DNA of 64,000 nt, from positions 1 through 64,000 of the forward strand of contig DASRHP010000004.1 of NCBI GenBank assembly GCA_035650475.1, written 5' to 3'. Source of the stretch: Candidatus Binataceae bacterium. GTDB lineage: Bacteria > Desulfobacterota > Binatia > Binatales > Binataceae. Below the pieces are notes generated by a model. It had not been told where the DNA came from. It did not search any database and worked only from the letters and a program-made list of their open reading frames with translations. How positions within the stretch are numbered: position 1 is the first letter of the stretch; the number at the start of each line of letters is the position of its first letter. Below are positions 1 through 64,000 of the stretch, in pieces. The position numbers were made by a program, and so were the translations under genes.

Positions 1-1046
1 CGGCGGCGCTGGGGGCGCAGGACCTGTGGGAGGGCGGGGGACCCGGCCGCGCGCTGCGGCTGGGCGCGCTCGCGACCTGCGCCGCGCTGGTTACCCTGCT
101 CAACCCCTACGGCCTGAACCTATGGCGAATCGTCGCGCACACGCTGCGCAATCCGTACACGATGGGCGTCGGCGCCGAATTCCAGACTTTCCTGAGCGTC
201 CTACGCGGACTCTATCGCGCTGGCGCTCCGACCTTGCCGCTTTTGTTCGCGTTGGCGCTAATGGGGGCGTTGCCGGTGAGCTTCGCACTGGCCCCGAGCG
301 CCGACGATCTACCTGAACTGACGGTGGCTGCGATGATGGTTGCGCTGGCGCTCTACTCGGCACGCAACTCGGCCTTCGCGATGATCGCCTGCGCTTCCCC
401 GGTCGCGTTTCACTGCGACCTCGCCCTAGCCCGACTGCGGCGCAGCAGCCGGCTGGCGGCAGCGCGGCAGATGAAGCTGACTGGGGAGACTGCGCAAGCG
501 AAAGCCGTATCCGCTGCTGATCCGGGGGCGCCAGGGGCGATACGTGCCGTGCCGGGCGTCCAGATCGCAGCGCTGGCTGCTGCCGCCGCGCTCGCGCTGA
601 ACGCCGGGATTTTCTCCAGCCGACTCCCCGCATATACCGGCTACCCGGCAGGGGCGGTCGCCTTCATGGAGCGCCACGCGCTGTCCGGCCGGATCCTCAA
701 CCGCTTCATCTGGGGCAGCTATATCTTCTGGCACCTCGGGCTGCGCTCGCGTGTCTTCATCGACGGCCGCTTCGAGATGGTCTATCCGCTCAAAGTGCAG
801 GCCGACTATCTGGACTTCCTGCGCGGCGGCGCGCGCGCTGCGCGCGTGCTGGGCGGCTATCCGCATGACTTCGTCCTGTTCCAGACCGATACGCCGCCTT
901 ATCGCTTCATGATGAAGCAGGAGGGATGGCGGCTGATTTACCGCGATCCGGTCGCCGCGTTCTTCACCCGCGCCGATTCGCCGGCGGCCCGGATCGCCGG
1001 AATTCCCGAGGTCCACGCCACCGCGCCGCCGAGCATGTTCCCGTGA
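1..1046 (+). CDS. Polytopic membrane protein, C-terminal part (5' end outside window)
   Basis: The reading frame is open from base 3 and enters the window already coding, so the start lies upstream. The visible part has hydrophobic helices and then a soluble C-terminal domain. Two motifs stand out: L-N-P-Y-G-L-N-L-W early, and W-G-S-Y-I-F-W followed by V-F-I-D-G-R-F-E about 35 codons further. From memory, this NPYG...W-G-S-Y...DGR pattern recurs in uncharacterised bacterial membrane proteins that resemble glycosyltransferases of the dolichyl-phosphate type; I cannot assign a substrate. The protein ends in a short extramembrane tail. Function remains unknown; the membrane assignment is firm. 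Confidence 0.7.
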   Translation, partial: AALGAQDLWEGGGPGRALRLGALATCAALVTLLNPYGLNLWRIVAHTLRNPYTMGVGAEFQTFLSVLRGLYRAGAPTLPLLFALALMGALPVSFALAPSADDLPELTVAAMMVALALYSARNSAFAMIACASPVAFHCDLALARLRRSSRLAAARQMKLTGETAQAKAVSAADPGAPGAIRAVPGVQIAALAAAAALALNAGIFSSRLPAYTGYPAGAVAFMERHALSGRILNRFIWGSYIFWHLGLRSRVFIDGRFEMVYPLKVQADYLDFLRGGARAARVLGGYPHDFVLFQTDTPPYRFMMKQEGWRLIYRDPVAAFFTRADSPAARIAGIPEVHATAPPSMFP

Positions 1047-1110
1047 TCACCGTAGACCCCGAGGCCCTCGCCATCGCTCCGATTGCGTGAGAAGCTGTTT
1101 GTCCAGCGAT

Positions 1111-1962
1111 ATGAAAGTGACGAGGAGGGCTGACAAACCCCGCGCTGGGAACCGGATCGTCAAGAGCGCACGCGACGTTGCCCGGGCGCGGAGCGCGAAG
1201 TCAGTCGCACGTCTCCATCCGATCCTCGAATACGACCGTTCGCGCGCCGCGGTAATCGAGCCTTCGCGCGTCCATCGCCGCATCGCCATTCCCGAGCATT
1301 GCGTCCCCTGCTTCTTCCGCGACGTTATCGCGCAGCTCGTTGCCGAGGGGGCGCGCGAACTCACCCGCGGCGAGAGCGAGGCGGGCGAATATGTGTTTTA
1401 CGAACTGAACTACGGCGGGCGGCCGCTCGCGGTGTTCCACCCAATGGTCGGCGCGCCAATCGCCGCCGCGCGGGTCGAACGCGCGATCGCGCTCGGCGCA
1501 CGCAAGTTCGTTGCCTGCGGCGGCGCCGGTGCGCTCGATGGCGGGCTCGCCGTCGGCCATATCGTGGTGCCGCGCGCGGCCGTGCGCGACGAGGGAACCT
1601 CGTATCATTACCTGCCGCCCGCGCGCGAGGTGCGGCCCACGCGGCGCGCGCTCGCCGCGATCAAGGAGACGCTGCGCCGCCACGGCCACTCCTACGTGCT
1701 CGGCAAAACCTGGACCACCGACGCGGTCTATCGCGAGACCCCGGCCAGAATCCGCCGGCGACGCGCCGAGGGTTGCGTCGCGGTAGAGATGGAAGCGGCG
1801 GCGTTTTTCGCGGTGGCGCGCTTTCGCGGGGTCGAATTCGGCCAGATTCTCTACGCCGCTGACGACGTGAGCGGCGCTCGCTGGAACCATCGCGACTGGA
1901 TGCGCCATCAGGCGCGCGAGCGCATCTTCCATCTTGCCGCGGAGGCCTGCTTGCGGCTTTGA
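1111..1962 (+). CDS. Nucleoside phosphorylase (PNP/UDP family)
   Basis: This 283-residue protein belongs to the purine/uridine phosphorylase superfamily, which splits nucleosides with phosphate into base and pentose 1-phosphate. The core shows A-L-G-A-R-K-F-V-A-C-G-G-A-G (phosphate and base pocket region) and V-A-V-E-M-E-A-A-A-F-F (the E-M-E ribose-binding signature). Similarity to family members begins around P-I-L-E-Y-D (base ~1215), so the true start could be a little downstream; I take the first ATG, and a GTG lies 24 bases further upstream. No clear ribosome-binding site marks either. Substrate preference (uridine, purine or methylthioadenosine) cannot be told from sequence. It stands alone between a membrane protein and the convergent agmatine genes. 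Confidence 0.8.
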   Translation: MKVTRRADKPRAGNRIVKSARDVARARSAKSVARLHPILEYDRSRAAVIEPSRVHRRIAIPEHCVPCFFRDVIAQLVAEGARELTRGESEAGEYVFYELNYGGRPLAVFHPMVGAPIAAARVERAIALGARKFVACGGAGALDGGLAVGHIVVPRAAVRDEGTSYHYLPPAREVRPTRRALAAIKETLRRHGHSYVLGKTWTTDAVYRETPARIRRRRAEGCVAVEMEAAAFFAVARFRGVEFGQILYAADDVSGARWNHRDWMRHQARERIFHLAAEACLRL

Positions 1963-2168
1963 GCAGCTCTTCTCTAAGTGGGACGAACCGGCTTTGACCG
2001 AGAGGAGAGCGTCTTGCGAAATTGAGGAGCGCTTCGCGGACGCAGCGGCCGCAACCCGCTTAGCTTGCGCGAAGAGTCCAAGCTTCTTCGCGTTGCTCAC
2101 TTCGCTCAGGAAGACAACTGAACGATTCGGTCTGACGAACGGGTTCGCGACGCTCGCCCGAAGCGGGA

Positions 2169-3266
2169 CTATTCGGGCGGCAGCGGGTGCTGCTGGGTGA
2201 GGCAGTGGATCGCGCCCAGGCCCCAGACCAGGTCGCGTGATGGGATTCCGACTACGCGGCGGCCGGGGAACAGACGCTCGAGCGTCGCGGCCGCCGTCGC
2301 GTCCTCGGCGCATCCGAAAGTCGGCATCAGCACGCCGCCGTTTAGGATGTAGAAATTCGCGTACGAGGCGGGAAGCCGGGTGCCTTCGTAATACAGCGCC
2401 GGCGGCATCGGCAGCGTCTCGACTTTGAGCGGCCGCCCGTCGGCATCGCACATCGCGCGCAGCCTGTGCAGGTTCTCCGCCAGCGCGGGGTAGTTCGCGT
2501 CGTGCGGGTCATCTTCGATAACGGTCACGACCGTACCCGGCGCGACAAAGCGCGCGAGGTCATCGACGTGACCGTCGGTGTCGTCGCCGGCGATTCCGGC
2601 GCCCAGCCATAACACGGCGCGCACGCCGAGCCAGTATTTGAGCCGCTCTTCGAGCTCGGTGCGGTCAAGCCCGGGATTGCGGTTGGGGTTGAGCAGACAG
2701 GACTCCGTCGTGAGCGCGGTGCCCGCACCGTCTACGTCGATAGAGCCGCCTTCGAGCACAAGGCCGGGCTCAATCACCTCGAAACCATAGCGTTCGCCGA
2801 GCCGGCGCGGCACTGCGTCGTCGAGGTCGAAGGCGCCGTATTTTTTGCCCCACGAATTGAAGCTGAAGTCGAGCGCGATTTGCGCGGGCGCGCCCCCGCC
2901 CGCGATGCGGTTGACGAAGATTGGCCCGTAGTCGCGCACCCACGAGTCGTTGGTCGGGACGACCGCGAATTCGATGCGCCGCAGGAGCTCGCCGGGTGCG
3001 ACCTCTGGGGCTGCATCCGCCGCGCCAAGGAGCATCTCGCGCGCCAACTGCGCCATTTCTTCGTCGCGCACGACCAGCCGCAGCGGCTCGAAGCTCGCGA
3101 TCGCCGCCGCCATCCGGGCGAATACCGGTGCAATCGCGTCGAACTTGCCCGGCCAGGTGTCGCGGTTGTGCGGCCAGACGAGGTAGGTCGCCCGATGGGG
3201 TTCCCATTCGGCTGGCATCCGGTACCTCCCAGGCAGGCGCGGCGATCCGGGTTTGTCGACTTTCAC
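2169..3266 (-). CDS. aguA: Agmatine deiminase
   Basis: The enzyme converts agmatine to N-carbamoylputrescine and ammonia in the cytoplasm. The 365-residue length is typical of the peptidylarginine-deiminase-like fold. Family hallmarks are the N-terminal M-P-A-E-W-E-P-H, the substrate loop N-D-S-W-V-R-D-Y-G-P, the E-G-G-S-I-D segment, the catalytic G-D-D-T-D-G-H-V-D-D with its histidine, and the C-terminal nucleophile in G-A-I-H-C-L-T-Q-Q. It starts 2 bases after the stop of the gene for the next pathway enzyme, so the two are surely cotranscribed, aguB first. Confidence 0.95.
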   Translation of the reverse strand: MKVDKPGSPRLPGRYRMPAEWEPHRATYLVWPHNRDTWPGKFDAIAPVFARMAAAIASFEPLRLVVRDEEMAQLAREMLLGAADAAPEVAPGELLRRIEFAVVPTNDSWVRDYGPIFVNRIAGGGAPAQIALDFSFNSWGKKYGAFDLDDAVPRRLGERYGFEVIEPGLVLEGGSIDVDGAGTALTTESCLLNPNRNPGLDRTELEERLKYWLGVRAVLWLGAGIAGDDTDGHVDDLARFVAPGTVVTVIEDDPHDANYPALAENLHRLRAMCDADGRPLKVETLPMPPALYYEGTRLPASYANFYILNGGVLMPTFGCAEDATAAATLERLFPGRRVVGIPSRDLVWGLGAIHCLTQQHPLPPE

Positions 3267-3268
3267 GG

Positions 3269-4150
3269 TCAGGAGCGGAAGCGTCGCAGGAGGTCGCCGT
3301 AGGCGTCGATTCGCCGGTCGCGCAGGAACGGCCAGTTGCGCCGGGTTTCCTCGATTTGGCTGAGATCGCAGTCGGCGTACAGGACCTCGTCGGCGTTCGA
3401 CGAGGCGCGCGCGATCACTTCGCCGAAAGGGTCGGCCACGAACGAGTTGCCCCAGAACTCAAGGCGGTCTTCGGCGCCGACGCGGTTGACCACCGCGACG
3501 AACATCCCGTTGGCGATCGCATGCCCGCGCTGGACGGTTTCCCACGCCTGGAGCTGGCGGCGGCGCACCGTTTCAACCTCGCCGCGCTCCCATCCGATCG
3601 CCGTCGGGTAGAAGACGATCTGCGCGCCCGCGAGCGCGACCAGCCGCGCTGCTTCGGGAAACCACTGATCCCAGCACACCAGCGCGCCAACCGTGGCGTA
3701 CGCTGTGCGATGCGCGCTGAAGTCGAGGTCGCCGGGCGTGAAGTAGAACTTTTCGTAGTAGTGAGGGTCGTCCGGTATATGCATCTTGCGGTAGCGGCCG
3801 ACGAGCCGTCCGTCGGCGTCAAGCACGACGGCCGTGTTGTGGTACACGCCCTCGGCGCGACGCTCGAACACCGAGCCGACGATCACGACGCGGTGCGCGG
3901 CGGCGAGCTCGCCCAGCGCCTGGGTGGTCGGTCCCGGGATCGGCTCGGCGAGATCGAAGTTGCGCACCTCTTCGGCTTGGCAGAAGTAGCGCGAGCGGAA
4001 AAGCTCCTGGAGACAGACGACACGCGCACCGTGCGTCGCCGCCTCTTCGATCTTCGCCACGGCCTTGTCGAGATTGAGCCGCGGATCCTCCGCGCAACTC
4101 ATCTGCACAAGCGCGATTCGAAGGGGCGGCTGACGCTGCTGGGAGGCCAT
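3269..4150 (-). CDS. aguB: N-carbamoylputrescine amidase
   Basis: This nitrilase-superfamily amidohydrolase releases putrescine from N-carbamoylputrescine, finishing the arginine-agmatine route to putrescine. The Glu-Lys-Cys triad is visible in C-L-Q-E-L-F, Y-R-K-M-H-I-P-D and A-L-V-C-W-D-Q-W-F-P-E. The start is set at 4150 because A-A-G-G-T-A-G-G-G lies just before this ATG and homology begins soon after; the frame is open 24 codons further upstream, but that part has no ribosome site. The 293-residue product fits the family. It is the first gene of the aguB-aguA pair. Confidence 0.95.
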   Translation of the reverse strand: MASQQRQPPLRIALVQMSCAEDPRLNLDKAVAKIEEAATHGARVVCLQELFRSRYFCQAEEVRNFDLAEPIPGPTTQALGELAAAHRVVIVGSVFERRAEGVYHNTAVVLDADGRLVGRYRKMHIPDDPHYYEKFYFTPGDLDFSAHRTAYATVGALVCWDQWFPEAARLVALAGAQIVFYPTAIGWERGEVETVRRRQLQAWETVQRGHAIANGMFVAVVNRVGAEDRLEFWGNSFVADPFGEVIARASSNADEVLYADCDLSQIEETRRNWPFLRDRRIDAYGDLLRRFRS

Positions 4151-4686
4151 GACCCTACCTTGATAGCAACCATGCGCGGCCGCTGCCAGCCAGTGCGCTC
4201 GCGGCGAACGCGCAATTGTCACTTCGTATGTGTGCAGGTGGCGACGCTGCGTCGTTGGCCTATCTGCGGCAAGGAACTAAGATCGGGCAGTGTCCGAGCT
4301 ACGCATGGCTAGTAGAGAGCGGCTATGGCTGCTGCGCGCGACGCTTGCGCGGCTGGCCGACGCGACACGCGCTGCGGCGGCCGCCGTCGTAGCCGAGATA
4401 CGCCGGCTGAACGGTGTCGGTGCGGAGGCGCGCTCGCGCGACGAGCGCGTACGCGCGGTGAAGTCGGCGCTCGGCAGGCGCAGCGACGGTCCTCGCCGAT
4501 GCTGCTGAGCGTCTGCTCGCCTAGGCGGTTTTTCCTAGTAATATAGGCGATTTTTGGCCGCTTTCCGGGCGGTTTTCGAGTTGGGCATCCCGACCGCCCG
4601 GGCTAGGCTGCGAGATGTGAATTCGCCTCAGCTTTGCCCAAGGCTGCGCCCTTCGATGCGAAGCAGGGGCAAAAAAAAGGATGCCT
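4151..4686. other. 536-base gap without a confident gene
   Basis: The gap separates the divergent aguBA operon and the histidine kinase gene. A 72-codon plus-strand frame at 4290-4508 starts with GTG and is arginine/alanine-rich; it has no recognisable domain and may be spurious. Just after it lies C-G-C-C-T-A-G-G-C-G, a perfect 10-base palindrome, and then two T-runs separated by TAGTAATATAGGCG. This A/T-rich patch near 4520-4555 is the most likely promoter or terminator zone in the gap. Confidence 0.4.
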
Positions 4687-5607
4687 ATGGCGCGGAAAAC
4701 TTCATCTCGGGTCCGCTCGGATTCCTCGGCAACGCGACGGGTGGAGCGTCGGCGAACGGCGGGCCTGCGGCGCAGGCGCGCGGCCCCGCGCCTGGAAGCC
4801 TTGGCCAATCTCGCCCATGAATTGCGCACTCCGCTGCAAGTACTGCTCGGCTATCTCGAAATTCTGCGTGATGAGTGGGCCGACGGGCTCGAGTCCGAGC
4901 CGCGCGAGATGCTCGAGCGGATGAACGTCAGCCTGCACGAACTCTCGCACACTGTGGACAACATCATGGAGTTCGTGCTGGGCGAAGCGGGGGACCTAAG
5001 GCGCGTGCAGGAGCAGATATCGCTGAGCGGCATGATCAACGATCTCACGCCGGCGCTCGAAGCGGCGCGGACGGGCAAGGCGGTCGAGTTGAAGTTCGAT
5101 CTGAATGACGCGCCGCCCACGCTCGAGGTTCCGCGTCGGCCGCTGCGCTTGATTCTCTCCAACCTCGTGCTCAACGCGATCAAGTACACTGACCACGGAA
5201 GGGTGACGGTGCGGATAAGTCGCACGGCGGGCGGGCGCGGGGTCGAGATCGAAGTCGCGGACACCGGGACTGGGATCGCACCGGGGCTGATCAAGCTTGC
5301 CTCGCGGCCTTTCGCACAGCTTTCACACTCCAATACACGCCAGCATCGCGGCCTGGGGCTGGGACTTGCGGTGGTCCATCGCAACGCCCACGCGCTCGGC
5401 GCCACGGTCGAGATAAGCTCGACGCCGGGTCACGGCTCGCGCTTTATCGTACGGATTCCTGGCCCTGGATCCTCGGTTGAGCGCGCAACCGGCAGGCGCG
5501 GGAACAACCGCGCGGCAGGGCACGAGCGCTCCGCAGTCCACGCGCTCGCACCGCCGCCGAGGCGGGTGCGAGAGCCGGATGCAGTTGCGTCGGCGGCGTT
5601 TCTTTAG
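4687..5607 (+). CDS. Soluble sensor histidine kinase (HisKA + HATPase_c)
   Basis: The protein has the two kinase core domains and no membrane segment or recognisable sensor domain. The H-box is L-A-H-E-L-R-T-P-L-Q at about residue 43, followed by a dimerisation helix pair. The ATPase domain carries the N-box N-L-V-L-N-A-I-K-Y-T, the G1 box D-T-G-T-G-I-A-P and the G2 box G-L-G-L-G-L-A-V. A basic, low-complexity N-terminus of ~40 residues and a disordered C-terminal tail of ~50 flank the core. I chose the ATG preceded by AAAAGG at six bases; another ATG lies two codons upstream. No response regulator is adjacent, so its partner is unknown. The input signal may come from a binding protein. Confidence 0.85.
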   Translation: MARKTSSRVRSDSSATRRVERRRTAGLRRRRAAPRLEALANLAHELRTPLQVLLGYLEILRDEWADGLESEPREMLERMNVSLHELSHTVDNIMEFVLGEAGDLRRVQEQISLSGMINDLTPALEAARTGKAVELKFDLNDAPPTLEVPRRPLRLILSNLVLNAIKYTDHGRVTVRISRTAGGRGVEIEVADTGTGIAPGLIKLASRPFAQLSHSNTRQHRGLGLGLAVVHRNAHALGATVEISSTPGHGSRFIVRIPGPGSSVERATGRRGNNRAAGHERSAVHALAPPPRRVREPDAVASAAFL

Positions 5608-5636
5608 GCGCTGCTCGGAAGGCGGCGGCCGTGCCG

Positions 5637-6245
5637 CTAGCGGTAGTGACGCATAAGGCCGACCACCACGCCGCGGATCCGCAGGTCGTCCTCGCGCACG
5701 AAGATCGGGTCCATCGTGGCGTTGGCCGGTTGCAGGCGAATCTGGCCGCCCTGCTCGGGGTAGTACTTCTTGACCGTGGCTTCGTCGCCGATTAGCGCGA
5801 CCACCGTCTCACCCGGGTTCGCGGCGTCCCGCCCTTCGACGATGATGTAATCGCCGTCGCGGATACCCTCGTCGATCATCGACTCGCCCTTCACCCGCAG
5901 ACAGAATGTGTTGTCGCGGCGCACGAACTCTTCGGGCACGCTTATCGTATCGCTACCCTCGACCGCCTCGATCGGCGTGCCCGCGGCGACAGTGCCGACC
6001 AGACGCAACTCGCGCGCCGCCCGTCCTTTGCTTTCACCGGCTATCTCAAGCGCGCGGCTGTGGTTGTGGATGCGCTTGATGAAGCCCTTCTGTTCGAGGT
6101 TGTGTAGATGTTTGTGGACCGTGGCCAGCGAGGACAGCCCAAAGTACTGGCCGATCTCGCTCAGCGTAGGCGCATAGCCGTGCTCGTTGATATAATTCTC
6201 CAGATAGTCGACGAGCTGCTTCTGCCGTTTGGTCAGCGTGGCCAT
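5637..6245 (-). CDS. lexA: LexA repressor (SOS regulator, S24 peptidase)
   Basis: LexA represses DNA-damage genes and cleaves itself when RecA filaments form. The N-terminal winged helix (residues ~1-65) contains T-L-S-E-I-G-Q-Y-F-G-L and A-T-V-H-K-H-L-H. The cleavage site Ala-Gly is in G-T-V-A-A-G-T-P-I. The serine of the Ser-Lys dyad is in V-K-G-E-S-M-I-D-E-G-I and the lysine in E-A-T-V-K-K-Y-Y. G-G-A-G-G at six bases supports this ATG over the TTG two codons upstream. The gene is divergent from the ferredoxin gene. I see no classical SOS box (CTGT-N8-ACAG or GAAC-N4-GTTC) in the 119-base upstream gap. Confidence 0.95.
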   Translation of the reverse strand: MATLTKRQKQLVDYLENYINEHGYAPTLSEIGQYFGLSSLATVHKHLHNLEQKGFIKRIHNHSRALEIAGESKGRAARELRLVGTVAAGTPIEAVEGSDTISVPEEFVRRDNTFCLRVKGESMIDEGIRDGDYIIVEGRDAANPGETVVALIGDEATVKKYYPEQGGQIRLQPANATMDPIFVREDDLRIRGVVVGLMRHYR

Positions 6246-6364
6246 CCTCAACCTCCTCGGTTGCGGGTACCCGAAACCATGATGGCGAAAATCAGGCGAA
6301 TACGCAAGCGCCGATTTCAGCCGCTCTCGTATTGTGCGTAGAAAACTGATCCACTGGTTAGGCG

Positions 6365-6748
6365 ATGGCGACCATTCGCGTCATCTTCGAGAGCGGCGAG
6401 CCCGAGCGGGTAATCGAGTTCAACCCCGCTGACGCCCCCTTCCAGCATGACGGACGGCCGGGTTCGATTCTTGACGTCCTGCTCGGCCACGGCGTCCACC
6501 TGGAGCACGCCTGTGGGGGCAACTGCGCCTGCACGACCTGCCACGTGATCGTCAAATCCGGGCTTAATCGGCTCTCCGAACCTAGCGAGCAGGAGGAGGA
6601 CATGCTCGATCGAGCGCCCGGGCTGACGCCGACCTCGCGCCTCGGATGCCAGGCGGTGATCGAGGATCCGGCCGCCGAGATCGTGGTCGTGGTGCCGCGC
6701 TACACGATCAACCTTGTCGGCGAGAGCGCGCCCAAGCCCGAACCGTAG
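6365..6748 (+). CDS. [2Fe-2S] ferredoxin, adrenodoxin/Isc type
   Basis: This 127-residue electron carrier binds a plant/adrenodoxin-type [2Fe-2S] cluster. The ligands are C-G-G-N-C-A-C-T-T-C, giving the Cx5Cx2C signature, and the distant cysteine in S-R-L-G-C-Q. The tail around P-E-P is disordered. The T-T-C-H-V-I-V stretch is characteristic of the Isc/vertebrate-type class. Gene order puts a flavin oxidoreductase 61 bases downstream, which probably reduces it or accepts its electrons. The partner system (cytochrome P450, cluster assembly or an oxygenase) is not visible here. Confidence 0.9.
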   Translation: MATIRVIFESGEPERVIEFNPADAPFQHDGRPGSILDVLLGHGVHLEHACGGNCACTTCHVIVKSGLNRLSEPSEQEEDMLDRAPGLTPTSRLGCQAVIEDPAAEIVVVVPRYTINLVGESAPKPEP

Positions 6749-6809
6749 GTGGGGCGGCGGCGGAGACCCCGCAACGCTTCCAGCAACCTTGTGATGATGG
6801 CCGACGACG

Positions 6810-7544
6810 ATGGCTGAGCTCGGGGCTTCGACGAGCGCGCCGGGGCGCCGCCCGCTCTATCGCGCGCGCCTTGCGCGGATGCTCGATCACAACGCCGATA
6901 CGCGCTCGCTGTTTTTGCGTATCGAGGAAGGGGCGAGGCTCGCCGTTGTCCCCGGCCAGTTCATCTCGATCTTGCTCAAGCTTTCCGACGAGACCCGCGT
7001 GCGCCCGTACACGATCGCTTCCGCTCACGAGAAAGCCACCGACGAGTTCGAGATTTGTTTCAACCGGGTGCCGGGTGGCGCGGGCGTAAGCTACCTCTTC
7101 GAGCGCAAGCTCGGCGACGTGCTCGAGTTCACCGGGCCATTCGGGGCGTTCACGATGGAGCGGCCACCCGAGCGCGAATGCATCTTTATCGCCGAGGGGA
7201 CCGCGATCGCGCCGATTCGTCCGATGATTCACCGCGCGCTGAAAGCCGCGCGCCCCTCGCCGCTTCATCTGCTGTACGCCGCGCCCGACGAAGAGCATCT
7301 CCTCTACCGCGGCGAAATCGCGGCGTGGGCCGCGGCGGGGCTGGATTACGCGCCGCTCGTCGCGCCGGCCGTCGGGCTTTACGACCGGATCGTGGCCGAG
7401 GCCGAGCGGCGATGGGTTGCGGCGGATGCCGAGCGCGCGCGGGAATTCTATGTATGCGGAGTTGGCAAGGGCGTGCTCAGGCTGCGCGATCTTTTGCGCG
7501 GCGCGGGCTACGAACGCCGCGCCGTCCGCTACGAGCAGTGGTAA
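6810..7544 (+). CDS. FAD/NAD(P)-binding ferredoxin reductase-like oxidoreductase
   Basis: The 244-residue protein has the ferredoxin-NADP reductase fold: an N-terminal FAD-binding beta barrel with the motif R-P-Y-T-I-A-S-A at residue ~67, then a nucleotide-binding Rossmann domain with A-E-G-T-A-I-A-P-I-R-P-M. The C-terminus ends in a Y-E-Q-W aromatic cap, typical for such reductases. It lacks its own iron-sulfur domain, which fits with the ferredoxin gene just upstream supplying that function in trans. It probably transfers electrons between NAD(P)H and that ferredoxin. It ends 24 bases from a convergent gene. Confidence 0.85.
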   Translation: MAELGASTSAPGRRPLYRARLARMLDHNADTRSLFLRIEEGARLAVVPGQFISILLKLSDETRVRPYTIASAHEKATDEFEICFNRVPGGAGVSYLFERKLGDVLEFTGPFGAFTMERPPERECIFIAEGTAIAPIRPMIHRALKAARPSPLHLLYAAPDEEHLLYRGEIAAWAAAGLDYAPLVAPAVGLYDRIVAEAERRWVAADAERAREFYVCGVGKGVLRLRDLLRGAGYERRAVRYEQW

Positions 7545-7568
7545 GCGCAGCCGCAGCCTGCGCGTAAG

Positions 7569-8105
7569 TCAGGGCAGCTTCTTCAGCGGCTTGCCGTCCT
7601 TGTCGTAGAAGGTCAGCGCGGCTGCGCCCGCCTCGAGGTCCAGGCGCACGCGCGCCTTGCCGCTACCGTCGGCGAGCAGCAGCGCGCGCTCGTCTTTGCT
7701 CATGGTAATTGCCGCAGCGTCGCTGCCGTCGGGATTGAACAGGGTGAAGGCGGCCGGCCCGCCGCGCATCACGACGTTCGCCGCCAGCCGCGGCTTGCCG
7801 TCGTCGCCCGACATCTGGAGCAGCGTGGTGCCCTCCCTGCTGACGGCCAGGGCGGCGCGCTCGATGCCCTGCTGATCGTACATCGCGAGCTGCGCCAGTC
7901 CGTCGGGCGAGACGAACAGCCGGGCGCGTGCGTTGCCCTGCTCGTCCATCACCTCGAACCGGCGCGCCGTGATACCCGCCAGCGCCTGCGGCCCGGCCGC
8001 CATCGCCGAGCGCGGCGCGGGCCACAGCCGCGCCGACAGCGCTCCTCCAATCGCACCGGCAACCAGCGCCACGGCGACCGCCGCACGATTCCCGCTCGCC
8101 CGCAT
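7569..8105 (-). CDS. Exported or membrane-anchored repeat protein, unknown function
   Basis: A hydrophobic N-terminal segment (residues ~7-27) looks like a signal anchor. After a short linker, residues 57-170 hold five tandem repeats of about 23 residues with the pattern G-x-x-R-x-x-L-x-V-(x4)-G-x-x-x-L-x-x-x-D. Examples are A-R-L-F-V-S-P-D-G-L-A-Q-L, A-A-L-A-V-S-R-E-G-T-T-L-L and V-R-L-D-L-E-A-G-A-A-A-L-T. The alternating hydrophobic pattern and inter-repeat glycine/aspartate turns suggest a beta-solenoid or beta-sheet stack in the periplasm. There are no cysteines and no catalytic motif. I do not recognise a named family. Confidence 0.7.
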   Translation of the reverse strand: MRASGNRAAVAVALVAGAIGGALSARLWPAPRSAMAAGPQALAGITARRFEVMDEQGNARARLFVSPDGLAQLAMYDQQGIERAALAVSREGTTLLQMSGDDGKPRLAANVVMRGGPAAFTLFNPDGSDAAAITMSKDERALLLADGSGKARVRLDLEAGAAALTFYDKDGKPLKKLP

Positions 8106-8130
8106 GTCAACCTCCCGATTCGGTCCGAAC

Positions 8131-9069
8131 TCAGCCGACTAGATCTGTGAGGACGCAGAACTCGCCAACGAGGCCGTCGATTCGCGTTGCGCGCCGCACT
8201 CTGCGCTCGCGCTCCAGGCGGCGTGCCGCGCCTTCCACCAGCGCCGGTTCGAGCGCGAGCACGCGCGCGAGCGCGCGTTCGTTGCCGAAGCCCGCGATCT
8301 CGAAGTAGCGGCGCACGATCCGGTAGGCGGCCTCGGCGCGCGCCAGCGCGCGCGCCTCGCGCAGCGCCTCGCCCCATCGATGCTCCATCGTGTCCCACAC
8401 GTACGTAAAAGGGTCGTAGCGCTCTTCGACCTTGAGCGCGAGAAACTTCTCCTGCAACTCCTTCATCGCGCGGTCGAACTCGGCACGCATTTTCGGCTGC
8501 GCGTAGCCGGCGCTGAGCTTGAGCGCCTTGGTCTCAGCCGCGCCGCGCCGGCTGAGCGCGTCCATCACCAGTCGCGCGCAATGCGAGAGCATCCCGCGCT
8601 CGTACAGCGCGCGGTAGCCGCGCGGCTCGGCGCGCAGCCGCAGAAAGGCGGCGAGCAGGTCGCGCGCGATGAAGCTCGGCCGTCCGCCCAGCACCTTGCC
8701 GTAGTACACCAGCTTGCGCGCGGGCAGGCTGTCCTTGATGTTCCAGGTCATGATGATCGCGCGATCGTGCTGGATATGCTCGGGCAGCGGGGGCTCGCGC
8801 CGGCCCTCGATCGCCTCGCGCAGGCACGGCACGCCCATGCCGGCCGTGAACGCCGCGCAGAAGCCGACCTCCTCGATAAACCTGAGCGCGGCGTGCTCGC
8901 CGCTGATGCGGCGATGGGGGAGGCGGCGGAAATGGTGGTCGCGATGGCGCTCGAGCGCATCGAGCGGCGGCGCCGCGGGACTGATCCTGGCCGCGCCGGC
9001 CACCCGCCCGGCGGCGTGCGAGTGCGCCGGCTTCAGTTGCGCACCCGCGCGACGCATTCGGCAAACCAT
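8131..9069 (-). CDS. AlkZ-related protein (tentative)
   Basis: This ~312-residue soluble protein has an HTH-like N-terminal half with R-F-I-E-E-V-G-F-C-A-A-F, then I-M-T-W-N-I-K-D-S-L-P-A-R-K and Y-Y-G-K-V-L-G-G-R-P-S-F. That last stretch resembles, from memory, proteins annotated as related to the DNA-crosslink glycosylase AlkZ/YcaQ; this is weaker than a domain match. The C-terminal half is helical and charged. The reading frame overlaps the end of the upstream kinase gene by 37 bases, so translation is probably coupled. The start is uncertain: ATG codons at 9069 and 9057 are both possible and neither has a strong ribosome site. Confidence 0.5.
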   Translation of the reverse strand: MVCRMRRAGAQLKPAHSHAAGRVAGAARISPAAPPLDALERHRDHHFRRLPHRRISGEHAALRFIEEVGFCAAFTAGMGVPCLREAIEGRREPPLPEHIQHDRAIIMTWNIKDSLPARKLVYYGKVLGGRPSFIARDLLAAFLRLRAEPRGYRALYERGMLSHCARLVMDALSRRGAAETKALKLSAGYAQPKMRAEFDRAMKELQEKFLALKVEERYDPFTYVWDTMEHRWGEALREARALARAEAAYRIVRRYFEIAGFGNERALARVLALEPALVEGAARRLERERRVRRATRIDGLVGEFCVLTDLVG

Positions 9070-10361
9070 CGGTGATAGTTGGCGCGCACGCCGAGGCCGC
9101 GCATGATCCCGTCCAGCCCGACCAGCGCGCGCGCGGTGAAGATCCCGTGCGCGGGCGACTTGTAGAGCTTGTGGCGAAAGGCGATCTCACCTACCTGCGC
9201 CGCCTTGCCGATCATGTCGTATTCCTCGGGGCCGTAGGGGCGGTCGACGAGGATCGGCTCGAACATGATGTGGATCGCCTCCACCATCGGGCGCGGGTCC
9301 TGATCGCGGTCCAGGTAACCCAGCTTGACCATCGCCTGTCCGATCGCGCGGTCGTCGCCGGCGACCAGTGCGCGGGCGAATTGCAGATGGGCGCGGCGGA
9401 TCGCCTCGGAATAGTGGCGAATCGAACCGAAGTCGAGGATGCAGATGCGGGGATGATGGGTAACGAGGTAGTTGCCGGGATGGGGATCGGTGTGAAGCAC
9501 GCCGAACTCCAGGAGTTGGCGCCAGATGAGCGAGTAATACTTGCGCGCGACCCACTTGCGCAGCTCAAAGTCCGCGACGGGGTTCATCAGGTCCGAGAGA
9601 TGATAGCCGTCGAGGTAGGTCATGGTCAGCACGCGGCGCGAGCTCAGGTCGGAGAAGACCCGCGGCACCATCACCTCGGCATCGTCGGCGTAGAGCCGGT
9701 GGAACTCCATCGTGTTGCGCGCCTCGATGCGGTAGTCGAGCTCCTCGACCAGCCGCTCCTCGAGTTCCTTGTAGATGGTGCGGGTGTCGATTTTCTGGCG
9801 CATCAGGTCGCCCGCGATCGCCTGGAGCGTGCGCAGGAGCAACTTGAGGTTGCCGAGATCCTGGCGCACGGTGGCATCGATTCCCGGGTACTGGACCTTG
9901 ACCGCGACCTCCTCGCCGGTGCGCAGGCGTGCGCGATGGACCTGGCCGAGCGAGGCAGCGGCGAAGGCCGTCGGCTCGAAGCCTGAAAAGAGCTGCTCGG
10001 GGCGCTTGCCGAGTTCGCGCCGGACCTGCTGTGCGATCATCGCGTAGTCCATCGGGGGGACTCCGGCGCGGGTGGTCTTGAGCAGGTCGATGGCCTCGGC
10101 GGGCAGCAGGTCGTCGCGCATCGACAGCATCTGCACCAGCTTCATGAACGCGCCGCGAAGCTGCTTGGAGCTCTCGACGATCCGGCGCGCGTTGCGGATG
10201 TGGGTTTCGAGCAGCTCGCGTTCGTGGCGGTCGTGGTCGAGAAAGGGCTTGCGCAGCGAGGTCCACAGGTAGCTGGAGCTGACCTGCGAGACTAGGCCGC
10301 CGATCTTGACCGCCCGGCGGGTGCGCCCGGAGGTGATCGCCTTGCGCGGCTTCTCGCTCAT
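9033..10361 (-). CDS. ABC1/AarF/UbiB-family atypical kinase
   Basis: The 442-residue protein belongs to the UbiB-like family, which acts on isoprenoid-lipid (quinone) metabolism. Visible hallmarks are the alanine-rich nucleotide loop F-A-A-A-S-L-G-Q-V-H, the lysine in V-A-V-K-V-Q-Y-P-G, the catalytic H-T-D-P-H-P-G-N and the metal-binding I-L-D-F-G-S. The usual K-x-G-Q motif reads K-L-V-Q here, with valine in place of the conserved glycine. The start at 10361 overlaps the larB stop as ATGA; the open frame extends ~116 codons further upstream, but that part is arginine-rich shadow of larB. It lies mid-operon with larB upstream and the AlkZ-like gene downstream. Confidence 0.85.
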   Translation of the reverse strand: MSEKPRKAITSGRTRRAVKIGGLVSQVSSSYLWTSLRKPFLDHDRHERELLETHIRNARRIVESSKQLRGAFMKLVQMLSMRDDLLPAEAIDLLKTTRAGVPPMDYAMIAQQVRRELGKRPEQLFSGFEPTAFAAASLGQVHRARLRTGEEVAVKVQYPGIDATVRQDLGNLKLLLRTLQAIAGDLMRQKIDTRTIYKELEERLVEELDYRIEARNTMEFHRLYADDAEVMVPRVFSDLSSRRVLTMTYLDGYHLSDLMNPVADFELRKWVARKYYSLIWRQLLEFGVLHTDPHPGNYLVTHHPRICILDFGSIRHYSEAIRRAHLQFARALVAGDDRAIGQAMVKLGYLDRDQDPRPMVEAIHIMFEPILVDRPYGPEEYDMIGKAAQVGEIAFRHKLYKSPAHGIFTARALVGLDGIMRGLGVRANYHRWFAECVARVRN

Positions 10362-11131
10362 CCCTCGCCGCGTGCCATCCCGACCCGGTTGACCAGCGTG
10401 GCCGCGAGCGCCGCGCCGAAGCCGTTGTCGATGTTGACCACGGTGATCCCGCTCGCGCACGCGTTGAGCATCCCGAGCAGCGCGGTCACCCCGCCAAAGG
10501 CGGCCCCGTAGCCGACGCTGGTTGGCACCGCGATCACCGGCTTGTCGAGCAGCCCCGCCACCACCGAGGGCAGCGCGCCTTCCATCCCTGCGACCACGAT
10601 CAGCACCGCCGCCGAGCGCAGGCGCGCGAGGTTGGCGGTCAGGCGATGGATGCCGGCGACGCCGACGTCGTACAGCCGCATTACCCGGTTGCCAAACATC
10701 TCGGCGCACAGCGCGGCCTCTTCGGCGACTGGGAGGTCGGAGGTTCCCGCGCTGATCACCATTATTGAGCCGTGACCGCGGGGGGCGGGACGGCGGCGCC
10801 CGGCGATCGCGCCGATGCGGGCCTCGGGATAATAGGTCAGCCGGCGCAGGCGACGGCGCACCGCGCGCGCCTTGTCAGGGTCGAGGCGGGTGACCACGAG
10901 GCCTGCGCCGGAGTCCGCGATGCGCGCGCCGATCGCCGCGATCTGCGCCGCGCTCTTGCCCTCGCCGAAGATAACCTCCGGGATGCCGCGGCGCAGCGCG
11001 CGATGGTGGTCGATGCGGGCGAAACCGAGGTCCTCGAAAGGCATATGACGCAGGCGTTCCAGGGCGGCGGGCGCGCTCACGCGGCCCGCCGCGACGCGCT
11101 GCAGGAGCCGGCGCAGACGCTCTTCGGTCAT
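10358..11131 (-). CDS. larB: Nickel pincer cofactor biosynthesis protein LarB
   Basis: LarB carboxylates nicotinic acid adenine dinucleotide at the first step of the nickel pincer cofactor pathway used by lactate racemase and related enzymes. The N-terminal segment L-G-F-A-R-I-D-H-H-R precedes P-E-V-I-F-G-E-G-K, and the C-terminal PurE-like domain contains V-I-S-A-G-T-S-D-L-P-V-A and V-V-A-G-M-E-G-A-L-P-S-V, both typical. The length of 257 residues is normal. larC and larE are not in this window. It is translationally coupled on both sides through ATGA overlaps. Confidence 0.9.
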   Translation of the reverse strand: MTEERLRRLLQRVAAGRVSAPAALERLRHMPFEDLGFARIDHHRALRRGIPEVIFGEGKSAAQIAAIGARIADSGAGLVVTRLDPDKARAVRRRLRRLTYYPEARIGAIAGRRRPAPRGHGSIMVISAGTSDLPVAEEAALCAEMFGNRVMRLYDVGVAGIHRLTANLARLRSAAVLIVVAGMEGALPSVVAGLLDKPVIAVPTSVGYGAAFGGVTALLGMLNACASGITVVNIDNGFGAALAATLVNRVGMARGEG

Positions 11132-12411
11132 CGCCGCCGCGCCTGTTCAGGTGACAACGGCCGCGCCGGCGTAATCACCACCTCGCGCACGGCGCGGGCG
11201 TCGGCGCGCACCACCGTCAGCGTCGCACCGCCTGCCTTGAGCTGTTCGCCGGGACGCGGAATATGACCGAGACGTTCGACCACGAGCCCGCCGATGGTAG
11301 CATACTCGCCGCTTTCGGGTAGCTTGAGCCCGAAGCGCTCGTTGAGTTCAGCCACCGGTGCGCGGCCCGAGGCCGCCAGCGAGCGCGGGCCTATCACCCG
11401 CATCAGCTCCTCGCCCGCAGCGTGCTCTTCTTCGATTTCGCCGACGATCTCCTCGAGCAGATCCTCGAGGGTGAGGATGCCGGAGGCGCCGCCGTACTCG
11501 TCCACGACCACGCCGAGGTTCTGCCCGGTGCGCTGGAAAACCAGCAGGATCTCGTCGAGCGGGGTGGATTCGGCGAAATAGCCCACCTGGCGCATCACCT
11601 CTTTGACCGGCCGGCTGAGGTCGGGTGCTTCAAGCAGGTCGAAGACGTGGAGCACGCCCACGATATTGACGATGCGCTGGTCGAAGACCGGGATGCGGCT
11701 GAAGCCGCTGCGGCGCACGACCTCGATTGCCTCGGCCAGCGTGGTTTCCAGCGGCACCGCCTCCACCCGTATCAGCGGCACCATCGCCTGGCGCGCCTCG
11801 GCGCGGGTGAAGCGAAAGATGCGGCTTATCATCTGGCGCTCGGTTGGCAGGATGGCGTCCTCGGCGGGCTGCGGCTGCTCGCCGAGCGAGCGCACCAGCA
11901 CAGCCAGATCCTCGCGCGTAATGAAGACGCCGTGCGCCTCAGGGGGGACGCCGGCTGCCCTGCGTAGCCAACGCCCTAGCACCGTCTCGGCCTCGAGCAG
12001 CGGCCAGAAGATGGCCTCCAGCGCGCGCAGCGGGCGCGCCGCCAGATGGGCAAAACCGGCCGGTCGGCGAAAGGCCAGCAGCTTTGGTAGCGATTCGCCC
12101 AGCAGCAGACTGAGCGGGGCGAGGATGAAGGGTGCGAAGAAGGCGCTCGCGGGGCTGACCGCGTGCAGGGACGTGGTGAGCACGCTGGCCGCAATTACGG
12201 TCGCGAGGTTCACTCCGGTCAAGGTCAGGGCGAGGATACGCTCGCGGCGCTGGAGCAGGGTGAGCAACACCGCGGCCGGCCGGCCGCCGCGTTGGCCCGC
12301 CGCGCGCAGCTTGATCTCGTCGGTCACGACGATCGCGATCTCGCTGGCGGCGAAGAAGGCCTGGATCAGCAGGCAAAGCGCGATCGCTGCGATTACTTCG
12401 CCGGGCTGCAT
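11128..12411 (-). CDS. CNNM/CorC-family transporter or ion-homeostasis protein (second copy)
   Basis: This is the HlyC/CorC (CNNM) architecture in 427 residues: an N-terminal DUF21 membrane domain with F-F-A-A-S-E-I-A-I and about three to four helices, a tandem CBS pair near residues 205-330 (G-F-S-R-I-P-V-F and L-G-V-V-V-D-E-Y-G-G), then the C-terminal CorC_HlyC domain with Y-A-T-I-G-G-L-V. Such proteins are linked to magnesium and cobalt export. It overlaps the start of larB by 4 bases and the upstream paralogue by 19 bases. Substrate is not determined by sequence. Confidence 0.9.
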   Translation of the reverse strand: MQPGEVIAAIALCLLIQAFFAASEIAIVVTDEIKLRAAGQRGGRPAAVLLTLLQRRERILALTLTGVNLATVIAASVLTTSLHAVSPASAFFAPFILAPLSLLLGESLPKLLAFRRPAGFAHLAARPLRALEAIFWPLLEAETVLGRWLRRAAGVPPEAHGVFITREDLAVLVRSLGEQPQPAEDAILPTERQMISRIFRFTRAEARQAMVPLIRVEAVPLETTLAEAIEVVRRSGFSRIPVFDQRIVNIVGVLHVFDLLEAPDLSRPVKEVMRQVGYFAESTPLDEILLVFQRTGQNLGVVVDEYGGASGILTLEDLLEEIVGEIEEEHAAGEELMRVIGPRSLAASGRAPVAELNERFGLKLPESGEYATIGGLVVERLGHIPRPGEQLKAGGATLTVVRADARAVREVVITPARPLSPEQARRR

Positions 12412-13607
12412 CGTTTAAGTCTCACCAGCTCGACGGTCGCGCCGCGCACCTTTTCCACTCCCGCCTCGAAGCCGTCCAAGCGCAGACGCTCGCCCGGTTG
12501 CGGCACCCGGCCGAGCCGGCGCAGGACAAGCGAGCTTAGCGTGCGTTCGTGGCCGCGGGGGGCGAAGGCGTCGGCGCCGTCGAGCGCCTGGGCCAGGCGG
12601 CTCAGGCTGGTGGTGCCGGCGGCCAGCCATTCACCCTCGCCGATCTGGGTCAGCTCGGGACCGTCGATTTCGAATTCGTCACGCAGCTCGCCGAAGAGCT
12701 CCTCGAGCAGGTCTTCGAGCGTGACCAGGCCGAGCAGGCGGCCGTACTCGTCAACGACGAAGGCGATCTGAATGCGCTCGCGGCGCATCTCCTCGAACAA
12801 TTCGCCCAGGGTCTTACCCGGTGGTACGAAGTAGGGCTTGCGAATGAGCCGCTCCAGGCGCGGCGGCATGGCTTCCAGCCGGCGCGCGACCAGCTCCTTG
12901 GCGCGCAGCACGCCCACGATATTGTTCGGGTCGCCGCGGTAAACCGGCACCCGCGAGTAGTGGCCGTGGGCGACCTCGGCCAGCAGCCGCTCCGGCGGGG
13001 TGTCGGCGTCAAGCGCGAAGATCCGCTCGCGCGGCGTCATGATCTCGGCGACGCGGCGCCCGCCGAAGGCGAAGACTTTGTCGATCATCGCGCGTTCGCC
13101 GGGCTCGACCTCGCCCACCTGCTCGCCCTGGGTCAGGAGCGCCTTGAACTCGCTCTCGGAGAGCGGCGCCGTCGGCACTGCCTCCTCGGGAATGAACACC
13201 TGCGCCACCGGATGGAGTATGCCGGCGATCGCGGCCAGCGGCCGCGCGGTCAGGCGCGCCACCGCCGCGGGGAAGCCGAGCGCCAACGTCTTGGGCGTGA
13301 TGTCGGCGAGCAGCAGCACCATTGTGAACATCACCGGCACCGAGACCCATCCGCCCGGCGGGCCCAGCCAGCTCAGCAGAAAAGCCGTCGCCAGACATTC
13401 GGCGAAGACGTTGATCGCCTCGTTGATACCGATGATGACGACGAGCGACTCGAGCGGGCGGCGCAGCAGCGATTCGACCGCGTGGGCGACCGGTTCGCCC
13501 AGCCGCGCCCGCGTGAATTGCATCCGCGCCAGCGCGAAGAGCGCGGTTTCGGAGGCGGCCAGCAGGGCGCTTATCCCAAGCAGTACGATGACGAGCAGGA
13601 GCAGCAT
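12393..13607 (-). CDS. CNNM/CorC-family transporter or ion-homeostasis protein (first copy)
   Basis: A paralogue of the gene that follows, with the same DUF21, CBS pair and CorC_HlyC order in about 404 residues. The membrane domain has A-A-S-E-T-A-L-F-A-L, the CBS domains have Y-S-R-V-P-V-Y and I-A-F-V-V-D-E-Y-G-R. The start is taken at the ATG leading M-L-L-L-L-V-I-V-L-L, which places the first helix at the N-terminus; the frame is open 15 codons further into thiL. Tandem paralogues of this family may form a heteromeric transporter, which is inference. Confidence 0.9.
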   Translation of the reverse strand: MLLLLVIVLLGISALLAASETALFALARMQFTRARLGEPVAHAVESLLRRPLESLVVIIGINEAINVFAECLATAFLLSWLGPPGGWVSVPVMFTMVLLLADITPKTLALGFPAAVARLTARPLAAIAGILHPVAQVFIPEEAVPTAPLSESEFKALLTQGEQVGEVEPGERAMIDKVFAFGGRRVAEIMTPRERIFALDADTPPERLLAEVAHGHYSRVPVYRGDPNNIVGVLRAKELVARRLEAMPPRLERLIRKPYFVPPGKTLGELFEEMRRERIQIAFVVDEYGRLLGLVTLEDLLEELFGELRDEFEIDGPELTQIGEGEWLAAGTTSLSRLAQALDGADAFAPRGHERTLSSLVLRRLGRVPQPGERLRLDGFEAGVEKVRGATVELVRLKRCSPAK

Positions 13608-13618
13608 CGCCGACGACT

Positions 13619-14608
13619 CTACGCTCCCGAGCGCGAACGCAGCTGATCCCATCCGGCGACCGCGGGAATACGCCGCCCGCGCGCGCCGTCGGTTCCGACC
13701 AGCGTCGCGCCGCGCGCTGCCGTTATGCGCCCGATGCGAGTGACCATCACGCCGAGCCGACGGCTGAGCGCGGATGGCGCAAGCTCGCGGCGCAGGCAGA
13801 ACAGCAGCTCGTAGTCATCGCCGCCGCCGAGCGCGAGCGCGGGATCGTCGCCGACCGTCGCCCGGTAGGCGTCCGAGAGCGGCAGCGCAGAGGCGTCGAT
13901 CTCCGCGCCGACGCCGCTGCGTTCGAGGATGTGGCCGAGGTCCTGCCAGAGTCCGTCGCTGATGTCGATCGCTGCCGGCGCGGGACGGATTTGCGCCAGG
14001 CGCTGTCCGGCTTTAAGCCGGGCGGTCGGCCGCAGCATTCGCCCGACGAGAAAAACGCGCGCCGCGCCGCGCCCGTGCAGCCGCCGGCTGAGGATTCGCA
14101 GGCCGGCGGCGGCGTCGCCCAGCGTGCCGGTCACGTAAATCGTGTCCCCCGGGCGGGCTGTGTCGCGGCGCATCGCACCCCCGCGCACCTCGCCGAGCAG
14201 CGCGATCGTTATTGCGAGTTGATCCGCGCGGGTGACGTTGCCGCCCACCACCTCGACCCCCGACGCCCTCGCGGCGGCGCCCAACCCTTTATATATCCGT
14301 TCGAAGAAGGCCAGGTTCAGACCGCTCCGCACCGCGAGGTTGACGACCGCCGCTGTGGGTACGCCGCCCATCGCGGCGATATCGCTCAGGTTGACGGTCA
14401 ACGCGCGCGCGCCCAGTTCCTCCGGCGTGCCCCAGGTGAGCCGGAAGTGCACGCCCTCAACGAGGGAGTCGATGGTGAACAGCTGGCGCGCCCGGGTGGG
14501 GCGAAGGATTGCGCAATCGTCGCCGGGCCCGAGGATGGCGCGGCGCGGCCGACCGAGCCGGCTGAGCAATCGTTCGATGAGCGCGAATTCTCCGGGCGGG
14601 CTGCTCAC
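13619..14608 (-). CDS. thiL: Thiamine-monophosphate kinase
   Basis: ThiL phosphorylates thiamine monophosphate to the active cofactor thiamine diphosphate with ATP. The 329-residue protein shows the metal-binding G-P-G-D-D-C-A-I near residue 26, S-L-V-E-G-V-H-F-R, N-L-S-D-I-A-A-M-G-G and the C-terminal G-G-D-D-Y-E-L-L-F, all standard AIRS/PurM-superfamily motifs. It appears to be the first gene of a minus-strand operon. Thiamine diphosphate is the cofactor of the E1 dehydrogenase encoded at 48-50 kb. Confidence 0.95.
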   Translation of the reverse strand: MSSPPGEFALIERLLSRLGRPRRAILGPGDDCAILRPTRARQLFTIDSLVEGVHFRLTWGTPEELGARALTVNLSDIAAMGGVPTAAVVNLAVRSGLNLAFFERIYKGLGAAARASGVEVVGGNVTRADQLAITIALLGEVRGGAMRRDTARPGDTIYVTGTLGDAAAGLRILSRRLHGRGAARVFLVGRMLRPTARLKAGQRLAQIRPAPAAIDISDGLWQDLGHILERSGVGAEIDASALPLSDAYRATVGDDPALALGGGDDYELLFCLRRELAPSALSRRLGVMVTRIGRITAARGATLVGTDGARGRRIPAVAGWDQLRSRSGA

Positions 14609-14821
14609 GGGGCGCGCCGAGCGTTGGGCGGCGCTGGGGGAGTCGTCAGGGACGTCTGTCGTATTGGTTTCCAGGCGGCGAAATTGGATGTTGAACGGAC
14701 ACGAACCACGCTAGAGCATTGACGCAACACGGGCAAGCGGGCGCGGGCTGCCAACAATCCCTTACAGCGACGCTGCTTGCATGCGACAGACGGCCGGTGC
14801 TCGGTCGATGGCCGCGCGGAT

Positions 14822-16426
14822 TCAATGGCCGCCCGCGCCCGCGCCGCGCGCCGCTTGATTGCGCGGCAGAAAGTACGTGATGACCAGCGCGACCGCCATC
14901 AGGTAGCACAGCGAGCGGTAGATGTCGTTGAGCGACAGCATCATCGCCTGCGCTTGCACCCGCCCGTAGAGCATCGCCAGCCCCTGCTTCTGACCCGAGA
15001 TGATCTGTTGCATGTAATCGAAACGCGGCGCGCCCGGCATCCGTGCGCGCGCGCCGAGGCCCCAGACCTCGAACACTGTGATGTGTTGCACGAGGTAGGC
15101 CTGGCGGGTTTGTTGGAGGCGGGTGAGGTAGGTGGTCAGGGTCGAGGTCCCGATTGAGGCCCCGATGTTGCGCACCATCGAGTAGAAACTCGCCGCGTAA
15201 CCCATGTTCTCGCGCGGCACCGAGCTCAGCGCGGCGGCCGACAGGGTCGGAAAGATCAGGCCCATCCCGATTCCCTGGATCACGGTCGGCCAGATGAAGT
15301 TCGTGATGCTCATCGTGAGGTCGAGTCCCGCCAACTCCCACTGCGACAAGGCGATCAGGGTGAAGCCGAGGTAAACCAGCGGATGGGTCCGGTAGCCGCG
15401 GCGCGCCAGCCCGCCCAGCAGGAACATCGACGCCATCACGCCGATCCCGCGCGGCGCCATCGCCAACCCCGCCTTCCACGCCGTGTAACCGAGCAGCTCC
15501 TGGAGGAAGACCGGGTTGAGAATCTGCATCCCGTAGGCGGTGAAGGTCAGGATGATCAGGAGCAGGGTCGGGATGGCGAAGTTGCGGTTGGTGATGAGGC
15601 GAACCTGGAGAATCGGATTGGGCAGGCGCCATTCGTGGACGGCCAGCACCACGAAGGCAGTGAGCGCGATCGCCGAGAAGTAGCAGACCCAGGCCGACTG
15701 GAACCAGTCGGCGCGCTCGCCGCGGTCCATCACGATCTCGCCCAGCCCCAGCGCCAGTACCAGGCATAGGATTCCCAGGTAGTCGGCGCCGCCCTTGCCC
15801 TTGAGCCGACGCAAGTACGGCGGATCGACGACGAAGGTATAGACCATCAGCGCGGCGGCGATGCCGATCGGGACGTTGATGTAGAAGTTCCAGCGCCAGT
15901 TCCAGTTGTCGGTGATCCAACCGCCCACCGTCGGCCCCATGATCGGCGCGACCATCAGCCCCAGCCCCCACATGGCCATCGCCAGCGCCTGTTCGTTGGG
16001 CGGAAAGGTCTCCATCAAGATCGCCTGCGACAACGGCATCATCGCCGCCCCCGCGATCCCCTGCAAAAAGCGGAACGCCACCATCTGGTCGAGCGTCTGC
16101 GCCGCTCCGCACATCGCCGATGAGATGACGAAGGTGACGATCGAGATGAGGAAGTAGTTCTTGCGCCCGAATTGGCCGGCGATCCAGCCGGTGGTCGGGA
16201 TCATGATGCCGGCCGAGACGAGGTAGGTCGTCACCACCCAGGTCACTTCGTCCACGCTGGCCGAAAAGCTGCCCTGCATGTGCGGCAGGGCGACGTTGAC
16301 GATCGAGCTGTCGAGGACCTCGAGGATGGTGCACAGGATGACCGCGACCGCGATCAGCCATTTGAGCGTGCCGCCGGCGTAAACCGGCGCCTGCGCGGAC
16401 GCTTCCAGCGGTGCGGCTTCAGCCAT
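14822..16426 (-). CDS. DHA2-family MFS multidrug efflux transporter (EmrB/QacA type)
   Basis: The 534-residue protein has about 14 membrane helices. The N-terminal region shows L-D-S-S-I-V-N-V-A-L-P (the D1 motif of this family) and W-V-V-T-T-Y-L, then G-Q-F-G-R-K (motif A) and G-P-T-V-G-G-W (motif C, the antiporter signature). These proteins exchange drugs or hydrophobic compounds for protons. No membrane-fusion EmrA partner is adjacent. A perfect palindrome 80 bases upstream could be its operator. Confidence 0.92.
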   Translation of the reverse strand: MAEAAPLEASAQAPVYAGGTLKWLIAVAVILCTILEVLDSSIVNVALPHMQGSFSASVDEVTWVVTTYLVSAGIMIPTTGWIAGQFGRKNYFLISIVTFVISSAMCGAAQTLDQMVAFRFLQGIAGAAMMPLSQAILMETFPPNEQALAMAMWGLGLMVAPIMGPTVGGWITDNWNWRWNFYINVPIGIAAALMVYTFVVDPPYLRRLKGKGGADYLGILCLVLALGLGEIVMDRGERADWFQSAWVCYFSAIALTAFVVLAVHEWRLPNPILQVRLITNRNFAIPTLLLIILTFTAYGMQILNPVFLQELLGYTAWKAGLAMAPRGIGVMASMFLLGGLARRGYRTHPLVYLGFTLIALSQWELAGLDLTMSITNFIWPTVIQGIGMGLIFPTLSAAALSSVPRENMGYAASFYSMVRNIGASIGTSTLTTYLTRLQQTRQAYLVQHITVFEVWGLGARARMPGAPRFDYMQQIISGQKQGLAMLYGRVQAQAMMLSLNDIYRSLCYLMAVALVITYFLPRNQAARGAGAGGH

Positions 16427-16506
16427 CGAAGGTCGCTGCTATACGGTGCCGGCGCGCTGGAACTCGCGGCGCCGCGGAACTTGTGCGACGAACCTAAGAG
16501 GCCAAT

Positions 16507-16522
16507 GGAACGTGAACGTTCC
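16507..16522. promoter_or_regulatory. Perfect 7-2-7 palindrome, candidate operator of the efflux gene
   Basis: G-G-A-A-C-G-T, then GA, then A-C-G-T-T-C-C is a perfect inverted repeat about 80 bases upstream of the divergent EmrB-type start and 178 bases upstream of the YkoP-like start. Sites of this size in front of efflux genes often bind TetR- or MarR-type repressors; no such regulator gene is adjacent. The site is inference. Confidence 0.4.
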
Positions 16523-16700
16523 TCGCGAGCACGGACGTGACCGCCATTATGCAGCAATTGCGCGGCTCCCGCGAGTCAAAAGGCCGGCGCCCGGGGCGGA
16601 CCGCCGCCGCACGGGTCTGGCGGGCCGGCTCGGTGACGTTTGCCAAGCAGCGCGGCTCGGAACTAGATTGCTCATAGACAGGCGCGTACGGAGGCTACGG

Positions 16701-17408
16701 ATGGAGCTCCATACACGTCATGGGGGCGGCGGCCCATCGCCCGAGCGTGGCGCATCCTGCACGCGCACCAGCGGCATACTGTGGAAGGTGATGGCGCATG
16801 GCTCGACGCCGGGCAATCCGCACGGCCTGCTGCTGGCGTGGCCGCGCTGGGAGCATCTTGCGCACTCGATGTGGCCGACGCGCCGCATCCCCGGCACCCT
16901 GCATGATATCCTGCGCGTGCGCTTCGTGCTCTACCGCGGAGAGGTCCTGACGCTGCCGGACCTGACCGAGATCCGGCCGGGAATGATCGTCGGCGAGCTG
17001 CATTGCAACAACCAGGCGATCTTCGACCTGGTCAGTGGCGACCATGGCAATCCTTATCGCGCGGCGCGCCAGGACCTGCGCTGTCTGGCGCGCTGGATCG
17101 TGCGGCCCGGATTCGACCTCAACGTGCAGGCTTTCTTTGGCGTCACCCTGATCGCCAAGGCCGCCGCGCGGCTGGGCTTCTATGTGCGCGCGCGGCCGCC
17201 CTCGCTACGCCGGCGGTTGGACCGGATGTTTATGACCGGCCTGCTGGTGCTCTACACGCCCGGCGGGCTTTCACGCATCGAGACTGGCACCACGGCACGT
17301 TCCTATCCGCAGGAAGTGTGGCTGTCGCGGCGCGAGCTTTTGCGCCGCTACGGCCCAGTGCGCTATCCGGCGCCCGTCCATCGAGTAGCGCGCGCGCAGT
17401 TCAACTGA
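16701..17408 (+). CDS. YkoP-domain protein, function unknown
   Basis: This 235-residue protein contains V-L-Y-R-G-E-V-L-T-L-P-D-L-T, I-R-P-G-M-I-V-G-E-L-H-C-N-N and P-Q-E-V-W-L-S-R, which match the YkoP-type domain found fused to polysaccharide deacetylases and in stand-alone proteins. Its role is not known. The start at 16701 is supported by GGAGG six bases before the ATG; the frame is open 85 codons upstream, but that part is arginine-rich and unlike coding sequence. It is convergent with the large membrane protein and ends 39 bases from it. Confidence 0.7.
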   Translation: MELHTRHGGGGPSPERGASCTRTSGILWKVMAHGSTPGNPHGLLLAWPRWEHLAHSMWPTRRIPGTLHDILRVRFVLYRGEVLTLPDLTEIRPGMIVGELHCNNQAIFDLVSGDHGNPYRAARQDLRCLARWIVRPGFDLNVQAFFGVTLIAKAAARLGFYVRARPPSLRRRLDRMFMTGLLVLYTPGGLSRIETGTTARSYPQEVWLSRRELLRRYGPVRYPAPVHRVARAQFN

Positions 17409-17447
17409 GCCGCGGCCTTTTGCGCGTTCGCACTTTGCTGGCTTCGG

Positions 17448-19391
17448 TCAACCCCGATAACCCAGCGCCGACAGCCACGGCAGATTGTTGTTGGGCGGGC
17501 GCTCGGCGAAGCTGACGCCCTCGGTTACAAGATAGCAGTCCAAAGTTTCGTCGAGCGCGCGCGCAAACGCCGCGCCGTCGCAATCGCGCGCCGCGCCGGA
17601 TGCGGTGCTTTCCGTCAGCGGCCGCGCGGAGACGGCCAGAGGCCGCGCGGCGTCCGCCAGCGCGCCGAGCGAGCGCCTTAGCCGCGCCGTCGCGGCGGGA
17701 CTTTCGAAGTCGAGCGCGAGGTCGTCGCCGAGAAAGCTCGCGATAACGCCGAAGCCGCGCGCCGCGCGGCGCATCCGCGCCGCCAGCGACGGCTCCGTCG
17801 GCTCGAGCGCGTAAGCATAGACGACGAGCGCGAGTTCGATTCGTCCCGCACGCTCGCGTTGCCTTGCCATGCGCATGCGCCACCGCTCGAGCGCGGTCTG
17901 CGAGAGCATCGTGCGCCAGCCGCTTGCGTCGAAGGAATTGTTCACCACGTGTGTGGAGAGCCACTCGGCCTGGCGGGTGACGATTGCGCCGGCAACCGCC
18001 GCGGCTGCGTCGAGCGGAGCGCGCGCCGCCAGCGTGACGACGCTGGAGTCGCCGCTGCCGCCCCACGCGCGGAGCCATCCGCGCCGCCCCATCGCGTCGA
18101 GCGCACGGTCATGTGGGTCGAGCGGCAGGACGTACACCTTGCCTGCGGCGGAAAGTGCGTCGGCGAAATCGATTTTCGGCTGCACTTCAACCCAGTGCCC
18201 CTTTTCGCACCTGAGCGGCGCGTACACCGCGATCGCAGGGCACAGCGCCGGCATGTAGTCCGCGACGAGATCGTTGCCCAGGCCGTTGCTTTCGATGGTC
18301 GACGCGAGCACGTGCGCGTTGTTCCAATCGACCGCCCGCGGGTAACGGATTCCGCCCGCCCACGCCGCCTCGGCGCCGAGCGCGGGCACGCCGAGCGGCC
18401 ACAGCGTTGCAATCGCGGCCAGCGCGGCGCCGTACAGCGCGCGATGGTTGGAGGCCGTCGCCGCGATCCGGCGCGCGACCCAGACGCCGGCGAGCACGCT
18501 CGCCGCGAGCCCCGATTGCAGGATGAAGCGCCCCGGATCCTGGAATAGCCATGCAATCGGCGCCGCCGCCCAGGCGACCAGGAAGGCGTTGTCGCGCGGA
18601 CGTTTCAACGCCGCGACGAGCCCTGCGACACCGAGCGCGTCGAGCATCGGATCGAAGAGCAGCGCCGAATGGCTACGCACGTCGCGCAGCCATTGCAGAT
18701 AGTACAGACAGTGGATGGTGTAGGGTGCGGTGAGCAGCGCGACGCCGGCGCCGACCGCGATGAGAGCGCGCCAGCGACGTTCGAGCGCCGCCGCGACCGC
18801 CACCCCGAGCGGGGCGGTCACGATCCCGCCGATATGGACGTAGATCGCCGCGGCGGTAAGCAGCGCCGCCGGCCCAAGCCGCCGGCGCAGGAAAAAATGA
18901 ATCGCCCACGGCGTCAGGATGAAGAGCCATCCCGAGGGAATCCCCACTGCGAACGAGGTCGCCGCGAACGCCGCGCCGCTCAGCAGCGTCGCCGCGAACA
19001 GCATCGCCCACTCCCCGCCGATCCACAGCGCGAATGCCGCCGCCGTCGCCATCGCGGCCGCCCATTGTGCGGCCGCCACCATCGCGTTGGCCAGCACGTA
19101 ATCGCCGCCGGTGCCGCCCAGCACGCGGCCGAGCCCGCCGACTACCAGGTACATCAGCGGAGCTTGCAGATTCGGCCGTCCGCCTGGACCGAAGTTGATG
19201 TGATCCCACGCGACCAGGCCTCGCTCGCCGTACGAGCGGGCCAGCGCAACGTGGTAGGCGGAGTCGATCGTCACCCGCCAGTCGCCCAGCGCGGCGAGCA
19301 GCAGCGCGCCGTGCAGGCCCAGCAGAACCAGCGCGGCGGCTATTACCCGGCGATCGCGATTGGAGGCGGTAGCCACAGAGGCGGCGTACAC
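17448..19391 (-). CDS. Large polytopic membrane protein, function unknown
   Basis: The 647-residue protein has an N-terminal membrane region of about ten helices and a long C-terminal soluble part. It resembles glycosyltransferase-39-like or O-mannosyl membrane enzymes in overall layout (an early acidic D-S-A-Y-H in the first loop, then alternate helices), but I see no definitive motif. The soluble half has a P-L-D-P-H-D-R-A-L-D segment and no recognisable domain. It is divergent from an MFS gene across 66 bases. Function is not assigned. Confidence 0.65.
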   Translation of the reverse strand: MYAASVATASNRDRRVIAAALVLLGLHGALLLAALGDWRVTIDSAYHVALARSYGERGLVAWDHINFGPGGRPNLQAPLMYLVVGGLGRVLGGTGGDYVLANAMVAAAQWAAAMATAAAFALWIGGEWAMLFAATLLSGAAFAATSFAVGIPSGWLFILTPWAIHFFLRRRLGPAALLTAAAIYVHIGGIVTAPLGVAVAAALERRWRALIAVGAGVALLTAPYTIHCLYYLQWLRDVRSHSALLFDPMLDALGVAGLVAALKRPRDNAFLVAWAAAPIAWLFQDPGRFILQSGLAASVLAGVWVARRIAATASNHRALYGAALAAIATLWPLGVPALGAEAAWAGGIRYPRAVDWNNAHVLASTIESNGLGNDLVADYMPALCPAIAVYAPLRCEKGHWVEVQPKIDFADALSAAGKVYVLPLDPHDRALDAMGRRGWLRAWGGSGDSSVVTLAARAPLDAAAAVAGAIVTRQAEWLSTHVVNNSFDASGWRTMLSQTALERWRMRMARQRERAGRIELALVVYAYALEPTEPSLAARMRRAARGFGVIASFLGDDLALDFESPAATARLRRSLGALADAARPLAVSARPLTESTASGAARDCDGAAFARALDETLDCYLVTEGVSFAERPPNNNLPWLSALGYRG

Positions 19392-19457
19392 GGGTTCGGT
19401 GGCGCAAGACGCGGCGATTCGGAATTATAGTTCGACGCGCCTCCGCGCTTGGACGTC

Positions 19458-20711
19458 ATGGACATCGCTTCAGACCCGGACTCGCATCAGCGCGACCGCA
19501 CGCTCATCTTTGTGGCGGCCTTCGTGCGCGCTATCGCGATTGCGATGACCGGCGTGCTGCTCGGAGTCTATCTCCATCGGTTGCAATTTTCCGCCACTGC
19601 GATCGGCGCGACCATCACGGCCGGGCTGGCAGGCGGCGCGTTGGCCGCGCTGGTGGCGACGTTCACGGCCGACCGCTTCGGCCGCCGACGCTTTCTGCGC
19701 TGGATTGCCCTGCTCAGCGCCGCCGGCGGATTCGTGGTCGCCTACGCTTCAGCGGAGAGGGCTGTTATCGCGGCGGCCTTCCTGGGAATGGTCAACGGGA
19801 TGGGCCGCGACCGAGGCGCGGCGATGATCATCGAACAGGCGATCCTGCCGTCGACGGTCCCCGACGAGCGCCGCACGCACACCTTTGCCGTGTACAACGT
19901 CTTGCTCTCGGCGGGGGCGGCGATTGGGGGGCTTATCGCGGGAACGCCGGCGCTCCTCCAGCGCACCGGATGGGTCGCGAGCGAGCTCGGCGCGCTGCGG
20001 GCGGGGATGGGGCTTTACGCTGCGCTGATGGCGGCGGTTGCGATTCTCTACCTGTTCCTCAGCCGCGTGGTCGAAAGCGAGCATCCGCAGGCTGGATTCA
20101 AGGTCTCGCCGCAAAGCCGCTCGGTGTTGGCTCGCCTCTCGGGCCTGTTCCTGCTCGACAGCCTGGGTGGCGGCTTTCTCACCCAGGCGCTGGTCTCATT
20201 CTTCTTCGTCGAACGCTTCGGCGTGAGCGCCGCGGAAGTCGGGATGCTGTTTTTCGGCGCGGCCATCGCCAACGCGCTCTCGCAGTTCGCCGCGGCATGG
20301 CTGGCGCGGCGGATCGGGCTCGTCAACACGATGGTGTTCACGCACATTCCGGGAAACCTGCTGATGGTGGCGGTCGCCTTCGCACCGACCTTTCCTATCG
20401 CGGCGGTGCTGTTCCTCGCGCGCGAATCGCTGGTCCAGATGGACGTGCCGACACGCCAGTCCTACGTGATGGCGGTGGTTGCGCCTGCGGAACGCACCCT
20501 CGCCTCCGGCGTGACCGGATTGGTGCGGATGGGCGGATGGGCGTTGGCACCGACGCTGGCGGGCGCGGTGATGGAAGGGCTGTCGTTGACGACGCCGTTC
20601 ATCATCGGCCCCGGGCTCAAGGTGCTCTACGATGTACTGCTCTTTCGCGCGTTCAGCGGATTGCGCCCACCCGAGGAACACCGCGCGGCCGCCGGCGCTT
20701 CCCGAGCGTAG
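19458..20711 (+). CDS. MFS transporter
   Basis: A 417-residue 12-helix major facilitator protein. The loop between helices 2 and 3 reads D-R-F-G-R-R-R-F-L-R, a motif A variant, and the central loop after helix 6 reads S-R-V-V-E-S-E-H. Substrate is unknown. An in-frame TTG lies three codons upstream of the ATG I use. It ends 50 bases before the convergent Fur-family gene. Confidence 0.85.
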   Translation: MDIASDPDSHQRDRTLIFVAAFVRAIAIAMTGVLLGVYLHRLQFSATAIGATITAGLAGGALAALVATFTADRFGRRRFLRWIALLSAAGGFVVAYASAERAVIAAAFLGMVNGMGRDRGAAMIIEQAILPSTVPDERRTHTFAVYNVLLSAGAAIGGLIAGTPALLQRTGWVASELGALRAGMGLYAALMAAVAILYLFLSRVVESEHPQAGFKVSPQSRSVLARLSGLFLLDSLGGGFLTQALVSFFFVERFGVSAAEVGMLFFGAAIANALSQFAAAWLARRIGLVNTMVFTHIPGNLLMVAVAFAPTFPIAAVLFLARESLVQMDVPTRQSYVMAVVAPAERTLASGVTGLVRMGGWALAPTLAGAVMEGLSLTTPFIIGPGLKVLYDVLLFRAFSGLRPPEEHRAAAGASRA

Positions 20712-20761
20712 TCTTCCCCAGCAGCGACGGCGCGTCCGCGGCGGTCAAATATGGCGATGCT

Positions 20762-21256
20762 TCAATCGGTTGCCGATGCGCGCGCGGTGCGCTTGCGGCA
20801 GTGGCGGCAGAGCGCGCGAATCTCGACCGAACATCCGAGCAGCTCGAACTCGCCCAGCCGCTCGCGCCCCTCAAGCAGGGTGTCGAACTCAGGCGCTTCG
20901 ATATCCTCGACGCGCTTGCATCGCACGCACACCACGTGATGGTGCGGACGGACGTTGCCGTCGTAGCGTGCGGTGTCGTGCAGCGGAGTAACCTTGCGCG
21001 CCTCCCCCACGTCGCACAGGCGCTCGAGCGTGCGATGGACGGTGGCGAGCGAGATGTGCGGATGCTCGCGGCGGACGCGGGTGTAGATGCGGTCGGCGCG
21101 CGGATGATCACCTGATTCCAGGAGCGCGCGCAGTACGGCGAGACGCTGCGGCGTTACAGGGATTTTCTTGCGCCGGCAGTTGGCGACGAATTCCGCGAGC
21201 CGCCTTTGGGCGTAGGCGCCGCGCTCCTGTCCGCCGAACAGCTTAACTTCGCTCAT
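20762..21256 (-). CDS. Fur-family transcriptional regulator (Fur/PerR-like)
   Basis: The 164-residue protein has the N-terminal winged helix with V-T-P-Q-R-L-A-V-L-R and H-I-S-L-A-T-V-H-R-T-L, followed by the metal-sensing domain with P-H-H-H-V-V-C-V-R-C and a second structural zinc pair C-R-H-C. The H-H-H-V-V-C pattern and R-Y-D-G-N are like PerR and Fur. The regulator probably controls itself, because a perfect Fur-type 7-1-7 palindrome abuts its start codon. I cannot decide between Fur (iron) and PerR (peroxide). The OPT transporter gene ends 63 bases upstream on the same strand. Confidence 0.9.
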   Translation of the reverse strand: MSEVKLFGGQERGAYAQRRLAEFVANCRRKKIPVTPQRLAVLRALLESGDHPRADRIYTRVRREHPHISLATVHRTLERLCDVGEARKVTPLHDTARYDGNVRPHHHVVCVRCKRVEDIEAPEFDTLLEGRERLGEFELLGCSVEIRALCRHCRKRTARASATD

Positions 21257-21271
21257 TGATAATAATTATCA
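21257..21271 (-). promoter_or_regulatory. Perfect Fur-type box next to the regulator start
   Basis: T-G-A-T-A-A-T, one base, A-T-T-A-T-C-A is a perfect 7-1-7 inverted repeat and matches the Fur-family consensus exactly. It sits immediately before the ATG of the regulator gene, so no normal Shine-Dalgarno is present; either the transcript is leaderless or translation begins further in. The position means bound repressor would block initiation directly. Confidence 0.75.
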
Positions 21272-21319
21272 TCCAGCAAAAGGGGCCCGATCAATGGGCC
21301 TTCGCGCAATTTTCGTCTT

Positions 21320-23119
21320 TCAAAACAGCGGCAGTTTGACCCCGGTCGTGACCAGCGCGCCGCTCAGCACGCCCATCAGCGCCTCGCCTGCCACCAGGCC
21401 GGCGGCCAACAGCACTCCCGCGCTACTTTCGCTCTCACCGCCCTCGCGCCGAACGGCGCGCGCCAGCGCTCCCAGCAGGATGGTGACGCTGAGCCCGAAC
21501 GGAAGATAAAGTCCGATCGCAACCGGCATCACGGGCGTCCGCCACTGCGAGCCGGCCCGCTCCAAGGCGCGGTCGACAATAACGAGCACGCTGGCGAGAA
21601 TCGCGCCCCCGGCGACCGTTGTCCACGGCAGGCCGCCTGCGAAGACTCCCTGCGCGACCTTGGCCATCAGGAAGGCCTGCGGCGCGGCGAGCGCGCCCGC
21701 GCGCGCGGTCGGTGTGCCGGCGATTCCATAGCCTCCGATCAGCAGATTGAGCACTGGCGCCATCACCAGCGACGACGCCAGCGCCCCGACGAGGACTGCA
21801 ATCTCGAGCGCACGCGGCGTGGCACGCACGTGAAAGCCGGTAGCGAGATCGTGCAACGAGTCGCCCGCCATCGCGGCCGCCGTGCAGACCACGGCGCCGG
21901 CCGTGATCGCGAGATGCGGCCCGATAGCGGCCGGCACGCCCCAGAGCTTGAGCATCAGCGCAATCGCGAGCAGCACAATGATCGTCACGCCGGAGACCGG
22001 ATTGTTCGAGGCGCCGACGATGCCGGTCAGGTAGCCGGCGATCGCGGTGGCGAAGAACCCGATGAAGGCGAGCGCCAGCGCGAGCACGCCGCTCAGCAGC
22101 GGGTTGCCGGACAGAAGGAAACAAATGACAAAGATGGCGGGGATGGATAGCGCGACTGCGCCGAGCACGGCGGTGGTCGAAAGGTCCCGCTCCTCGCGCG
22201 CGGGCGCGGCGAGATGCGAGGTGCGCGCCATGCGCAGGCTTTCGACGAGCGCGCGCCGGATCGGTGCGCGCAGCCGCCATAGCGTCGCGACTCCTCCGAC
22301 CAGCATCGCGCCCACGCCCAGATAGCGCACCTGGCCGCTCCAGATCGCCTGTGCCGCCGCCTGCGCGTCGAGCGGGCGCAGCTCCGGATGCGCCGCACTC
22401 AGGACCGGGATTGCCGCGAGCCATGCGATCGCGCCGCCGAGGAAGACGAGGCTCGCGATGCGCACGCCAACAAGGTAGCCGACGCCGAGCAGCGCCGCCG
22501 AGACGTCGGCCGCACCCGCCAACGCGCGGCTCCCGACCCATCGCGCGGCGGTAACGGCGCCGGGCACGACGCCAGCGATATCCTGCATCGCCTTGAGGGC
22601 CGCCGCGGCCAGCCCGCCGCATACCAGCGGCATGGCGCTCGCGCCGCCGGCCTCGCCCGCGCGCAACACCTCGGCGCAGGCGACGCCCTCGGGGAACGGC
22701 AGGCGCTCCTCGACGACATAAGCGCGGCGCAGAAAGACGACCAGCAGGCTGCCCATAGTGCCGCCCGCCGCGCACAGCATCGTAACATCGCGCCACGACA
22801 GCGCAGCACCTGGTCCGAGCACGATCAGCGCAGGGAACGTGAAGATCGCGCCTGCCGCGACGGCTTCGCCCGCGGACGCAATGGTCTGCACGACGTTGTT
22901 TTCGAGGATGGTCGAGCCGCCGAGTGCGCGCAGCACCGCCATCGAGATGACGGCCGCCGGGATACTCGCCGATACCGTCATCCCGGCATACATCCCGAGG
23001 TAGGCGTTAGCCGCGCCCAGGATGAGCGCGAGGGTAAGGCCGAGCACGATCGCGCGCGGGGTTATCTCGCGTAACGGCACGTCGGCGGGCGCCGGATGCG
23101 CGGCGGCTGGACGCGTCAC
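21320..23119 (-). CDS. OPT-family transporter (oligopeptide/metal-chelate type)
   Basis: The 599-residue protein has about 14-16 membrane helices. It begins with R-E-I-T-P-R-A-I-V-L-G and has the family's N-A-Y-L-G-M-Y-A-G-M-T and a further glycine-rich helix G-Y-L-T-G-I-V-G-A-S-N-N-P-V-S-G, both typical of bacterial OPT members. OPT proteins import peptides, or iron and other metals as chelates in the YSL branch. The GTG start at 23119 is weakly supported. The next gene is a Fur-family regulator, which suggests but does not prove metal transport. Confidence 0.85.
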   Translation of the reverse strand: MTRPAAAHPAPADVPLREITPRAIVLGLTLALILGAANAYLGMYAGMTVSASIPAAVISMAVLRALGGSTILENNVVQTIASAGEAVAAGAIFTFPALIVLGPGAALSWRDVTMLCAAGGTMGSLLVVFLRRAYVVEERLPFPEGVACAEVLRAGEAGGASAMPLVCGGLAAAALKAMQDIAGVVPGAVTAARWVGSRALAGAADVSAALLGVGYLVGVRIASLVFLGGAIAWLAAIPVLSAAHPELRPLDAQAAAQAIWSGQVRYLGVGAMLVGGVATLWRLRAPIRRALVESLRMARTSHLAAPAREERDLSTTAVLGAVALSIPAIFVICFLLSGNPLLSGVLALALAFIGFFATAIAGYLTGIVGASNNPVSGVTIIVLLAIALMLKLWGVPAAIGPHLAITAGAVVCTAAAMAGDSLHDLATGFHVRATPRALEIAVLVGALASSLVMAPVLNLLIGGYGIAGTPTARAGALAAPQAFLMAKVAQGVFAGGLPWTTVAGGAILASVLVIVDRALERAGSQWRTPVMPVAIGLYLPFGLSVTILLGALARAVRREGGESESSAGVLLAAGLVAGEALMGVLSGALVTTGVKLPLF

Positions 23120-23189
23120 GCGCGGCCCTGCCGGACGGCGCGGCGCAAGAAGGTCGCGATTGCGGAAAGAGTGAGGTAGGCGAGGCCGC

Positions 23190-23684
23190 TCACCTGTTCG
23201 CGGCCTGGTTGGAGTCCGGATCGACGTGCCGCTGGCCCTGCGCGTCCCATCCCTCGATCCCTTCCACCATCACGCTCACGTTGGTGTAGCCCGCGTTGAC
23301 CGCCCGCCGGGCGGCGTCATGGGAAGCCATTCAATGGGGGTTGGCGCAGTAAAAGACCAGCCGCGCGGCTTTGTTGGGCGGCAGTTCGGCCGCGACGTCG
23401 TAATGTTCGGGCGAGGGCAGCAGATGTGCGCCGGGGATGACGCCGTACACCTCGCGCTCGTGCGCGACGTTGGCGTCAAAGATAAAGACGTGCGCGTCGG
23501 GATCGCCGCGCAGCGCCGCGAGGTCGCGCACGTGGATAAGCTTGAAGTTGTCATGCTCCGGAGCGTTGCCGAGCAGCGCATTGAGCTTTCGCCAGGCCGA
23601 AGAGCCCACATCGCCGGCCGACGCCGGCGCTGCGAGGAAGCCCGCAGCCGCGAACAGTGCAATCGACGCGATCCACCGACGCAT
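23190..23684 (-). CDS. Exported rhodanese-like protein with in-frame TGA (candidate selenocysteine)
   Basis: The frame codes 117 residues, one TGA (23331-23333) and 46 residues, then TGA at 23190. A signal peptide (R-R-W-I-A-S-I-A-L-F-A-A-A-G-F...A-S-A) precedes a single rhodanese domain: H-V-R-D-L...H-V-F-I-F-D-A, I-P-G-A-H-L-L-P, then V-F-Y-C-A-N-P-H-[TGA]-M-A-S-H-D-A-A and G-Y-T-N-V-S-V-M-V-E-G-I-E-G-W. Family members with the pattern C-x4-C at this loop have a second cysteine exactly where the TGA falls, so I read it as selenocysteine-118. Coding homology continues intact after the TGA. AAGGG seven bases before the ATG supports the start. The gene is upstream of the OPT and Fur genes on the same strand. 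Confidence 0.85.
23300..23314 (-). promoter_or_regulatory. Candidate bacterial SECIS stem-loop of the rhodanese gene
   Basis: On the mRNA strand, nucleotides 17-31 after the in-frame UGA form a perfect 6-bp GC stem, C-C-G-C-C-C with G-G-G-C-G-G, closed by a G-G-C loop at nucleotides 23-25. This lies in the distance window expected for bacterial SECIS elements and has G as the first loop base. It is inside the coding region. Folding is by eye. Confidence 0.6.
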
Positions 23685-23912
23685 GGAGTTATCCCTTGCG
23701 GCTTTTACGCGATAACGCGACGATAGCATGCGCGCCACAAAGCGGCCAAGGCGCGGCACGCCCGCGAACCGTCGCCAGGGATTCGCATCGCGGCCATTAT
23801 TGTCTATGCTCCCATTGCCCGGCGCGGTCGCGGGTGAGGACGTGCCGCGATGCGGCCGCAACCGCTGATACAATCGGAGCACGGTGACGGATGAATCCGG
23901 AGCTTGACAAGG

Positions 23913-24404
23913 ATGAGTGAAGAACTGCGCGCGCGGGCCAAAAAATGGCCCAAGGGAAACCATTACGAGGATTTCGAGATCGGCCGCGTCTATCACCATC
24001 ATTGGGGCCGTACGCTCAACGACGGCGACAACAGCCTGTTCTCGACCCTGACCATGAGCTTTAACCCGCTGTACTTCAACGCCGACTACGCGCGGGCGCA
24101 CGGCCACGACGGGGTGGTGCTCAATCCGATGCTGGTGTTCCTGACCGTCTTCGGGCTCTCAGTCGAGGACCTCAGCGAGGCCGGCGGACTTTTCCTGGGC
24201 GTGGACGAGCTCAGGTTCCATCGCTCAGTTTATCCCGGCGAGACGCTGACCGCGCGCTCGACCGTGCTCGAGAAGCGCGAGTCGAGCAGCCGGCGCGACA
24301 GCGGCATCGTCACCTGGCATACCGAGGGCTTCGACCGCCGCGGCGAGCTCGTGATCGATTTTCGCCGCACCAACCTGGTGACCAAGAGGACTGCCCAGCC
24401 ATGA
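23913..24404 (+). CDS. MaoC-like (R)-hydratase, first copy
   Basis: A 163-residue hot-dog protein of the MaoC family, which hydrates enoyl-CoA esters. The N-terminal Y-E-D-F-E-I-G-R-V-Y-H-H and the region N-P-L-Y-F-N-A-D-Y-A are typical; the usual catalytic Asp-His dyad is expected near this stretch. The stop overlaps the next gene by ATGA, so the two are translationally coupled. Its substrate is likely a branched or mesaconyl-type CoA ester, given the operon below. Confidence 0.8.
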   Translation: MSEELRARAKKWPKGNHYEDFEIGRVYHHHWGRTLNDGDNSLFSTLTMSFNPLYFNADYARAHGHDGVVLNPMLVFLTVFGLSVEDLSEAGGLFLGVDELRFHRSVYPGETLTARSTVLEKRESSSRRDSGIVTWHTEGFDRRGELVIDFRRTNLVTKRTAQP

Positions 24405-25555
24405 GCTACATGACCGACGAACGCAAGCTGATTCAGAGCACCGCGCGGGAGTTCGCGATGAACGAGGTCCTGCCGGTCGCCAACAAGCTCGATCCCGAGC
24501 AGGGCGACATCCCGATGGAGTTGCGGGACAAGATGGCCGAGCTCGGTTACTTCGGGATCCTGATTCCCGAGGAGTACGGCGGCCTGGGGCTCGGCGTGTT
24601 CGAGTACGCGCTGGTGACCGAGGAGCTTGCGCGGGCGTGGATGAGCGTGGCGAGCATCATCGCGCGGGGCAACTCGCTGTGGGGCGGCGTGACCGAGGAG
24701 GACAAGCGGCGCTACTTTCCGAAGATTGCACGCGGGGAGTGGTTGGGCGCCTTCTCGCTCTCCGAGCCCGACGCCGGCTCCGACCTCGCCAACGTCTCGT
24801 GCCGGGCGACGCGCGAGGGCGATCAGTGGGTGATCAACGGGAGCAAGACCTGGTGCACGTTCGCCGACGGCGCCGATTATATTGTACTGTTTGCGCGTAC
24901 CTCGCCGTCGCCCGATCCCAAGCGCCGCCACGTTGGGATCAGCCAGTTCCTCATCCCCAAGGAGCGCGGCAGCTTTCCGCCCGGAATCAGCGGCGCGCCG
25001 ATCCGCAAGATCGGCTACTTCGGCTGGAAGACCTGGGAGCTGCACTTCGACAACTTCAGGCTCCCGGCCTCGGCGTTGCTCGGCCAGGAGGGGCGCGGCT
25101 TTTACGCGATGATGTCGGGGTTGGAGACCGCGCGTGTGCACACGGCGGCGCGCGCGATCGGACTTGCGCGCGGCGCGCTCGAAGATTCGCTGGACTACGT
25201 CAAGCGGCGCGCGCAGTTCGGCCGCCCGATTGGCGAATTCCAGGTGATCCGCTTCAAGCTCGCCGAGATGGCGGCCAATATTGAGGCCGCGCGCCAGCTG
25301 ATGTACTTCGTCGCCACCGAGGTGGACAGCAAGCGGCGCTGCGACAAGGAGGCCTCGATGGTGAAGTGGTTCGCCTCCGAGATGGCCGAGCGTGTGACGA
25401 GCGAGGCCCTTCAGATCCACGGCGGCTACGGCTACACCAAAGACTTCGCGATCGAGCGCTACTGGCGCGATGCGCGGCTGACCAAGATTTTCGAAGGCAC
25501 CTCGCAGATCCAGTTGCGGGTGATCTCGGACCGGTTGCTGGGGCCGCTGGAATAA
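24401..25555 (+). CDS. Acyl-CoA dehydrogenase
   Basis: The 384-residue protein oxidises acyl-CoA to trans-2-enoyl-CoA with FAD. Visible motifs are the FAD loop L-S-E-P-D-A-G-S-D, the W-C-T-F-A-D-G-A segment, the G-G-Y-G-Y-T-K-D-F block and the catalytic glutamate in F-E-G-T-S-Q-I-Q. It is embedded between two MaoC hydratases and a CitE-type lyase, so it probably opens a route from a branched-chain acyl-CoA. Electron transfer flavoprotein genes are not in the window. Confidence 0.95.
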   Translation: MSYMTDERKLIQSTAREFAMNEVLPVANKLDPEQGDIPMELRDKMAELGYFGILIPEEYGGLGLGVFEYALVTEELARAWMSVASIIARGNSLWGGVTEEDKRRYFPKIARGEWLGAFSLSEPDAGSDLANVSCRATREGDQWVINGSKTWCTFADGADYIVLFARTSPSPDPKRRHVGISQFLIPKERGSFPPGISGAPIRKIGYFGWKTWELHFDNFRLPASALLGQEGRGFYAMMSGLETARVHTAARAIGLARGALEDSLDYVKRRAQFGRPIGEFQVIRFKLAEMAANIEAARQLMYFVATEVDSKRRCDKEASMVKWFASEMAERVTSEALQIHGGYGYTKDFAIERYWRDARLTKIFEGTSQIQLRVISDRLLGPLE

Positions 25556-25571
25556 TGGGGCCGGGGGTGTA

Positions 25572-26234
25572 ATGGAAACAAGCGGATCTGCGCCGGCGGT
25601 GCATAACCTTACCGCGCGCGACAATTACTTCGAGGATTTCGACGTCGGCGATGTCTACGAGCACGCGCGCGGCAAGACCGTCGGCGAGATCGACAACGTG
25701 CTGATCACCAATTTGGTGCTTAACACCGCGCAGGGCCATTTCAACGAGCACATGATGGCTTCCGGGCCGATCGGCCATCGCATCACCTTCGGCGGTGTCA
25801 CCGCTTCGCTGGTGATCGGGCTGGCGATGCAGGACACGGGTGAGCAGGCGGTGGCCGAGCTGGGACTGGACAAGATCCGCTTTCGCACCCCGGTCCTGCA
25901 TGGCGACACGCTCTACGCGTTTTCGGAAGTCGTCGACAAGCGCGACTTCGACGCGCGTGCGGCGGGCCGCCCCGATCTTGCGCACTACCATCCGGGCGAG
26001 GTCGGCGAAGTGCGCTTCCGCCATTGGGGCGTCAATGAGCGCGGGCAGGTGGTTTTTGAAGGCGAGCGGCGCGTGCTGCTCAAGCGCCGCTCGTTCGTGC
26101 CGCGGGCAGCGAAGCCGCCGGCGGCGGCAGCGCGCGCGCACAAGAGCGCGGCGCGGGCGCGCAAAAGGCGGTCGGCGGCGGGCGCGCGCGTGGCGGCGAA
26201 AAAAGGCGCCGCCGCGCGGCGGCGGCGCAGGTAG
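25572..26234 (+). CDS. MaoC-like hydratase, second copy, with basic C-terminal tail
   Basis: Residues ~15-175 form a MaoC hot-dog domain (Y-F-E-D-F-D-V-G-D-V-Y, then G-H-F-N-E-H and F-G-G-V-T-A), resembling mesaconyl-CoA/2-methylfumaryl-CoA hydratase-like proteins. From about residue 178 the protein changes to a 43-residue tail of alanine, arginine and lysine (A-A-R-A-R-K-R-R-S-A-A-G-A, K-K-G-A-A-A-R-R-R-R-R) similar to histone H1-like tails. The tail is not part of the enzyme fold. The stop is followed 46 bases later by the lyase gene. Confidence 0.8.
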   Translation: METSGSAPAVHNLTARDNYFEDFDVGDVYEHARGKTVGEIDNVLITNLVLNTAQGHFNEHMMASGPIGHRITFGGVTASLVIGLAMQDTGEQAVAELGLDKIRFRTPVLHGDTLYAFSEVVDKRDFDARAAGRPDLAHYHPGEVGEVRFRHWGVNERGQVVFEGERRVLLKRRSFVPRAAKPPAAAARAHKSAARARKRRSAAGARVAAKKGAAARRRRR

Positions 26235-26280
26235 GCTGCCGGCGTTGCGCGACGCGGGCGGTCAGGGAAGGATTACAGCG

Positions 26281-27174
26281 ATGCGACTACGCAGGTCGGA
26301 ACTCTCCACCCCGGGCAGCAACGAGCGCATGATCGAGCGCGCCGCCAAAAGCAGCGCCGACCTGGTCTTCCTCGACCTCGAAGATTCGGTCGCGCCCAGC
26401 GAAAAAGTCGCCGCGCGCGCGAAGGTCATCGCCGCGCTCAACAATCTCGACTGGGGCAGGAAGACCCGCGCCGTGCGGATCAACAACGTCGAGACCGAAT
26501 ACGCCTACCAGGACGTGATCGAGCTGGCCGAGAAGGCGGGCGACAAGCTCGACGTGATCATCATTCCCAAGGTCAAGACGCCACGCGATTTGTGGTTTGT
26601 CGATACCCTGCTCTCCGGGATCGAGATGCGGCTTAAGCGCAAGAAGCGGATCGCGCTCGAAGTCCTGATCGAGGAGGTGCAGGCGCTGATCAACGTCGAG
26701 GAGATCGCGCGCTGCACGCCGCGGCTGGAGGCGATAATTTTCGGCCCCGGCGACTTCAGCGCCTCGCAGGGCGTGCGCTTCCCGGCCAAGGGCGCACCCG
26801 GCTACCCGGGCGACATGTGGCACTACGCGCGCAACAAGATAGTGGTCGCCGCGCGCGCCGCCGGCATCGACGCCATTGACGGCCCCTTCGCCGATTTTCA
26901 CGATCCCGAGGGCTACCGGCGCGAGGCGACTTGGGCGTCGATCCTCGGCTTCGTCGGTAAATGGGCGATCCATCCAAGCCAGATCGACCTCGCCAACGAG
27001 GTTTATTCACCGACCAGGGAAGAGGTGGAGCGCGCGCGCAAGCTCGCCGCCGCCTACGCCCAGGCCGAGGCCGAGGGGCTCGGCGCGGTGACCTACGAAG
27101 GCGTAATGATCGATGTCGCCTCGGTGCGCATCATCCGCAACATCATCGAGCGCGCCGATCTTATCGGAATGTAG
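26281..27174 (+). CDS. HpcH/HpaI-CitE family CoA-ester lyase (malyl-CoA lyase-like)
   Basis: This 297-residue beta-barrel aldolase contains F-L-D-L-E-D-S-V-A-P (metal-binding Glu-Asp), the substrate helix region I-I-F-G-P-G-D-F-S-A-S and G-K-W-A-I-H-P-S-Q-I, all typical of citE/L-malyl-CoA lyases. Enzymes in this family cleave or form malyl-, methylmalyl- or citramalyl-CoA from acetyl-CoA and a 2-oxoacid. The start is the ATG after G-G-A-A-G-G-A; a much longer open frame upstream is the shadow of the MaoC gene. Together with the neighbouring ACAD and MaoC genes it suggests a CoA-ester pathway such as methylaspartate, glyoxylate or branched-chain turnover; this is inference. Confidence 0.9.
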   Translation: MRLRRSELSTPGSNERMIERAAKSSADLVFLDLEDSVAPSEKVAARAKVIAALNNLDWGRKTRAVRINNVETEYAYQDVIELAEKAGDKLDVIIIPKVKTPRDLWFVDTLLSGIEMRLKRKKRIALEVLIEEVQALINVEEIARCTPRLEAIIFGPGDFSASQGVRFPAKGAPGYPGDMWHYARNKIVVAARAAGIDAIDGPFADFHDPEGYRREATWASILGFVGKWAIHPSQIDLANEVYSPTREEVERARKLAAAYAQAEAEGLGAVTYEGVMIDVASVRIIRNIIERADLIGM

Positions 27175-27211
27175 GCGCGCGCGACGCGGATGCGCCGCGG
27201 GCGAAGGAGCA

Positions 27212-28030
27212 ATGGAGCAGATGAACGAGGAAACCGCTGCGCGGATCAAACGTTTGGACGCCGCGATTTCGACCTACGTGCGGCCCGACACCTTTCCGCT
27301 CGCGATCCGGATGCTCAAGCCGGGCGAGCCCTTACCTGAGGACGTGCGCGTTCCGAGCCGCAGCCTCAAGGAGCAATGGATCGTATGTCAGTCGATCGGC
27401 GTGGCGCGGCGCTACGGATGGGGTATCGCGGTTGGCCGCGACGACGTAATCTGTCCGCTCTCGGCGATCGCCTTCGGTTTCCGCAAGCCCAACGACGAAT
27501 ATCTCAAGGGTTTCGCCGCGCTCGGGATGTACTGTGAGAACGAGGAGGCGGCCTCGAAGCTCGAAGCCAGCACGTGGAAGTTCGAACCCGGGGCCTACGA
27601 CTACGTATGCGTTGCGCCGCTCAGCCGCGCACGCTTCGAGCCCCACGTCGTCGCAGTGTACGCCAACAGCGCTCAAGTGCTCAGACTGGTGCATGCCGCG
27701 CTCTACCGCCGCGGAGGCCGTGTCACGAGCACTACCGGCGGCCGGCTCGACTGCGCCGAAATCGTTATCCAGACGATGACGACCAGCGAGCCCAAGGTGA
27801 TTCTGCCGTGCACGGGCGACCGCGTCTTCGGGATGGCGCAGGACACCGAGATGGTGTTCGCCTGCCCGTGGGAGTATGCCGACGAGATCGTGGCCGGGCT
27901 GGAGGGCACGCACAAGGGTGGCATCCGCTACCCGATTACGGTCGATATGCGCTCGACCGTGACGATGCCGAAGACCTATCAGGACCTGATGAAAATGCTA
28001 AGGGAGCGCGACGAAAGCTCCCGCAGTTGA
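27212..28030 (+). CDS. DUF169-family protein
   Basis: The 272-residue protein contains S-L-K-E-Q-W-I-V-C-Q-S-I-G-V-A-R-R, G-R-D-D-V-I-C-P-L-S-A-I-A-F-G-F, V-V-A-V-Y-A-N-S-A-Q-V-L-R-L and P-C-T-G-D-R-V-F-G-M, which is the DUF169 signature. Members of this family have no settled function; conserved cysteines hint at a cofactor or redox role. It lies 37 bases after the lyase and ends an apparent operon with a strong terminator. Two ATGs nine bases apart can serve as start. Confidence 0.8.
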   Translation: MEQMNEETAARIKRLDAAISTYVRPDTFPLAIRMLKPGEPLPEDVRVPSRSLKEQWIVCQSIGVARRYGWGIAVGRDDVICPLSAIAFGFRKPNDEYLKGFAALGMYCENEEAASKLEASTWKFEPGAYDYVCVAPLSRARFEPHVVAVYANSAQVLRLVHAALYRRGGRVTSTTGGRLDCAEIVIQTMTTSEPKVILPCTGDRVFGMAQDTEMVFACPWEYADEIVAGLEGTHKGGIRYPITVDMRSTVTMPKTYQDLMKMLRERDESSRS

Positions 28031-28159
28031 GCCCGCCGCACCCGATACCCGGCTGCCGCTCGATGCGGCAGGCCCCCTGCGTGGAAGAAAGCGAGGTGCT
28101 CGGCGGCCGCCTCAGGCGCGAGCTTCAGGCGGCGGTGCCCGGTTGAAAGCCCGCGCGCG

Positions 28160-28206
28160 AGCGGGTGGGCGAGGACGGTTCAGGACCCCGCCCGCTTGCT
28201 ATTTTT
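28160..28206 (+). terminator. Rho-independent terminator after the DUF169 gene
   Basis: A ten-base stem, AGCGGGTGGG pairing with CCCGCCCGCT (one G-U), encloses a 17-base loop and is followed by the run ATTTTT. It closes the plus-strand operon of five genes and overlaps the 3' end of the convergent TusA-like gene, so it may act on both strands. Confidence 0.7.
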
Positions 28207-28441
28207 CGATCTTCAGCAGCCAAAGCCCGCCGCTTCGCTGCTGTTCGACCACCGAGTAGCCTTCGGCTTCGGCCGCCCGCGGGATATCGCGCGCGCCGCG
28301 CGGATCGTCGAGCGTCAGCTCCAGCACTTCGCCGCGCGCCATCCGCTCCAGGTGCACTTTGGCGTGCGCCCAGTTGAGCGGGCATTTGACCCCGCGCAGG
28401 TCGAGCTTGAAGATCGCGCCGCGGGCTTGCACAGCGATCAA
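28199..28441 (-). CDS. TusA/SirA-like sulfur carrier protein
   Basis: A ~80-residue sulfurtransferase-fold protein with the conserved motif R-G-V-K-C-P-L-N-W near its N-terminus, which holds the reactive cysteine of the family (the more common motif is C-P-x-P, here C-P-L-N). TusA-like proteins accept persulfide sulfur from desulfurases and hand it on for tRNA thiolation or cofactor synthesis. The start TTG is uncertain; GTG three codons later is another candidate. It lies directly downstream of the FrnE-like gene with in-frame TGA on the same strand. Confidence 0.75.
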   Translation of the reverse strand: MIAVQARGAIFKLDLRGVKCPLNWAHAKVHLERMARGEVLELTLDDPRGARDIPRAAEAEGYSVVEQQRSGGLWLLKIEK

Positions 28442-28513
28442 TCGTAGCCGATCGCGCGGCCTTTGTACCCGTCCGCGCCGCGCCCAGGCGAGCGCGCCGA
28501 CGCGGCCCGTCCG

Positions 28514-29137
28514 CTACTTGGAGGCTTCCAGCCGCTCGCGCGCCCGCTCCAGCACTCGCCGCATTACATCCTCGCTCTGCGCGCCGACCAGCGGCCAGTC
28601 GCCGATGAAAAACGTCGGCACGCCACTGACGCCGAGCTGGCTGGCGGCCACGGCGTGGTTGCGGATGCGGATCGCGTACTGCTCAGAGGCGAGCGCGTCG
28701 CCGAGCGCGGCGCGCTCGATTCCCACTTCGGCCGCGAGGTCGAGCAATGCGTCACGAATTCCGATGTTGACGCCCTCGGCGAAGTAGGCGCGGAAGATCC
28801 GCTCTTCGAAGGACTCGCCCAATCCGGCGTCGGCGGCGAATTCAGCGGCCTGGAGCGCGAGCAGCGAGTTGGCGTACATCTTCGGCGGTTTCATCACGAC
28901 CCCCGCCGCTGCGCCCATCGCGCTTATCCGCTCCCACATCGCCTGGCGCGTTTTGGGATCCATCCCGGGCCGGAACTGCGCGGGCGGCAAGCCCTCGGCG
29001 GGCCATTCCGGGTGTATCTGAAAGCCACGATGGGTGACGGTGAAGTCGAACTCCGACTTGAGCTTTCGCAACACGGCGAAGCCGATGTAGCAGAAGGGTC
29101 AGATGAAGTCGGAGAACATTGTGATGTTGATCGCCAT
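28514..29137 (-). CDS. FrnE/DsbA-family oxidoreductase with in-frame TGA (candidate selenocysteine)
   Basis: Translating from ATG at 29137 gives M-A-I-N-I-T-M-F-S-D-F-I-[TGA]-P-F-C-Y-I-G-F-A-V-L, and homology then runs to the stop at 28514 (207 residues). The family motif is S-D-x-x-C-P-x-C, so TGA replaces the first catalytic cysteine of the redox pair, giving Sec-13 with Cys-16. The C-terminal G-V-S-G-V-P-T-F-F-I contains the cis-proline typical of the thioredoxin fold. AAGGAG eight bases before the ATG supports the start. There is no signal peptide, so it acts in the cytoplasm. Most automatic callers would start this gene at the GTG after the TGA. Confidence 0.85.
29071..29088 (-). promoter_or_regulatory. 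Candidate bacterial SECIS stem-loop of the FrnE-like gene
   Basis: Nucleotides 11-28 after the UGA fold as A-C-A, bulged U, C-G-G-C, loop U-U-C, G-C-C-G, U-G-U. The loop lies at nucleotides 19-21. A bulged U in the stem recalls the known E. coli fdhF element, but the loop lacks the conserved G unless the closing pair opens, so support is weaker than for the rhodanese element. Confidence 0.45.
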
Positions 29138-29339
29138 CGCCTACGCTCCTTGGTTCCGACTATATGCGCCCCCTGCGGTGGGGAAAAGAGGGCTGGCGCA
29201 CTGCCGCGCGCCGTGCGCTTGAGCCCATCTGCTCCGCGCGCGCAACTTTCTGCGCCCCGCGGGCCTGTGTTAGTACGTAGGGCCACAGGCAGCGGGCGCG
29301 CGGTCGTTGGAGCGCGAGCGTGCGCACGCCGGAGGAAAC

Positions 29340-30134
29340 ATGATTGCCGATAACCTCAGACTCGACGGCAAGGTCGTAATCATCACCGGCGCCGGGCGCG
29401 GATTGGGCCGCGCGATGGCGCTCAAGCTGGCCGAGGCCGGCGCCGACCTGGTCGCCGCCGCGCGCACCCGCGAACAGCTCGAAGAAACCGCCGCCGCCGT
29501 GCGCAAGACCGGCCGCAGATGCCTCATCGTGCCCACCGACGTTTCGCTCTCGGAGGACATCAACGCGATGGTGGCGGCGACGATCAAGGAGTACGGCCAG
29601 GTCGACGTGCTGATCAGCAACGCCGGCGCCGGCGAGGACGCCTTTGGCAAGACCATCGATCAGATCACCGACGAGGAATGGCGCCGCGGCATCGACGTCA
29701 ACCTCTCCAGCCAGTTCTTCGGCGCGCGCGCGGTAATCCCGTACATGCTCCGGCGCAAGCGCGGCAAGATAATCAACGTCGCCTCGGGCTACGGCTTGCG
29801 CGGCGGCAAGCACAACTACATGTACGCCTGCTCCAAGGGCGCGGTGTTGCAACTGACCCGCTCGCTCGCGCTGACCTACGCCGACGACAACATCCAGACC
29901 AACTGCATCGTCCCCGGCATCTTTCCGCACAACGAACGGCTGATGGCGTTTTTCAAGGGCGGCAAGTTTATCCCGATGGGCCACGGCGGACAGGACAGCG
30001 ACCTGGGTCCGCTCGCGCTCTTTCTGAGCTCCGAAGCTTCCAACCACGTCAACGGCGCGCTCATCGTGGTGGACGGCGGCGGCCTCGCCGGCGGCGTCAC
30101 CCCCACCGGCGTCGCGCCCCAGCCCAGCGCTTAG
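29340..30134 (+). CDS. Short-chain dehydrogenase/reductase (SDR)
   Basis: A 264-residue classical SDR with the nucleotide motif T-G-A-G-R-G-L-G near residue 19, the N-A-G-A structural motif, and the catalytic Y-A-C-S-K preceded by the active serine in N-V-A-S-G-Y-G. The start is the ATG after GGAGGAAAC. Typical roles are 3-oxoacyl or steroid-type ketone reduction; substrate is unknown. A second SDR follows after 16 bases. Confidence 0.88.
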   Translation: MIADNLRLDGKVVIITGAGRGLGRAMALKLAEAGADLVAAARTREQLEETAAAVRKTGRRCLIVPTDVSLSEDINAMVAATIKEYGQVDVLISNAGAGEDAFGKTIDQITDEEWRRGIDVNLSSQFFGARAVIPYMLRRKRGKIINVASGYGLRGGKHNYMYACSKGAVLQLTRSLALTYADDNIQTNCIVPGIFPHNERLMAFFKGGKFIPMGHGGQDSDLGPLALFLSSEASNHVNGALIVVDGGGLAGGVTPTGVAPQPSA

Positions 30135-30150
30135 CCGCAGCGAGGATGCC

Positions 30151-30939
30151 ATGGCGCTTCCACAGGGGTTCAACGAATTTGCGCTTACCGACAAGGGTGC
30201 GCTGGTGCTCGGCGCCGAGCATCCGACGGGCCGCGTCGGCGCGGTCGCACTCGCAGAGGCCGGCGCCAAGTTGATGATCGCCTCGCAGGAGCCCGGCACC
30301 GAAGAGATGCTGAAGGAGACCGCCAAGGCGGTGCAGGCCGCCGGCGGCAAGCCGCCGTTCATCCAGGTGCAGAACGCGTCGATTCGTGCCGACCTGCGCT
30401 CGACGATCGACGCCGCGGTCAAGCGGCTGGGCGGGCTGGAGGCGATGGTGGTCGCGCTCGACGCCCCGTACTACGCGCCGGCCGAGGCCGCCGACGACGC
30501 CGCCTTCGACCGCGTGATCGAAGGCAACCTTAAGGGCGTATGGATCGCATGCCAGGAGGGCGGGCGAGCGATGCTCCAGCACGGCGGCGGCTCGATCGTG
30601 ATCGTCAGCTCGGTGCTCGCCGAGCGCGGTGTGCCGGGCGCGTCGCTGTACTGCGCGGCCAAGGGCGCGGTGGCCAATCTCGTGCGCGCGCTGGCGCTGG
30701 AGTGGGCGCGGCAAAAGCTGCGCATCAATCTGCTCGAAGCGGGATGGTTGGCCGAGGAGGGCAGTCCTGCGCTGGCCAACGACGAATTCGCTCGCAGCCT
30801 GCTCAAGTACCTGCCGTACAAGCGGCTGGTGCAACCCGAGGAACTGGCCGGCGCGCTACTTTACCTCGCCTCGCCCGCCTCGGCCTTCGTCACGGGCGAA
30901 GCGCTCGCGGTCGACGGCGGCCTGCTCTGCCGGGTGTAG
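30151..30939 (+). CDS. SDR-family protein with altered glycine motif
   Basis: The 262-residue protein has the SDR catalytic Y-C-A-A-K with S-S-V-L before it, and the N-terminal segment reads L-V-L-G-A-E-H-P-T-G-R-V-G instead of the usual T-G-x-x-x-G-x-G. The nucleotide-binding motif is therefore non-canonical and cofactor binding is uncertain. It lies 16 bases after another SDR gene on the same strand and is probably cotranscribed. Confidence 0.8.
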   Translation: MALPQGFNEFALTDKGALVLGAEHPTGRVGAVALAEAGAKLMIASQEPGTEEMLKETAKAVQAAGGKPPFIQVQNASIRADLRSTIDAAVKRLGGLEAMVVALDAPYYAPAEAADDAAFDRVIEGNLKGVWIACQEGGRAMLQHGGGSIVIVSSVLAERGVPGASLYCAAKGAVANLVRALALEWARQKLRINLLEAGWLAEEGSPALANDEFARSLLKYLPYKRLVQPEELAGALLYLASPASAFVTGEALAVDGGLLCRV

Positions 30940-30948
30940 GTCGGCGAC

Positions 30949-31317
30949 TCAGCCGAGCGCGGCGATCAGCAGGACGGCGCTTTCCTCGAGCGCCTCGACC
31001 GCGTGGGGTACGCCGCCCTCGACCATCGCCAGCATCCCCGGCCCGACTTCGCGCTCCGCGCCGGCGGCAGTGAAGCGGATCCTGCCCGAGAGGACCTGAG
31101 CACTGGCCGCCTTGCGCGCGGCATGCTGGCGCAGATGGGCGCCCGGCTTGAGGATGAGCAATGACACCGTCAGGTCGTCATTCTTCACGATGCTCGTCGA
31201 GGCACGATCGTTGGCTTTCCACTGTGGCCCGTTGATCACGTGGCGGCGCGCTTCATCGAGCACGAAGACCGCGAACGGAGCACGCGCCCGCTCGCCGGTT
31301 TTGTCCTGATGATCCAT
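30949..31317 (-). CDS. Cupin-domain protein
   Basis: A small beta-barrel protein of 122 residues. The cupin motifs are G-A-H-L-R-Q-H-A-A-R and a later P-H-A-V-E-A-L, with V-L-S-G-R-I-R-F between them. The metal-binding histidines look partly conserved. The ATG is preceded by GGAGG. It is 47 bases downstream of the following SDR gene on the same strand, so the two may be cotranscribed. Substrate or ligand is unknown. Confidence 0.75.
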   Translation of the reverse strand: MDHQDKTGERARAPFAVFVLDEARRHVINGPQWKANDRASTSIVKNDDLTVSLLILKPGAHLRQHAARKAASAQVLSGRIRFTAAGAEREVGPGMLAMVEGGVPHAVEALEESAVLLIAALG

Positions 31318-31364
31318 TGGCCGATCCCTCCGTACCGACTTGCGAATCAACTGCCCGCGCGGCG

Positions 31365-32135
31365 TCAGCGCACAAACGGCGACATCAGCGACAGCCCGCC
31401 GTCAACCATGATGGTCTGCGCGGTGAGAAAGCCCGCCTCGGGCGAACAAATCAGGCAGACGATCGCGGCCACTTCGTCGGCGGTGGGGACGCGCCCGAGC
31501 GCGCTGCGCGCGGCGGCGGCGCGCGCCACCCGCTCGAAATCCTCGCCCATGTACATCCGCGACGAGTCGCTGTCGATGAGCGCAAAGTTCACGCCGTTGA
31601 CCGTGATCGCGCGCGGGCCCAGCTCGAAAGCGAGGTCGCGCACCATGCTCTCGAGCGCCGCCTTGGCCGCGCCGAGCACGCCGTGGCCCGGGGTGTAGCG
31701 GATCGAGTCGATGCCGGAGATGATCACGACCCGGCCGCCCGCGTCCATCAGCGGCGCCGCCTCCTGCACCATCGCGACCAAGCCGCCGACGCTCAGATTG
31801 AAGGTGCGCGCGAGATTATGGGGCTTAACCTCGAGCAGCGGGCGGAAGGCGGTCGCCGCGGCGTTGGCGACCACGATATCGAGGCGGCCGCAGGTTTCGC
31901 CGACCCGCCGCACCATCGCGCGCACCTGCCCGTCGTCGCCCAGGTCGGCCTGCGCGAGAATCGAACGCGGGGCGAGCGAGCGGACTTCCTCAAGCGTGCG
32001 GCGTGCGTTGTGCTCGTCGCGCCTGTAGTTGAGCGCCACCGTCGCGCCCCCGCGCGCCAGGCGCAGCGCGATCGCGCGTCCCAGGCCGCGCGTGCCGCCG
32101 GTAATCAGCGCAACTTTGGCCGCAAATTCGCCCAT
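31365..32135 (-). CDS. SDR-family oxidoreductase (FabG-like)
   Basis: A 256-residue SDR with T-G-G-T-R-G-L-G-R near residue 14 and N-A-A-A in the usual N-A-G position. The catalytic tyrosine region I-R-Y-T-P-G-H-G-V-L-G-A-A-K-A-A shows that lysine is present, but the classical Y-x-x-x-K is replaced by a different spacing (tyrosine further upstream). The C-terminus I-M-V-D-G-G-L is typical. Possibly an enoyl reductase-like or atypical SDR. The cupin gene follows it. Confidence 0.8.
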   Translation of the reverse strand: MGEFAAKVALITGGTRGLGRAIALRLARGGATVALNYRRDEHNARRTLEEVRSLAPRSILAQADLGDDGQVRAMVRRVGETCGRLDIVVANAAATAFRPLLEVKPHNLARTFNLSVGGLVAMVQEAAPLMDAGGRVVIISGIDSIRYTPGHGVLGAAKAALESMVRDLAFELGPRAITVNGVNFALIDSDSSRMYMGEDFERVARAAAARSALGRVPTADEVAAIVCLICSPEAGFLTAQTIMVDGGLSLMSPFVR

Positions 32136-32213
32136 CAGAAAAACAGCTTACCAAAAGCTTCCGCCAGATGGTAAAAAGAACAATCGAGCGCGTGCGCTTT
32201 GGAAGTACCCGAG

Positions 32214-32567
32214 ATGGTCCGGATTAAGCGCGCCTACGAGCCCGCCGCCTCCCGCGACGGCGTGCGAGTGCTGGTCGATCGGCTCTGGCCGCGCGGCGTC
32301 ACCAAGGAAAAGGCGCGGATCAGCAAGTGGATGCGCGAGTTGGGGCCGAGTGACGCGCTGCGTCAGTTCTTCGGCCACGACCCCGCCCGATGGGAGGAGT
32401 TCCGCCGCCGCTACCGCAAGGAGCTGAGCCGCCCGCAGGCGCGCCGGATGCTCGACGAGCTGGCCGCAATCTCGGCGCGCGGCACGCTCACGCTGGTTTA
32501 CAGCGCGCGCGACGAGCAACACAACCAGGCGGTCGTGATCAGGGAAGTCCTCGAGGAGATGAGCTAG
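32214..32567 (+). CDS. DUF488-family protein
   Basis: A 117-residue soluble protein with R-V-L-V-D-R-L-W-P-R-G and T-L-V-Y-S-A-R-D, which match the DUF488 family (also called YeaO-like). Function is unknown. It faces a small exported-protein gene, whose 3' end it overlaps by 29 bases on the other strand. Confidence 0.85.
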   Translation: MVRIKRAYEPAASRDGVRVLVDRLWPRGVTKEKARISKWMRELGPSDALRQFFGHDPARWEEFRRRYRKELSRPQARRMLDELAAISARGTLTLVYSARDEQHNQAVVIREVLEEMS

Positions 32568-32910
32568 CGGCCGCCTCCGTCGGCGGCTCGGCTCGTCCGG
32601 CGACGGCCGGGTCCGAAGCCGCGGCGCTGCGATCGTCGTACGGCGGCATCCCATAAACAAACCAGTACGAATTGAATCCCGAAGCCGGCTGCTGCGCCGT
32701 TTTCCAGGGGACGACGCCGTCGGCGTAGGGCGGTTCGCCGTAAACGAACCAGTAGGAATTGAAGCGCGGCTGCCCAACCGCTGCGCGCGAAGGGCGCGCC
32801 TGAACTGCGCCGGAGGGTCCGCCGGCGTTCGCCTGACCGGGCCTAATGGCCGAGCACACTATCCCAAGGGCGAGAATCATGCCCACTGCGGCTTTCTTTC
32901 GCATCACCAT
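32539..32910 (-). CDS. Small exported protein with two FNSYWFVYG repeats
   Basis: The 123-residue protein starts at the ATG preceded by GGAGG five bases away. A signal peptide (M-R-K-K-A-A-V-G-M-I-L-A-L-G, ending near A-N-A) is followed by a linker and two copies of F-N-S-Y-W-F-V-Y-G-x-P-P-Y-x-D about 30 residues apart, then an acidic/serine-rich tail. DNA of the two repeats is also nearly identical over ~25 bases, so duplication is recent or under selection. I do not recognise this family. It faces a MarR gene. Confidence 0.7.
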   Translation of the reverse strand: MVMRKKAAVGMILALGIVCSAIRPGQANAGGPSGAVQARPSRAAVGQPRFNSYWFVYGEPPYADGVVPWKTAQQPASGFNSYWFVYGMPPYDDRSAAASDPAVAGRAEPPTEAAASSSPRGLP

Positions 32911-32960
32911 TCCGTCCTCCTCGCGCCGGCAACCGGCTTGTTTCATTGGTCTGAATGCAT

Positions 32961-33116
32961 ATACAAGAAACATTCCGTGGTGCGCGGGCAAGATTGGTGC
33001 GCGGCGGGCGGGAAAACGCTTATCAGCAAACCCCGGAGCTTTGCGCAATCAGCGAAACCTGGCGCGAAGTGCGAACTTTTGCGCCTCATTTGAACTGACA
33101 GCCCCGTTTCTTGTAT
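32961..33116. repeat. Inverted pair of ATACAAGAAAC sites between the exported protein and MarR genes
   Basis: A-T-A-C-A-A-G-A-A-A-C occurs at 32961-32971, and its exact complement G-T-T-T-C-T-T-G-T-A-T at 33106-33116. Each copy sits near one of the two divergent genes: ~50 bases upstream of the exported-protein start and ~10 bases upstream of the MarR start. This placement suggests that the MarR protein, or another regulator, controls both genes through one site each. Confidence 0.55.
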
Positions 33117-33126
33117 TGGCAATTAT

Positions 33127-33549
33127 ATGAAGAACGGCGCGGGTAAGATGGCCCGTGATTGCTTCGCTCTGCGGGTCCGGATGCTCAATCGGGTCGTCAG
33201 CGCAATTTACGACGACGCGCTGGCCCCGCTCGATCTGAAGGCGAGCCAACTAAACGTTCTGGTTGCGGCGTCGCTGCGCCCACGGGCTCGCCCCGCCGAA
33301 CTCTGCAAACGGCTCAGGATGGACGAGTCGACGCTGAGCCGAAACGTGCAACGGATGCGGCGGCGCGGGTGGCTGAGGCTCGCCCCGGACAGCGACAGAC
33401 GGAGCCACTGGATAGCAGCGACCCGCCAGGGCCGTATGCTTGTCGTCCGCGCGTTTGCGGCCTGGAGCACGGCACAGAAGGAGATTGAACGGCGGCTCGG
33501 CAGGGACGGCCAGGCCGCCCTTCGCATGCTCGCCGGAAAGCTTCTTTGA
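33127..33549 (+). CDS. MarR-family transcriptional regulator
   Basis: A 140-residue winged-helix regulator. The HTH reads A-S-Q-L-N-V-L-V-A-A-S and later R-M-D-E-S-T-L-S-R-N-V-Q-R-M, with wing segment R-R-G-W-L-R-L-A. MarR proteins respond to small phenolic ligands or oxidation. Its likely target is the divergent exported-protein gene and itself. Confidence 0.85.
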   Translation: MKNGAGKMARDCFALRVRMLNRVVSAIYDDALAPLDLKASQLNVLVAASLRPRARPAELCKRLRMDESTLSRNVQRMRRRGWLRLAPDSDRRSHWIAATRQGRMLVVRAFAAWSTAQKEIERRLGRDGQAALRMLAGKLL

Positions 33550-33556
33550 CGGGGAA

Positions 33557-33952
33557 TTACAGCGATCCCGGGAGCTCGACCAGCGATTTGATTTTGACCC
33601 ACTGATGCGGCTTGACGTCGATCTTCTGGTTGCCGCCGGGACCGCGCACGACGTACTCGCCGGGCTTGAGCGCGACGCGGAAATTGCCCTGGTCACAGTC
33701 GCCGGTTGCGACCAGCTTCTTGTTGTCGGCGTCGTAGATCCAGATGCACTCGCCGATCACGCCCGACAGCGCGCTCCCGCCCTTGATCGCGCCCGAAAAG
33801 CCGTAAACTCCCGATTCCACTTCGTCGCTCGCGGCCGCGGCGGGCTTGGCTGAGGGCTGCCGCTCCCTGGCGAGCGCGCGGCCTGAGATGCCCGCAGCGG
33901 CGAGGAGAAGAGCTGCACCGGCGAGCGCGGCGCCTCGTGGGGCATTGCGCAT
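33557..33952 (-). CDS. Exported protein with transthyretin/prealbumin-like C-terminal region
   Basis: A 131-residue protein: a signal peptide (hydrophobic A-L-A-G-A-A-L-L-L-A-A-A-G) is followed by E-V-E-S-G-V-Y-G-F-S-G-A-I-K and V-I-G-E-C-I-W-I-Y-D-A, ending with A-L-K-P-G-E-Y-V-V-R-G-P-G-G. The last part looks like the carrier or SpaA-type beta-sandwich that begins with a G-E-Y strand. There are two cysteines, in G-E-C and G-D-C-D, which may form a disulfide. Function is unknown. Confidence 0.6.
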   Translation of the reverse strand: MRNAPRGAALAGAALLLAAAGISGRALARERQPSAKPAAAASDEVESGVYGFSGAIKGGSALSGVIGECIWIYDADNKKLVATGDCDQGNFRVALKPGEYVVRGPGGNQKIDVKPHQWVKIKSLVELPGSL

Positions 33953-34105
33953 GACTACCTCCCGGTCTCCTCGGATAACGCTGCCCGAGTCTATTCGGTT
34001 CCGGGGCGGCGACGGAAGTCATCGATCCAACGGCAAGGTTTGCACGCGGCAGCGATTGGCGTCATAGTCTTTCGGCGACGTTGGCTGCGGCCTTAGGGGG
34101 GAGCG

Positions 34106-34441
34106 ATGGCAGGCACGGAAGAGTCGCGGATCGGCAAAGGCACCAAGCTCTCGGGCAAGCTTCACTTTCACGGCACCGTCCGCATCGAGGGTGAGGCCGA
34201 GGGGGAAATCGTCGGCGACGAGATCGTGATCGCCGAGGGGGCGGTGGTTTCAGCCAAGATCACCGCGACGCGTCTGACCATCGCCGGTACCGTCAGCGGC
34301 GAGATCACCGTGCGTCAGCGGTTGGAGGCGCTGCCCACCGCGCGGCTGCGATGCACCGTCAACACGCCGAGCCTGGTGCTCAACGAAGGCGCGACCTTCG
34401 ACGGCGACTGCCGGATGCCGCGCGACCGGATGGCCGCCTAG
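34106..34441 (+). CDS. Bactofilin-family cytoskeletal protein
   Basis: The 111-residue protein is a small bactofilin: a short disordered N-terminus, then repeated short beta strands (G-K-L-H-F-H-G-T-V-R-I-E-G, G-E-I-V-G-D-E-I-V-I, G-T-V-S-G-E-I-T-V) of the right-handed beta-helix that polymerises into filaments. Bactofilins scaffold cell shape and polar structures. The start is preceded by GGGGGGAG. No LytM peptidase, which often accompanies bactofilins, is adjacent. Confidence 0.85.
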   Translation: MAGTEESRIGKGTKLSGKLHFHGTVRIEGEAEGEIVGDEIVIAEGAVVSAKITATRLTIAGTVSGEITVRQRLEALPTARLRCTVNTPSLVLNEGATFDGDCRMPRDRMAA

Positions 34442-34454
34442 GCGGCGCGGGCGC

Positions 34455-35090
34455 TCAGCGCGCGCGCTCGGGCGCAAAACTCACCAGGACAGTTTCGACC
34501 CCGTCGCGCGCGCGGTACCGCACGACCCGTCCGGCATCGTCGATTTCGATCTCGTCGGCGTCGCCCATCCGGGGCTCGAAAATCCAGCGCCGGCCCGCCT
34601 CATCGCGCCGCCGATAGGTCTGCTTGTAGGAATTTACGATGAGCGTGGCGGGGTCGATCGTCGCCACCCGCCCGATCCATCGCGCCTGCCCGCGGGCGCG
34701 CGCGCGCGCGATTATCAACGCCTTGCACACGACGAGATCGGCGTCCACCTCGCGCATCCGCCCGAGCTTGGCGCTTACGCTCTCGCGTCCGCCGACCGCG
34801 CTGAGATGGCCGCGGATGATGTCGTCGGCGGTTTCGTAGTCGGCGCTGCGCGAGAACGGGCCGCGCCGGTAGCGGACGGCGACCGCAACGATGAGCCCAC
34901 TTGCCTCCGCGAGGCGAGCGTCAACCTCATGGCGATTGAGTCCGTCGGGCGTGCGCCGTGCGCCCCGCAAGCGCTCGCGCGCGAGCGTCTCCTCCTCGAC
35001 GGCGATCAATTCGCCCGCGCGGCGCAACTCGTAGCGGTATTCGCCCGCGGGCGGCAGCGCGGGCGCGACCGAGGCTTCCTCAAGCGCCAT
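34455..35090 (-). CDS. Hypothetical protein, 211 residues
   Basis: The product has a charged N-terminal half and a beta-rich C-terminal half with T-L-I-V-N-S-Y-K-Q-T and R-W-I-F-E-P-R-M-G-D-A-D-E-I-E-I. I see no recognisable domain and no signal peptide. The start overlaps the end of the DUF72 gene by 11 bases, which suggests translational coupling to it. No catalytic motif is visible. Confidence 0.55.
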   Translation of the reverse strand: MALEEASVAPALPPAGEYRYELRRAGELIAVEEETLARERLRGARRTPDGLNRHEVDARLAEASGLIVAVAVRYRRGPFSRSADYETADDIIRGHLSAVGGRESVSAKLGRMREVDADLVVCKALIIARARARGQARWIGRVATIDPATLIVNSYKQTYRRRDEAGRRWIFEPRMGDADEIEIDDAGRVVRYRARDGVETVLVSFAPERAR

Positions 35091-35790
35091 CGGTGAGCAT
35101 GCCGGTCAGGCGCGCGGCCAAGGCCGGCGCCGCGGCCTCGTGCTTGAAGTACACGTATATTTCGTCGACCTCGGCACGCATCCGCCCCAGCCGTTCCGCC
35201 CATTGTTTCAGCGCGGCGTCATCGTAGCTCTCCATACGCAGCCGCGCGTACACGAACGGCGCGGTGCACTCGATCGGGCTCTTGAGGCGGTCGCTTTCGG
35301 CGATGCAGAGCGCGGCGCCAGCGTCGGCGAGGACCTCAAGTACGGAGTCGGCGAACCATGAGCGATTGCGGAACTCGAAAGCAGGGCGCAGACGGCCGCC
35401 CACCACCGCCAGAAAGTCGCGTAATAGCCCGTCGTCGCGTTTGAGGTCGGGCGGCAACTGGAAGAGGGTGGGGCCGAGGCGCTCGCCCAGCGCCGTCACA
35501 GTGTCGGCGAAATAGCCGAGGCTGTCGGCGGCGTCGCGCAGGCGGGCGATATGGGTGATGCGTTGCGGGGCCTTAAGCGCGAAGCGAAAATCAGCCGGCG
35601 TCTGCTCGGCCCAGCGCTCCAGCATCGCCCGCCGCGGCATTGCACGGAACGTATAGTTTATCTCCACGGTCGGCAGCCGCTCAGCGTAGAAGGCGAGCAT
35701 CCGTGCCCCCGGCAGCTTCGCCGGGTAAAATCCGCCCAGCCATTCCTTGTAACTGAAGCCTGAGGCTCCGATACGCACGCGCGCCGCCAT
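35080..35790 (-). CDS. DUF72-family protein (YecE-like)
   Basis: A 236-residue TIM-barrel-like protein with I-G-A-S-G-F-S-Y-K-E-W near its start, V-E-I-N-Y-T-F, F-A-L-K-A-P-Q-R-I-T-H and P-A-F-E-F-R-N-R-S-W-F. These are the DUF72 signature motifs. The family is widespread and its function is unknown. It heads a two-gene unit with the hypothetical gene that overlaps its 3' end. Confidence 0.9.
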   Translation of the reverse strand: MAARVRIGASGFSYKEWLGGFYPAKLPGARMLAFYAERLPTVEINYTFRAMPRRAMLERWAEQTPADFRFALKAPQRITHIARLRDAADSLGYFADTVTALGERLGPTLFQLPPDLKRDDGLLRDFLAVVGGRLRPAFEFRNRSWFADSVLEVLADAGAALCIAESDRLKSPIECTAPFVYARLRMESYDDAALKQWAERLGRMRAEVDEIYVYFKHEAAAPALAARLTGMLTDGA

Positions 35791-36128
35791 CGGCGATCGA
35801 AGCTATTCGCGTCGGCGGCGTCCGACAAGCCGCCAAGCCTTGGATGAGCGATGGCGAAAGCGCGAAGGCCCGATTAAACAATCGCAAGAGTCTTTCATCC
35901 AGGCACTGAATTTCATGTTATAAGATGTTATTAGGCTCATAATATCTCTTAAGCGCGTAGAGTCGGAGCGCTGCCTCAAAAAATCTGCGTTAGACGCCTA
36001 CCGCGCTTCTTTCATTAGTGCGGTATCTATCCTAATAATGCACAATAAGGGCGCAGTTTGGTCGAATTAGGCTGGCCCCGGCATTGGCGGTTGGGGATGG
36101 GATCAGTTGCGGCAAAGGGGATTGGAAG
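35791..36128. other. A/T-rich intergenic leader with inverted repeat
   Basis: This 338-base gap is markedly richer in A and T than the rest of the window. At 35923-35947 the sequence A-G-A-T-G-T-T-A-T and its near-complement A-T-A-A-T-A-T-C-T form a 9-7-9 inverted repeat with one mismatch. TTATAA elements nearby (35918-35923) resemble a -10 box. This is probably the promoter and operator region of the HTH gene downstream. No gene is visible in it. Confidence 0.5.
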
Positions 36129-36347
36129 ATGGCTCTGACTGGCGCGAAGGTGCTGACGGTGAACGAGTTGTCGGAGTACCTGCGGGTGCACCGCTCGACC
36201 ATTTACCGCCTGCTCAAGAAGGGACAGCTGCCGGGCTTCAAAATTGGCAGTGATTGGCGCTTCAACGTTGAAGCGATCGATGAGTGGCGCTTGCAGCAGG
36301 GCGCCGCGCAGCTCGAAGAGCTGCGTGCCAGTGAAGTCGGGCACTAG
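36129..36347 (+). CDS. Excisionase/MerR-type small helix-turn-helix protein
   Basis: A 72-residue protein with the compact DNA-binding domain L-T-V-N-E-L-S-E-Y-L-R-V-H-R-S-T-I-Y-R-L-L-K-K-G, the pattern shared by excisionases and BldC-like regulators, followed by G-F-K-I-G-S-D-W-R-F. Proteins of this type bind as oligomers to repeated sites. It lacks any partner recombinase, so a stand-alone regulatory role is more likely than excision. AAGGGG precedes the ATG. Confidence 0.8.
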   Translation: MALTGAKVLTVNELSEYLRVHRSTIYRLLKKGQLPGFKIGSDWRFNVEAIDEWRLQQGAAQLEELRASEVGH

Positions 36348-36375
36348 GATTCCCTAGGCAACCAATAGGCTGAGG

Positions 36376-36401
36376 CTGGCAGCCGCGGCTACGGCTGCCG
36401 G
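36376..36401. terminator. Hairpin after the HTH gene
   Basis: G-G-C-A-G-C-C-G and C-G-G-C-T-G-C-C form an eight-base perfect stem with a six-base loop, and two more pairs extend it. No T-run follows, so this is a weak or Rho-assisted terminator at best. Confidence 0.4.
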
Positions 36402-36515
36402 CCTCGCGCATTCTGGCCTGCGCGTTCCGGGACGCCGGCGGGCACGGGCGAGTGTGTGTGCCGACCCTGCGCGGGCTTGGCGGGCGCCGCGCTCATCCCT
36501 TAGACTGGGTCGACG

Positions 36516-37697
<1,182 letters not shown>

Positions 37698-37711
37698 AGC
37701 GCGCTCTGGCC

Positions 37712-37796
37712 CACGGGCTAAAGCCCGTGCCCCGGAAATATGACCTCTCTTCCGAGCGGCGCAGGCCGAAGCCTGCGTCTCTGCCGACCTTCGGCC
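37712..37796. repeat. Three consecutive hairpins between convergent genes
   Basis: CACGGGCT-AA-AGCCCGTG (37712-37729, stem 8), CGCAGGC-CGAA-GCCTGCG (37760-37777, stem 7) and GCCGA-CCT-TCGGC (37783-37795, stem 5) stand in a row. They separate the aminotransferase and the VWA gene, which converge. They are likely bidirectional terminators or RNA-stabilising REP-like elements. Confidence 0.5.
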
Positions 37797-37821
37797 TTTG
37801 ACCGGGGAGGGAGCTGACGGT

Positions 37822-40413
37822 TCAGTCACCGAGGAAGCGGCGGCGCACAAAGACCTCGCCCAGGATAAGCGCGATCACCAACGGCAGCAGGTAGGGGTCG
37901 GCGCTGCGATAAACGGTGACCAGCGCGCCGCGATGGCGCAGGACCTCGGCCGGAGTGGCATTGACCGCGCCGCCGGTCGCCTGCGCCAGCCGCTGCAGGA
38001 GCCCGACATTGGACGGCCGCAGCCGCAACTCGGCCTCGTCGGGCGAGGCGGAGCCGGGCACCGCAACCTCCCGCCGGACCAGCACGCGCTCGGTGTCGCC
38101 GTCCTTGGTCATCAGGGTGACGTTGTACTTGCCGCGGCGCAGTGGTGCCGATTCGCCGGTGTAGATCGCGCGTCCGGCTTCCGTCATCGGCACGTCGAGC
38201 GCGCCGCCGGCGCCCGTGATACGGCAGACCAGGTTATTGACCGGCTGGCTGTCGGCCTTCTCAGCCTCCAGGCGCAGGACGCCGCCGGGCGCATTGACGA
38301 TTCGCAGGCTGAACAGCCCCGAGTCGCCCTGGCGCATCACCCAGCTCGTCAGCTGCGACCAGAACTCGGCGTAGCGGTTCCATCGCACCCAGCTGAGCGA
38401 GGCGGTCGAGTCGGTGTCGGCGGCGAAGATGGCGCTGCGTCCCAGCCCGTATTGCCAGGCGGCAAGCAGCGGCGAAGAGCTGTCGGCGTGGCGGATCCGC
38501 AGCGGCACCGCAGCGCCGTCCTTGGGCACGGTGGTCGCTAACAGCCCGATCGGCGGAATCTCGCGCGGGCTGATCCCGGCCAGGATCGAGCTTTCGCCGG
38601 CGTATTCGAGGTGAGTTTCGCGCCGGCGGCGGTCGGAGATCGCCTGATGGGTCAGGCGGACGAGCAGGAGCGGGAGCTTGCGAATGTCCTCGACGCGGTA
38701 AAAGGTGCCGCCGGTCACCTTGGCGAAATCCTGAAGCAGGCGGAGGTTTTCGAGGTCGGGGCCGATGCGGATGGTCGAGACCGGAATGTGCTGCTTTCCA
38801 TAATCGGCCATCAGCTGATCGTGATCGTGGTACTGGCGGTTGGTGTCGCCGTCGGTCAGCAGCAGGACCTGGCGAACCGGAATCCCGCTGGCGAGGATCT
38901 CCCGCTCGGCGATCTCGAGCGATTCCTTGAAATCGGTGCCGCCGCCGGGTTCCAGGCGCTCGATGCGTTTGATCAGGTCGTTGCGGTTCTCGCCCACGGG
39001 GCCGAGATGCGCGAGCACGTAGGGCTCGGAGTCGAAGGCGATAACGCCCGCGTAGTCGGTGTCGTCGAGCTGGTTGAGCAGCGCGATCGCCGCCTCCTTG
39101 GCGTAACGGATGCGCTCGCCGTCGCGCACCGCGGGGTAGCGCGAGTTGTAGCTCATCGAGTTGGAGCGGTCGATCAGGAGGTACACCGCGATTGGCTCGC
39201 GTGAGGGCGGCGGCGGCTGTGGCGCGAAGTTAATCGGCAGCGTCTTCTCCAGCTGACCGTCGTGGAATTTCTGATCGCGCAGCGCATCGCCGGTCACCAC
39301 CAGGCCGCCGCCGTAGTCGCCGACGTAGCGCGCCAGCGCCCCCTGCACCGCGGCTGGCAGCGCCGCTGCACTCACGTCCACCAGGATCACTGCTTGGTAG
39401 GATAGGTAGGCTTCCGGATTATCGGGCAGTGCGTGCGGCGGTGCCTCCTGGACGTCGTACTGGCGCAAGCGCAGCGCGCTCAGCAGGCTGTCCGGCGGCG
39501 TGGCCGACACCACCAGCACGCGTGGCGGCCCGATCACCGAGACCGCGGTCTCGGCCCGCGGGTTGACCGTGGTGAGCGGCGGTGCGCCCTCGACCTCGGC
39601 CGTCAGCAGGTAGGCGCCGTAGTGGTCGATGCGGTAGGGCAAGGTAAAACGGTTGAAGCCCGGCTGGAGGACGACCTCGCGATGGCCGAGCTCGCGGCCG
39701 TTGCTCAACAGGCGCACCTTGGCCGCCGCCGGCGCGCGCGCCTCGCTCAGAACGTCGAGCCTGAGCGCGAAGCTGGCGTGCTCGCGCACCGGGGTCGGCG
39801 CCTGGAAATCGACCAGCGCGACGCGTCCTGCGGACGACGGCGGCGGCGAGGCCGCGTACAGTCGCACGCCCTGCTCGATTAGCGCGGGCAGTTCCGCAGC
39901 CGCATGGCCCTGGGTCTCATTGCCATCGCTCAAAAGCAAGATGCGTTTTTCGGCGCGCGCGGGCATCAGGCCGAGCGCTGTGGTGAGCGCGGCAGCGATG
40001 TCGGTGCCACCGGGATCGATGTCGGCGCGCGGGACTGCGCCGGTCGCCATCCGCGGATCGCCCAGCGGCGAGACCAGGCGGGTGCTCCGGCCGAACTCGA
40101 TCACGGCGAGCTGGTCGCGCGGATCCATCGCGGCGCGCAGCGCCGCCACCTTGTGGCGCATCCACTGCAGCTGATCGGGGGCAAGCGAGCGCGAGGCGTC
40201 CATCGCCACGACCACCGCCATCCGCCGCGCGGGCATCCTGAGCGGCAGACGGAGGCCGGCGAGCATCGCGACTAGGGCCACGATCAGGCCCAGGCGCAGC
40301 GCGGCCGCCGCGCCGCCCGCGGCCCATCGCCCCGCCCGCATCGCCATCACGCCCGGAATTGCGGCCAGCGGGGCGGCGAGCAGCAGCCACAGCAGCTCCG
40401 GCCGCTCAAACAT
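37822..40413 (-). CDS. VWA-domain membrane protein with glutamine-amidotransferase-like domain
   Basis: The 863-residue protein starts at M-F-E-R-P-E-L-L-W, because the frame before it is shadow. It has two N-terminal helices, a first VWA-like domain (V-V-A-M-D-A-S-R-S), an alpha/beta region like class I glutamine amidotransferase (A-Y-L-S-Y-Q-A-V-I-L-V-D-V and Y-G-G-G-L-V-V-T-G), and a second VWA domain with a good MIDAS motif D-R-S-N-S-M-S and later L-L-T-D-G-D-T-N. A final helix lies at the C-terminus. It is the last gene of a five-gene operon and overlaps the preceding gene by 8 bases. Confidence 0.85.
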   Translation of the reverse strand: MFERPELLWLLLAAPLAAIPGVMAMRAGRWAAGGAAAALRLGLIVALVAMLAGLRLPLRMPARRMAVVVAMDASRSLAPDQLQWMRHKVAALRAAMDPRDQLAVIEFGRSTRLVSPLGDPRMATGAVPRADIDPGGTDIAAALTTALGLMPARAEKRILLLSDGNETQGHAAAELPALIEQGVRLYAASPPPSSAGRVALVDFQAPTPVREHASFALRLDVLSEARAPAAAKVRLLSNGRELGHREVVLQPGFNRFTLPYRIDHYGAYLLTAEVEGAPPLTTVNPRAETAVSVIGPPRVLVVSATPPDSLLSALRLRQYDVQEAPPHALPDNPEAYLSYQAVILVDVSAAALPAAVQGALARYVGDYGGGLVVTGDALRDQKFHDGQLEKTLPINFAPQPPPPSREPIAVYLLIDRSNSMSYNSRYPAVRDGERIRYAKEAAIALLNQLDDTDYAGVIAFDSEPYVLAHLGPVGENRNDLIKRIERLEPGGGTDFKESLEIAEREILASGIPVRQVLLLTDGDTNRQYHDHDQLMADYGKQHIPVSTIRIGPDLENLRLLQDFAKVTGGTFYRVEDIRKLPLLLVRLTHQAISDRRRRETHLEYAGESSILAGISPREIPPIGLLATTVPKDGAAVPLRIRHADSSSPLLAAWQYGLGRSAIFAADTDSTASLSWVRWNRYAEFWSQLTSWVMRQGDSGLFSLRIVNAPGGVLRLEAEKADSQPVNNLVCRITGAGGALDVPMTEAGRAIYTGESAPLRRGKYNVTLMTKDGDTERVLVRREVAVPGSASPDEAELRLRPSNVGLLQRLAQATGGAVNATPAEVLRHRGALVTVYRSADPYLLPLVIALILGEVFVRRRFLGD

Positions 40414-42286
40414 TCCGTACCCTCCAGCGCATCGCCTTGCGCGCGAGCAACGCTGACTCGACCAGCATCGCAGCCAGCGCAAGCGCGATCAGCCACGGCG
40501 CAAGCGGCGCGACATGCATTGTGCCTGCGCTTTCCGCTTTCGTGGTCGGCCGCGCGGGAGCAGAGGGCCGCGCCGGCCTGGCGGACGCCGCGGCCGAGAT
40601 GTCCGACTCGGCGGCGTCGAAGTAGTTGGCGTAAACCACGCTGCGTCCGGCGCTTGAGACGATCTCGTAGCGTCCGGCTTCGAGCGGGCGCAGATGGACG
40701 CGGCCGATCGCGTCGGCCCTGACCGTGTGCGCCGAGCCGTCGGGTGCGATGATTGTTGCGCTGGCGCTCGCCGGCACGCTGACCGCGTCGCCGGTCGAAA
40801 CAATCTGCAACTCCTGCGGGGCGAGCAGGCGCTTGACCATGTCGATGGTCAGAACCAGCGCTTCGAGTTTGTCGGGATCGAGCAGCAGGTGGTCGCGCAC
40901 GTTGAAGGCTAGCAGTCCGGTGGCGCCGCGCGCGTCGTAACCGAAGGCGGCGAGCGCGAAAGAGGCGCTGCTGGCCGCGTCGGTGCCGCGCGCGACCACC
41001 GACATCCACGAGGGCAGCGCGAGGATACGTGCGGGACTGAGCAGCAGCGGCTGGCCCAGCGTCTGGTCAGCGCCACGCTCCTGCATCTCGGCCATCGCCA
41101 CGCTGCCCACCACGGGCAGCTGTCCGGCTGGCGGCGGGGAATGCTCCAGCCACGGTTGCGGATAGATGACGAGGCGCGCGGCGGCGTCAATGCCGGGGTC
41201 GTAGGCGTCGTGGATCACCGCGAGACGATAGCGCGGCGTGCCGGCCAGCCTGAACTTGGCCGGGTCGGCCGTCGTCACGATGAGATTCTGGTTCACCGCC
41301 AGCAGCACGCGCGCCAGATCGTCGCGCACGTCGGGATCGGGCGAAAGCACCAGCACCTTATCGGGCTTGTCGTTGGACGCGTAGGCCCAGCGCTCGTTGT
41401 CGGCGGCCAACGGATCGGGGGTCAAAATGTGGGCGTGAACCACGCCCCCGTGTTTGAGCGGCCCGAACGGCACCACCGACTGGCCGCGCGGGTCGAGCAC
41501 GGTCGTGATGTGAAGCACCTCCTTGCTGTCGAGATCAACCGTCAGCTCGCACAGCCGCGCCTGCTCGGAGAGGTTGCGCACGATCAGATGACCTTGCGAA
41601 GAGCCGACCGCTCCGGATTCGAGCGCGATGATCGCGAGATTGCCCTGCGGCGCACCGACCTGGTGGAAATGGACGCGCACACCGGGCCCGGCCGCGCTCA
41701 ACGCATCGCCGGTCGCCGGGCGGTCGGCGAACACGTCGATCTCGGCAGCGCCGCGCGCTTCCATCAGGGCCGTCCGCAGCGCGGCCGCGCGCGCGGGCAG
41801 CGCCATCGGCTGAAGCGCCTCGATCGTGCGGCGGACGGCGGCCTGATGCGCGCTGGGCGCCTGGCGTACCGCGGCTTCGAGCGCATAGCCGATCACGCTG
41901 AAGGAATCACCGGGCCGCGCCGAATTGACAAGGTCGAGCGCCGCGCGGCGGGCCTCTTCGATGCGTGTGGTGCGGCCGTCGCGCGCACTCATCCCCGCGC
42001 CGAGGTCGAAAACGAACGCGCGGCGCGCATGATGCGCCGGGGGCGGCGGGCGCAGCACGTACAGCCCCGCCAACGCCATCGCGAGCGCGCCCAGCGCCGC
42101 GGCCTCGAGCCAGAACAGAAGATCGGTGCGCAACACGCGCGAGCTCGCCATCGGCGCCGACAGTTCCTCGAACAGCATCAGGCTGGAGACTTCCAGAGTC
42201 GGCTTGGCCCGCGCGCGCAGGTAGATCGCGACCAGTACCGCGAGGCTTGCAAGATAGACGAGGTTGCGCGGATTGAGCAGACCCAT
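40406..42286 (-). CDS. BatA-type VWA membrane protein
   Basis: A 626-residue protein with an N-terminal BatA-like domain (first helix N-P-R-N-L-V-Y-L-A-S-L-A, followed by F-L-L-L-like membrane stretches and F-W-L-E-A-A-A-L), a VWA-like domain (A-F-V-F-D-L-G-A-G-M-S-A), and a single C-terminal helix (A-L-A-A-M-L-V-E-S-A-L-L). The MIDAS motif D-x-S-x-S is degenerate here (D-L-G-A-G-M), so metal binding may be lost. It lies between DUF58 and the second VWA gene. Confidence 0.8.
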   Translation of the reverse strand: MGLLNPRNLVYLASLAVLVAIYLRARAKPTLEVSSLMLFEELSAPMASSRVLRTDLLFWLEAAALGALAMALAGLYVLRPPPPAHHARRAFVFDLGAGMSARDGRTTRIEEARRAALDLVNSARPGDSFSVIGYALEAAVRQAPSAHQAAVRRTIEALQPMALPARAAALRTALMEARGAAEIDVFADRPATGDALSAAGPGVRVHFHQVGAPQGNLAIIALESGAVGSSQGHLIVRNLSEQARLCELTVDLDSKEVLHITTVLDPRGQSVVPFGPLKHGGVVHAHILTPDPLAADNERWAYASNDKPDKVLVLSPDPDVRDDLARVLLAVNQNLIVTTADPAKFRLAGTPRYRLAVIHDAYDPGIDAAARLVIYPQPWLEHSPPPAGQLPVVGSVAMAEMQERGADQTLGQPLLLSPARILALPSWMSVVARGTDAASSASFALAAFGYDARGATGLLAFNVRDHLLLDPDKLEALVLTIDMVKRLLAPQELQIVSTGDAVSVPASASATIIAPDGSAHTVRADAIGRVHLRPLEAGRYEIVSSAGRSVVYANYFDAAESDISAAASARPARPSAPARPTTKAESAGTMHVAPLAPWLIALALAAMLVESALLARKAMRWRVRNV

Positions 42287-42288
42287 CG

Positions 42289-43197
42289 CTACCTCATCAC
42301 GCCCAGGCGCGGGAACTCGCGCATGATGATCTCTTCGAAGTGGGCCGCGCCGAAGGCCCGCGAGTAAATGACGCCGTGGTTGGCGCAGTATTGGGCCAGC
42401 TCGCTCGACAGCCGCTCGGCCCGTCGCCGGCAGGCCTGGGCCGCCGCAGGCCCAATCGCCACCTCGCAGATTTCGCCGCTCTCGGAGTCGCGCAGGCGGT
42501 AGCTGCCAGGCGGATAGTCGCCGTTGGCCTCGCGTTCGCCGAGGACGTGCACCACTTTGACCTCGTGACGCGCGGCGAGCAGGCGATCGAGCGCCTGTTG
42601 GTATTCGCCCGCCGAAACCAGGAAGTCAGAGATCAGGATGGCGACCCCGCCCCCGCGGCGCTCCAGGAGCAGGCGACCCACCGCGTCGGCCATTCGCGTC
42701 TCGCCGCCGCAGCGCACGCCGGTTACGAAGGGGCGAAAGGCTGGGTAAAGTTCCCGCCGCCGATGGAACGGCGAGTTGTGCAGGCGCGTTCCGCCCATCC
42801 GGGTGGCGGTGAAGATGCCTAGGCGCACGGCGTCGTTGCTCGCCATCGCGACGTACGCGAGCGCCGCGCCCAGGCCGAGGGCGAGTCCGAGCTTATCGTC
42901 CCCCGCCGGAACGCCCATCGAGGCACTGGCGTCGACCAGGATGGTGACCTCGACTTCGCGCTCGGCGCGGAAGGTGCGGATCATCAGCTCGTCGAGACGC
43001 GCGAAAGCGTTCCAGTCGAGAAAGCGCAGGTCGTCGCCCTCGGTGTATTCCCTGAAATTTTCGGGCTCGATGCCGAGCCCCTGCACACGGCCGAGCGTGC
43101 GCCGCCCGGCGCGCACGGTGCGCGCGCGCTGGACCCCGAGCATCAGGCCGTCCAGCCGGCGCAGAAAGTCGGGCTCGAATGCGCGCGCCTCGAGCAT
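42289..43197 (-). CDS. DUF58-family protein
   Basis: A 302-residue protein with the typical E-N-F-R-E-Y-T-E-G-D-D-L-R-F-L-D-W, then T-F-R-A-E-R-E-V-E and the VWA-like segment V-T-I-L-V-D-A-S-A-S-M, a MIDAS-type sequence. DUF58 genes nearly always sit beside MoxR ATPases and probably serve as an adaptor. The gap to the MoxR gene is 15 bases, to the BatA gene 2 bases. Confidence 0.9.
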   Translation of the reverse strand: MLEARAFEPDFLRRLDGLMLGVQRARTVRAGRRTLGRVQGLGIEPENFREYTEGDDLRFLDWNAFARLDELMIRTFRAEREVEVTILVDASASMGVPAGDDKLGLALGLGAALAYVAMASNDAVRLGIFTATRMGGTRLHNSPFHRRRELYPAFRPFVTGVRCGGETRMADAVGRLLLERRGGGVAILISDFLVSAGEYQQALDRLLAARHEVKVVHVLGEREANGDYPPGSYRLRDSESGEICEVAIGPAAAQACRRRAERLSSELAQYCANHGVIYSRAFGAAHFEEIIMREFPRLGVMR

Positions 43198-43212
43198 CGC
43201 AGCCAGTCCGCT

Positions 43213-44252
<1,040 letters not shown>

Positions 44253-44256
<4 letters not shown>

Positions 44257-45632
44257 CGTTCAAATACCCGTTTGATCGTCACGCGGTCGGCCACCGGCAC
44301 CGAGGCGCGTTCGAAAGGCTCGTCAGGATACTGGCTCGCGTTGAGCTTGCTCTTGACCCGGGCGGGCACGTAGGCCGGCGCCGAGTCGCTGAAACCCTCA
44401 TCCGAGGGTTGGGCTTCGATCGGAATCTTGAAGGTGTCGTTGCCCAGCGGCGGCTTGTCGGCGTCGCCGAACAGATGGTCGGGGTCGGTCCCCGAGCCAT
44501 GGTTGGCTCCACCGCCGCCGTTGGGCCCAGCATCGGCGAGCCGGGTCTGGTCTTGCGACGGATGCTGGGCCGAGGGCGCGTCGTTGGCGCCGGGCTCGTC
44601 GCCGTTAAGCCCCTTGAGAGCGGCCAGGCCGCTGAGGTCGGGCATCCCCGGATTCGGCGCGCCGTTGGAGGGCTGGCTCGGACCCGCCGACTGGCTGTCA
44701 CCGGCGCCCTGGCCTGAGCCATTCTCCTGGCCCTGCTGCGATTGCTTCTGCCGGCGCTCCGCAGTCTGCTCGCCGGGACTGCCCGCCGGGGCGGCGGCGT
44801 CGTTGCCCCTCTTGTCGGTGATCTTGAGCCGTGCGGGCGATCGCACGGGAGGCTTGCCGCCGGTCAGCTTGTTCTGGAGCGCGCTGGCGACGTCGCGTGC
44901 GTCGGCCATCAGGCGCGAGGCCGGGCCGTTGTGCTGCGCGCTGCTTTGCGCCTTGGCCAGCTTATCGGCGAGTTTCTTAAGCGTTGCGGGGTCGGCGTCG
45001 ATCTGGGCGCTCTGGGCAGCCGAAGGATCGGCGGGGCGGATGTCGAGGTCTCCGAGATCGATCGCGGCCTCGCCGGGAACGGCCTTCTGGTTCGCGCTCA
45101 GCCGCGCTTTGCGCGCGCCCAAGGCGAAGTGAAAGACCAGCGCGGCGAGCGCGGCGGAGGCGAGCGCCGAGTACAGCCATCGCGAGATCGGTCGCGGCTG
45201 AACCCTCGACGGCGCGAACTCCTCGCGCAGCGCCAGCGTATCCTCGACCAGATACGGCCACAGCGCCGAGCGCTGCCCGCCGCGCGCCGCGCCGACCATC
45301 GTGGTCAGCCGGCCCTTGAGCGCCGCACGCTCGTCGGCGATGCGCGCCGCGCGCTCCTCGCTGGCGTGCATCCGCCAGGCTGCGCGCACGCTGTTCGCCA
45401 CGCCGATCACCGCGGCCACCGCGGCAATCAGCGCGAGTGTCAGGAAAGTGAGGGCGCCTACGAGAAACGCCGCCGCCACCGCCAGCGCGGCGGCGCACAG
45501 GACGAACGTCAGGGCGCCGAACAACCCATGCTGAAGGGCCAGCGCGTTCAGCCGGAGCCGGATCGAAGCTATCTGGCCCAGGATGAGCCGAAACTTCTCC
45601 TCGCCCTGCGGTTCTTCCGCTCGGTACGGCAT
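44253..45632 (-). CDS. Membrane protein with long disordered tail (MoxR operon)
   Basis: The 459-residue protein has two hydrophobic N-terminal segments near residues 38-85 and one near 150-170, then a long Ser/Gly/Gln/Pro-rich tail (G-Q-E-N-G-S-G-Q-G-A-G-D, S-Q-P-S-N-G-A-P-N-P-G) to the C-terminus. No catalytic domain is visible. It is the first gene of the operon, and stop and MoxR start overlap by 4 bases. It resembles the uncharacterised membrane proteins that accompany MoxR-DUF58-BatA sets. Confidence 0.7.
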
Positions 45633-45765
45633 TGAGGGACCCGCCTCGCGCCCTGCACAGACCGGCGAAGACGTATTGACAACAATAATTTAGCCCTCCG
45701 AGGAGCGCAACTTCAAATCCGGTTTACGGAGCGCGCAGTCAGGCACCGGGAAGCATGCGGTTGCT

Positions 45766-46539
45766 TCAGAACAACCATCCGGCGGTGCCCTTGAAGAAGC
45801 GGCCGCGCTGCTGGCTGGTCAGTCCAATGCCGAAGCCGAAGTTGAGCTCGAGCCGTGGAATGAGATGCAGGTTGACGGCGGGCACCAGGAATTGTTGCTG
45901 TTCGGAGAGCCGCGGTAGATCGGCGAGCGGTCCCAAATCGCCGTAGTACTCCAGCGCTGGCTCCAGCCAGTCATTGACCGCGTAGCTTAGCTGCCCCGCG
46001 GGCTCCAGGCCGAGCCCCTGATGCGTGCCGGGCCCGCTGAACTGTTTGCCGAAGGTGAAGTTGCCGACGATAAACCAGCGTCCGATCCGTGCTTGCGCGA
46101 TCGGCATCACCTCCAGCGTCAGCGGATCGTCCACTGCGTCGCGGCGCATGTAATCGAACTCGACATTGACCCCGAATGCGACCGGCCACGACTCGGTGAA
46201 TGGCACGCCGAAATGGACCTTGGTGCGTCCGCCGGCGTATTCGTAAATGCCGCGGTCCAGCCGCGCCGTGCACAGGTACTGGCCGACTTCCAGCCACGGC
46301 AGCAGGCCGTAGGTCAGCTCCAGCGTGTTGTGAATCTGATACAGCGGTAGGTTCTGTTTGGACTCCGCGCCGGTTGCCGAACTTACATTGGAGCTGTGCA
46401 GCTCAAGCCACCAGCGGCCCTCCGGCGTGGTGTCGACGGTATAGATCTGGAGCTCGTAAAAGTCGGTCGCGCCCGCGTCCGGACGCCACAAGCAAAACAG
46501 CGCGGCGAGCACACCGACCACCAGCTTCGCGAGTCTCAT
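45766..46539 (-). CDS. Outer-membrane beta-barrel protein, function unknown
   Basis: A 257-residue protein with a signal peptide (R-L-A-K-L-V-V-G-V-L-A-A-L-F-C), alternating hydrophobic strands such as W-W-L-E-L-H-S and Y-A-V-N-D-W-L-E-P-A-L-E-Y-Y, and a terminal aromatic (G-W-L-F) typical of outer-membrane barrels inserted by BAM. GAGG seven bases before the ATG supports the start. It follows the dehydrogenase gene by 44 bases on the same strand. Confidence 0.75.
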   Translation of the reverse strand: MRLAKLVVGVLAALFCLWRPDAGATDFYELQIYTVDTTPEGRWWLELHSSNVSSATGAESKQNLPLYQIHNTLELTYGLLPWLEVGQYLCTARLDRGIYEYAGGRTKVHFGVPFTESWPVAFGVNVEFDYMRRDAVDDPLTLEVMPIAQARIGRWFIVGNFTFGKQFSGPGTHQGLGLEPAGQLSYAVNDWLEPALEYYGDLGPLADLPRLSEQQQFLVPAVNLHLIPRLELNFGFGIGLTSQQRGRFFKGTAGWLF

Positions 46540-46583
46540 CGAAAATCCTCGCGCCGCACATTCGTCCGCCCGGCTACGGCGTG

Positions 46584-47483
46584 TCAGCCGCGCTGATGAC
46601 CGAGGCCGGCGTCGTCGAGCACGCTCAGCGCGAGCGCCGACCAATCCATATCCTCACGTCCCTTGGCGAGGCTCGTCAGGATCCGATCGCGCACCAGGCT
46701 CGCCGTCGGCAACGCCATCGTCACCTCGGCCGCCGTGCGCAGCGCCAACTCGACATCCTTCAGCCCGAGCGGCATGCGGAATCCCACCGGGGTAAAGCGC
46801 TTCTCCGCCACCGCCTTGCCGTAGCCGAGGTAGATCGGGCAGGCGAAGAGAGTTTTGGCGAGCATCTCGGCGACCGCGACGCGATCGACGCCCTGCTTCT
46901 CGGCCATCGCGAACGCTTCGGCCATCGCCTCGAGGTTTGCCGCGATGAGAAAGTTGCCGCATAGCTTGGCGACGTTCGCGGCCCCCGGGTCCTCGCCGAA
47001 GTCGAAGATCGCCTGACCCATCGCTTCGAGCAGCGGCCGCACCGTCGCCTTGTACGCCGCCGGTCCGGAGGTCGCGATCCACAGCCGCTTCGCCCTTGCC
47101 GCGTCGGGGCGGCCGAACACCGGCGCGGCGACATAGACGCCGCCGCAGACGGCGTGATGCTGCGCCAGGCGGCGCGCGGTCGCCGGCGCGACCGTGCTCA
47201 TCGAGATATGAATTCCACCGCGTCCCAGCCGCTCGGCAAGCCCGCCCGCGCCAGCGGTGACGCTTTCCAGCGCGGCGTCGTCGGCGACCATCGTGATCGC
47301 AATTCCGCCCGGCGCAGCAACGTCGCCCGCCCTCTCGACGCGCGCCGCGCCTTGCGCTACCAGCGCATCGGTCTTAGCGGCGGTGCGGTTATAGACGCGA
47401 AGCTTGTATCCCGCAGTGAGCAGATTGGCCGCCATCGGCGCACCCATCGCGCCCAGCCCGACGAATCCGATTTCCTGGTTCAT
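46584..47483 (-). CDS. NAD(P)-dependent 3-hydroxyacid dehydrogenase (6-phosphogluconate dehydrogenase-like)
   Basis: A 299-residue beta-hydroxyacid dehydrogenase with I-G-F-V-G-L-G-A-M-G-A-P-M-A at the N-terminus, the substrate-binding H-I-S-M-S-T-V-A-P-A and the catalytic lysine in V-A-K-L-C-G-N-F-L. Members reduce or oxidise 3-hydroxyisobutyrate, tartronate semialdehyde or similar acids. The start is the ATG of M-N-Q-E-I-G; the frame upstream is shadow. Substrate is not determined. Confidence 0.88.
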   Translation of the reverse strand: MNQEIGFVGLGAMGAPMAANLLTAGYKLRVYNRTAAKTDALVAQGAARVERAGDVAAPGGIAITMVADDAALESVTAGAGGLAERLGRGGIHISMSTVAPATARRLAQHHAVCGGVYVAAPVFGRPDAARAKRLWIATSGPAAYKATVRPLLEAMGQAIFDFGEDPGAANVAKLCGNFLIAANLEAMAEAFAMAEKQGVDRVAVAEMLAKTLFACPIYLGYGKAVAEKRFTPVGFRMPLGLKDVELALRTAAEVTMALPTASLVRDRILTSLAKGREDMDWSALALSVLDDAGLGHQRG

Positions 47484-47550
47484 GTGCGCGGTCCTCGTTG
47501 GTTGAGAGAGAAGAAGTCCGTCGCGCCGCCGTGATGCGGGAGCGTTCGAC

Positions 47551-48276
47551 TCAGCGCGCGCGCGCCACGTCGATTCGAGGGCACAGATGCTCGACCGGAC
47601 ATCGCGAGCACCACGGCGAGACAGGTTGGCAGATGGTCTGACCGAAGGCCACCAGCAGACTGTTGTATTCGATCCAATAGCGGCGCGGCAGCGCGGCTCG
47701 CAGCGCCGTTTCACTCTGCTCGGGGGTCCGCGTCCTGATAAGGCCCCATCGGTTGGATATCCGATGGACGTGGATATCGACGCAGATTCCGGGCTTGCCG
47801 TAGGCCTGGGTGACGACCAGGTTGGCAGTTTTGCGCCCGACCCCTTTGAGGGTCACCAGCGCCTCGATGGTGTCCGGTACGCGCCTGTTGAAACGCTCCA
47901 GCAGCTGGCGGCATATCCCGACGATAACCGCGGCCTTGGTGCGGTAGAAGCCGACCGGATAGATCAGTCGCTCGATCGCGCGCTCGCCCAGCGCCAGCAT
48001 TGCCTGCGGCGTATCGGCGCGGGCGAACAGCCGCGGCGCGGCCTCGGCGGTGGTTTCGTCCCTGGTCCTGAGGCTTAAGATGCACCCGATGAGCGTGCGG
48101 AAGGGGTCGCCGCGCTCGGCCGCCTCCAGCGCGATGACCGGCGCGCGCCATCCCTTTGCCTCCCGGCGCAGGATACGAATTGCGCGGCCGACCGTGGCGC
48201 GGGTCAGCGGCGGCGGCGTGGGGCGGGTGCGTGGATGGGGCGGCAGGTTGCGCACCCAGTTGCGGTCGGGCAACAT
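47551..48276 (-). CDS. nth: Endonuclease III-like DNA glycosylase/AP lyase
   Basis: A 241-residue base-excision-repair enzyme. The helix-hairpin-helix motif L-K-G-V-G-R-K-T-A-N carries the catalytic lysine and G-I-C-V-D-I-H-V-H-R the aspartate. The four cluster cysteines are C-Q-P-V-S-P-W-C-S-R-C-P-V-E-H-L-C (spacing Cx6Cx2Cx5C), as in EndoIII. The N-terminus is slightly extended with basic residues. It probably removes oxidised pyrimidines. Confidence 0.93.
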   Translation of the reverse strand: MLPDRNWVRNLPPHPRTRPTPPPLTRATVGRAIRILRREAKGWRAPVIALEAAERGDPFRTLIGCILSLRTRDETTAEAAPRLFARADTPQAMLALGERAIERLIYPVGFYRTKAAVIVGICRQLLERFNRRVPDTIEALVTLKGVGRKTANLVVTQAYGKPGICVDIHVHRISNRWGLIRTRTPEQSETALRAALPRRYWIEYNSLLVAFGQTICQPVSPWCSRCPVEHLCPRIDVARAR

Positions 48277-48411
48277 CGCGGGCGGATTTCTAGCACGTCC
48301 GCCGCGTCGCGATGAAACCGCGCGGGCGGTTTGACGCTTGCGTCGTTAGGGCATATTTTCGCTCACGCCGGTGCCGCCGGGCGCCCAACGCAATCATCGG
48401 GAGGCTTCGCG

Positions 48412-49386
48412 ATGGACCTGGGCAAGGACCTTCTGCTCGACATGTACCGCTCGATGCAGCGGATTCGGCAGTTCGAGTCGCGCGTGCGCGACCTGGCGCT
48501 CGCCAACGAGCTGCCCGGCTTCGTTCACGTCTCGATCGGCGAGGAAGCCAGCGCGACCGGCGTGTGCGCGGCGCTGCGCAAGACCGACCGCATCACCTCG
48601 ACCCATCGCGGCCACGGCCATCTCATCGCCAAGGGCGGCAAGCTGGCGCAGATGATGGCCGAGCTGTACGGCAAGCGCGAGGGCTACTGCAAAGGCAAGG
48701 GCGGTTCGATGCACATCGTGGACTTCTCGCTCGGCATTCTCGGCGCCAACGGCATCGTCGGCGCTGGACTGCCGATCTCGGTCGGCTCCGCGCTGGCGGC
48801 GCAGATCGCCGGGCGCGACGACGTAACCGCCTGCTTCTTCGGCGATGGCGCCTCCAACGAGGGCACCTTCCACGAATCGCTCAACCTCGCCGCGATCTGG
48901 AAGCTGCCGGTGGTCTTCGTCTGCGAGAACAACGGTTTCGGCGAATTCACCCCGATGGCGACCGTGACCTCGGTCAAGGACATCGCGACGCGCGCGCAAG
49001 CCTATGCGATCCCGGGCTATATCGTGGACGGCAACGACGTGCTCGAAGTTTACCGCTACGCGAGCGAAGCGGTTGCGCGGGCGCGCGCGGGCGAGGGTCC
49101 GACGCTGCTCGAATGCAAGACCTACCGATGGGAGGGGCACGTCGTCGGCGAGCAGGCATTCCTTGGCCCCAACGGCTACCGCGAGGAGGCCGAAATCGAG
49201 CAGTGGAAGAAGAGGTGCCCGATCATGCGCTTCGAGCAGTTCATGCTCGAAGGCGGCAAGCTGAGCCGCGGCGAACTGGACCGGATCACAGCCGAAACCC
49301 AACGCGAGCTGGAGGAGGCCGTTGAGTTCGCGCGCAAGGCCGCGCTGCCCGATCCCGCCGAGGTGACGGACGACGTGTTCGCCTGA
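48412..49386 (+). CDS. 2-oxoacid/acetoin dehydrogenase E1 component, alpha subunit
   Basis: This 324-residue TPP enzyme subunit decarboxylates a 2-oxoacid or acetoin with the E1 beta subunit. It has S-T-H-R-G-H-G-H-L-I-A, K-G-G-S-M-H and the TPP-binding G-D-G-A-S-N-E-G-T-F-H-E-S-L-N. It is close to acetoin dehydrogenase/pyruvate dehydrogenase E1 alpha from actinobacteria and proteobacteria. The ATG is preceded by GGGAGG; the frame upstream of it is not coding. Gene order is E1alpha, E1beta, E2. Confidence 0.92.
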   Translation: MDLGKDLLLDMYRSMQRIRQFESRVRDLALANELPGFVHVSIGEEASATGVCAALRKTDRITSTHRGHGHLIAKGGKLAQMMAELYGKREGYCKGKGGSMHIVDFSLGILGANGIVGAGLPISVGSALAAQIAGRDDVTACFFGDGASNEGTFHESLNLAAIWKLPVVFVCENNGFGEFTPMATVTSVKDIATRAQAYAIPGYIVDGNDVLEVYRYASEAVARARAGEGPTLLECKTYRWEGHVVGEQAFLGPNGYREEAEIEQWKKRCPIMRFEQFMLEGGKLSRGELDRITAETQRELEEAVEFARKAALPDPAEVTDDVFA

Positions 49387-49464
49387 GGCGCGCACCGGGA
49401 CTCCGCACGCACGCAGCTCAGGCGCCGAGAGCGACACAGCCCACGCCCGCAGAGGTGTACGACG

Positions 49465-50436
49465 ATGGCCCAGGTGAGCTACATCCAGGCAATCAATCAG
49501 GCGCTCGACGAGGAGATGGCGCGCGATCCACTGACCTTCGTGATGGGCGAAGACGTGGTGCTGGCGGCCTTTGGCGCCACGCGCGGACTGTTCAAAAAGT
49601 ACGGACCTAACCGCGTGCGCAATACGCCGATCGCCGAGGCCGGCTTCGTCGGCGCGGCGGTGGGCGCGGCGATGGCGGGGACGCGGCCGATCTGCGAAGT
49701 CGAGTTCGCGAGCTTCTTCTACTGCGCGATGGACCAGGTCTGTAACCAGGCCGCCAAGCTGCGCTACATGTCGGGCGGCCAGGCGCGGCTGCCAATCACC
49801 TTCCGCTGCGTGTACGGCGCGGCCGGCGGTGCCGCGGCCCAGCACTCGGAAACCGTCTACGCGCAGTTCCTCAGTGTGCCCGGGCTTAAGCTCGCGATGC
49901 CCTCGTCGCCCTCCGACGCGAAGGGCATGCTCAAGAGCGCGATCCGCGACGACAATCCGGTGATTGTTTTCGAGCACCTCGCGCTTGGGCGCTTGCGCGA
50001 GGAAATCCCGGCGGGCGACCACCTGGTGCCGCTCGGCAAGGCCGCGATCAAGCGCCCCGGCGACAACGTGACTCTGATCGCGATCGGGGCGATGGTCCCC
50101 AAGGCGCTCAAGGTGGCGGAGAAGCTTGCCGCCGACGGCGTCAGCGTCGAGGTCATCGATCCGCGCACGCTCATTCCGCTCGACGAGGACGCGATTCTCA
50201 CTTCGATCGGAAAGACCAATCGGGTGGTGATTGCCGACGAAGGGCATCTGCGCGGCGGCGCGGCCGCCGATCTGGTGGCGCTGATAGTTGAAAAGGGTTT
50301 CGACCTGCTCGACGCGCCGCCCAAGCGGGTCACCGCGCTCGACGTTCCAATTCCGTTCAGTCCGCCGCTGGAAAAGGCCGCGCTGCCCGACGAGGCGCGC
50401 ATCGAGGCTGCCGTGCGCGAACTGGCCGGGCATTGA
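49465..50436 (+). CDS. 2-oxoacid/acetoin dehydrogenase E1 component, beta subunit
   Basis: The 323-residue partner of the preceding gene. Motifs include Q-A-L-D-E-E-M, P-I-A-E-A-G-F-V-G-A-A-V-G-A-A, and the C-terminal transketolase region V-E-V-I-D-P-R-T-L-I-P-L-D-E-D-A. Together with the alpha subunit it forms the TPP-binding active site. The glutamate for TPP activation is in I-C-E-V-E-F-A. Confidence 0.93.
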   Translation: MAQVSYIQAINQALDEEMARDPLTFVMGEDVVLAAFGATRGLFKKYGPNRVRNTPIAEAGFVGAAVGAAMAGTRPICEVEFASFFYCAMDQVCNQAAKLRYMSGGQARLPITFRCVYGAAGGAAAQHSETVYAQFLSVPGLKLAMPSSPSDAKGMLKSAIRDDNPVIVFEHLALGRLREEIPAGDHLVPLGKAAIKRPGDNVTLIAIGAMVPKALKVAEKLAADGVSVEVIDPRTLIPLDEDAILTSIGKTNRVVIADEGHLRGGAAADLVALIVEKGFDLLDAPPKRVTALDVPIPFSPPLEKAALPDEARIEAAVRELAGH

Positions 50437-50556
50437 GCGGTTGCCGTCCGCTTGGATCATCAAAGAGGCCGATGCTGAAAATTCCACTGCTTTGCGCAGA
50501 GCGTCCGCCGAATCGGCGGCGCCCGATGGCGCGTCGCTGCGCACAAGTGAGCACCG

Positions 50557-51804
50557 ATGGCCGTTGAAGTGATCATGCCCAAGTTCGGGCTGACGATGCA
50601 CGAAGGCACGATCCAGCGCTACTTCAAGGCGCCGGGCGATCAGGTGCGGGCCGGCGAGCCGGTGTACGAAGTCGAAACCGAGAAGGTGCTCTACGAGGTC
50701 GAGGCGCCTGCCGGCGGCACGCTCGCCGCGGTGCTGTTCGCGGAGGGCGCCACGGTGGAGTGCGGCACGGTGGTCGCGGTGATTGCCGAACCGAACGAGG
50801 ACATTCGCGCGGTGGCGGCGCGCTACGCGGATGGCGCGCCGGCGTCCACTCCCGCCGACAACGCGGCGGCGCCCAGCGCCGCCGCGCCTGCGCCGTCGGA
50901 GGACGGCGGCGGGCGACGTGCAGCTAGCCCGGTCGCGCGCAAGCTCGCCGCTGAGCTCGGTGTCGAGCTTGCGGGCGTCGTCGGCACCGGCCCCGGCGGG
51001 CGGATAACGCGCGAGGACGTGGAGCGCGCGGCGACTGCCGCGCGCTCCACGTCCACCGCGGCGGCGGCACCCGCGCGCGCCGGCGCGCCCGCGCAGCAGC
51101 CGGCTGGGACGGCCGGCGCGCCGGCCGTCCCAGCCAAGCCGACCGTGCGCACGCTCCCGATGCGCGGGATGCGCAAGACCATCGCCGAGCGTATGACGCA
51201 GAGTCTGCGCGAGAGCGCCCAGCTCACCATCACCACCGAGGCCGACGTGAGCGCGGCGGTCGAGCTGCGCGAGCGGCTGGTGCGCCAGTTCGACTGCACC
51301 TACACGGACATGCTCATCCAGGCCGCCGCCCGAGCGCTAAGACGCCATCCGCGGATGAACGCGCGCCTGGCCGAGGACGCGATTGTCATTCTGTCCGAGG
51401 TGAACATCGGGATGGCGGTGGCATTGGAGGACGGCTTGATCGTGCCGGTGGTGAAAGAGGCCGACCGCAGGGAACTGCGTGAGATTGCCGGCGCCACACG
51501 CGAGCTCGGCGAGCGGGCGCGCGGCGGCAAACTGCGCCTGGAGGACGTGAGCGGCGCGACTTTCACGATCACCAACCTCGGCACCTACGGCGTCGACGCC
51601 TTTACCCCGATTATCAATCCGGGCGAGACCGGCATCCTCGGCGTCGGCCGCATCGTCGAGAAGCCGGTCATCCATCGCGGCGAGATCGCGCGGCGCTCGA
51701 TGATGACGCTGAGTCTGACCTTCGACCATCGAATCATCGACGGGGCGCCCGCCGCACAATTCCTCCAAAGCGTGATCGAAATCCTCAACTTCGGCGAGCG
51801 CTAG
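50557..51804 (+). CDS. Dihydrolipoamide acyltransferase (E2) component
   Basis: A 415-residue E2 subunit. The N-terminal lipoyl domain (residues ~2-78) has the lipoylated lysine in V-E-T-E-K-V-L-Y-E-V. A proline/alanine-rich linker carries the peripheral subunit-binding domain A-R-K-L-A-A-E-L-G-V-E-L. The C-terminal catalytic domain has F-D-H-R-I-I-D-G-A-P, with the active His and Asp. The E3 dihydrolipoamide dehydrogenase is not in this window. Confidence 0.93.
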   Translation: MAVEVIMPKFGLTMHEGTIQRYFKAPGDQVRAGEPVYEVETEKVLYEVEAPAGGTLAAVLFAEGATVECGTVVAVIAEPNEDIRAVAARYADGAPASTPADNAAAPSAAAPAPSEDGGGRRAASPVARKLAAELGVELAGVVGTGPGGRITREDVERAATAARSTSTAAAAPARAGAPAQQPAGTAGAPAVPAKPTVRTLPMRGMRKTIAERMTQSLRESAQLTITTEADVSAAVELRERLVRQFDCTYTDMLIQAAARALRRHPRMNARLAEDAIVILSEVNIGMAVALEDGLIVPVVKEADRRELREIAGATRELGERARGGKLRLEDVSGATFTITNLGTYGVDAFTPIINPGETGILGVGRIVEKPVIHRGEIARRSMMTLSLTFDHRIIDGAPAAQFLQSVIEILNFGER

Positions 51805-51874
51805 CGCCACCGCCTGCGCGCAGGTGAGAGCGATCGAATCCGACCATCACGGCTATTTCATTCGCACGCCGCGG

Positions 51875-53500
51875 ATGCCCACACGCGCGGATCTTGGCCG
51901 CGCGGGTGCGACGTTGGCTACGTTCGTGCTCGCGGTCTGCGTGACAATTGCGGCCGCGGCGGCCACCGCGGCGCCGTCACCGTCGCCGTCGGCCGAGCGA
52001 GCACAGCAGCACGCGCAGCCGGCGCAGACGTCTGCACCGGCGCCCGCCCAGCGGACTGTGCCGCCGGCATCCGTCTCCATCGACCCGTCGCACAAGGCCG
52101 CACGGCCGGAGCCGCCAGCGCCGCCAGAGAAGCCCGCACCGCCGGGCAAGGGCGTGGCCGGCGCCCGGACGCCGACCCCTCAACCGATCAACTGGGAGAA
52201 GCTGACCCAGGAAGCCGCCGTGCTGCTCTCGCGCTACATCCGGATCGATACCACCAACCCGCCCGGCAACGAGCTGAGCGCGGCGCGGATGCTTCGCGAG
52301 AAGTTCCTCGCCGACGGAATTCCGGCCACGGTATGGGAACCGGCGCCGGGGCGCGGCGTGGTAGCGGCGCGCCTGCGCGGAATCGGCAAGGACACTAAGG
52401 CGATAGTGCTGCTCAGTCACATGGACGTGGTTCCCGCCGATCCCAAGCAGTGGAGGGTCCCGCCGTTTTCGGGCGAGGTAAAGGACGGCGAGATCTGGGG
52501 GCGCGGCGCGATCGACGACAAGGGGCCGAGCGTAATCGAGCTGATGGCGATGCTGGCGATCAAGCGCTCCGGCATTCTGCTCAACCGCGACATCCTGTTC
52601 GTCGCCACCGGCGACGAGGAAGAGGGCGGGCGCAACGGCGCGGGATGGTTCGTCGAGCACCAGAAGAAAATCTACGCGGACGCCGGCTATCTGCTCAACG
52701 AAGGCGGCGGGATCACGCTATCGCCGGGGGGCCATCGCTTTTACGCGGTTTCGATCGCGGAGAAGACGCCGATGTGGATTCGGCTGACCGCCCAGGGACA
52801 GGCCGGACACGCCGCAGTGCCGCCCGACGCCACCGCGCTGACTCATCTGGTCGCCGCACTCGAGCGGCTCATCGCGTACCGCCCGCCGATACGCATCATC
52901 AATCCGGTGAGCGATTACTTTCGTGCGATCGCAAAGCTCGACGGCGGGCCGCACGAATTCAACAACCTCGTGCTTTCGCTCCGCAAGCACGCGTGGCGGC
53001 GCGACTTTCTGGCCAACGCACGCTACAACGCAATGGTCCGCGACACCATCGCACCTACGGTGCTTGGCGCGAGCGACAAGACCAACGTGATCTCGGCCAC
53101 CGCGTGGGCCGAGGTCGACTGCCGCCTGCTGCCGGGTGAGGACCCCGCCGGGTTTCTCGACAAGATCCAACGCGTGATCAACGACGACACCATCAAGGTT
53201 GACGTGCTGCTCAATTTTCCGGCGGTGTCTTCGCCGCGCCGCTCGATCCTGATGAACGCGATTGATTCGGTCGCATGGCGCGACAACCGCACGACCGTGG
53301 TGCCCACGATGATCGCAGGCTTTACTGACAGCCACTATTTTCGCGCCCAGCACGTCATCTCCTACGGTTTCATCCCGATCGAACTGACTGCGGCGCAGGA
53401 GCGCACCGTGCACGGCGTCAACGAGCGCATCGAGGTCAAACAGCTGGGCGACGGGATCCGGCGCATGGTTGAATTGCTGCGCTTTGTAGGCGGAAGCTGA
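51875..53500 (+). CDS. M20-family metallopeptidase, exported
   Basis: A 541-residue exocytoplasmic peptidase: signal peptide near the N-terminus (R-A-G-A-T-L-A-T-F-V-L-A-V), a Pro/Ala/Ser-rich linker of ~80 residues, and an M20 domain with L-L-S-H-M-D-V-V-P, W-G-R-G-A-I-D-D-K-G and G-D-E-E-E-G-G (zinc ligands and catalytic glutamate). It is like the M20/M25/M40 carboxypeptidase and deacylase group. The GTG 17 codons upstream of the chosen ATG is the alternative start. Confidence 0.88.
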   Translation: MPTRADLGRAGATLATFVLAVCVTIAAAAATAAPSPSPSAERAQQHAQPAQTSAPAPAQRTVPPASVSIDPSHKAARPEPPAPPEKPAPPGKGVAGARTPTPQPINWEKLTQEAAVLLSRYIRIDTTNPPGNELSAARMLREKFLADGIPATVWEPAPGRGVVAARLRGIGKDTKAIVLLSHMDVVPADPKQWRVPPFSGEVKDGEIWGRGAIDDKGPSVIELMAMLAIKRSGILLNRDILFVATGDEEEGGRNGAGWFVEHQKKIYADAGYLLNEGGGITLSPGGHRFYAVSIAEKTPMWIRLTAQGQAGHAAVPPDATALTHLVAALERLIAYRPPIRIINPVSDYFRAIAKLDGGPHEFNNLVLSLRKHAWRRDFLANARYNAMVRDTIAPTVLGASDKTNVISATAWAEVDCRLLPGEDPAGFLDKIQRVINDDTIKVDVLLNFPAVSSPRRSILMNAIDSVAWRDNRTTVVPTMIAGFTDSHYFRAQHVISYGFIPIELTAAQERTVHGVNERIEVKQLGDGIRRMVELLRFVGGS

Positions 53501-53511
53501 GGGCAGAGGCC

Positions 53512-54696
53512 ATGGTCAACGCGGGAGTCGGATACTCGGTCTCGAACAATCCCAAGGTCGCCGCCGCCGAGGCCACCCAAAGGGCGATGCGCCAGGCCGG
53601 GCTGCATCATGCGGCCGGTGCGCTGTGCTTTGCGACCACCGCCCACGGCGCGGCCTTTACCTCGGTGATGCGCACGGTCGCGGTCGAGGCGCGCACCCGC
53701 GACGTCGCCGGATGCTCTAGCGCGGGCGTGATCGCGGCCGAACACGAGATCGAATCTGGGCCCGCGGTGGCGGTGATCGTGTTCGGGGGCACGTCGCTCA
53801 GCGCCAAGCGGATCTTCGTCCCCTCGCTGCGTGGGCGGCCGCGCGAGGTCGCCGCAGAGCTGGCCGCAGCGGTGCGTCCAGCGCTCGGCCCCAACAACCT
53901 GCTCTGCCTGTTCGCCGACACCTACAACATGGAGCCGGACGCGCTGTTGAGCGCGCTTGTGCGCGAGCTTCCCGGCGTGCCGGTGGTCGGCGGCGGCGCC
54001 AGCGAAGACGGCTCGATTGGCGAGACCTTCCAGTTCTGCGGCGACACGGTGAGCTCCAACGCGGTGTCGGGGATGCTGCTCACGGGCGATTTCGAGCTCA
54101 ATGTCGCCGCCACACAGGCCTGCACGCCGCTTGGCGCGACCCATCTTGTCACTGCCGTGCGCGACAATATCCTCGTCGAGCTGGATGGCCGGCGCGCTTT
54201 CGACGTCTTCGCCGAGGCGGCCGGGCCGCTCGCCCAGGACCTCCCGCGCGCGGCCGCCTTCATCTTTCTCGGCATTCCGCTCGAGCCCGGCGCCGAGCGG
54301 ATGGCGCGCGGGAGCTACCTGGTGCGCAACATCGTCGGCGCCAGCGCCGAGCACGGCGTGCTCGCGGTCGCCCATCGCCCACGCATCGGCGACCGGGTCG
54401 GCTTCGTGCTGCGCAACGGCGAGCGCGCACGCGAGGATCTCAAGGACACGCTCGAGGAACTGAAGGAGCGCACGGAGGCGGCGCCGCCGGTCTTTGGATT
54501 ATATTTCGATTGCGTGTCGCGCGGTGCCGGGCTCTACAACATTCCCGATCACGACTCGGCCTACATCGCGCGCTACCTCGGCCATCTGCCGGTGGCCGGC
54601 TTCTTCACCGGCTTCGAGGTCGGTCCACTCGGCGCGCATCCGGGGATGCTCCAGTACTCGGGCGTGCTCGCGCTGGTTTCGGAAAAGCGCGCCTAG
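53512..54696 (+). CDS. FIST-domain sensory protein
   Basis: A 394-residue FIST protein (FIST_N and FIST_C). It shows A-L-C-F-A-T-T-A-H-G, V-A-G-C-S-S-A-G-V, P-V-V-G-G-G-A-S-E-D-G and C-terminal G-F-F-T-G-F-E-V-G-P. FIST domains bind amino acids or small ligands and usually feed kinases or methyl-accepting proteins. No signalling partner is adjacent. It starts 11 bases after the M20 peptidase stop and is probably coexpressed with it. Confidence 0.87.
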   Translation: MVNAGVGYSVSNNPKVAAAEATQRAMRQAGLHHAAGALCFATTAHGAAFTSVMRTVAVEARTRDVAGCSSAGVIAAEHEIESGPAVAVIVFGGTSLSAKRIFVPSLRGRPREVAAELAAAVRPALGPNNLLCLFADTYNMEPDALLSALVRELPGVPVVGGGASEDGSIGETFQFCGDTVSSNAVSGMLLTGDFELNVAATQACTPLGATHLVTAVRDNILVELDGRRAFDVFAEAAGPLAQDLPRAAAFIFLGIPLEPGAERMARGSYLVRNIVGASAEHGVLAVAHRPRIGDRVGFVLRNGERAREDLKDTLEELKERTEAAPPVFGLYFDCVSRGAGLYNIPDHDSAYIARYLGHLPVAGFFTGFEVGPLGAHPGMLQYSGVLALVSEKRA

Positions 54697-54721
54697 TACC
54701 ACAGCGGCGGATGGTGCGAAC

Positions 54722-54760
54722 GGCTGACCTTCCTGCCCGATGATGGTCAGGCCTTTTTTT
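54722..54760 (+). terminator. Rho-independent terminator after the FIST gene
   Basis: The stem C-T-G-A-C-C with G-G-T-C-A-G (six pairs, plus partial extension) surrounds a 15-base loop and is followed by seven T residues (54754-54760). It closes the E1alpha-E1beta-E2-M20-FIST run. Confidence 0.75.
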
Positions 54761-54939
54761 CTTTCATTAAAGAATCTGCGCCACACCAGCAGTCGGCCGT
54801 TTGAACCGTGCCGGCGGTCTTCATCGGAGCGGCGCGCTTGCGCCGCCGGAAGCGTTAGTGGTAGCTCAGAGCTGGCCCGCCGCTCCCGGCGTTCCGGGCG
54901 GCCGGGCGCATTCCAGCCGGCGACGGAGGAACAGCCAAG

Positions 54940-56073
54940 TTGGACTTCGGATTTTCAGAAGAGCAAGAGATGCTGCGCGACGCGGCCAAGCGCTTCCTGG
55001 CCGACAACTGTTCAACCAAGTTCGTCCGCCAGATGATGGCGCATGAGACCGCTCACGACCAGGCCTTCTGGCGCAAGATCGTCGATCTGGGCTGGCCCGG
55101 GCTGCTCATCCCCGAGCAATACGGCGGCCAGGGCGGCACCTTTCTCGACATGACGGTGATCGCCGAGGAAGTCGGCAAAGCGCTCATCCCGGGGCCGTTC
55201 TTTGCCGCCGCACTGCTCGGTGCGCCGATCCTTATCGAGGCCGGCTCCGAGGCGCAGAAGAATGAACTGCTGCCCAAGATGGCTAAGGGTGAGTACATCG
55301 CCACCGTCGCCGTCGCCGAGGCCGCCGGGCGCTTCGACGCCGGCGGGGTCGAGCTTAAGGCCACGAAAAAGGGCGCCGACTACGCGCTTTCGGGCGAGAA
55401 GTTCTTCGTGCCCGACGCCCACGTCGCCGATTGTATAGTGGTCGCCGCCCGCAGCGGCGGCGGCGGTGAGAACGGTGTGACGCTGCTCGCGGTGCCGGCC
55501 AGGGAGAAGGGCGTCACGGTCACGCAGCTGAAAACAGTCGATATGACGCGCCGGCTGTGCCACGTCAAATTCGACAACGTCACCGTGCCCGGCGCCAACC
55601 TGCTTGGCAAGGAAGGCCATGGATGGGCTCCGCTGCGCCGCACACTGGACGTCGCGACTGCGGCGCTGTCGGCCGAGATGGTCGGCACGGCGCAGAAGGC
55701 GCTCGACATCGCGGTGGACTACGCCAAGACTCGCGTGCAGTTTGGCAAGCCCATCGGCTCCTTCCAAGCGGTCAAGCACAAGTGTGTGGACATGATGGTC
55801 GCGGTCGAAAACGCGCGCTCGCTGACCTACTACGCCTGCTGGACGGTGGATGAGAGGCTCGCCGAGGCGGCCACCGCAGTGCCGATGGCCAAGGCGTACG
55901 CTTCCGACATGGCCAAGAACGTGACCAGCGAGGCGATCCAGGTGCATGGCGGAATCGGCTTCACCTGGGAGCACGACATGCACCTGTACCATCGCCGCGC
56001 GCTGGCCGGCGAGGCCAACTTTGGCAACGCGCCGATCCATCGCGAGACCGTCGCGAAGTCGCTGCTCGCGTAG
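54940..56073 (+). CDS. Acyl-CoA dehydrogenase family protein without the usual catalytic EGT motif
   Basis: The 377-residue protein uses TTG as start (GGAGG ten bases before). It has D-F-G-F-S-E-E-Q-E-M-L and the FAD loop region, and ends with G-G-I-G-F-T-W-E-H-D-M-H-L-Y, a variant signature common in one ACAD branch. At the position where classical ACADs have the catalytic glutamate in E-G-T-x-Q, this protein has A-N-F-G-N-A-P. The active base may lie elsewhere or the protein may act as a partner subunit. Confidence 0.8.
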   Translation: MDFGFSEEQEMLRDAAKRFLADNCSTKFVRQMMAHETAHDQAFWRKIVDLGWPGLLIPEQYGGQGGTFLDMTVIAEEVGKALIPGPFFAAALLGAPILIEAGSEAQKNELLPKMAKGEYIATVAVAEAAGRFDAGGVELKATKKGADYALSGEKFFVPDAHVADCIVVAARSGGGGENGVTLLAVPAREKGVTVTQLKTVDMTRRLCHVKFDNVTVPGANLLGKEGHGWAPLRRTLDVATAALSAEMVGTAQKALDIAVDYAKTRVQFGKPIGSFQAVKHKCVDMMVAVENARSLTYYACWTVDERLAEAATAVPMAKAYASDMAKNVTSEAIQVHGGIGFTWEHDMHLYHRRALAGEANFGNAPIHRETVAKSLLA

Positions 56074-56107
56074 CGCGCTCGGGCTCCACGGTTGAGATAA
56101 TAAGGGC

Positions 56108-56140
56108 GGCCGCCGCGGCAAAGAGCGGCGGCCGATTTTT
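56108..56140 (+). terminator. Strong terminator after the acyl-CoA dehydrogenase
   Basis: A perfect nine-base stem G-G-C-C-G-C-C-G-C with G-C-G-G-C-G-G-C-C, an eight-base loop and a T-run at 56136-56140. It lies between convergent genes and is probably bidirectional. Confidence 0.8.
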
Positions 56141-56202
56141 CCCCCGCGCTCCCGGTCAATCGGCTGAGGCCTGTGATGCAAGAAGCAGCGAAGACGCGCA
56201 GT

Positions 56203-56949
56203 CTATCGACTTACTATTCCCCCGTCAGCCGCGATATTCTGGCGATTGATCCAACCGCCCTGTTCGCTGACGATGAAGTAGATGAGCTTGGCGATGTCCT
56301 CGGGCCGGCCAAGGCGGCGCAGCGGCGTCATCTCGACGAAATCCCGCCGCGCCTCCGGGCCGAGATTCGCGAGCAGCATTCTGGTTTCAACGAAGCCCGG
56401 TGAGACCAGGTTGACCGTGATGCCGCGCGGGCCGACCTCTTTGGCCAGCGTCCGACAAAATTGCTCCACGGCAGCCTTGCTGCCGAAATAGCAGCTCCCC
56501 CCGGGAACATTCAGGAGGGTTCCAATCGTCGAGACACATACGACCCTGCCGCCATCGGCCATGTGCCGCAGCGCTTCCTGAAGACAAAAATATGTTCCCT
56601 TTGCGTTGACTCGGTAGGTGTGATCGAAGTCCTCCTCGGTCGTTTCCGCCATCGGTTTGAAGCACGCATACCCTGCGTTTGCGACGAGAATATCGAGCCT
56701 TCCCAACCGCTCAATGGTTTCTCGAAAAAGCCGCCGTATATCGGCGAGGTCGGCGATGTCAGCTTGGATTGCCAGCGCCACGCCTCCCCGGCTGCCGATC
56801 GCCGCCGCTACAGCATGCGCCTCCTCTGCACTGGTCGCGTAATTGACCACCACGGCAGCTCCGGCCTCTGCTAGCCGTTCCGCTGCGGCTCGCCCGATGC
56901 CGCGCGAGGCGCCCGTTACGACCGCTACCTTGCCATCCAATTCGCCCAT
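56203..56949 (-). CDS. SDR-family oxidoreductase
   Basis: A 248-residue classical SDR with T-G-A-S-R-G-I-G-R at the N-terminus, N-A-G-Y, the active-site serine in V-S-T-I-G and Y-F-G-S-K. The C-terminus A-A-D-G-G-I is typical. Third-position bases look less GC-biased than those of neighbouring genes, a mild hint of later acquisition. It is not overlapped by other genes. Confidence 0.88.
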   Translation of the reverse strand: MGELDGKVAVVTGASRGIGRAAAERLAEAGAAVVVNYATSAEEAHAVAAAIGSRGGVALAIQADIADLADIRRLFRETIERLGRLDILVANAGYACFKPMAETTEEDFDHTYRVNAKGTYFCLQEALRHMADGGRVVCVSTIGTLLNVPGGSCYFGSKAAVEQFCRTLAKEVGPRGITVNLVSPGFVETRMLLANLGPEARRDFVEMTPLRRLGRPEDIAKLIYFIVSEQGGWINRQNIAADGGIVSR

Positions 56950-57105
56950 CGCCTTTATCCATTTCTACGGCCATGGCCCGGCCTGGCCCGCGTGAACTAG
57001 AACCGCGGATGGGCGGTAATGTGAAACCGCGCCTCCCTCCCCTTACTGCGTGGGTGCTGCATTTCCGGCTCGCCTGCCGACGCGCGGAGCCCTCTCGGAG
57101 TCCGG

Positions 57106-57462
57106 TCAGCCGGTCGATCGCACCGCGAGCAGGGCGCGGCGCACTCGCTCGGCCTCATCGGCCAGTTCGACGAGCGTCGCGCACGCCTTCTCGGTCGCGT
57201 GGTCGCGGCCGGCCTGCTCCAGCAGCGCGCAGATGCGGTCGAGGGCCTCCGCGCCGAAGTTGCCAGCGCTGCTGCGCAGTGCGTGAGCGTGCAGCGCAAG
57301 TGCCGGGGCGTCGGCACGCTCAGTCGCCGCCCTGATCGCGGCGAGGCGCTCCGGCAGATCGGCGAGAAAGAGATCGACGAGTTCGGCCAGCGCCACGTTG
57401 CCGCCCGGGAGCGAGTCGCGCAAGCGACGAATCCGCTCGAGGTTGATTGGATCGGCAGACAA
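57106..57462 (-). CDS. Hpt-domain phosphotransfer protein
   Basis: A 118-residue all-helical protein with A-H-A-H-A-L-R-S-S-A-G-N-F-G, the Hpt signature whose second histidine (H-A-L) accepts the phosphate. It lies 30 bases downstream of an NtrC-type regulator on the same strand and would relay phosphate to or from it. Length is minimal for an Hpt, with no extra domain. Confidence 0.88.
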   Translation of the reverse strand: MSADPINLERIRRLRDSLPGGNVALAELVDLFLADLPERLAAIRAATERADAPALALHAHALRSSAGNFGAEALDRICALLEQAGRDHATEKACATLVELADEAERVRRALLAVRSTG

Positions 57463-57492
57463 GCGCCCCGGCGCGCGTCCGCGGGCGACCGT

Positions 57493-58974
<1,482 letters not shown>

Positions 58975-59232
58975 GCGGACGACGGACCGAATCGGCGACG
59001 CACCATCCCAGCACGCCACCAGCAAGTTTCAGGCCGCCCACTAAATCTTCAGCCTTAACCCGATATCCCTCGAAACTAACCGGTCTAATGGAGCATGGAC
59101 CCACGCCCGACTTTTTTGATGCGCCGAATCTTTGGCGCGTCATAGACAAATCGTTGCCGCTTGCACCCTGCCGCCGGCTGGAGCATAAACAAGGCACACG
59201 ACCAGTTTGCTGAGGCCGGCCGGGGAACAATC

Positions 59233-59679
59233 GTGGCAACTGTCATCACGCTCCGCCGCCCGCGCCCGCTCGGGCCCCACGCCACGCCGGGTACGACGGC
59301 CCGCGCTCCGCATTCGGCCGAGCGCTTTTGGCGCAATTCGATGGTTCCGGCGTCGATCGTGATGGGGGCGATCATCGTGCTCACCCTCGGCACGCTCTTC
59401 GTCGGACTAAAGACGGGGCTATTGGGCCACGACTCGGCAACCTGGGTGCTCGTTGCGGCGCTGGTCTCAGTGATCGGTCTGACCAAAATCATCGTCGCCA
59501 ACATGTTCTTCTACATCATGACCCAGGACGACGCGCGCCTGGACGAGCCCGCGCCCACCCCGCCGCCGCCTCCGATCCGACAGACACGGCCACTCAGGAT
59601 GCCGCCGCGCGCGCTAGCGGATCGACATCCGGATCGGCGGCGCGGTCGCGGCCGGCTCGCGGTGCTGCCGCGCAGCTAG
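59233..59679 (+). CDS. Small two-helix membrane protein (tentative)
   Basis: The frame has two clear transmembrane segments (S-I-V-M-G-A-I-I-V-L-T-L-G-T and V-L-V-A-A-L-V-S-V-I-G-L-T-K), then a proline/arginine-rich cytoplasmic tail (P-P-P-P-P-I-R-Q-T). I take a GTG start at 59233 because the upstream frame lacks a ribosome site; an ATG at 59341 just before the first helix is equally possible. Function is unknown. Confidence 0.5.
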   Translation: MATVITLRRPRPLGPHATPGTTARAPHSAERFWRNSMVPASIVMGAIIVLTLGTLFVGLKTGLLGHDSATWVLVAALVSVIGLTKIIVANMFFYIMTQDDARLDEPAPTPPPPPIRQTRPLRMPPRALADRHPDRRRGRGRLAVLPRS

Positions 59680-59737
59680 CTGCCGTCCCGCGGGCGCATC
59701 AGCCAGACAACCCTCCGCATCGGCGCCGCCCCACACG

Positions 59738-61018
59738 ATGCCCACCGAGATCAGAGCCAGCGACCTCCAGCTTGCGCGCTTCATCCGGCCCGGCGACACC
59801 GTCGTCTGGCCCCAGGGCACGGCCGAGCCGCTGACGCTGACCGAGGCGCTGGTGGCGCAGCGTCACGCGTTTGGCCCGGTGACGGTTTTTCTCGGTCCCG
59901 CCTTTTCGGACACGCTGCGCCCCGAGCACACCGACCGCCTGCGTTTTCTGGCAATGAGCGCGATCGGAACCCATCGCCGGCTGGTGGAGGCGTGCGTGCT
60001 GCGCCTCATCCCCTGCCAGCTCTCCGATGTCCCCGGGCTCTTCCAAAGCGGCGTGCTCAAGTCGGAGGTTGTCTTTCTCCACCTCAGTCCGCCGGCCGAC
60101 GGGCGCGGCGAGTACAGCATGGGGATCGTCAACGATTATCTGAAGATCGCGATGCGCCGGGCGCGGGTGGTCATCGCTGAAGTCAACGAGCAGCTGCCGT
60201 GGACCCATGCCGACGAGCCGCTCGATTTTGCCCGCGTCGATTACGTCGTGCGCACCTCGCGCCCGCCGCTCGAGCAGGCCACGCGCACGCCGAGCGAGAC
60301 CGACCGCGCGATCGCCCGCCGCGTGGCCGAGCTGGTGCCCGACGGCGGAGTGATCCAGATCGGAATTGGCGCGATGCCGGCGGCGATCCTCGATGCCCTG
60401 CACTCGCATCGGCGGCTCGGAATCCATTCCGGGATGATCGGCGATAGCGTGGTGGACCTCGTCGCCTCGGGCGCGGTGACCAACGAGACCAAGCCGTTCG
60501 ATCGCGGCGTGAGCGTCACCGGCGCGCTGCTCGGCACCCGGCGGCTGTACGACTTCGCCCATCGCAATCCGCAGTTGGTACTCAAACCGCTGACGTTCAC
60601 GCACAACGTCGAGCTGCTGGCGCAAATCGACCGCTTCATCTCGCTCAACTCGGCGATCGAGATCGACCTCGGCGGCCAGGTCAACGCCGAGGTCGCCGGC
60701 GGAGTCTACATCGGCGCGGTCGGCGGCCAGGTGGACTACGTGCGCGCGGCGCGGCGCTCGCGCGGCGGCCGCTCGATAATCGCGCTGCCGGCGACCGCGC
60801 GCGGGGGTAAGGTCAGCCGGATCGTGGCGGCGCTGAGCGCGCCGGTGGTCACGACCGCGCGCTCCGACGTCGACGTCGTGGTGACCGAGTTCGGCGCCGC
60901 CGAGCTGCGCGGGATAAGCCTGGAGGAGCGGGCGCGACGGCTCGTCGCGATCGCCGCGCCGCAATTTCGCGAAGAGCTCGAACGGGCGGCGCGCGCGAGC
61001 TTCGGCCCAATTTATTGA
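59738..61018 (+). CDS. Acetyl-CoA hydrolase/CoA-transferase family protein
   Basis: A 426-residue class I CoA-transferase-like protein. The catalytic glutamate sits in N-S-A-I-E-I-D-L-G-G-Q-V-N-A-E, and I-Q-I-G-I-G-A-M-P and H-S-G-M-I-G-D are present. It resembles 4-hydroxybutyrate or succinate/acetate CoA-transferases. The next genes (a luciferase-like enzyme and acetoacetate-CoA ligase) suggest acyl-CoA turnover. Confidence 0.88.
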   Translation: MPTEIRASDLQLARFIRPGDTVVWPQGTAEPLTLTEALVAQRHAFGPVTVFLGPAFSDTLRPEHTDRLRFLAMSAIGTHRRLVEACVLRLIPCQLSDVPGLFQSGVLKSEVVFLHLSPPADGRGEYSMGIVNDYLKIAMRRARVVIAEVNEQLPWTHADEPLDFARVDYVVRTSRPPLEQATRTPSETDRAIARRVAELVPDGGVIQIGIGAMPAAILDALHSHRRLGIHSGMIGDSVVDLVASGAVTNETKPFDRGVSVTGALLGTRRLYDFAHRNPQLVLKPLTFTHNVELLAQIDRFISLNSAIEIDLGGQVNAEVAGGVYIGAVGGQVDYVRAARRSRGGRSIIALPATARGGKVSRIVAALSAPVVTTARSDVDVVVTEFGAAELRGISLEERARRLVAIAAPQFREELERAARASFGPIY

Positions 61019-61075
61019 TTGGCCGCTCGGTCCGCATCAACGGTCGGGTAACAAACTGCAGCGAGGTCAAGGCGT

Positions 61076-61927
61076 ATGAAATTCGGCACCTTCATTACCC
61101 GCCAGCGCGGCTCGGCGATCGCCGCTGATGTCCAGAAGGCCGAGCAGCTCGGCTTCGAGTCGGCCTGGGTCGCCGAGCATCTGATCATGCCGGCGCGCCA
61201 GGGCTCGGCGTACCCCTACACCGCCGACGGCCGCTTTCCCGCGCCGCCCGACGCGCCGTTTCTCGATCCGCTGCTCGCGCTTGCCTACGTCGCGGCGGTG
61301 ACCCGCACCATCCGGCTTGCCACCGGCATCTTCGTCGTCCCGCTGCGCAACGCTTTTGCCACCGCCAAGGCGATCGCTACGCTCGATACGCTGAGCGAGG
61401 GGCGCGTCATCTTCGGCGTCGGCATCGGATGGTACAAGGAAGAGTTCGAAGCGGTTGGGATGAAGTTCGAGGACCGCGCGCTGCGCACGCGCGAGTACCT
61501 CGAACTGATGACCGAGCTGTGGAGCAAAGCCGACCCCGTGTACCATGGCAGGACAATCGCGACCGAGGGGATGAAGTTCAATCCCAAAACGGTCCAGCAG
61601 CCCCATCCGCCGATCGTCCTCGGCGGCACCACCGAGGCGGCGCTCAAGCGCGCGGTGCGGCTGGGCGACGGATGGTACGGGATCGCGCACACCCTCGACG
61701 AGGCGCGTACGCTGATCGCCCGGCTGCGCGAGCTCGAGCGCGCGGCCAACCGCGCGCGGCCTGTCGAGATCACCCTCAGCCTGCGCACCGGCAAGCCGAT
61801 TAGCGCCGACGACGTGCGCCGGATGGCCGAGCTTGGTGTCGAGCGCACGCTCGCTGGCCATCCGATCAAGGCGCTCGATGCGGCCGAGATGGAACGTTTC
61901 CGCGCCGAAGTGATGGACAAGGTGTAG
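61076..61927 (+). CDS. LLM-class (F420-type) oxidoreductase
   Basis: The 283-residue TIM-barrel protein has L-G-F-E-S-A-W-V-A-E-H and the segment G-V-G-I-G-W-Y-K-E-E-F typical of the luciferase-like LLM class, which uses F420 or FMN. The presence of the F420-type sequence suggests the organism makes F420, which is inference. Substrate is unknown. Confidence 0.88.
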   Translation: MKFGTFITRQRGSAIAADVQKAEQLGFESAWVAEHLIMPARQGSAYPYTADGRFPAPPDAPFLDPLLALAYVAAVTRTIRLATGIFVVPLRNAFATAKAIATLDTLSEGRVIFGVGIGWYKEEFEAVGMKFEDRALRTREYLELMTELWSKADPVYHGRTIATEGMKFNPKTVQQPHPPIVLGGTTEAALKRAVRLGDGWYGIAHTLDEARTLIARLRELERAANRARPVEITLSLRTGKPISADDVRRMAELGVERTLAGHPIKALDAAEMERFRAEVMDKV

Positions 61928-61969
61928 CGGCGCGATGGGCCACCTGTTGCGGTGATGGGATCGCGCGTG

Positions 61970-63958
<1,989 letters not shown>

Positions 63959-64000
63959 GTGCGCGGCTGGTTGCGGGGGCGCGCCTGTTCTATGATTCGG

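Follow-up and report, generated by a model that had tools for sequence, protein, structure and literature searches.

A gene on the minus strand of the window (the whole stretch of 64,000 nucleotides analysed here) is predicted to encode an exported, single-domain rhodanese in which an in-frame UGA at codon 118 is read as selenocysteine (Sec). From comparative sequence evidence we put the probability that this is a genuine selenoprotein at about 0.95. We also lean, with considerably less assurance, towards counting it as a further, sixth form among the seleno-rhodaneses, so far without annotation. This form would be an exported protein that stands alone and has a Cys-x4-Sec pair in its active loop. 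Its origin would lie in Binatia, where a Cys-x4-Cys rhodanese, itself exported and widespread, would have acquired Sec, later reverted in places and been kept once more as a Cys duplicate.

Translation of the minus strand confirmed the coordinates and the single in-frame TGA that a first-pass annotation had given, with no strand named, for this gene (Table 1). An ATG at 23684 opens a frame in which codon 118 is the sole internal UGA, and the plus-strand translation of the same interval gives no meaningful protein. With TGA read as U, the protein is MRRWIASIALFAAAGFLAAPASAGD...LVFYCANPHUMASHDAARRAVNAGYTNVSVMVEGIEGWDAQGQRHVDPDSNQAANR, followed by TGA. Its single Pfam match, to PF00581 (residues 54-148; 43 bits against a gathering cut-off of 22.2, E 6.8e-11), spans codon 118, and the active loop reads FYC-ANPH-U-MASH. 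The proposed export agrees with an N-terminal signal peptide recognized by inspection, from which we infer that the mature rhodanese would be exported in vivo.

Table 1. Positions, within the window, of the predicted seleno-rhodanese gene, its parts and its downstream neighbor
Feature	Position	Strand	Details
Predicted exported single-domain rhodanese selenoprotein gene	23190..23684	minus	164 codons plus stop TGA (23192-23190)
Signal peptide (by inspection)	23610..23684	minus	MRRWIASIALFAAAGFLAAPASAGD; basic residues first, then a hydrophobic core and an AxA cleavage site
Cys113 codon	23346..23348	minus	First Cys in the active loop; invariant across aligned homologues
In-frame UGA, predicted Sec118	23331..23333	minus	Loop position 6, C-x4-U; from read-through translation and alignments
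Putative bSECIS hairpin	23299..23315	minus	5' arm 23315-23309, loop GGC 23308-23306, 3' arm 23305-23299
OPT-family transporter gene	21320..23119	minus	Just downstream; neighbor in most family loci, an association only

The UGA is shared by most close relatives of the gene. Read-through searching across 41 genomes from the order showed that most of those possessing the gene have close homologues with one UGA, and extension to the whole class brought the number of distinct loci with UGA at the identical codon to 27, of which 23 belong to the order's family and four (L138 to L141) to other families. Within the family, aligned proteins show 42-67% identity to that of the window, the UGA holds a constant position in the extracted loci (VFYC-x4-U), and none of these homologues has a UGA elsewhere. 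A separate scan of contigs, whose query was back-translated with Cys at the Sec position and so suited Cys forms rather than Sec forms, retrieved 64 loci, with the more distant relatives having a Cys codon at position 118; these come from Myxococcota, Elusimicrobiota and Pseudomonadota, with Shewanella, Ferrimonas and Sutterellaceae among the groups represented. The in-frame UGA aligns with the Cys of these homologues, as expected from the earlier proposal that Sec replaces the second cysteine of the loop. By eye, the N termini of the Cys homologues are signal peptides or lipoprotein-like. Across 49 aligned proteins neither Cys113 nor residue 118, be it Cys or Sec, varies. Invariant positions beyond the UGA are S121, A124-A128, G132, Y133, G142 and W146. 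Third codon positions 3' of the UGA vary at 0.527, versus 0.236 for first and 0.211 for second positions, the pattern of a translated frame.

These patterns bear directly on two more conventional accounts of the in-frame stop. A lone stop in an otherwise intact gene resembles a recent nonsense mutation, or could be a misread TGC or TGT, in which case the gene would be dead or ordinary; yet the UGA is retained in 27 loci from many genera, purifying selection acts on both sides of it, and the lineage's Cys copies carry other hairpin codons. Since the UGA is conserved in independent assemblies we consider this account already refuted and give it practically no weight. It is also very improbable that the UGA terminates a functional protein of 117 residues, with the remainder untranslated in this frame. 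Such a product is the expected output of standard gene callers and, as the first-pass annotation had foreseen, the list of open reading frames holds only the truncated frame; against this, the 46 residues past the UGA are conserved like those before it, and they make up the final helix-strand-helix unit of the rhodanese fold.

The perfect 6-bp stem with a GGC loop that had been noted 17-31 nt past the UGA lies exactly there (alignment columns 20-34). The hairpin starts 15 nt after the UGA, a seventh pair, G-U, extends the stem to 7 bp, and the spacing from UGA to loop is 22 nt. In the published bSECIS model the loop has 3-9 nt, the stem 4-16 bp and the UGA-to-loop distance 16-37 nt, with a G within the first two loop positions, mostly then G or U (PMC13188914); the Sec forms, with loops of GGC or GUC, seven pairs and 22 nt, satisfy these constraints. 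This fit, together with selection at the codon level, supports the earlier reading of the hairpin as a SECIS. Folding energy was considered as evidence and rejected: the free energy of the hairpin is not above chance (z 0.07 versus shuffles) and is ordinary for such G+C-rich DNA. The Cys paralogues also pair 86% of stem cells, because the AARRA repeat encodes a near-palindrome, and the Sec and Cys forms are told apart by codon choice and loop sequence, not by pairing energy. Taken alone, then, the hairpin carries little weight as evidence; that from the codons is strong.

The hairpin codons of the Sec forms are frozen as GCC-GCC-CGK-CGG-GCG. Counting from the UGA, codon 7 is GCC in 27 of 27 Sec loci; codon 9, for the second Arg, is CGG in 26 of the 27 and AGG in the other; and codon 8 is TGG in one locus and CGG or CGT in the others, in none of them CGC, which at 60% is the commonest Arg codon in local usage (CGG, 23.5%; CGT, 7%). 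The Cys paralogues encode the same amino acids mostly as GCG-CGC-CGC, which yields the loop GCC. In two loci (L017, L030) one pair has passed from C-G to U-A through synonymous changes on both sides, a covariation comprising one pair in two related sequences. In L139, where an Arg-to-Trp replacement turns AARRA into AAWRA, the stem is still kept by means of TGG-AGG. Over the 27 loci, the joint conservation of the UGA and the hairpin codons is far beyond chance.

The source genome contains all four genes selA, selB, selC and selD, for which the first-pass annotation had recommended a search. selB lies on contig 10 and is adjoined by selD (L009, 11108-12298), which has an in-frame UGA of its own near the N terminus (AAGUAGKLG); selA is on contig 9, and tRNA-Sec, with anticodon TCA, is on contig 6, ARAGORN having found no tRNA-Sec near selB. 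Of 41 genomes of the order, 37 carry selB, and no selB was found in G004, a genome estimated at 85% complete that carries a Sec form. Every computational check that the first-pass annotation had named comes out in favor of Sec at the second cysteine of the loop.

In a tree of 85 proteins, based on few columns and with many forks unresolved, the Sec forms and their Cys relatives cluster tightly, with four label changes versus a shuffled mean of 23. The simplest reading of these sequences is that Sec was probably gained once within Binatia and reverted to Cys twice in the family; two separate gains of Sec may provide an alternative history. One reversion would be represented by L033, the other by a clade in which L015 groups with the tandem Cys copies of L023, L024 and L026. 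L033 (1816-1875) is a Cys form with the Sec-type codons GCC-GCC-CGG-CGG, and likely records a recent change from Sec to Cys with a leftover bSECIS. In L023, L024 and L026 the exported rhodanese occurs as tandem Sec and Cys copies, a natural pair in each genome; because the two versions adjoin in the same genomes, the benefit of Sec over Cys is directly testable. Should the proposed sixth form prove correct, the reversions and the Cys duplicate would provide a natural comparison of Sec with Cys.

Reports of seleno-rhodaneses go back to the Sargasso Sea study, and a 2026 review distinguishes five rhodanese-like selenoprotein forms: UxxS, UxxG, CxU, UxxG and UxxxxU (PMC13188914). The term CxxxxU is absent from that review, the deep-Sep paper does not mention rhodanese, and our literature search found no link between Binatota and the window rhodanese. 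The window protein passes no NCBIfam cut-off, and no curated NCBIfam model covers the single-domain type. Among named families, TsoB (NF045694, form 5, UxxxxU) shares a rhodanese domain whose second redox residue is a Sec five positions after the first, but it is a DsbD-like fusion with two Sec and a model of 572 positions, which window residues 43-151 match weakly (40 bits versus a cut-off of 805); in the window protein Cys113 replaces the first Sec, giving CxxxxU, in a single domain with no fusion. LYCAU (NF041203, CxU) is likewise a small rhodanese whose active loop contains Sec and which has Cys/Sec variants, although its Sec lies two residues after the Cys, versus five here, and the window protein scores 28.7 bits against its cut-off of 115. 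TIGR03865, the PQQ-dependent catabolism-associated CXXCW motif protein, has a rhodanese-like C-terminal region with a second loop Cys but lacks Sec (34.6 bits versus 128). The UMAS of the window protein also reads as the UxxS of form 1 (WP_010941598; PMC13188914), a comparison by motif notation only. Also comparable are the exported LVFYCANxxC homologues of Myxococcota and others (L053-L109), which have the same domain, a signal peptide and both loop positions at 31-49% identity, with Cys in place of Sec; those tested passed no named family's cut-off.

The C-x4-U loop of the window protein is found as well in multidomain rhodaneses of the phylum (L150, L152-L164), possible relatives of form 1; proteins of the L150 type differ in their length of about 460 residues and in containing several rhodanese-like domains. 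The suggestion of a rare or undescribed enzyme therefore stands only in part: seleno-rhodaneses were already known and the loop is not confined to this protein, but the single-domain family has no NCBIfam model above cut-off. On these grounds we class the window rhodanese as a new, unannotated family among known seleno-rhodaneses, with form 1 compared by motif notation only. The family falls below every NCBIfam cut-off and is prone to systematic truncation by gene callers. Its recognition would give the uncultured Binatota a predicted extracytoplasmic selenoprotein family, and marks the exported C-x4-C rhodaneses of several phyla as probably redox-active.

The predicted structural model has a rhodanese fold (mean pLDDT 85, core >90) in which strand 108-112, loop 113-119 and helix 120-130 follow one another. 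Cys113 occupies the rhodanese catalytic position, where the central strand gives way to the loop and helix, as is characteristic of the catalytic Cys in PF00581, and Sec118 is placed at loop position 6. The nearest structures in the PDB are rhodanese-like proteins; farther away are the Leishmania As/Sb reductase (2j6p) and Cdc25. SelB and Sec-tRNA(UCA) are predicted to decode the UGA at codon 118 under control of the hairpin to yield the full-length pre-protein of 164 residues, which the signal peptide would direct to export, the mature fold then holding Cys113 and Sec118 in the active loop. Under the mechanism that we tentatively propose, Cys113 would accept sulfane sulfur as a persulfide, Sec118 would attack the persulfide so that sulfide is released or the sulfur passed on, and the Cys-Sec selenenylsulfide thereby closed might be reopened by an extracytoplasmic thiol system. 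The pair would thus serve as an extracytoplasmic sulfurtransferase or persulfide/disulfide reductase, which we consider the most likely mechanism while holding it with less than even confidence.

The roles of the two residues may also be exchanged, Sec118 attacking and Cys113 resolving, in a selenol-dependent peroxidase, disulfide reductase or oxyanion reductase built on the rhodanese scaffold. A CRxGxR-like pattern is the mark of classical thiosulfate sulfurtransferases, and the loop CANPHU is without one; the fold, moreover, is common to the Leishmania As/Sb reductase and Cdc25. A redox role would also be typical, selenoproteins of known function being mostly redox enzymes (PMC9312934). Yet Cys113 sits at the rhodanese catalytic position and never varies, the Cys homologues included, and we regard a selenol-led enzyme as a possible reading that we would not adopt at present. 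A further proposal, that the function is tied to the OPT transporter next door, the rhodanese reducing, for instance, a thiol- or metal-bound substrate before import, seems unlikely. An OPT gene does adjoin the rhodanese in most loci of the family, and in the window a Fur-family regulator gene (20762-21256, minus strand) lies just beyond it; several Sec-form loci, however, have no OPT gene in the 1.5 kb that was examined, nor do the Myxococcota Cys loci checked over the same distance. The OPT neighborhood is a lead for the substrate, no more. About 5 kb from the rhodanese, adjoining TusA-like and DsbA-like genes occupy 28199-29074 of the minus strand. The preferred reading remains the one in which Cys113 receives the sulfur and Sec118 resolves it.

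Other rhodaneses with in-frame UGA codons were encountered in the phylum. Exported multidomain proteins of about 450-530 residues with one conserved UGA (L150, L152-L165) occur in 14 genomes of another class; in L150, which also has a CxxCH motif, the UGA lies inside FYCEGFRU (loop FYCEGFRUVLSP). Within Binatia, a YCxxxxU rhodanese domain is joined to an Ion_trans_2 domain of potassium-channel-like type (PF00581 with PF07885) in L036 (1471-2781), L145, L146 and L147. This fusion, which passes no NCBIfam cut-off, is probably a second selenoprotein, since at least four genomes have its UGA at the same position of the loop.
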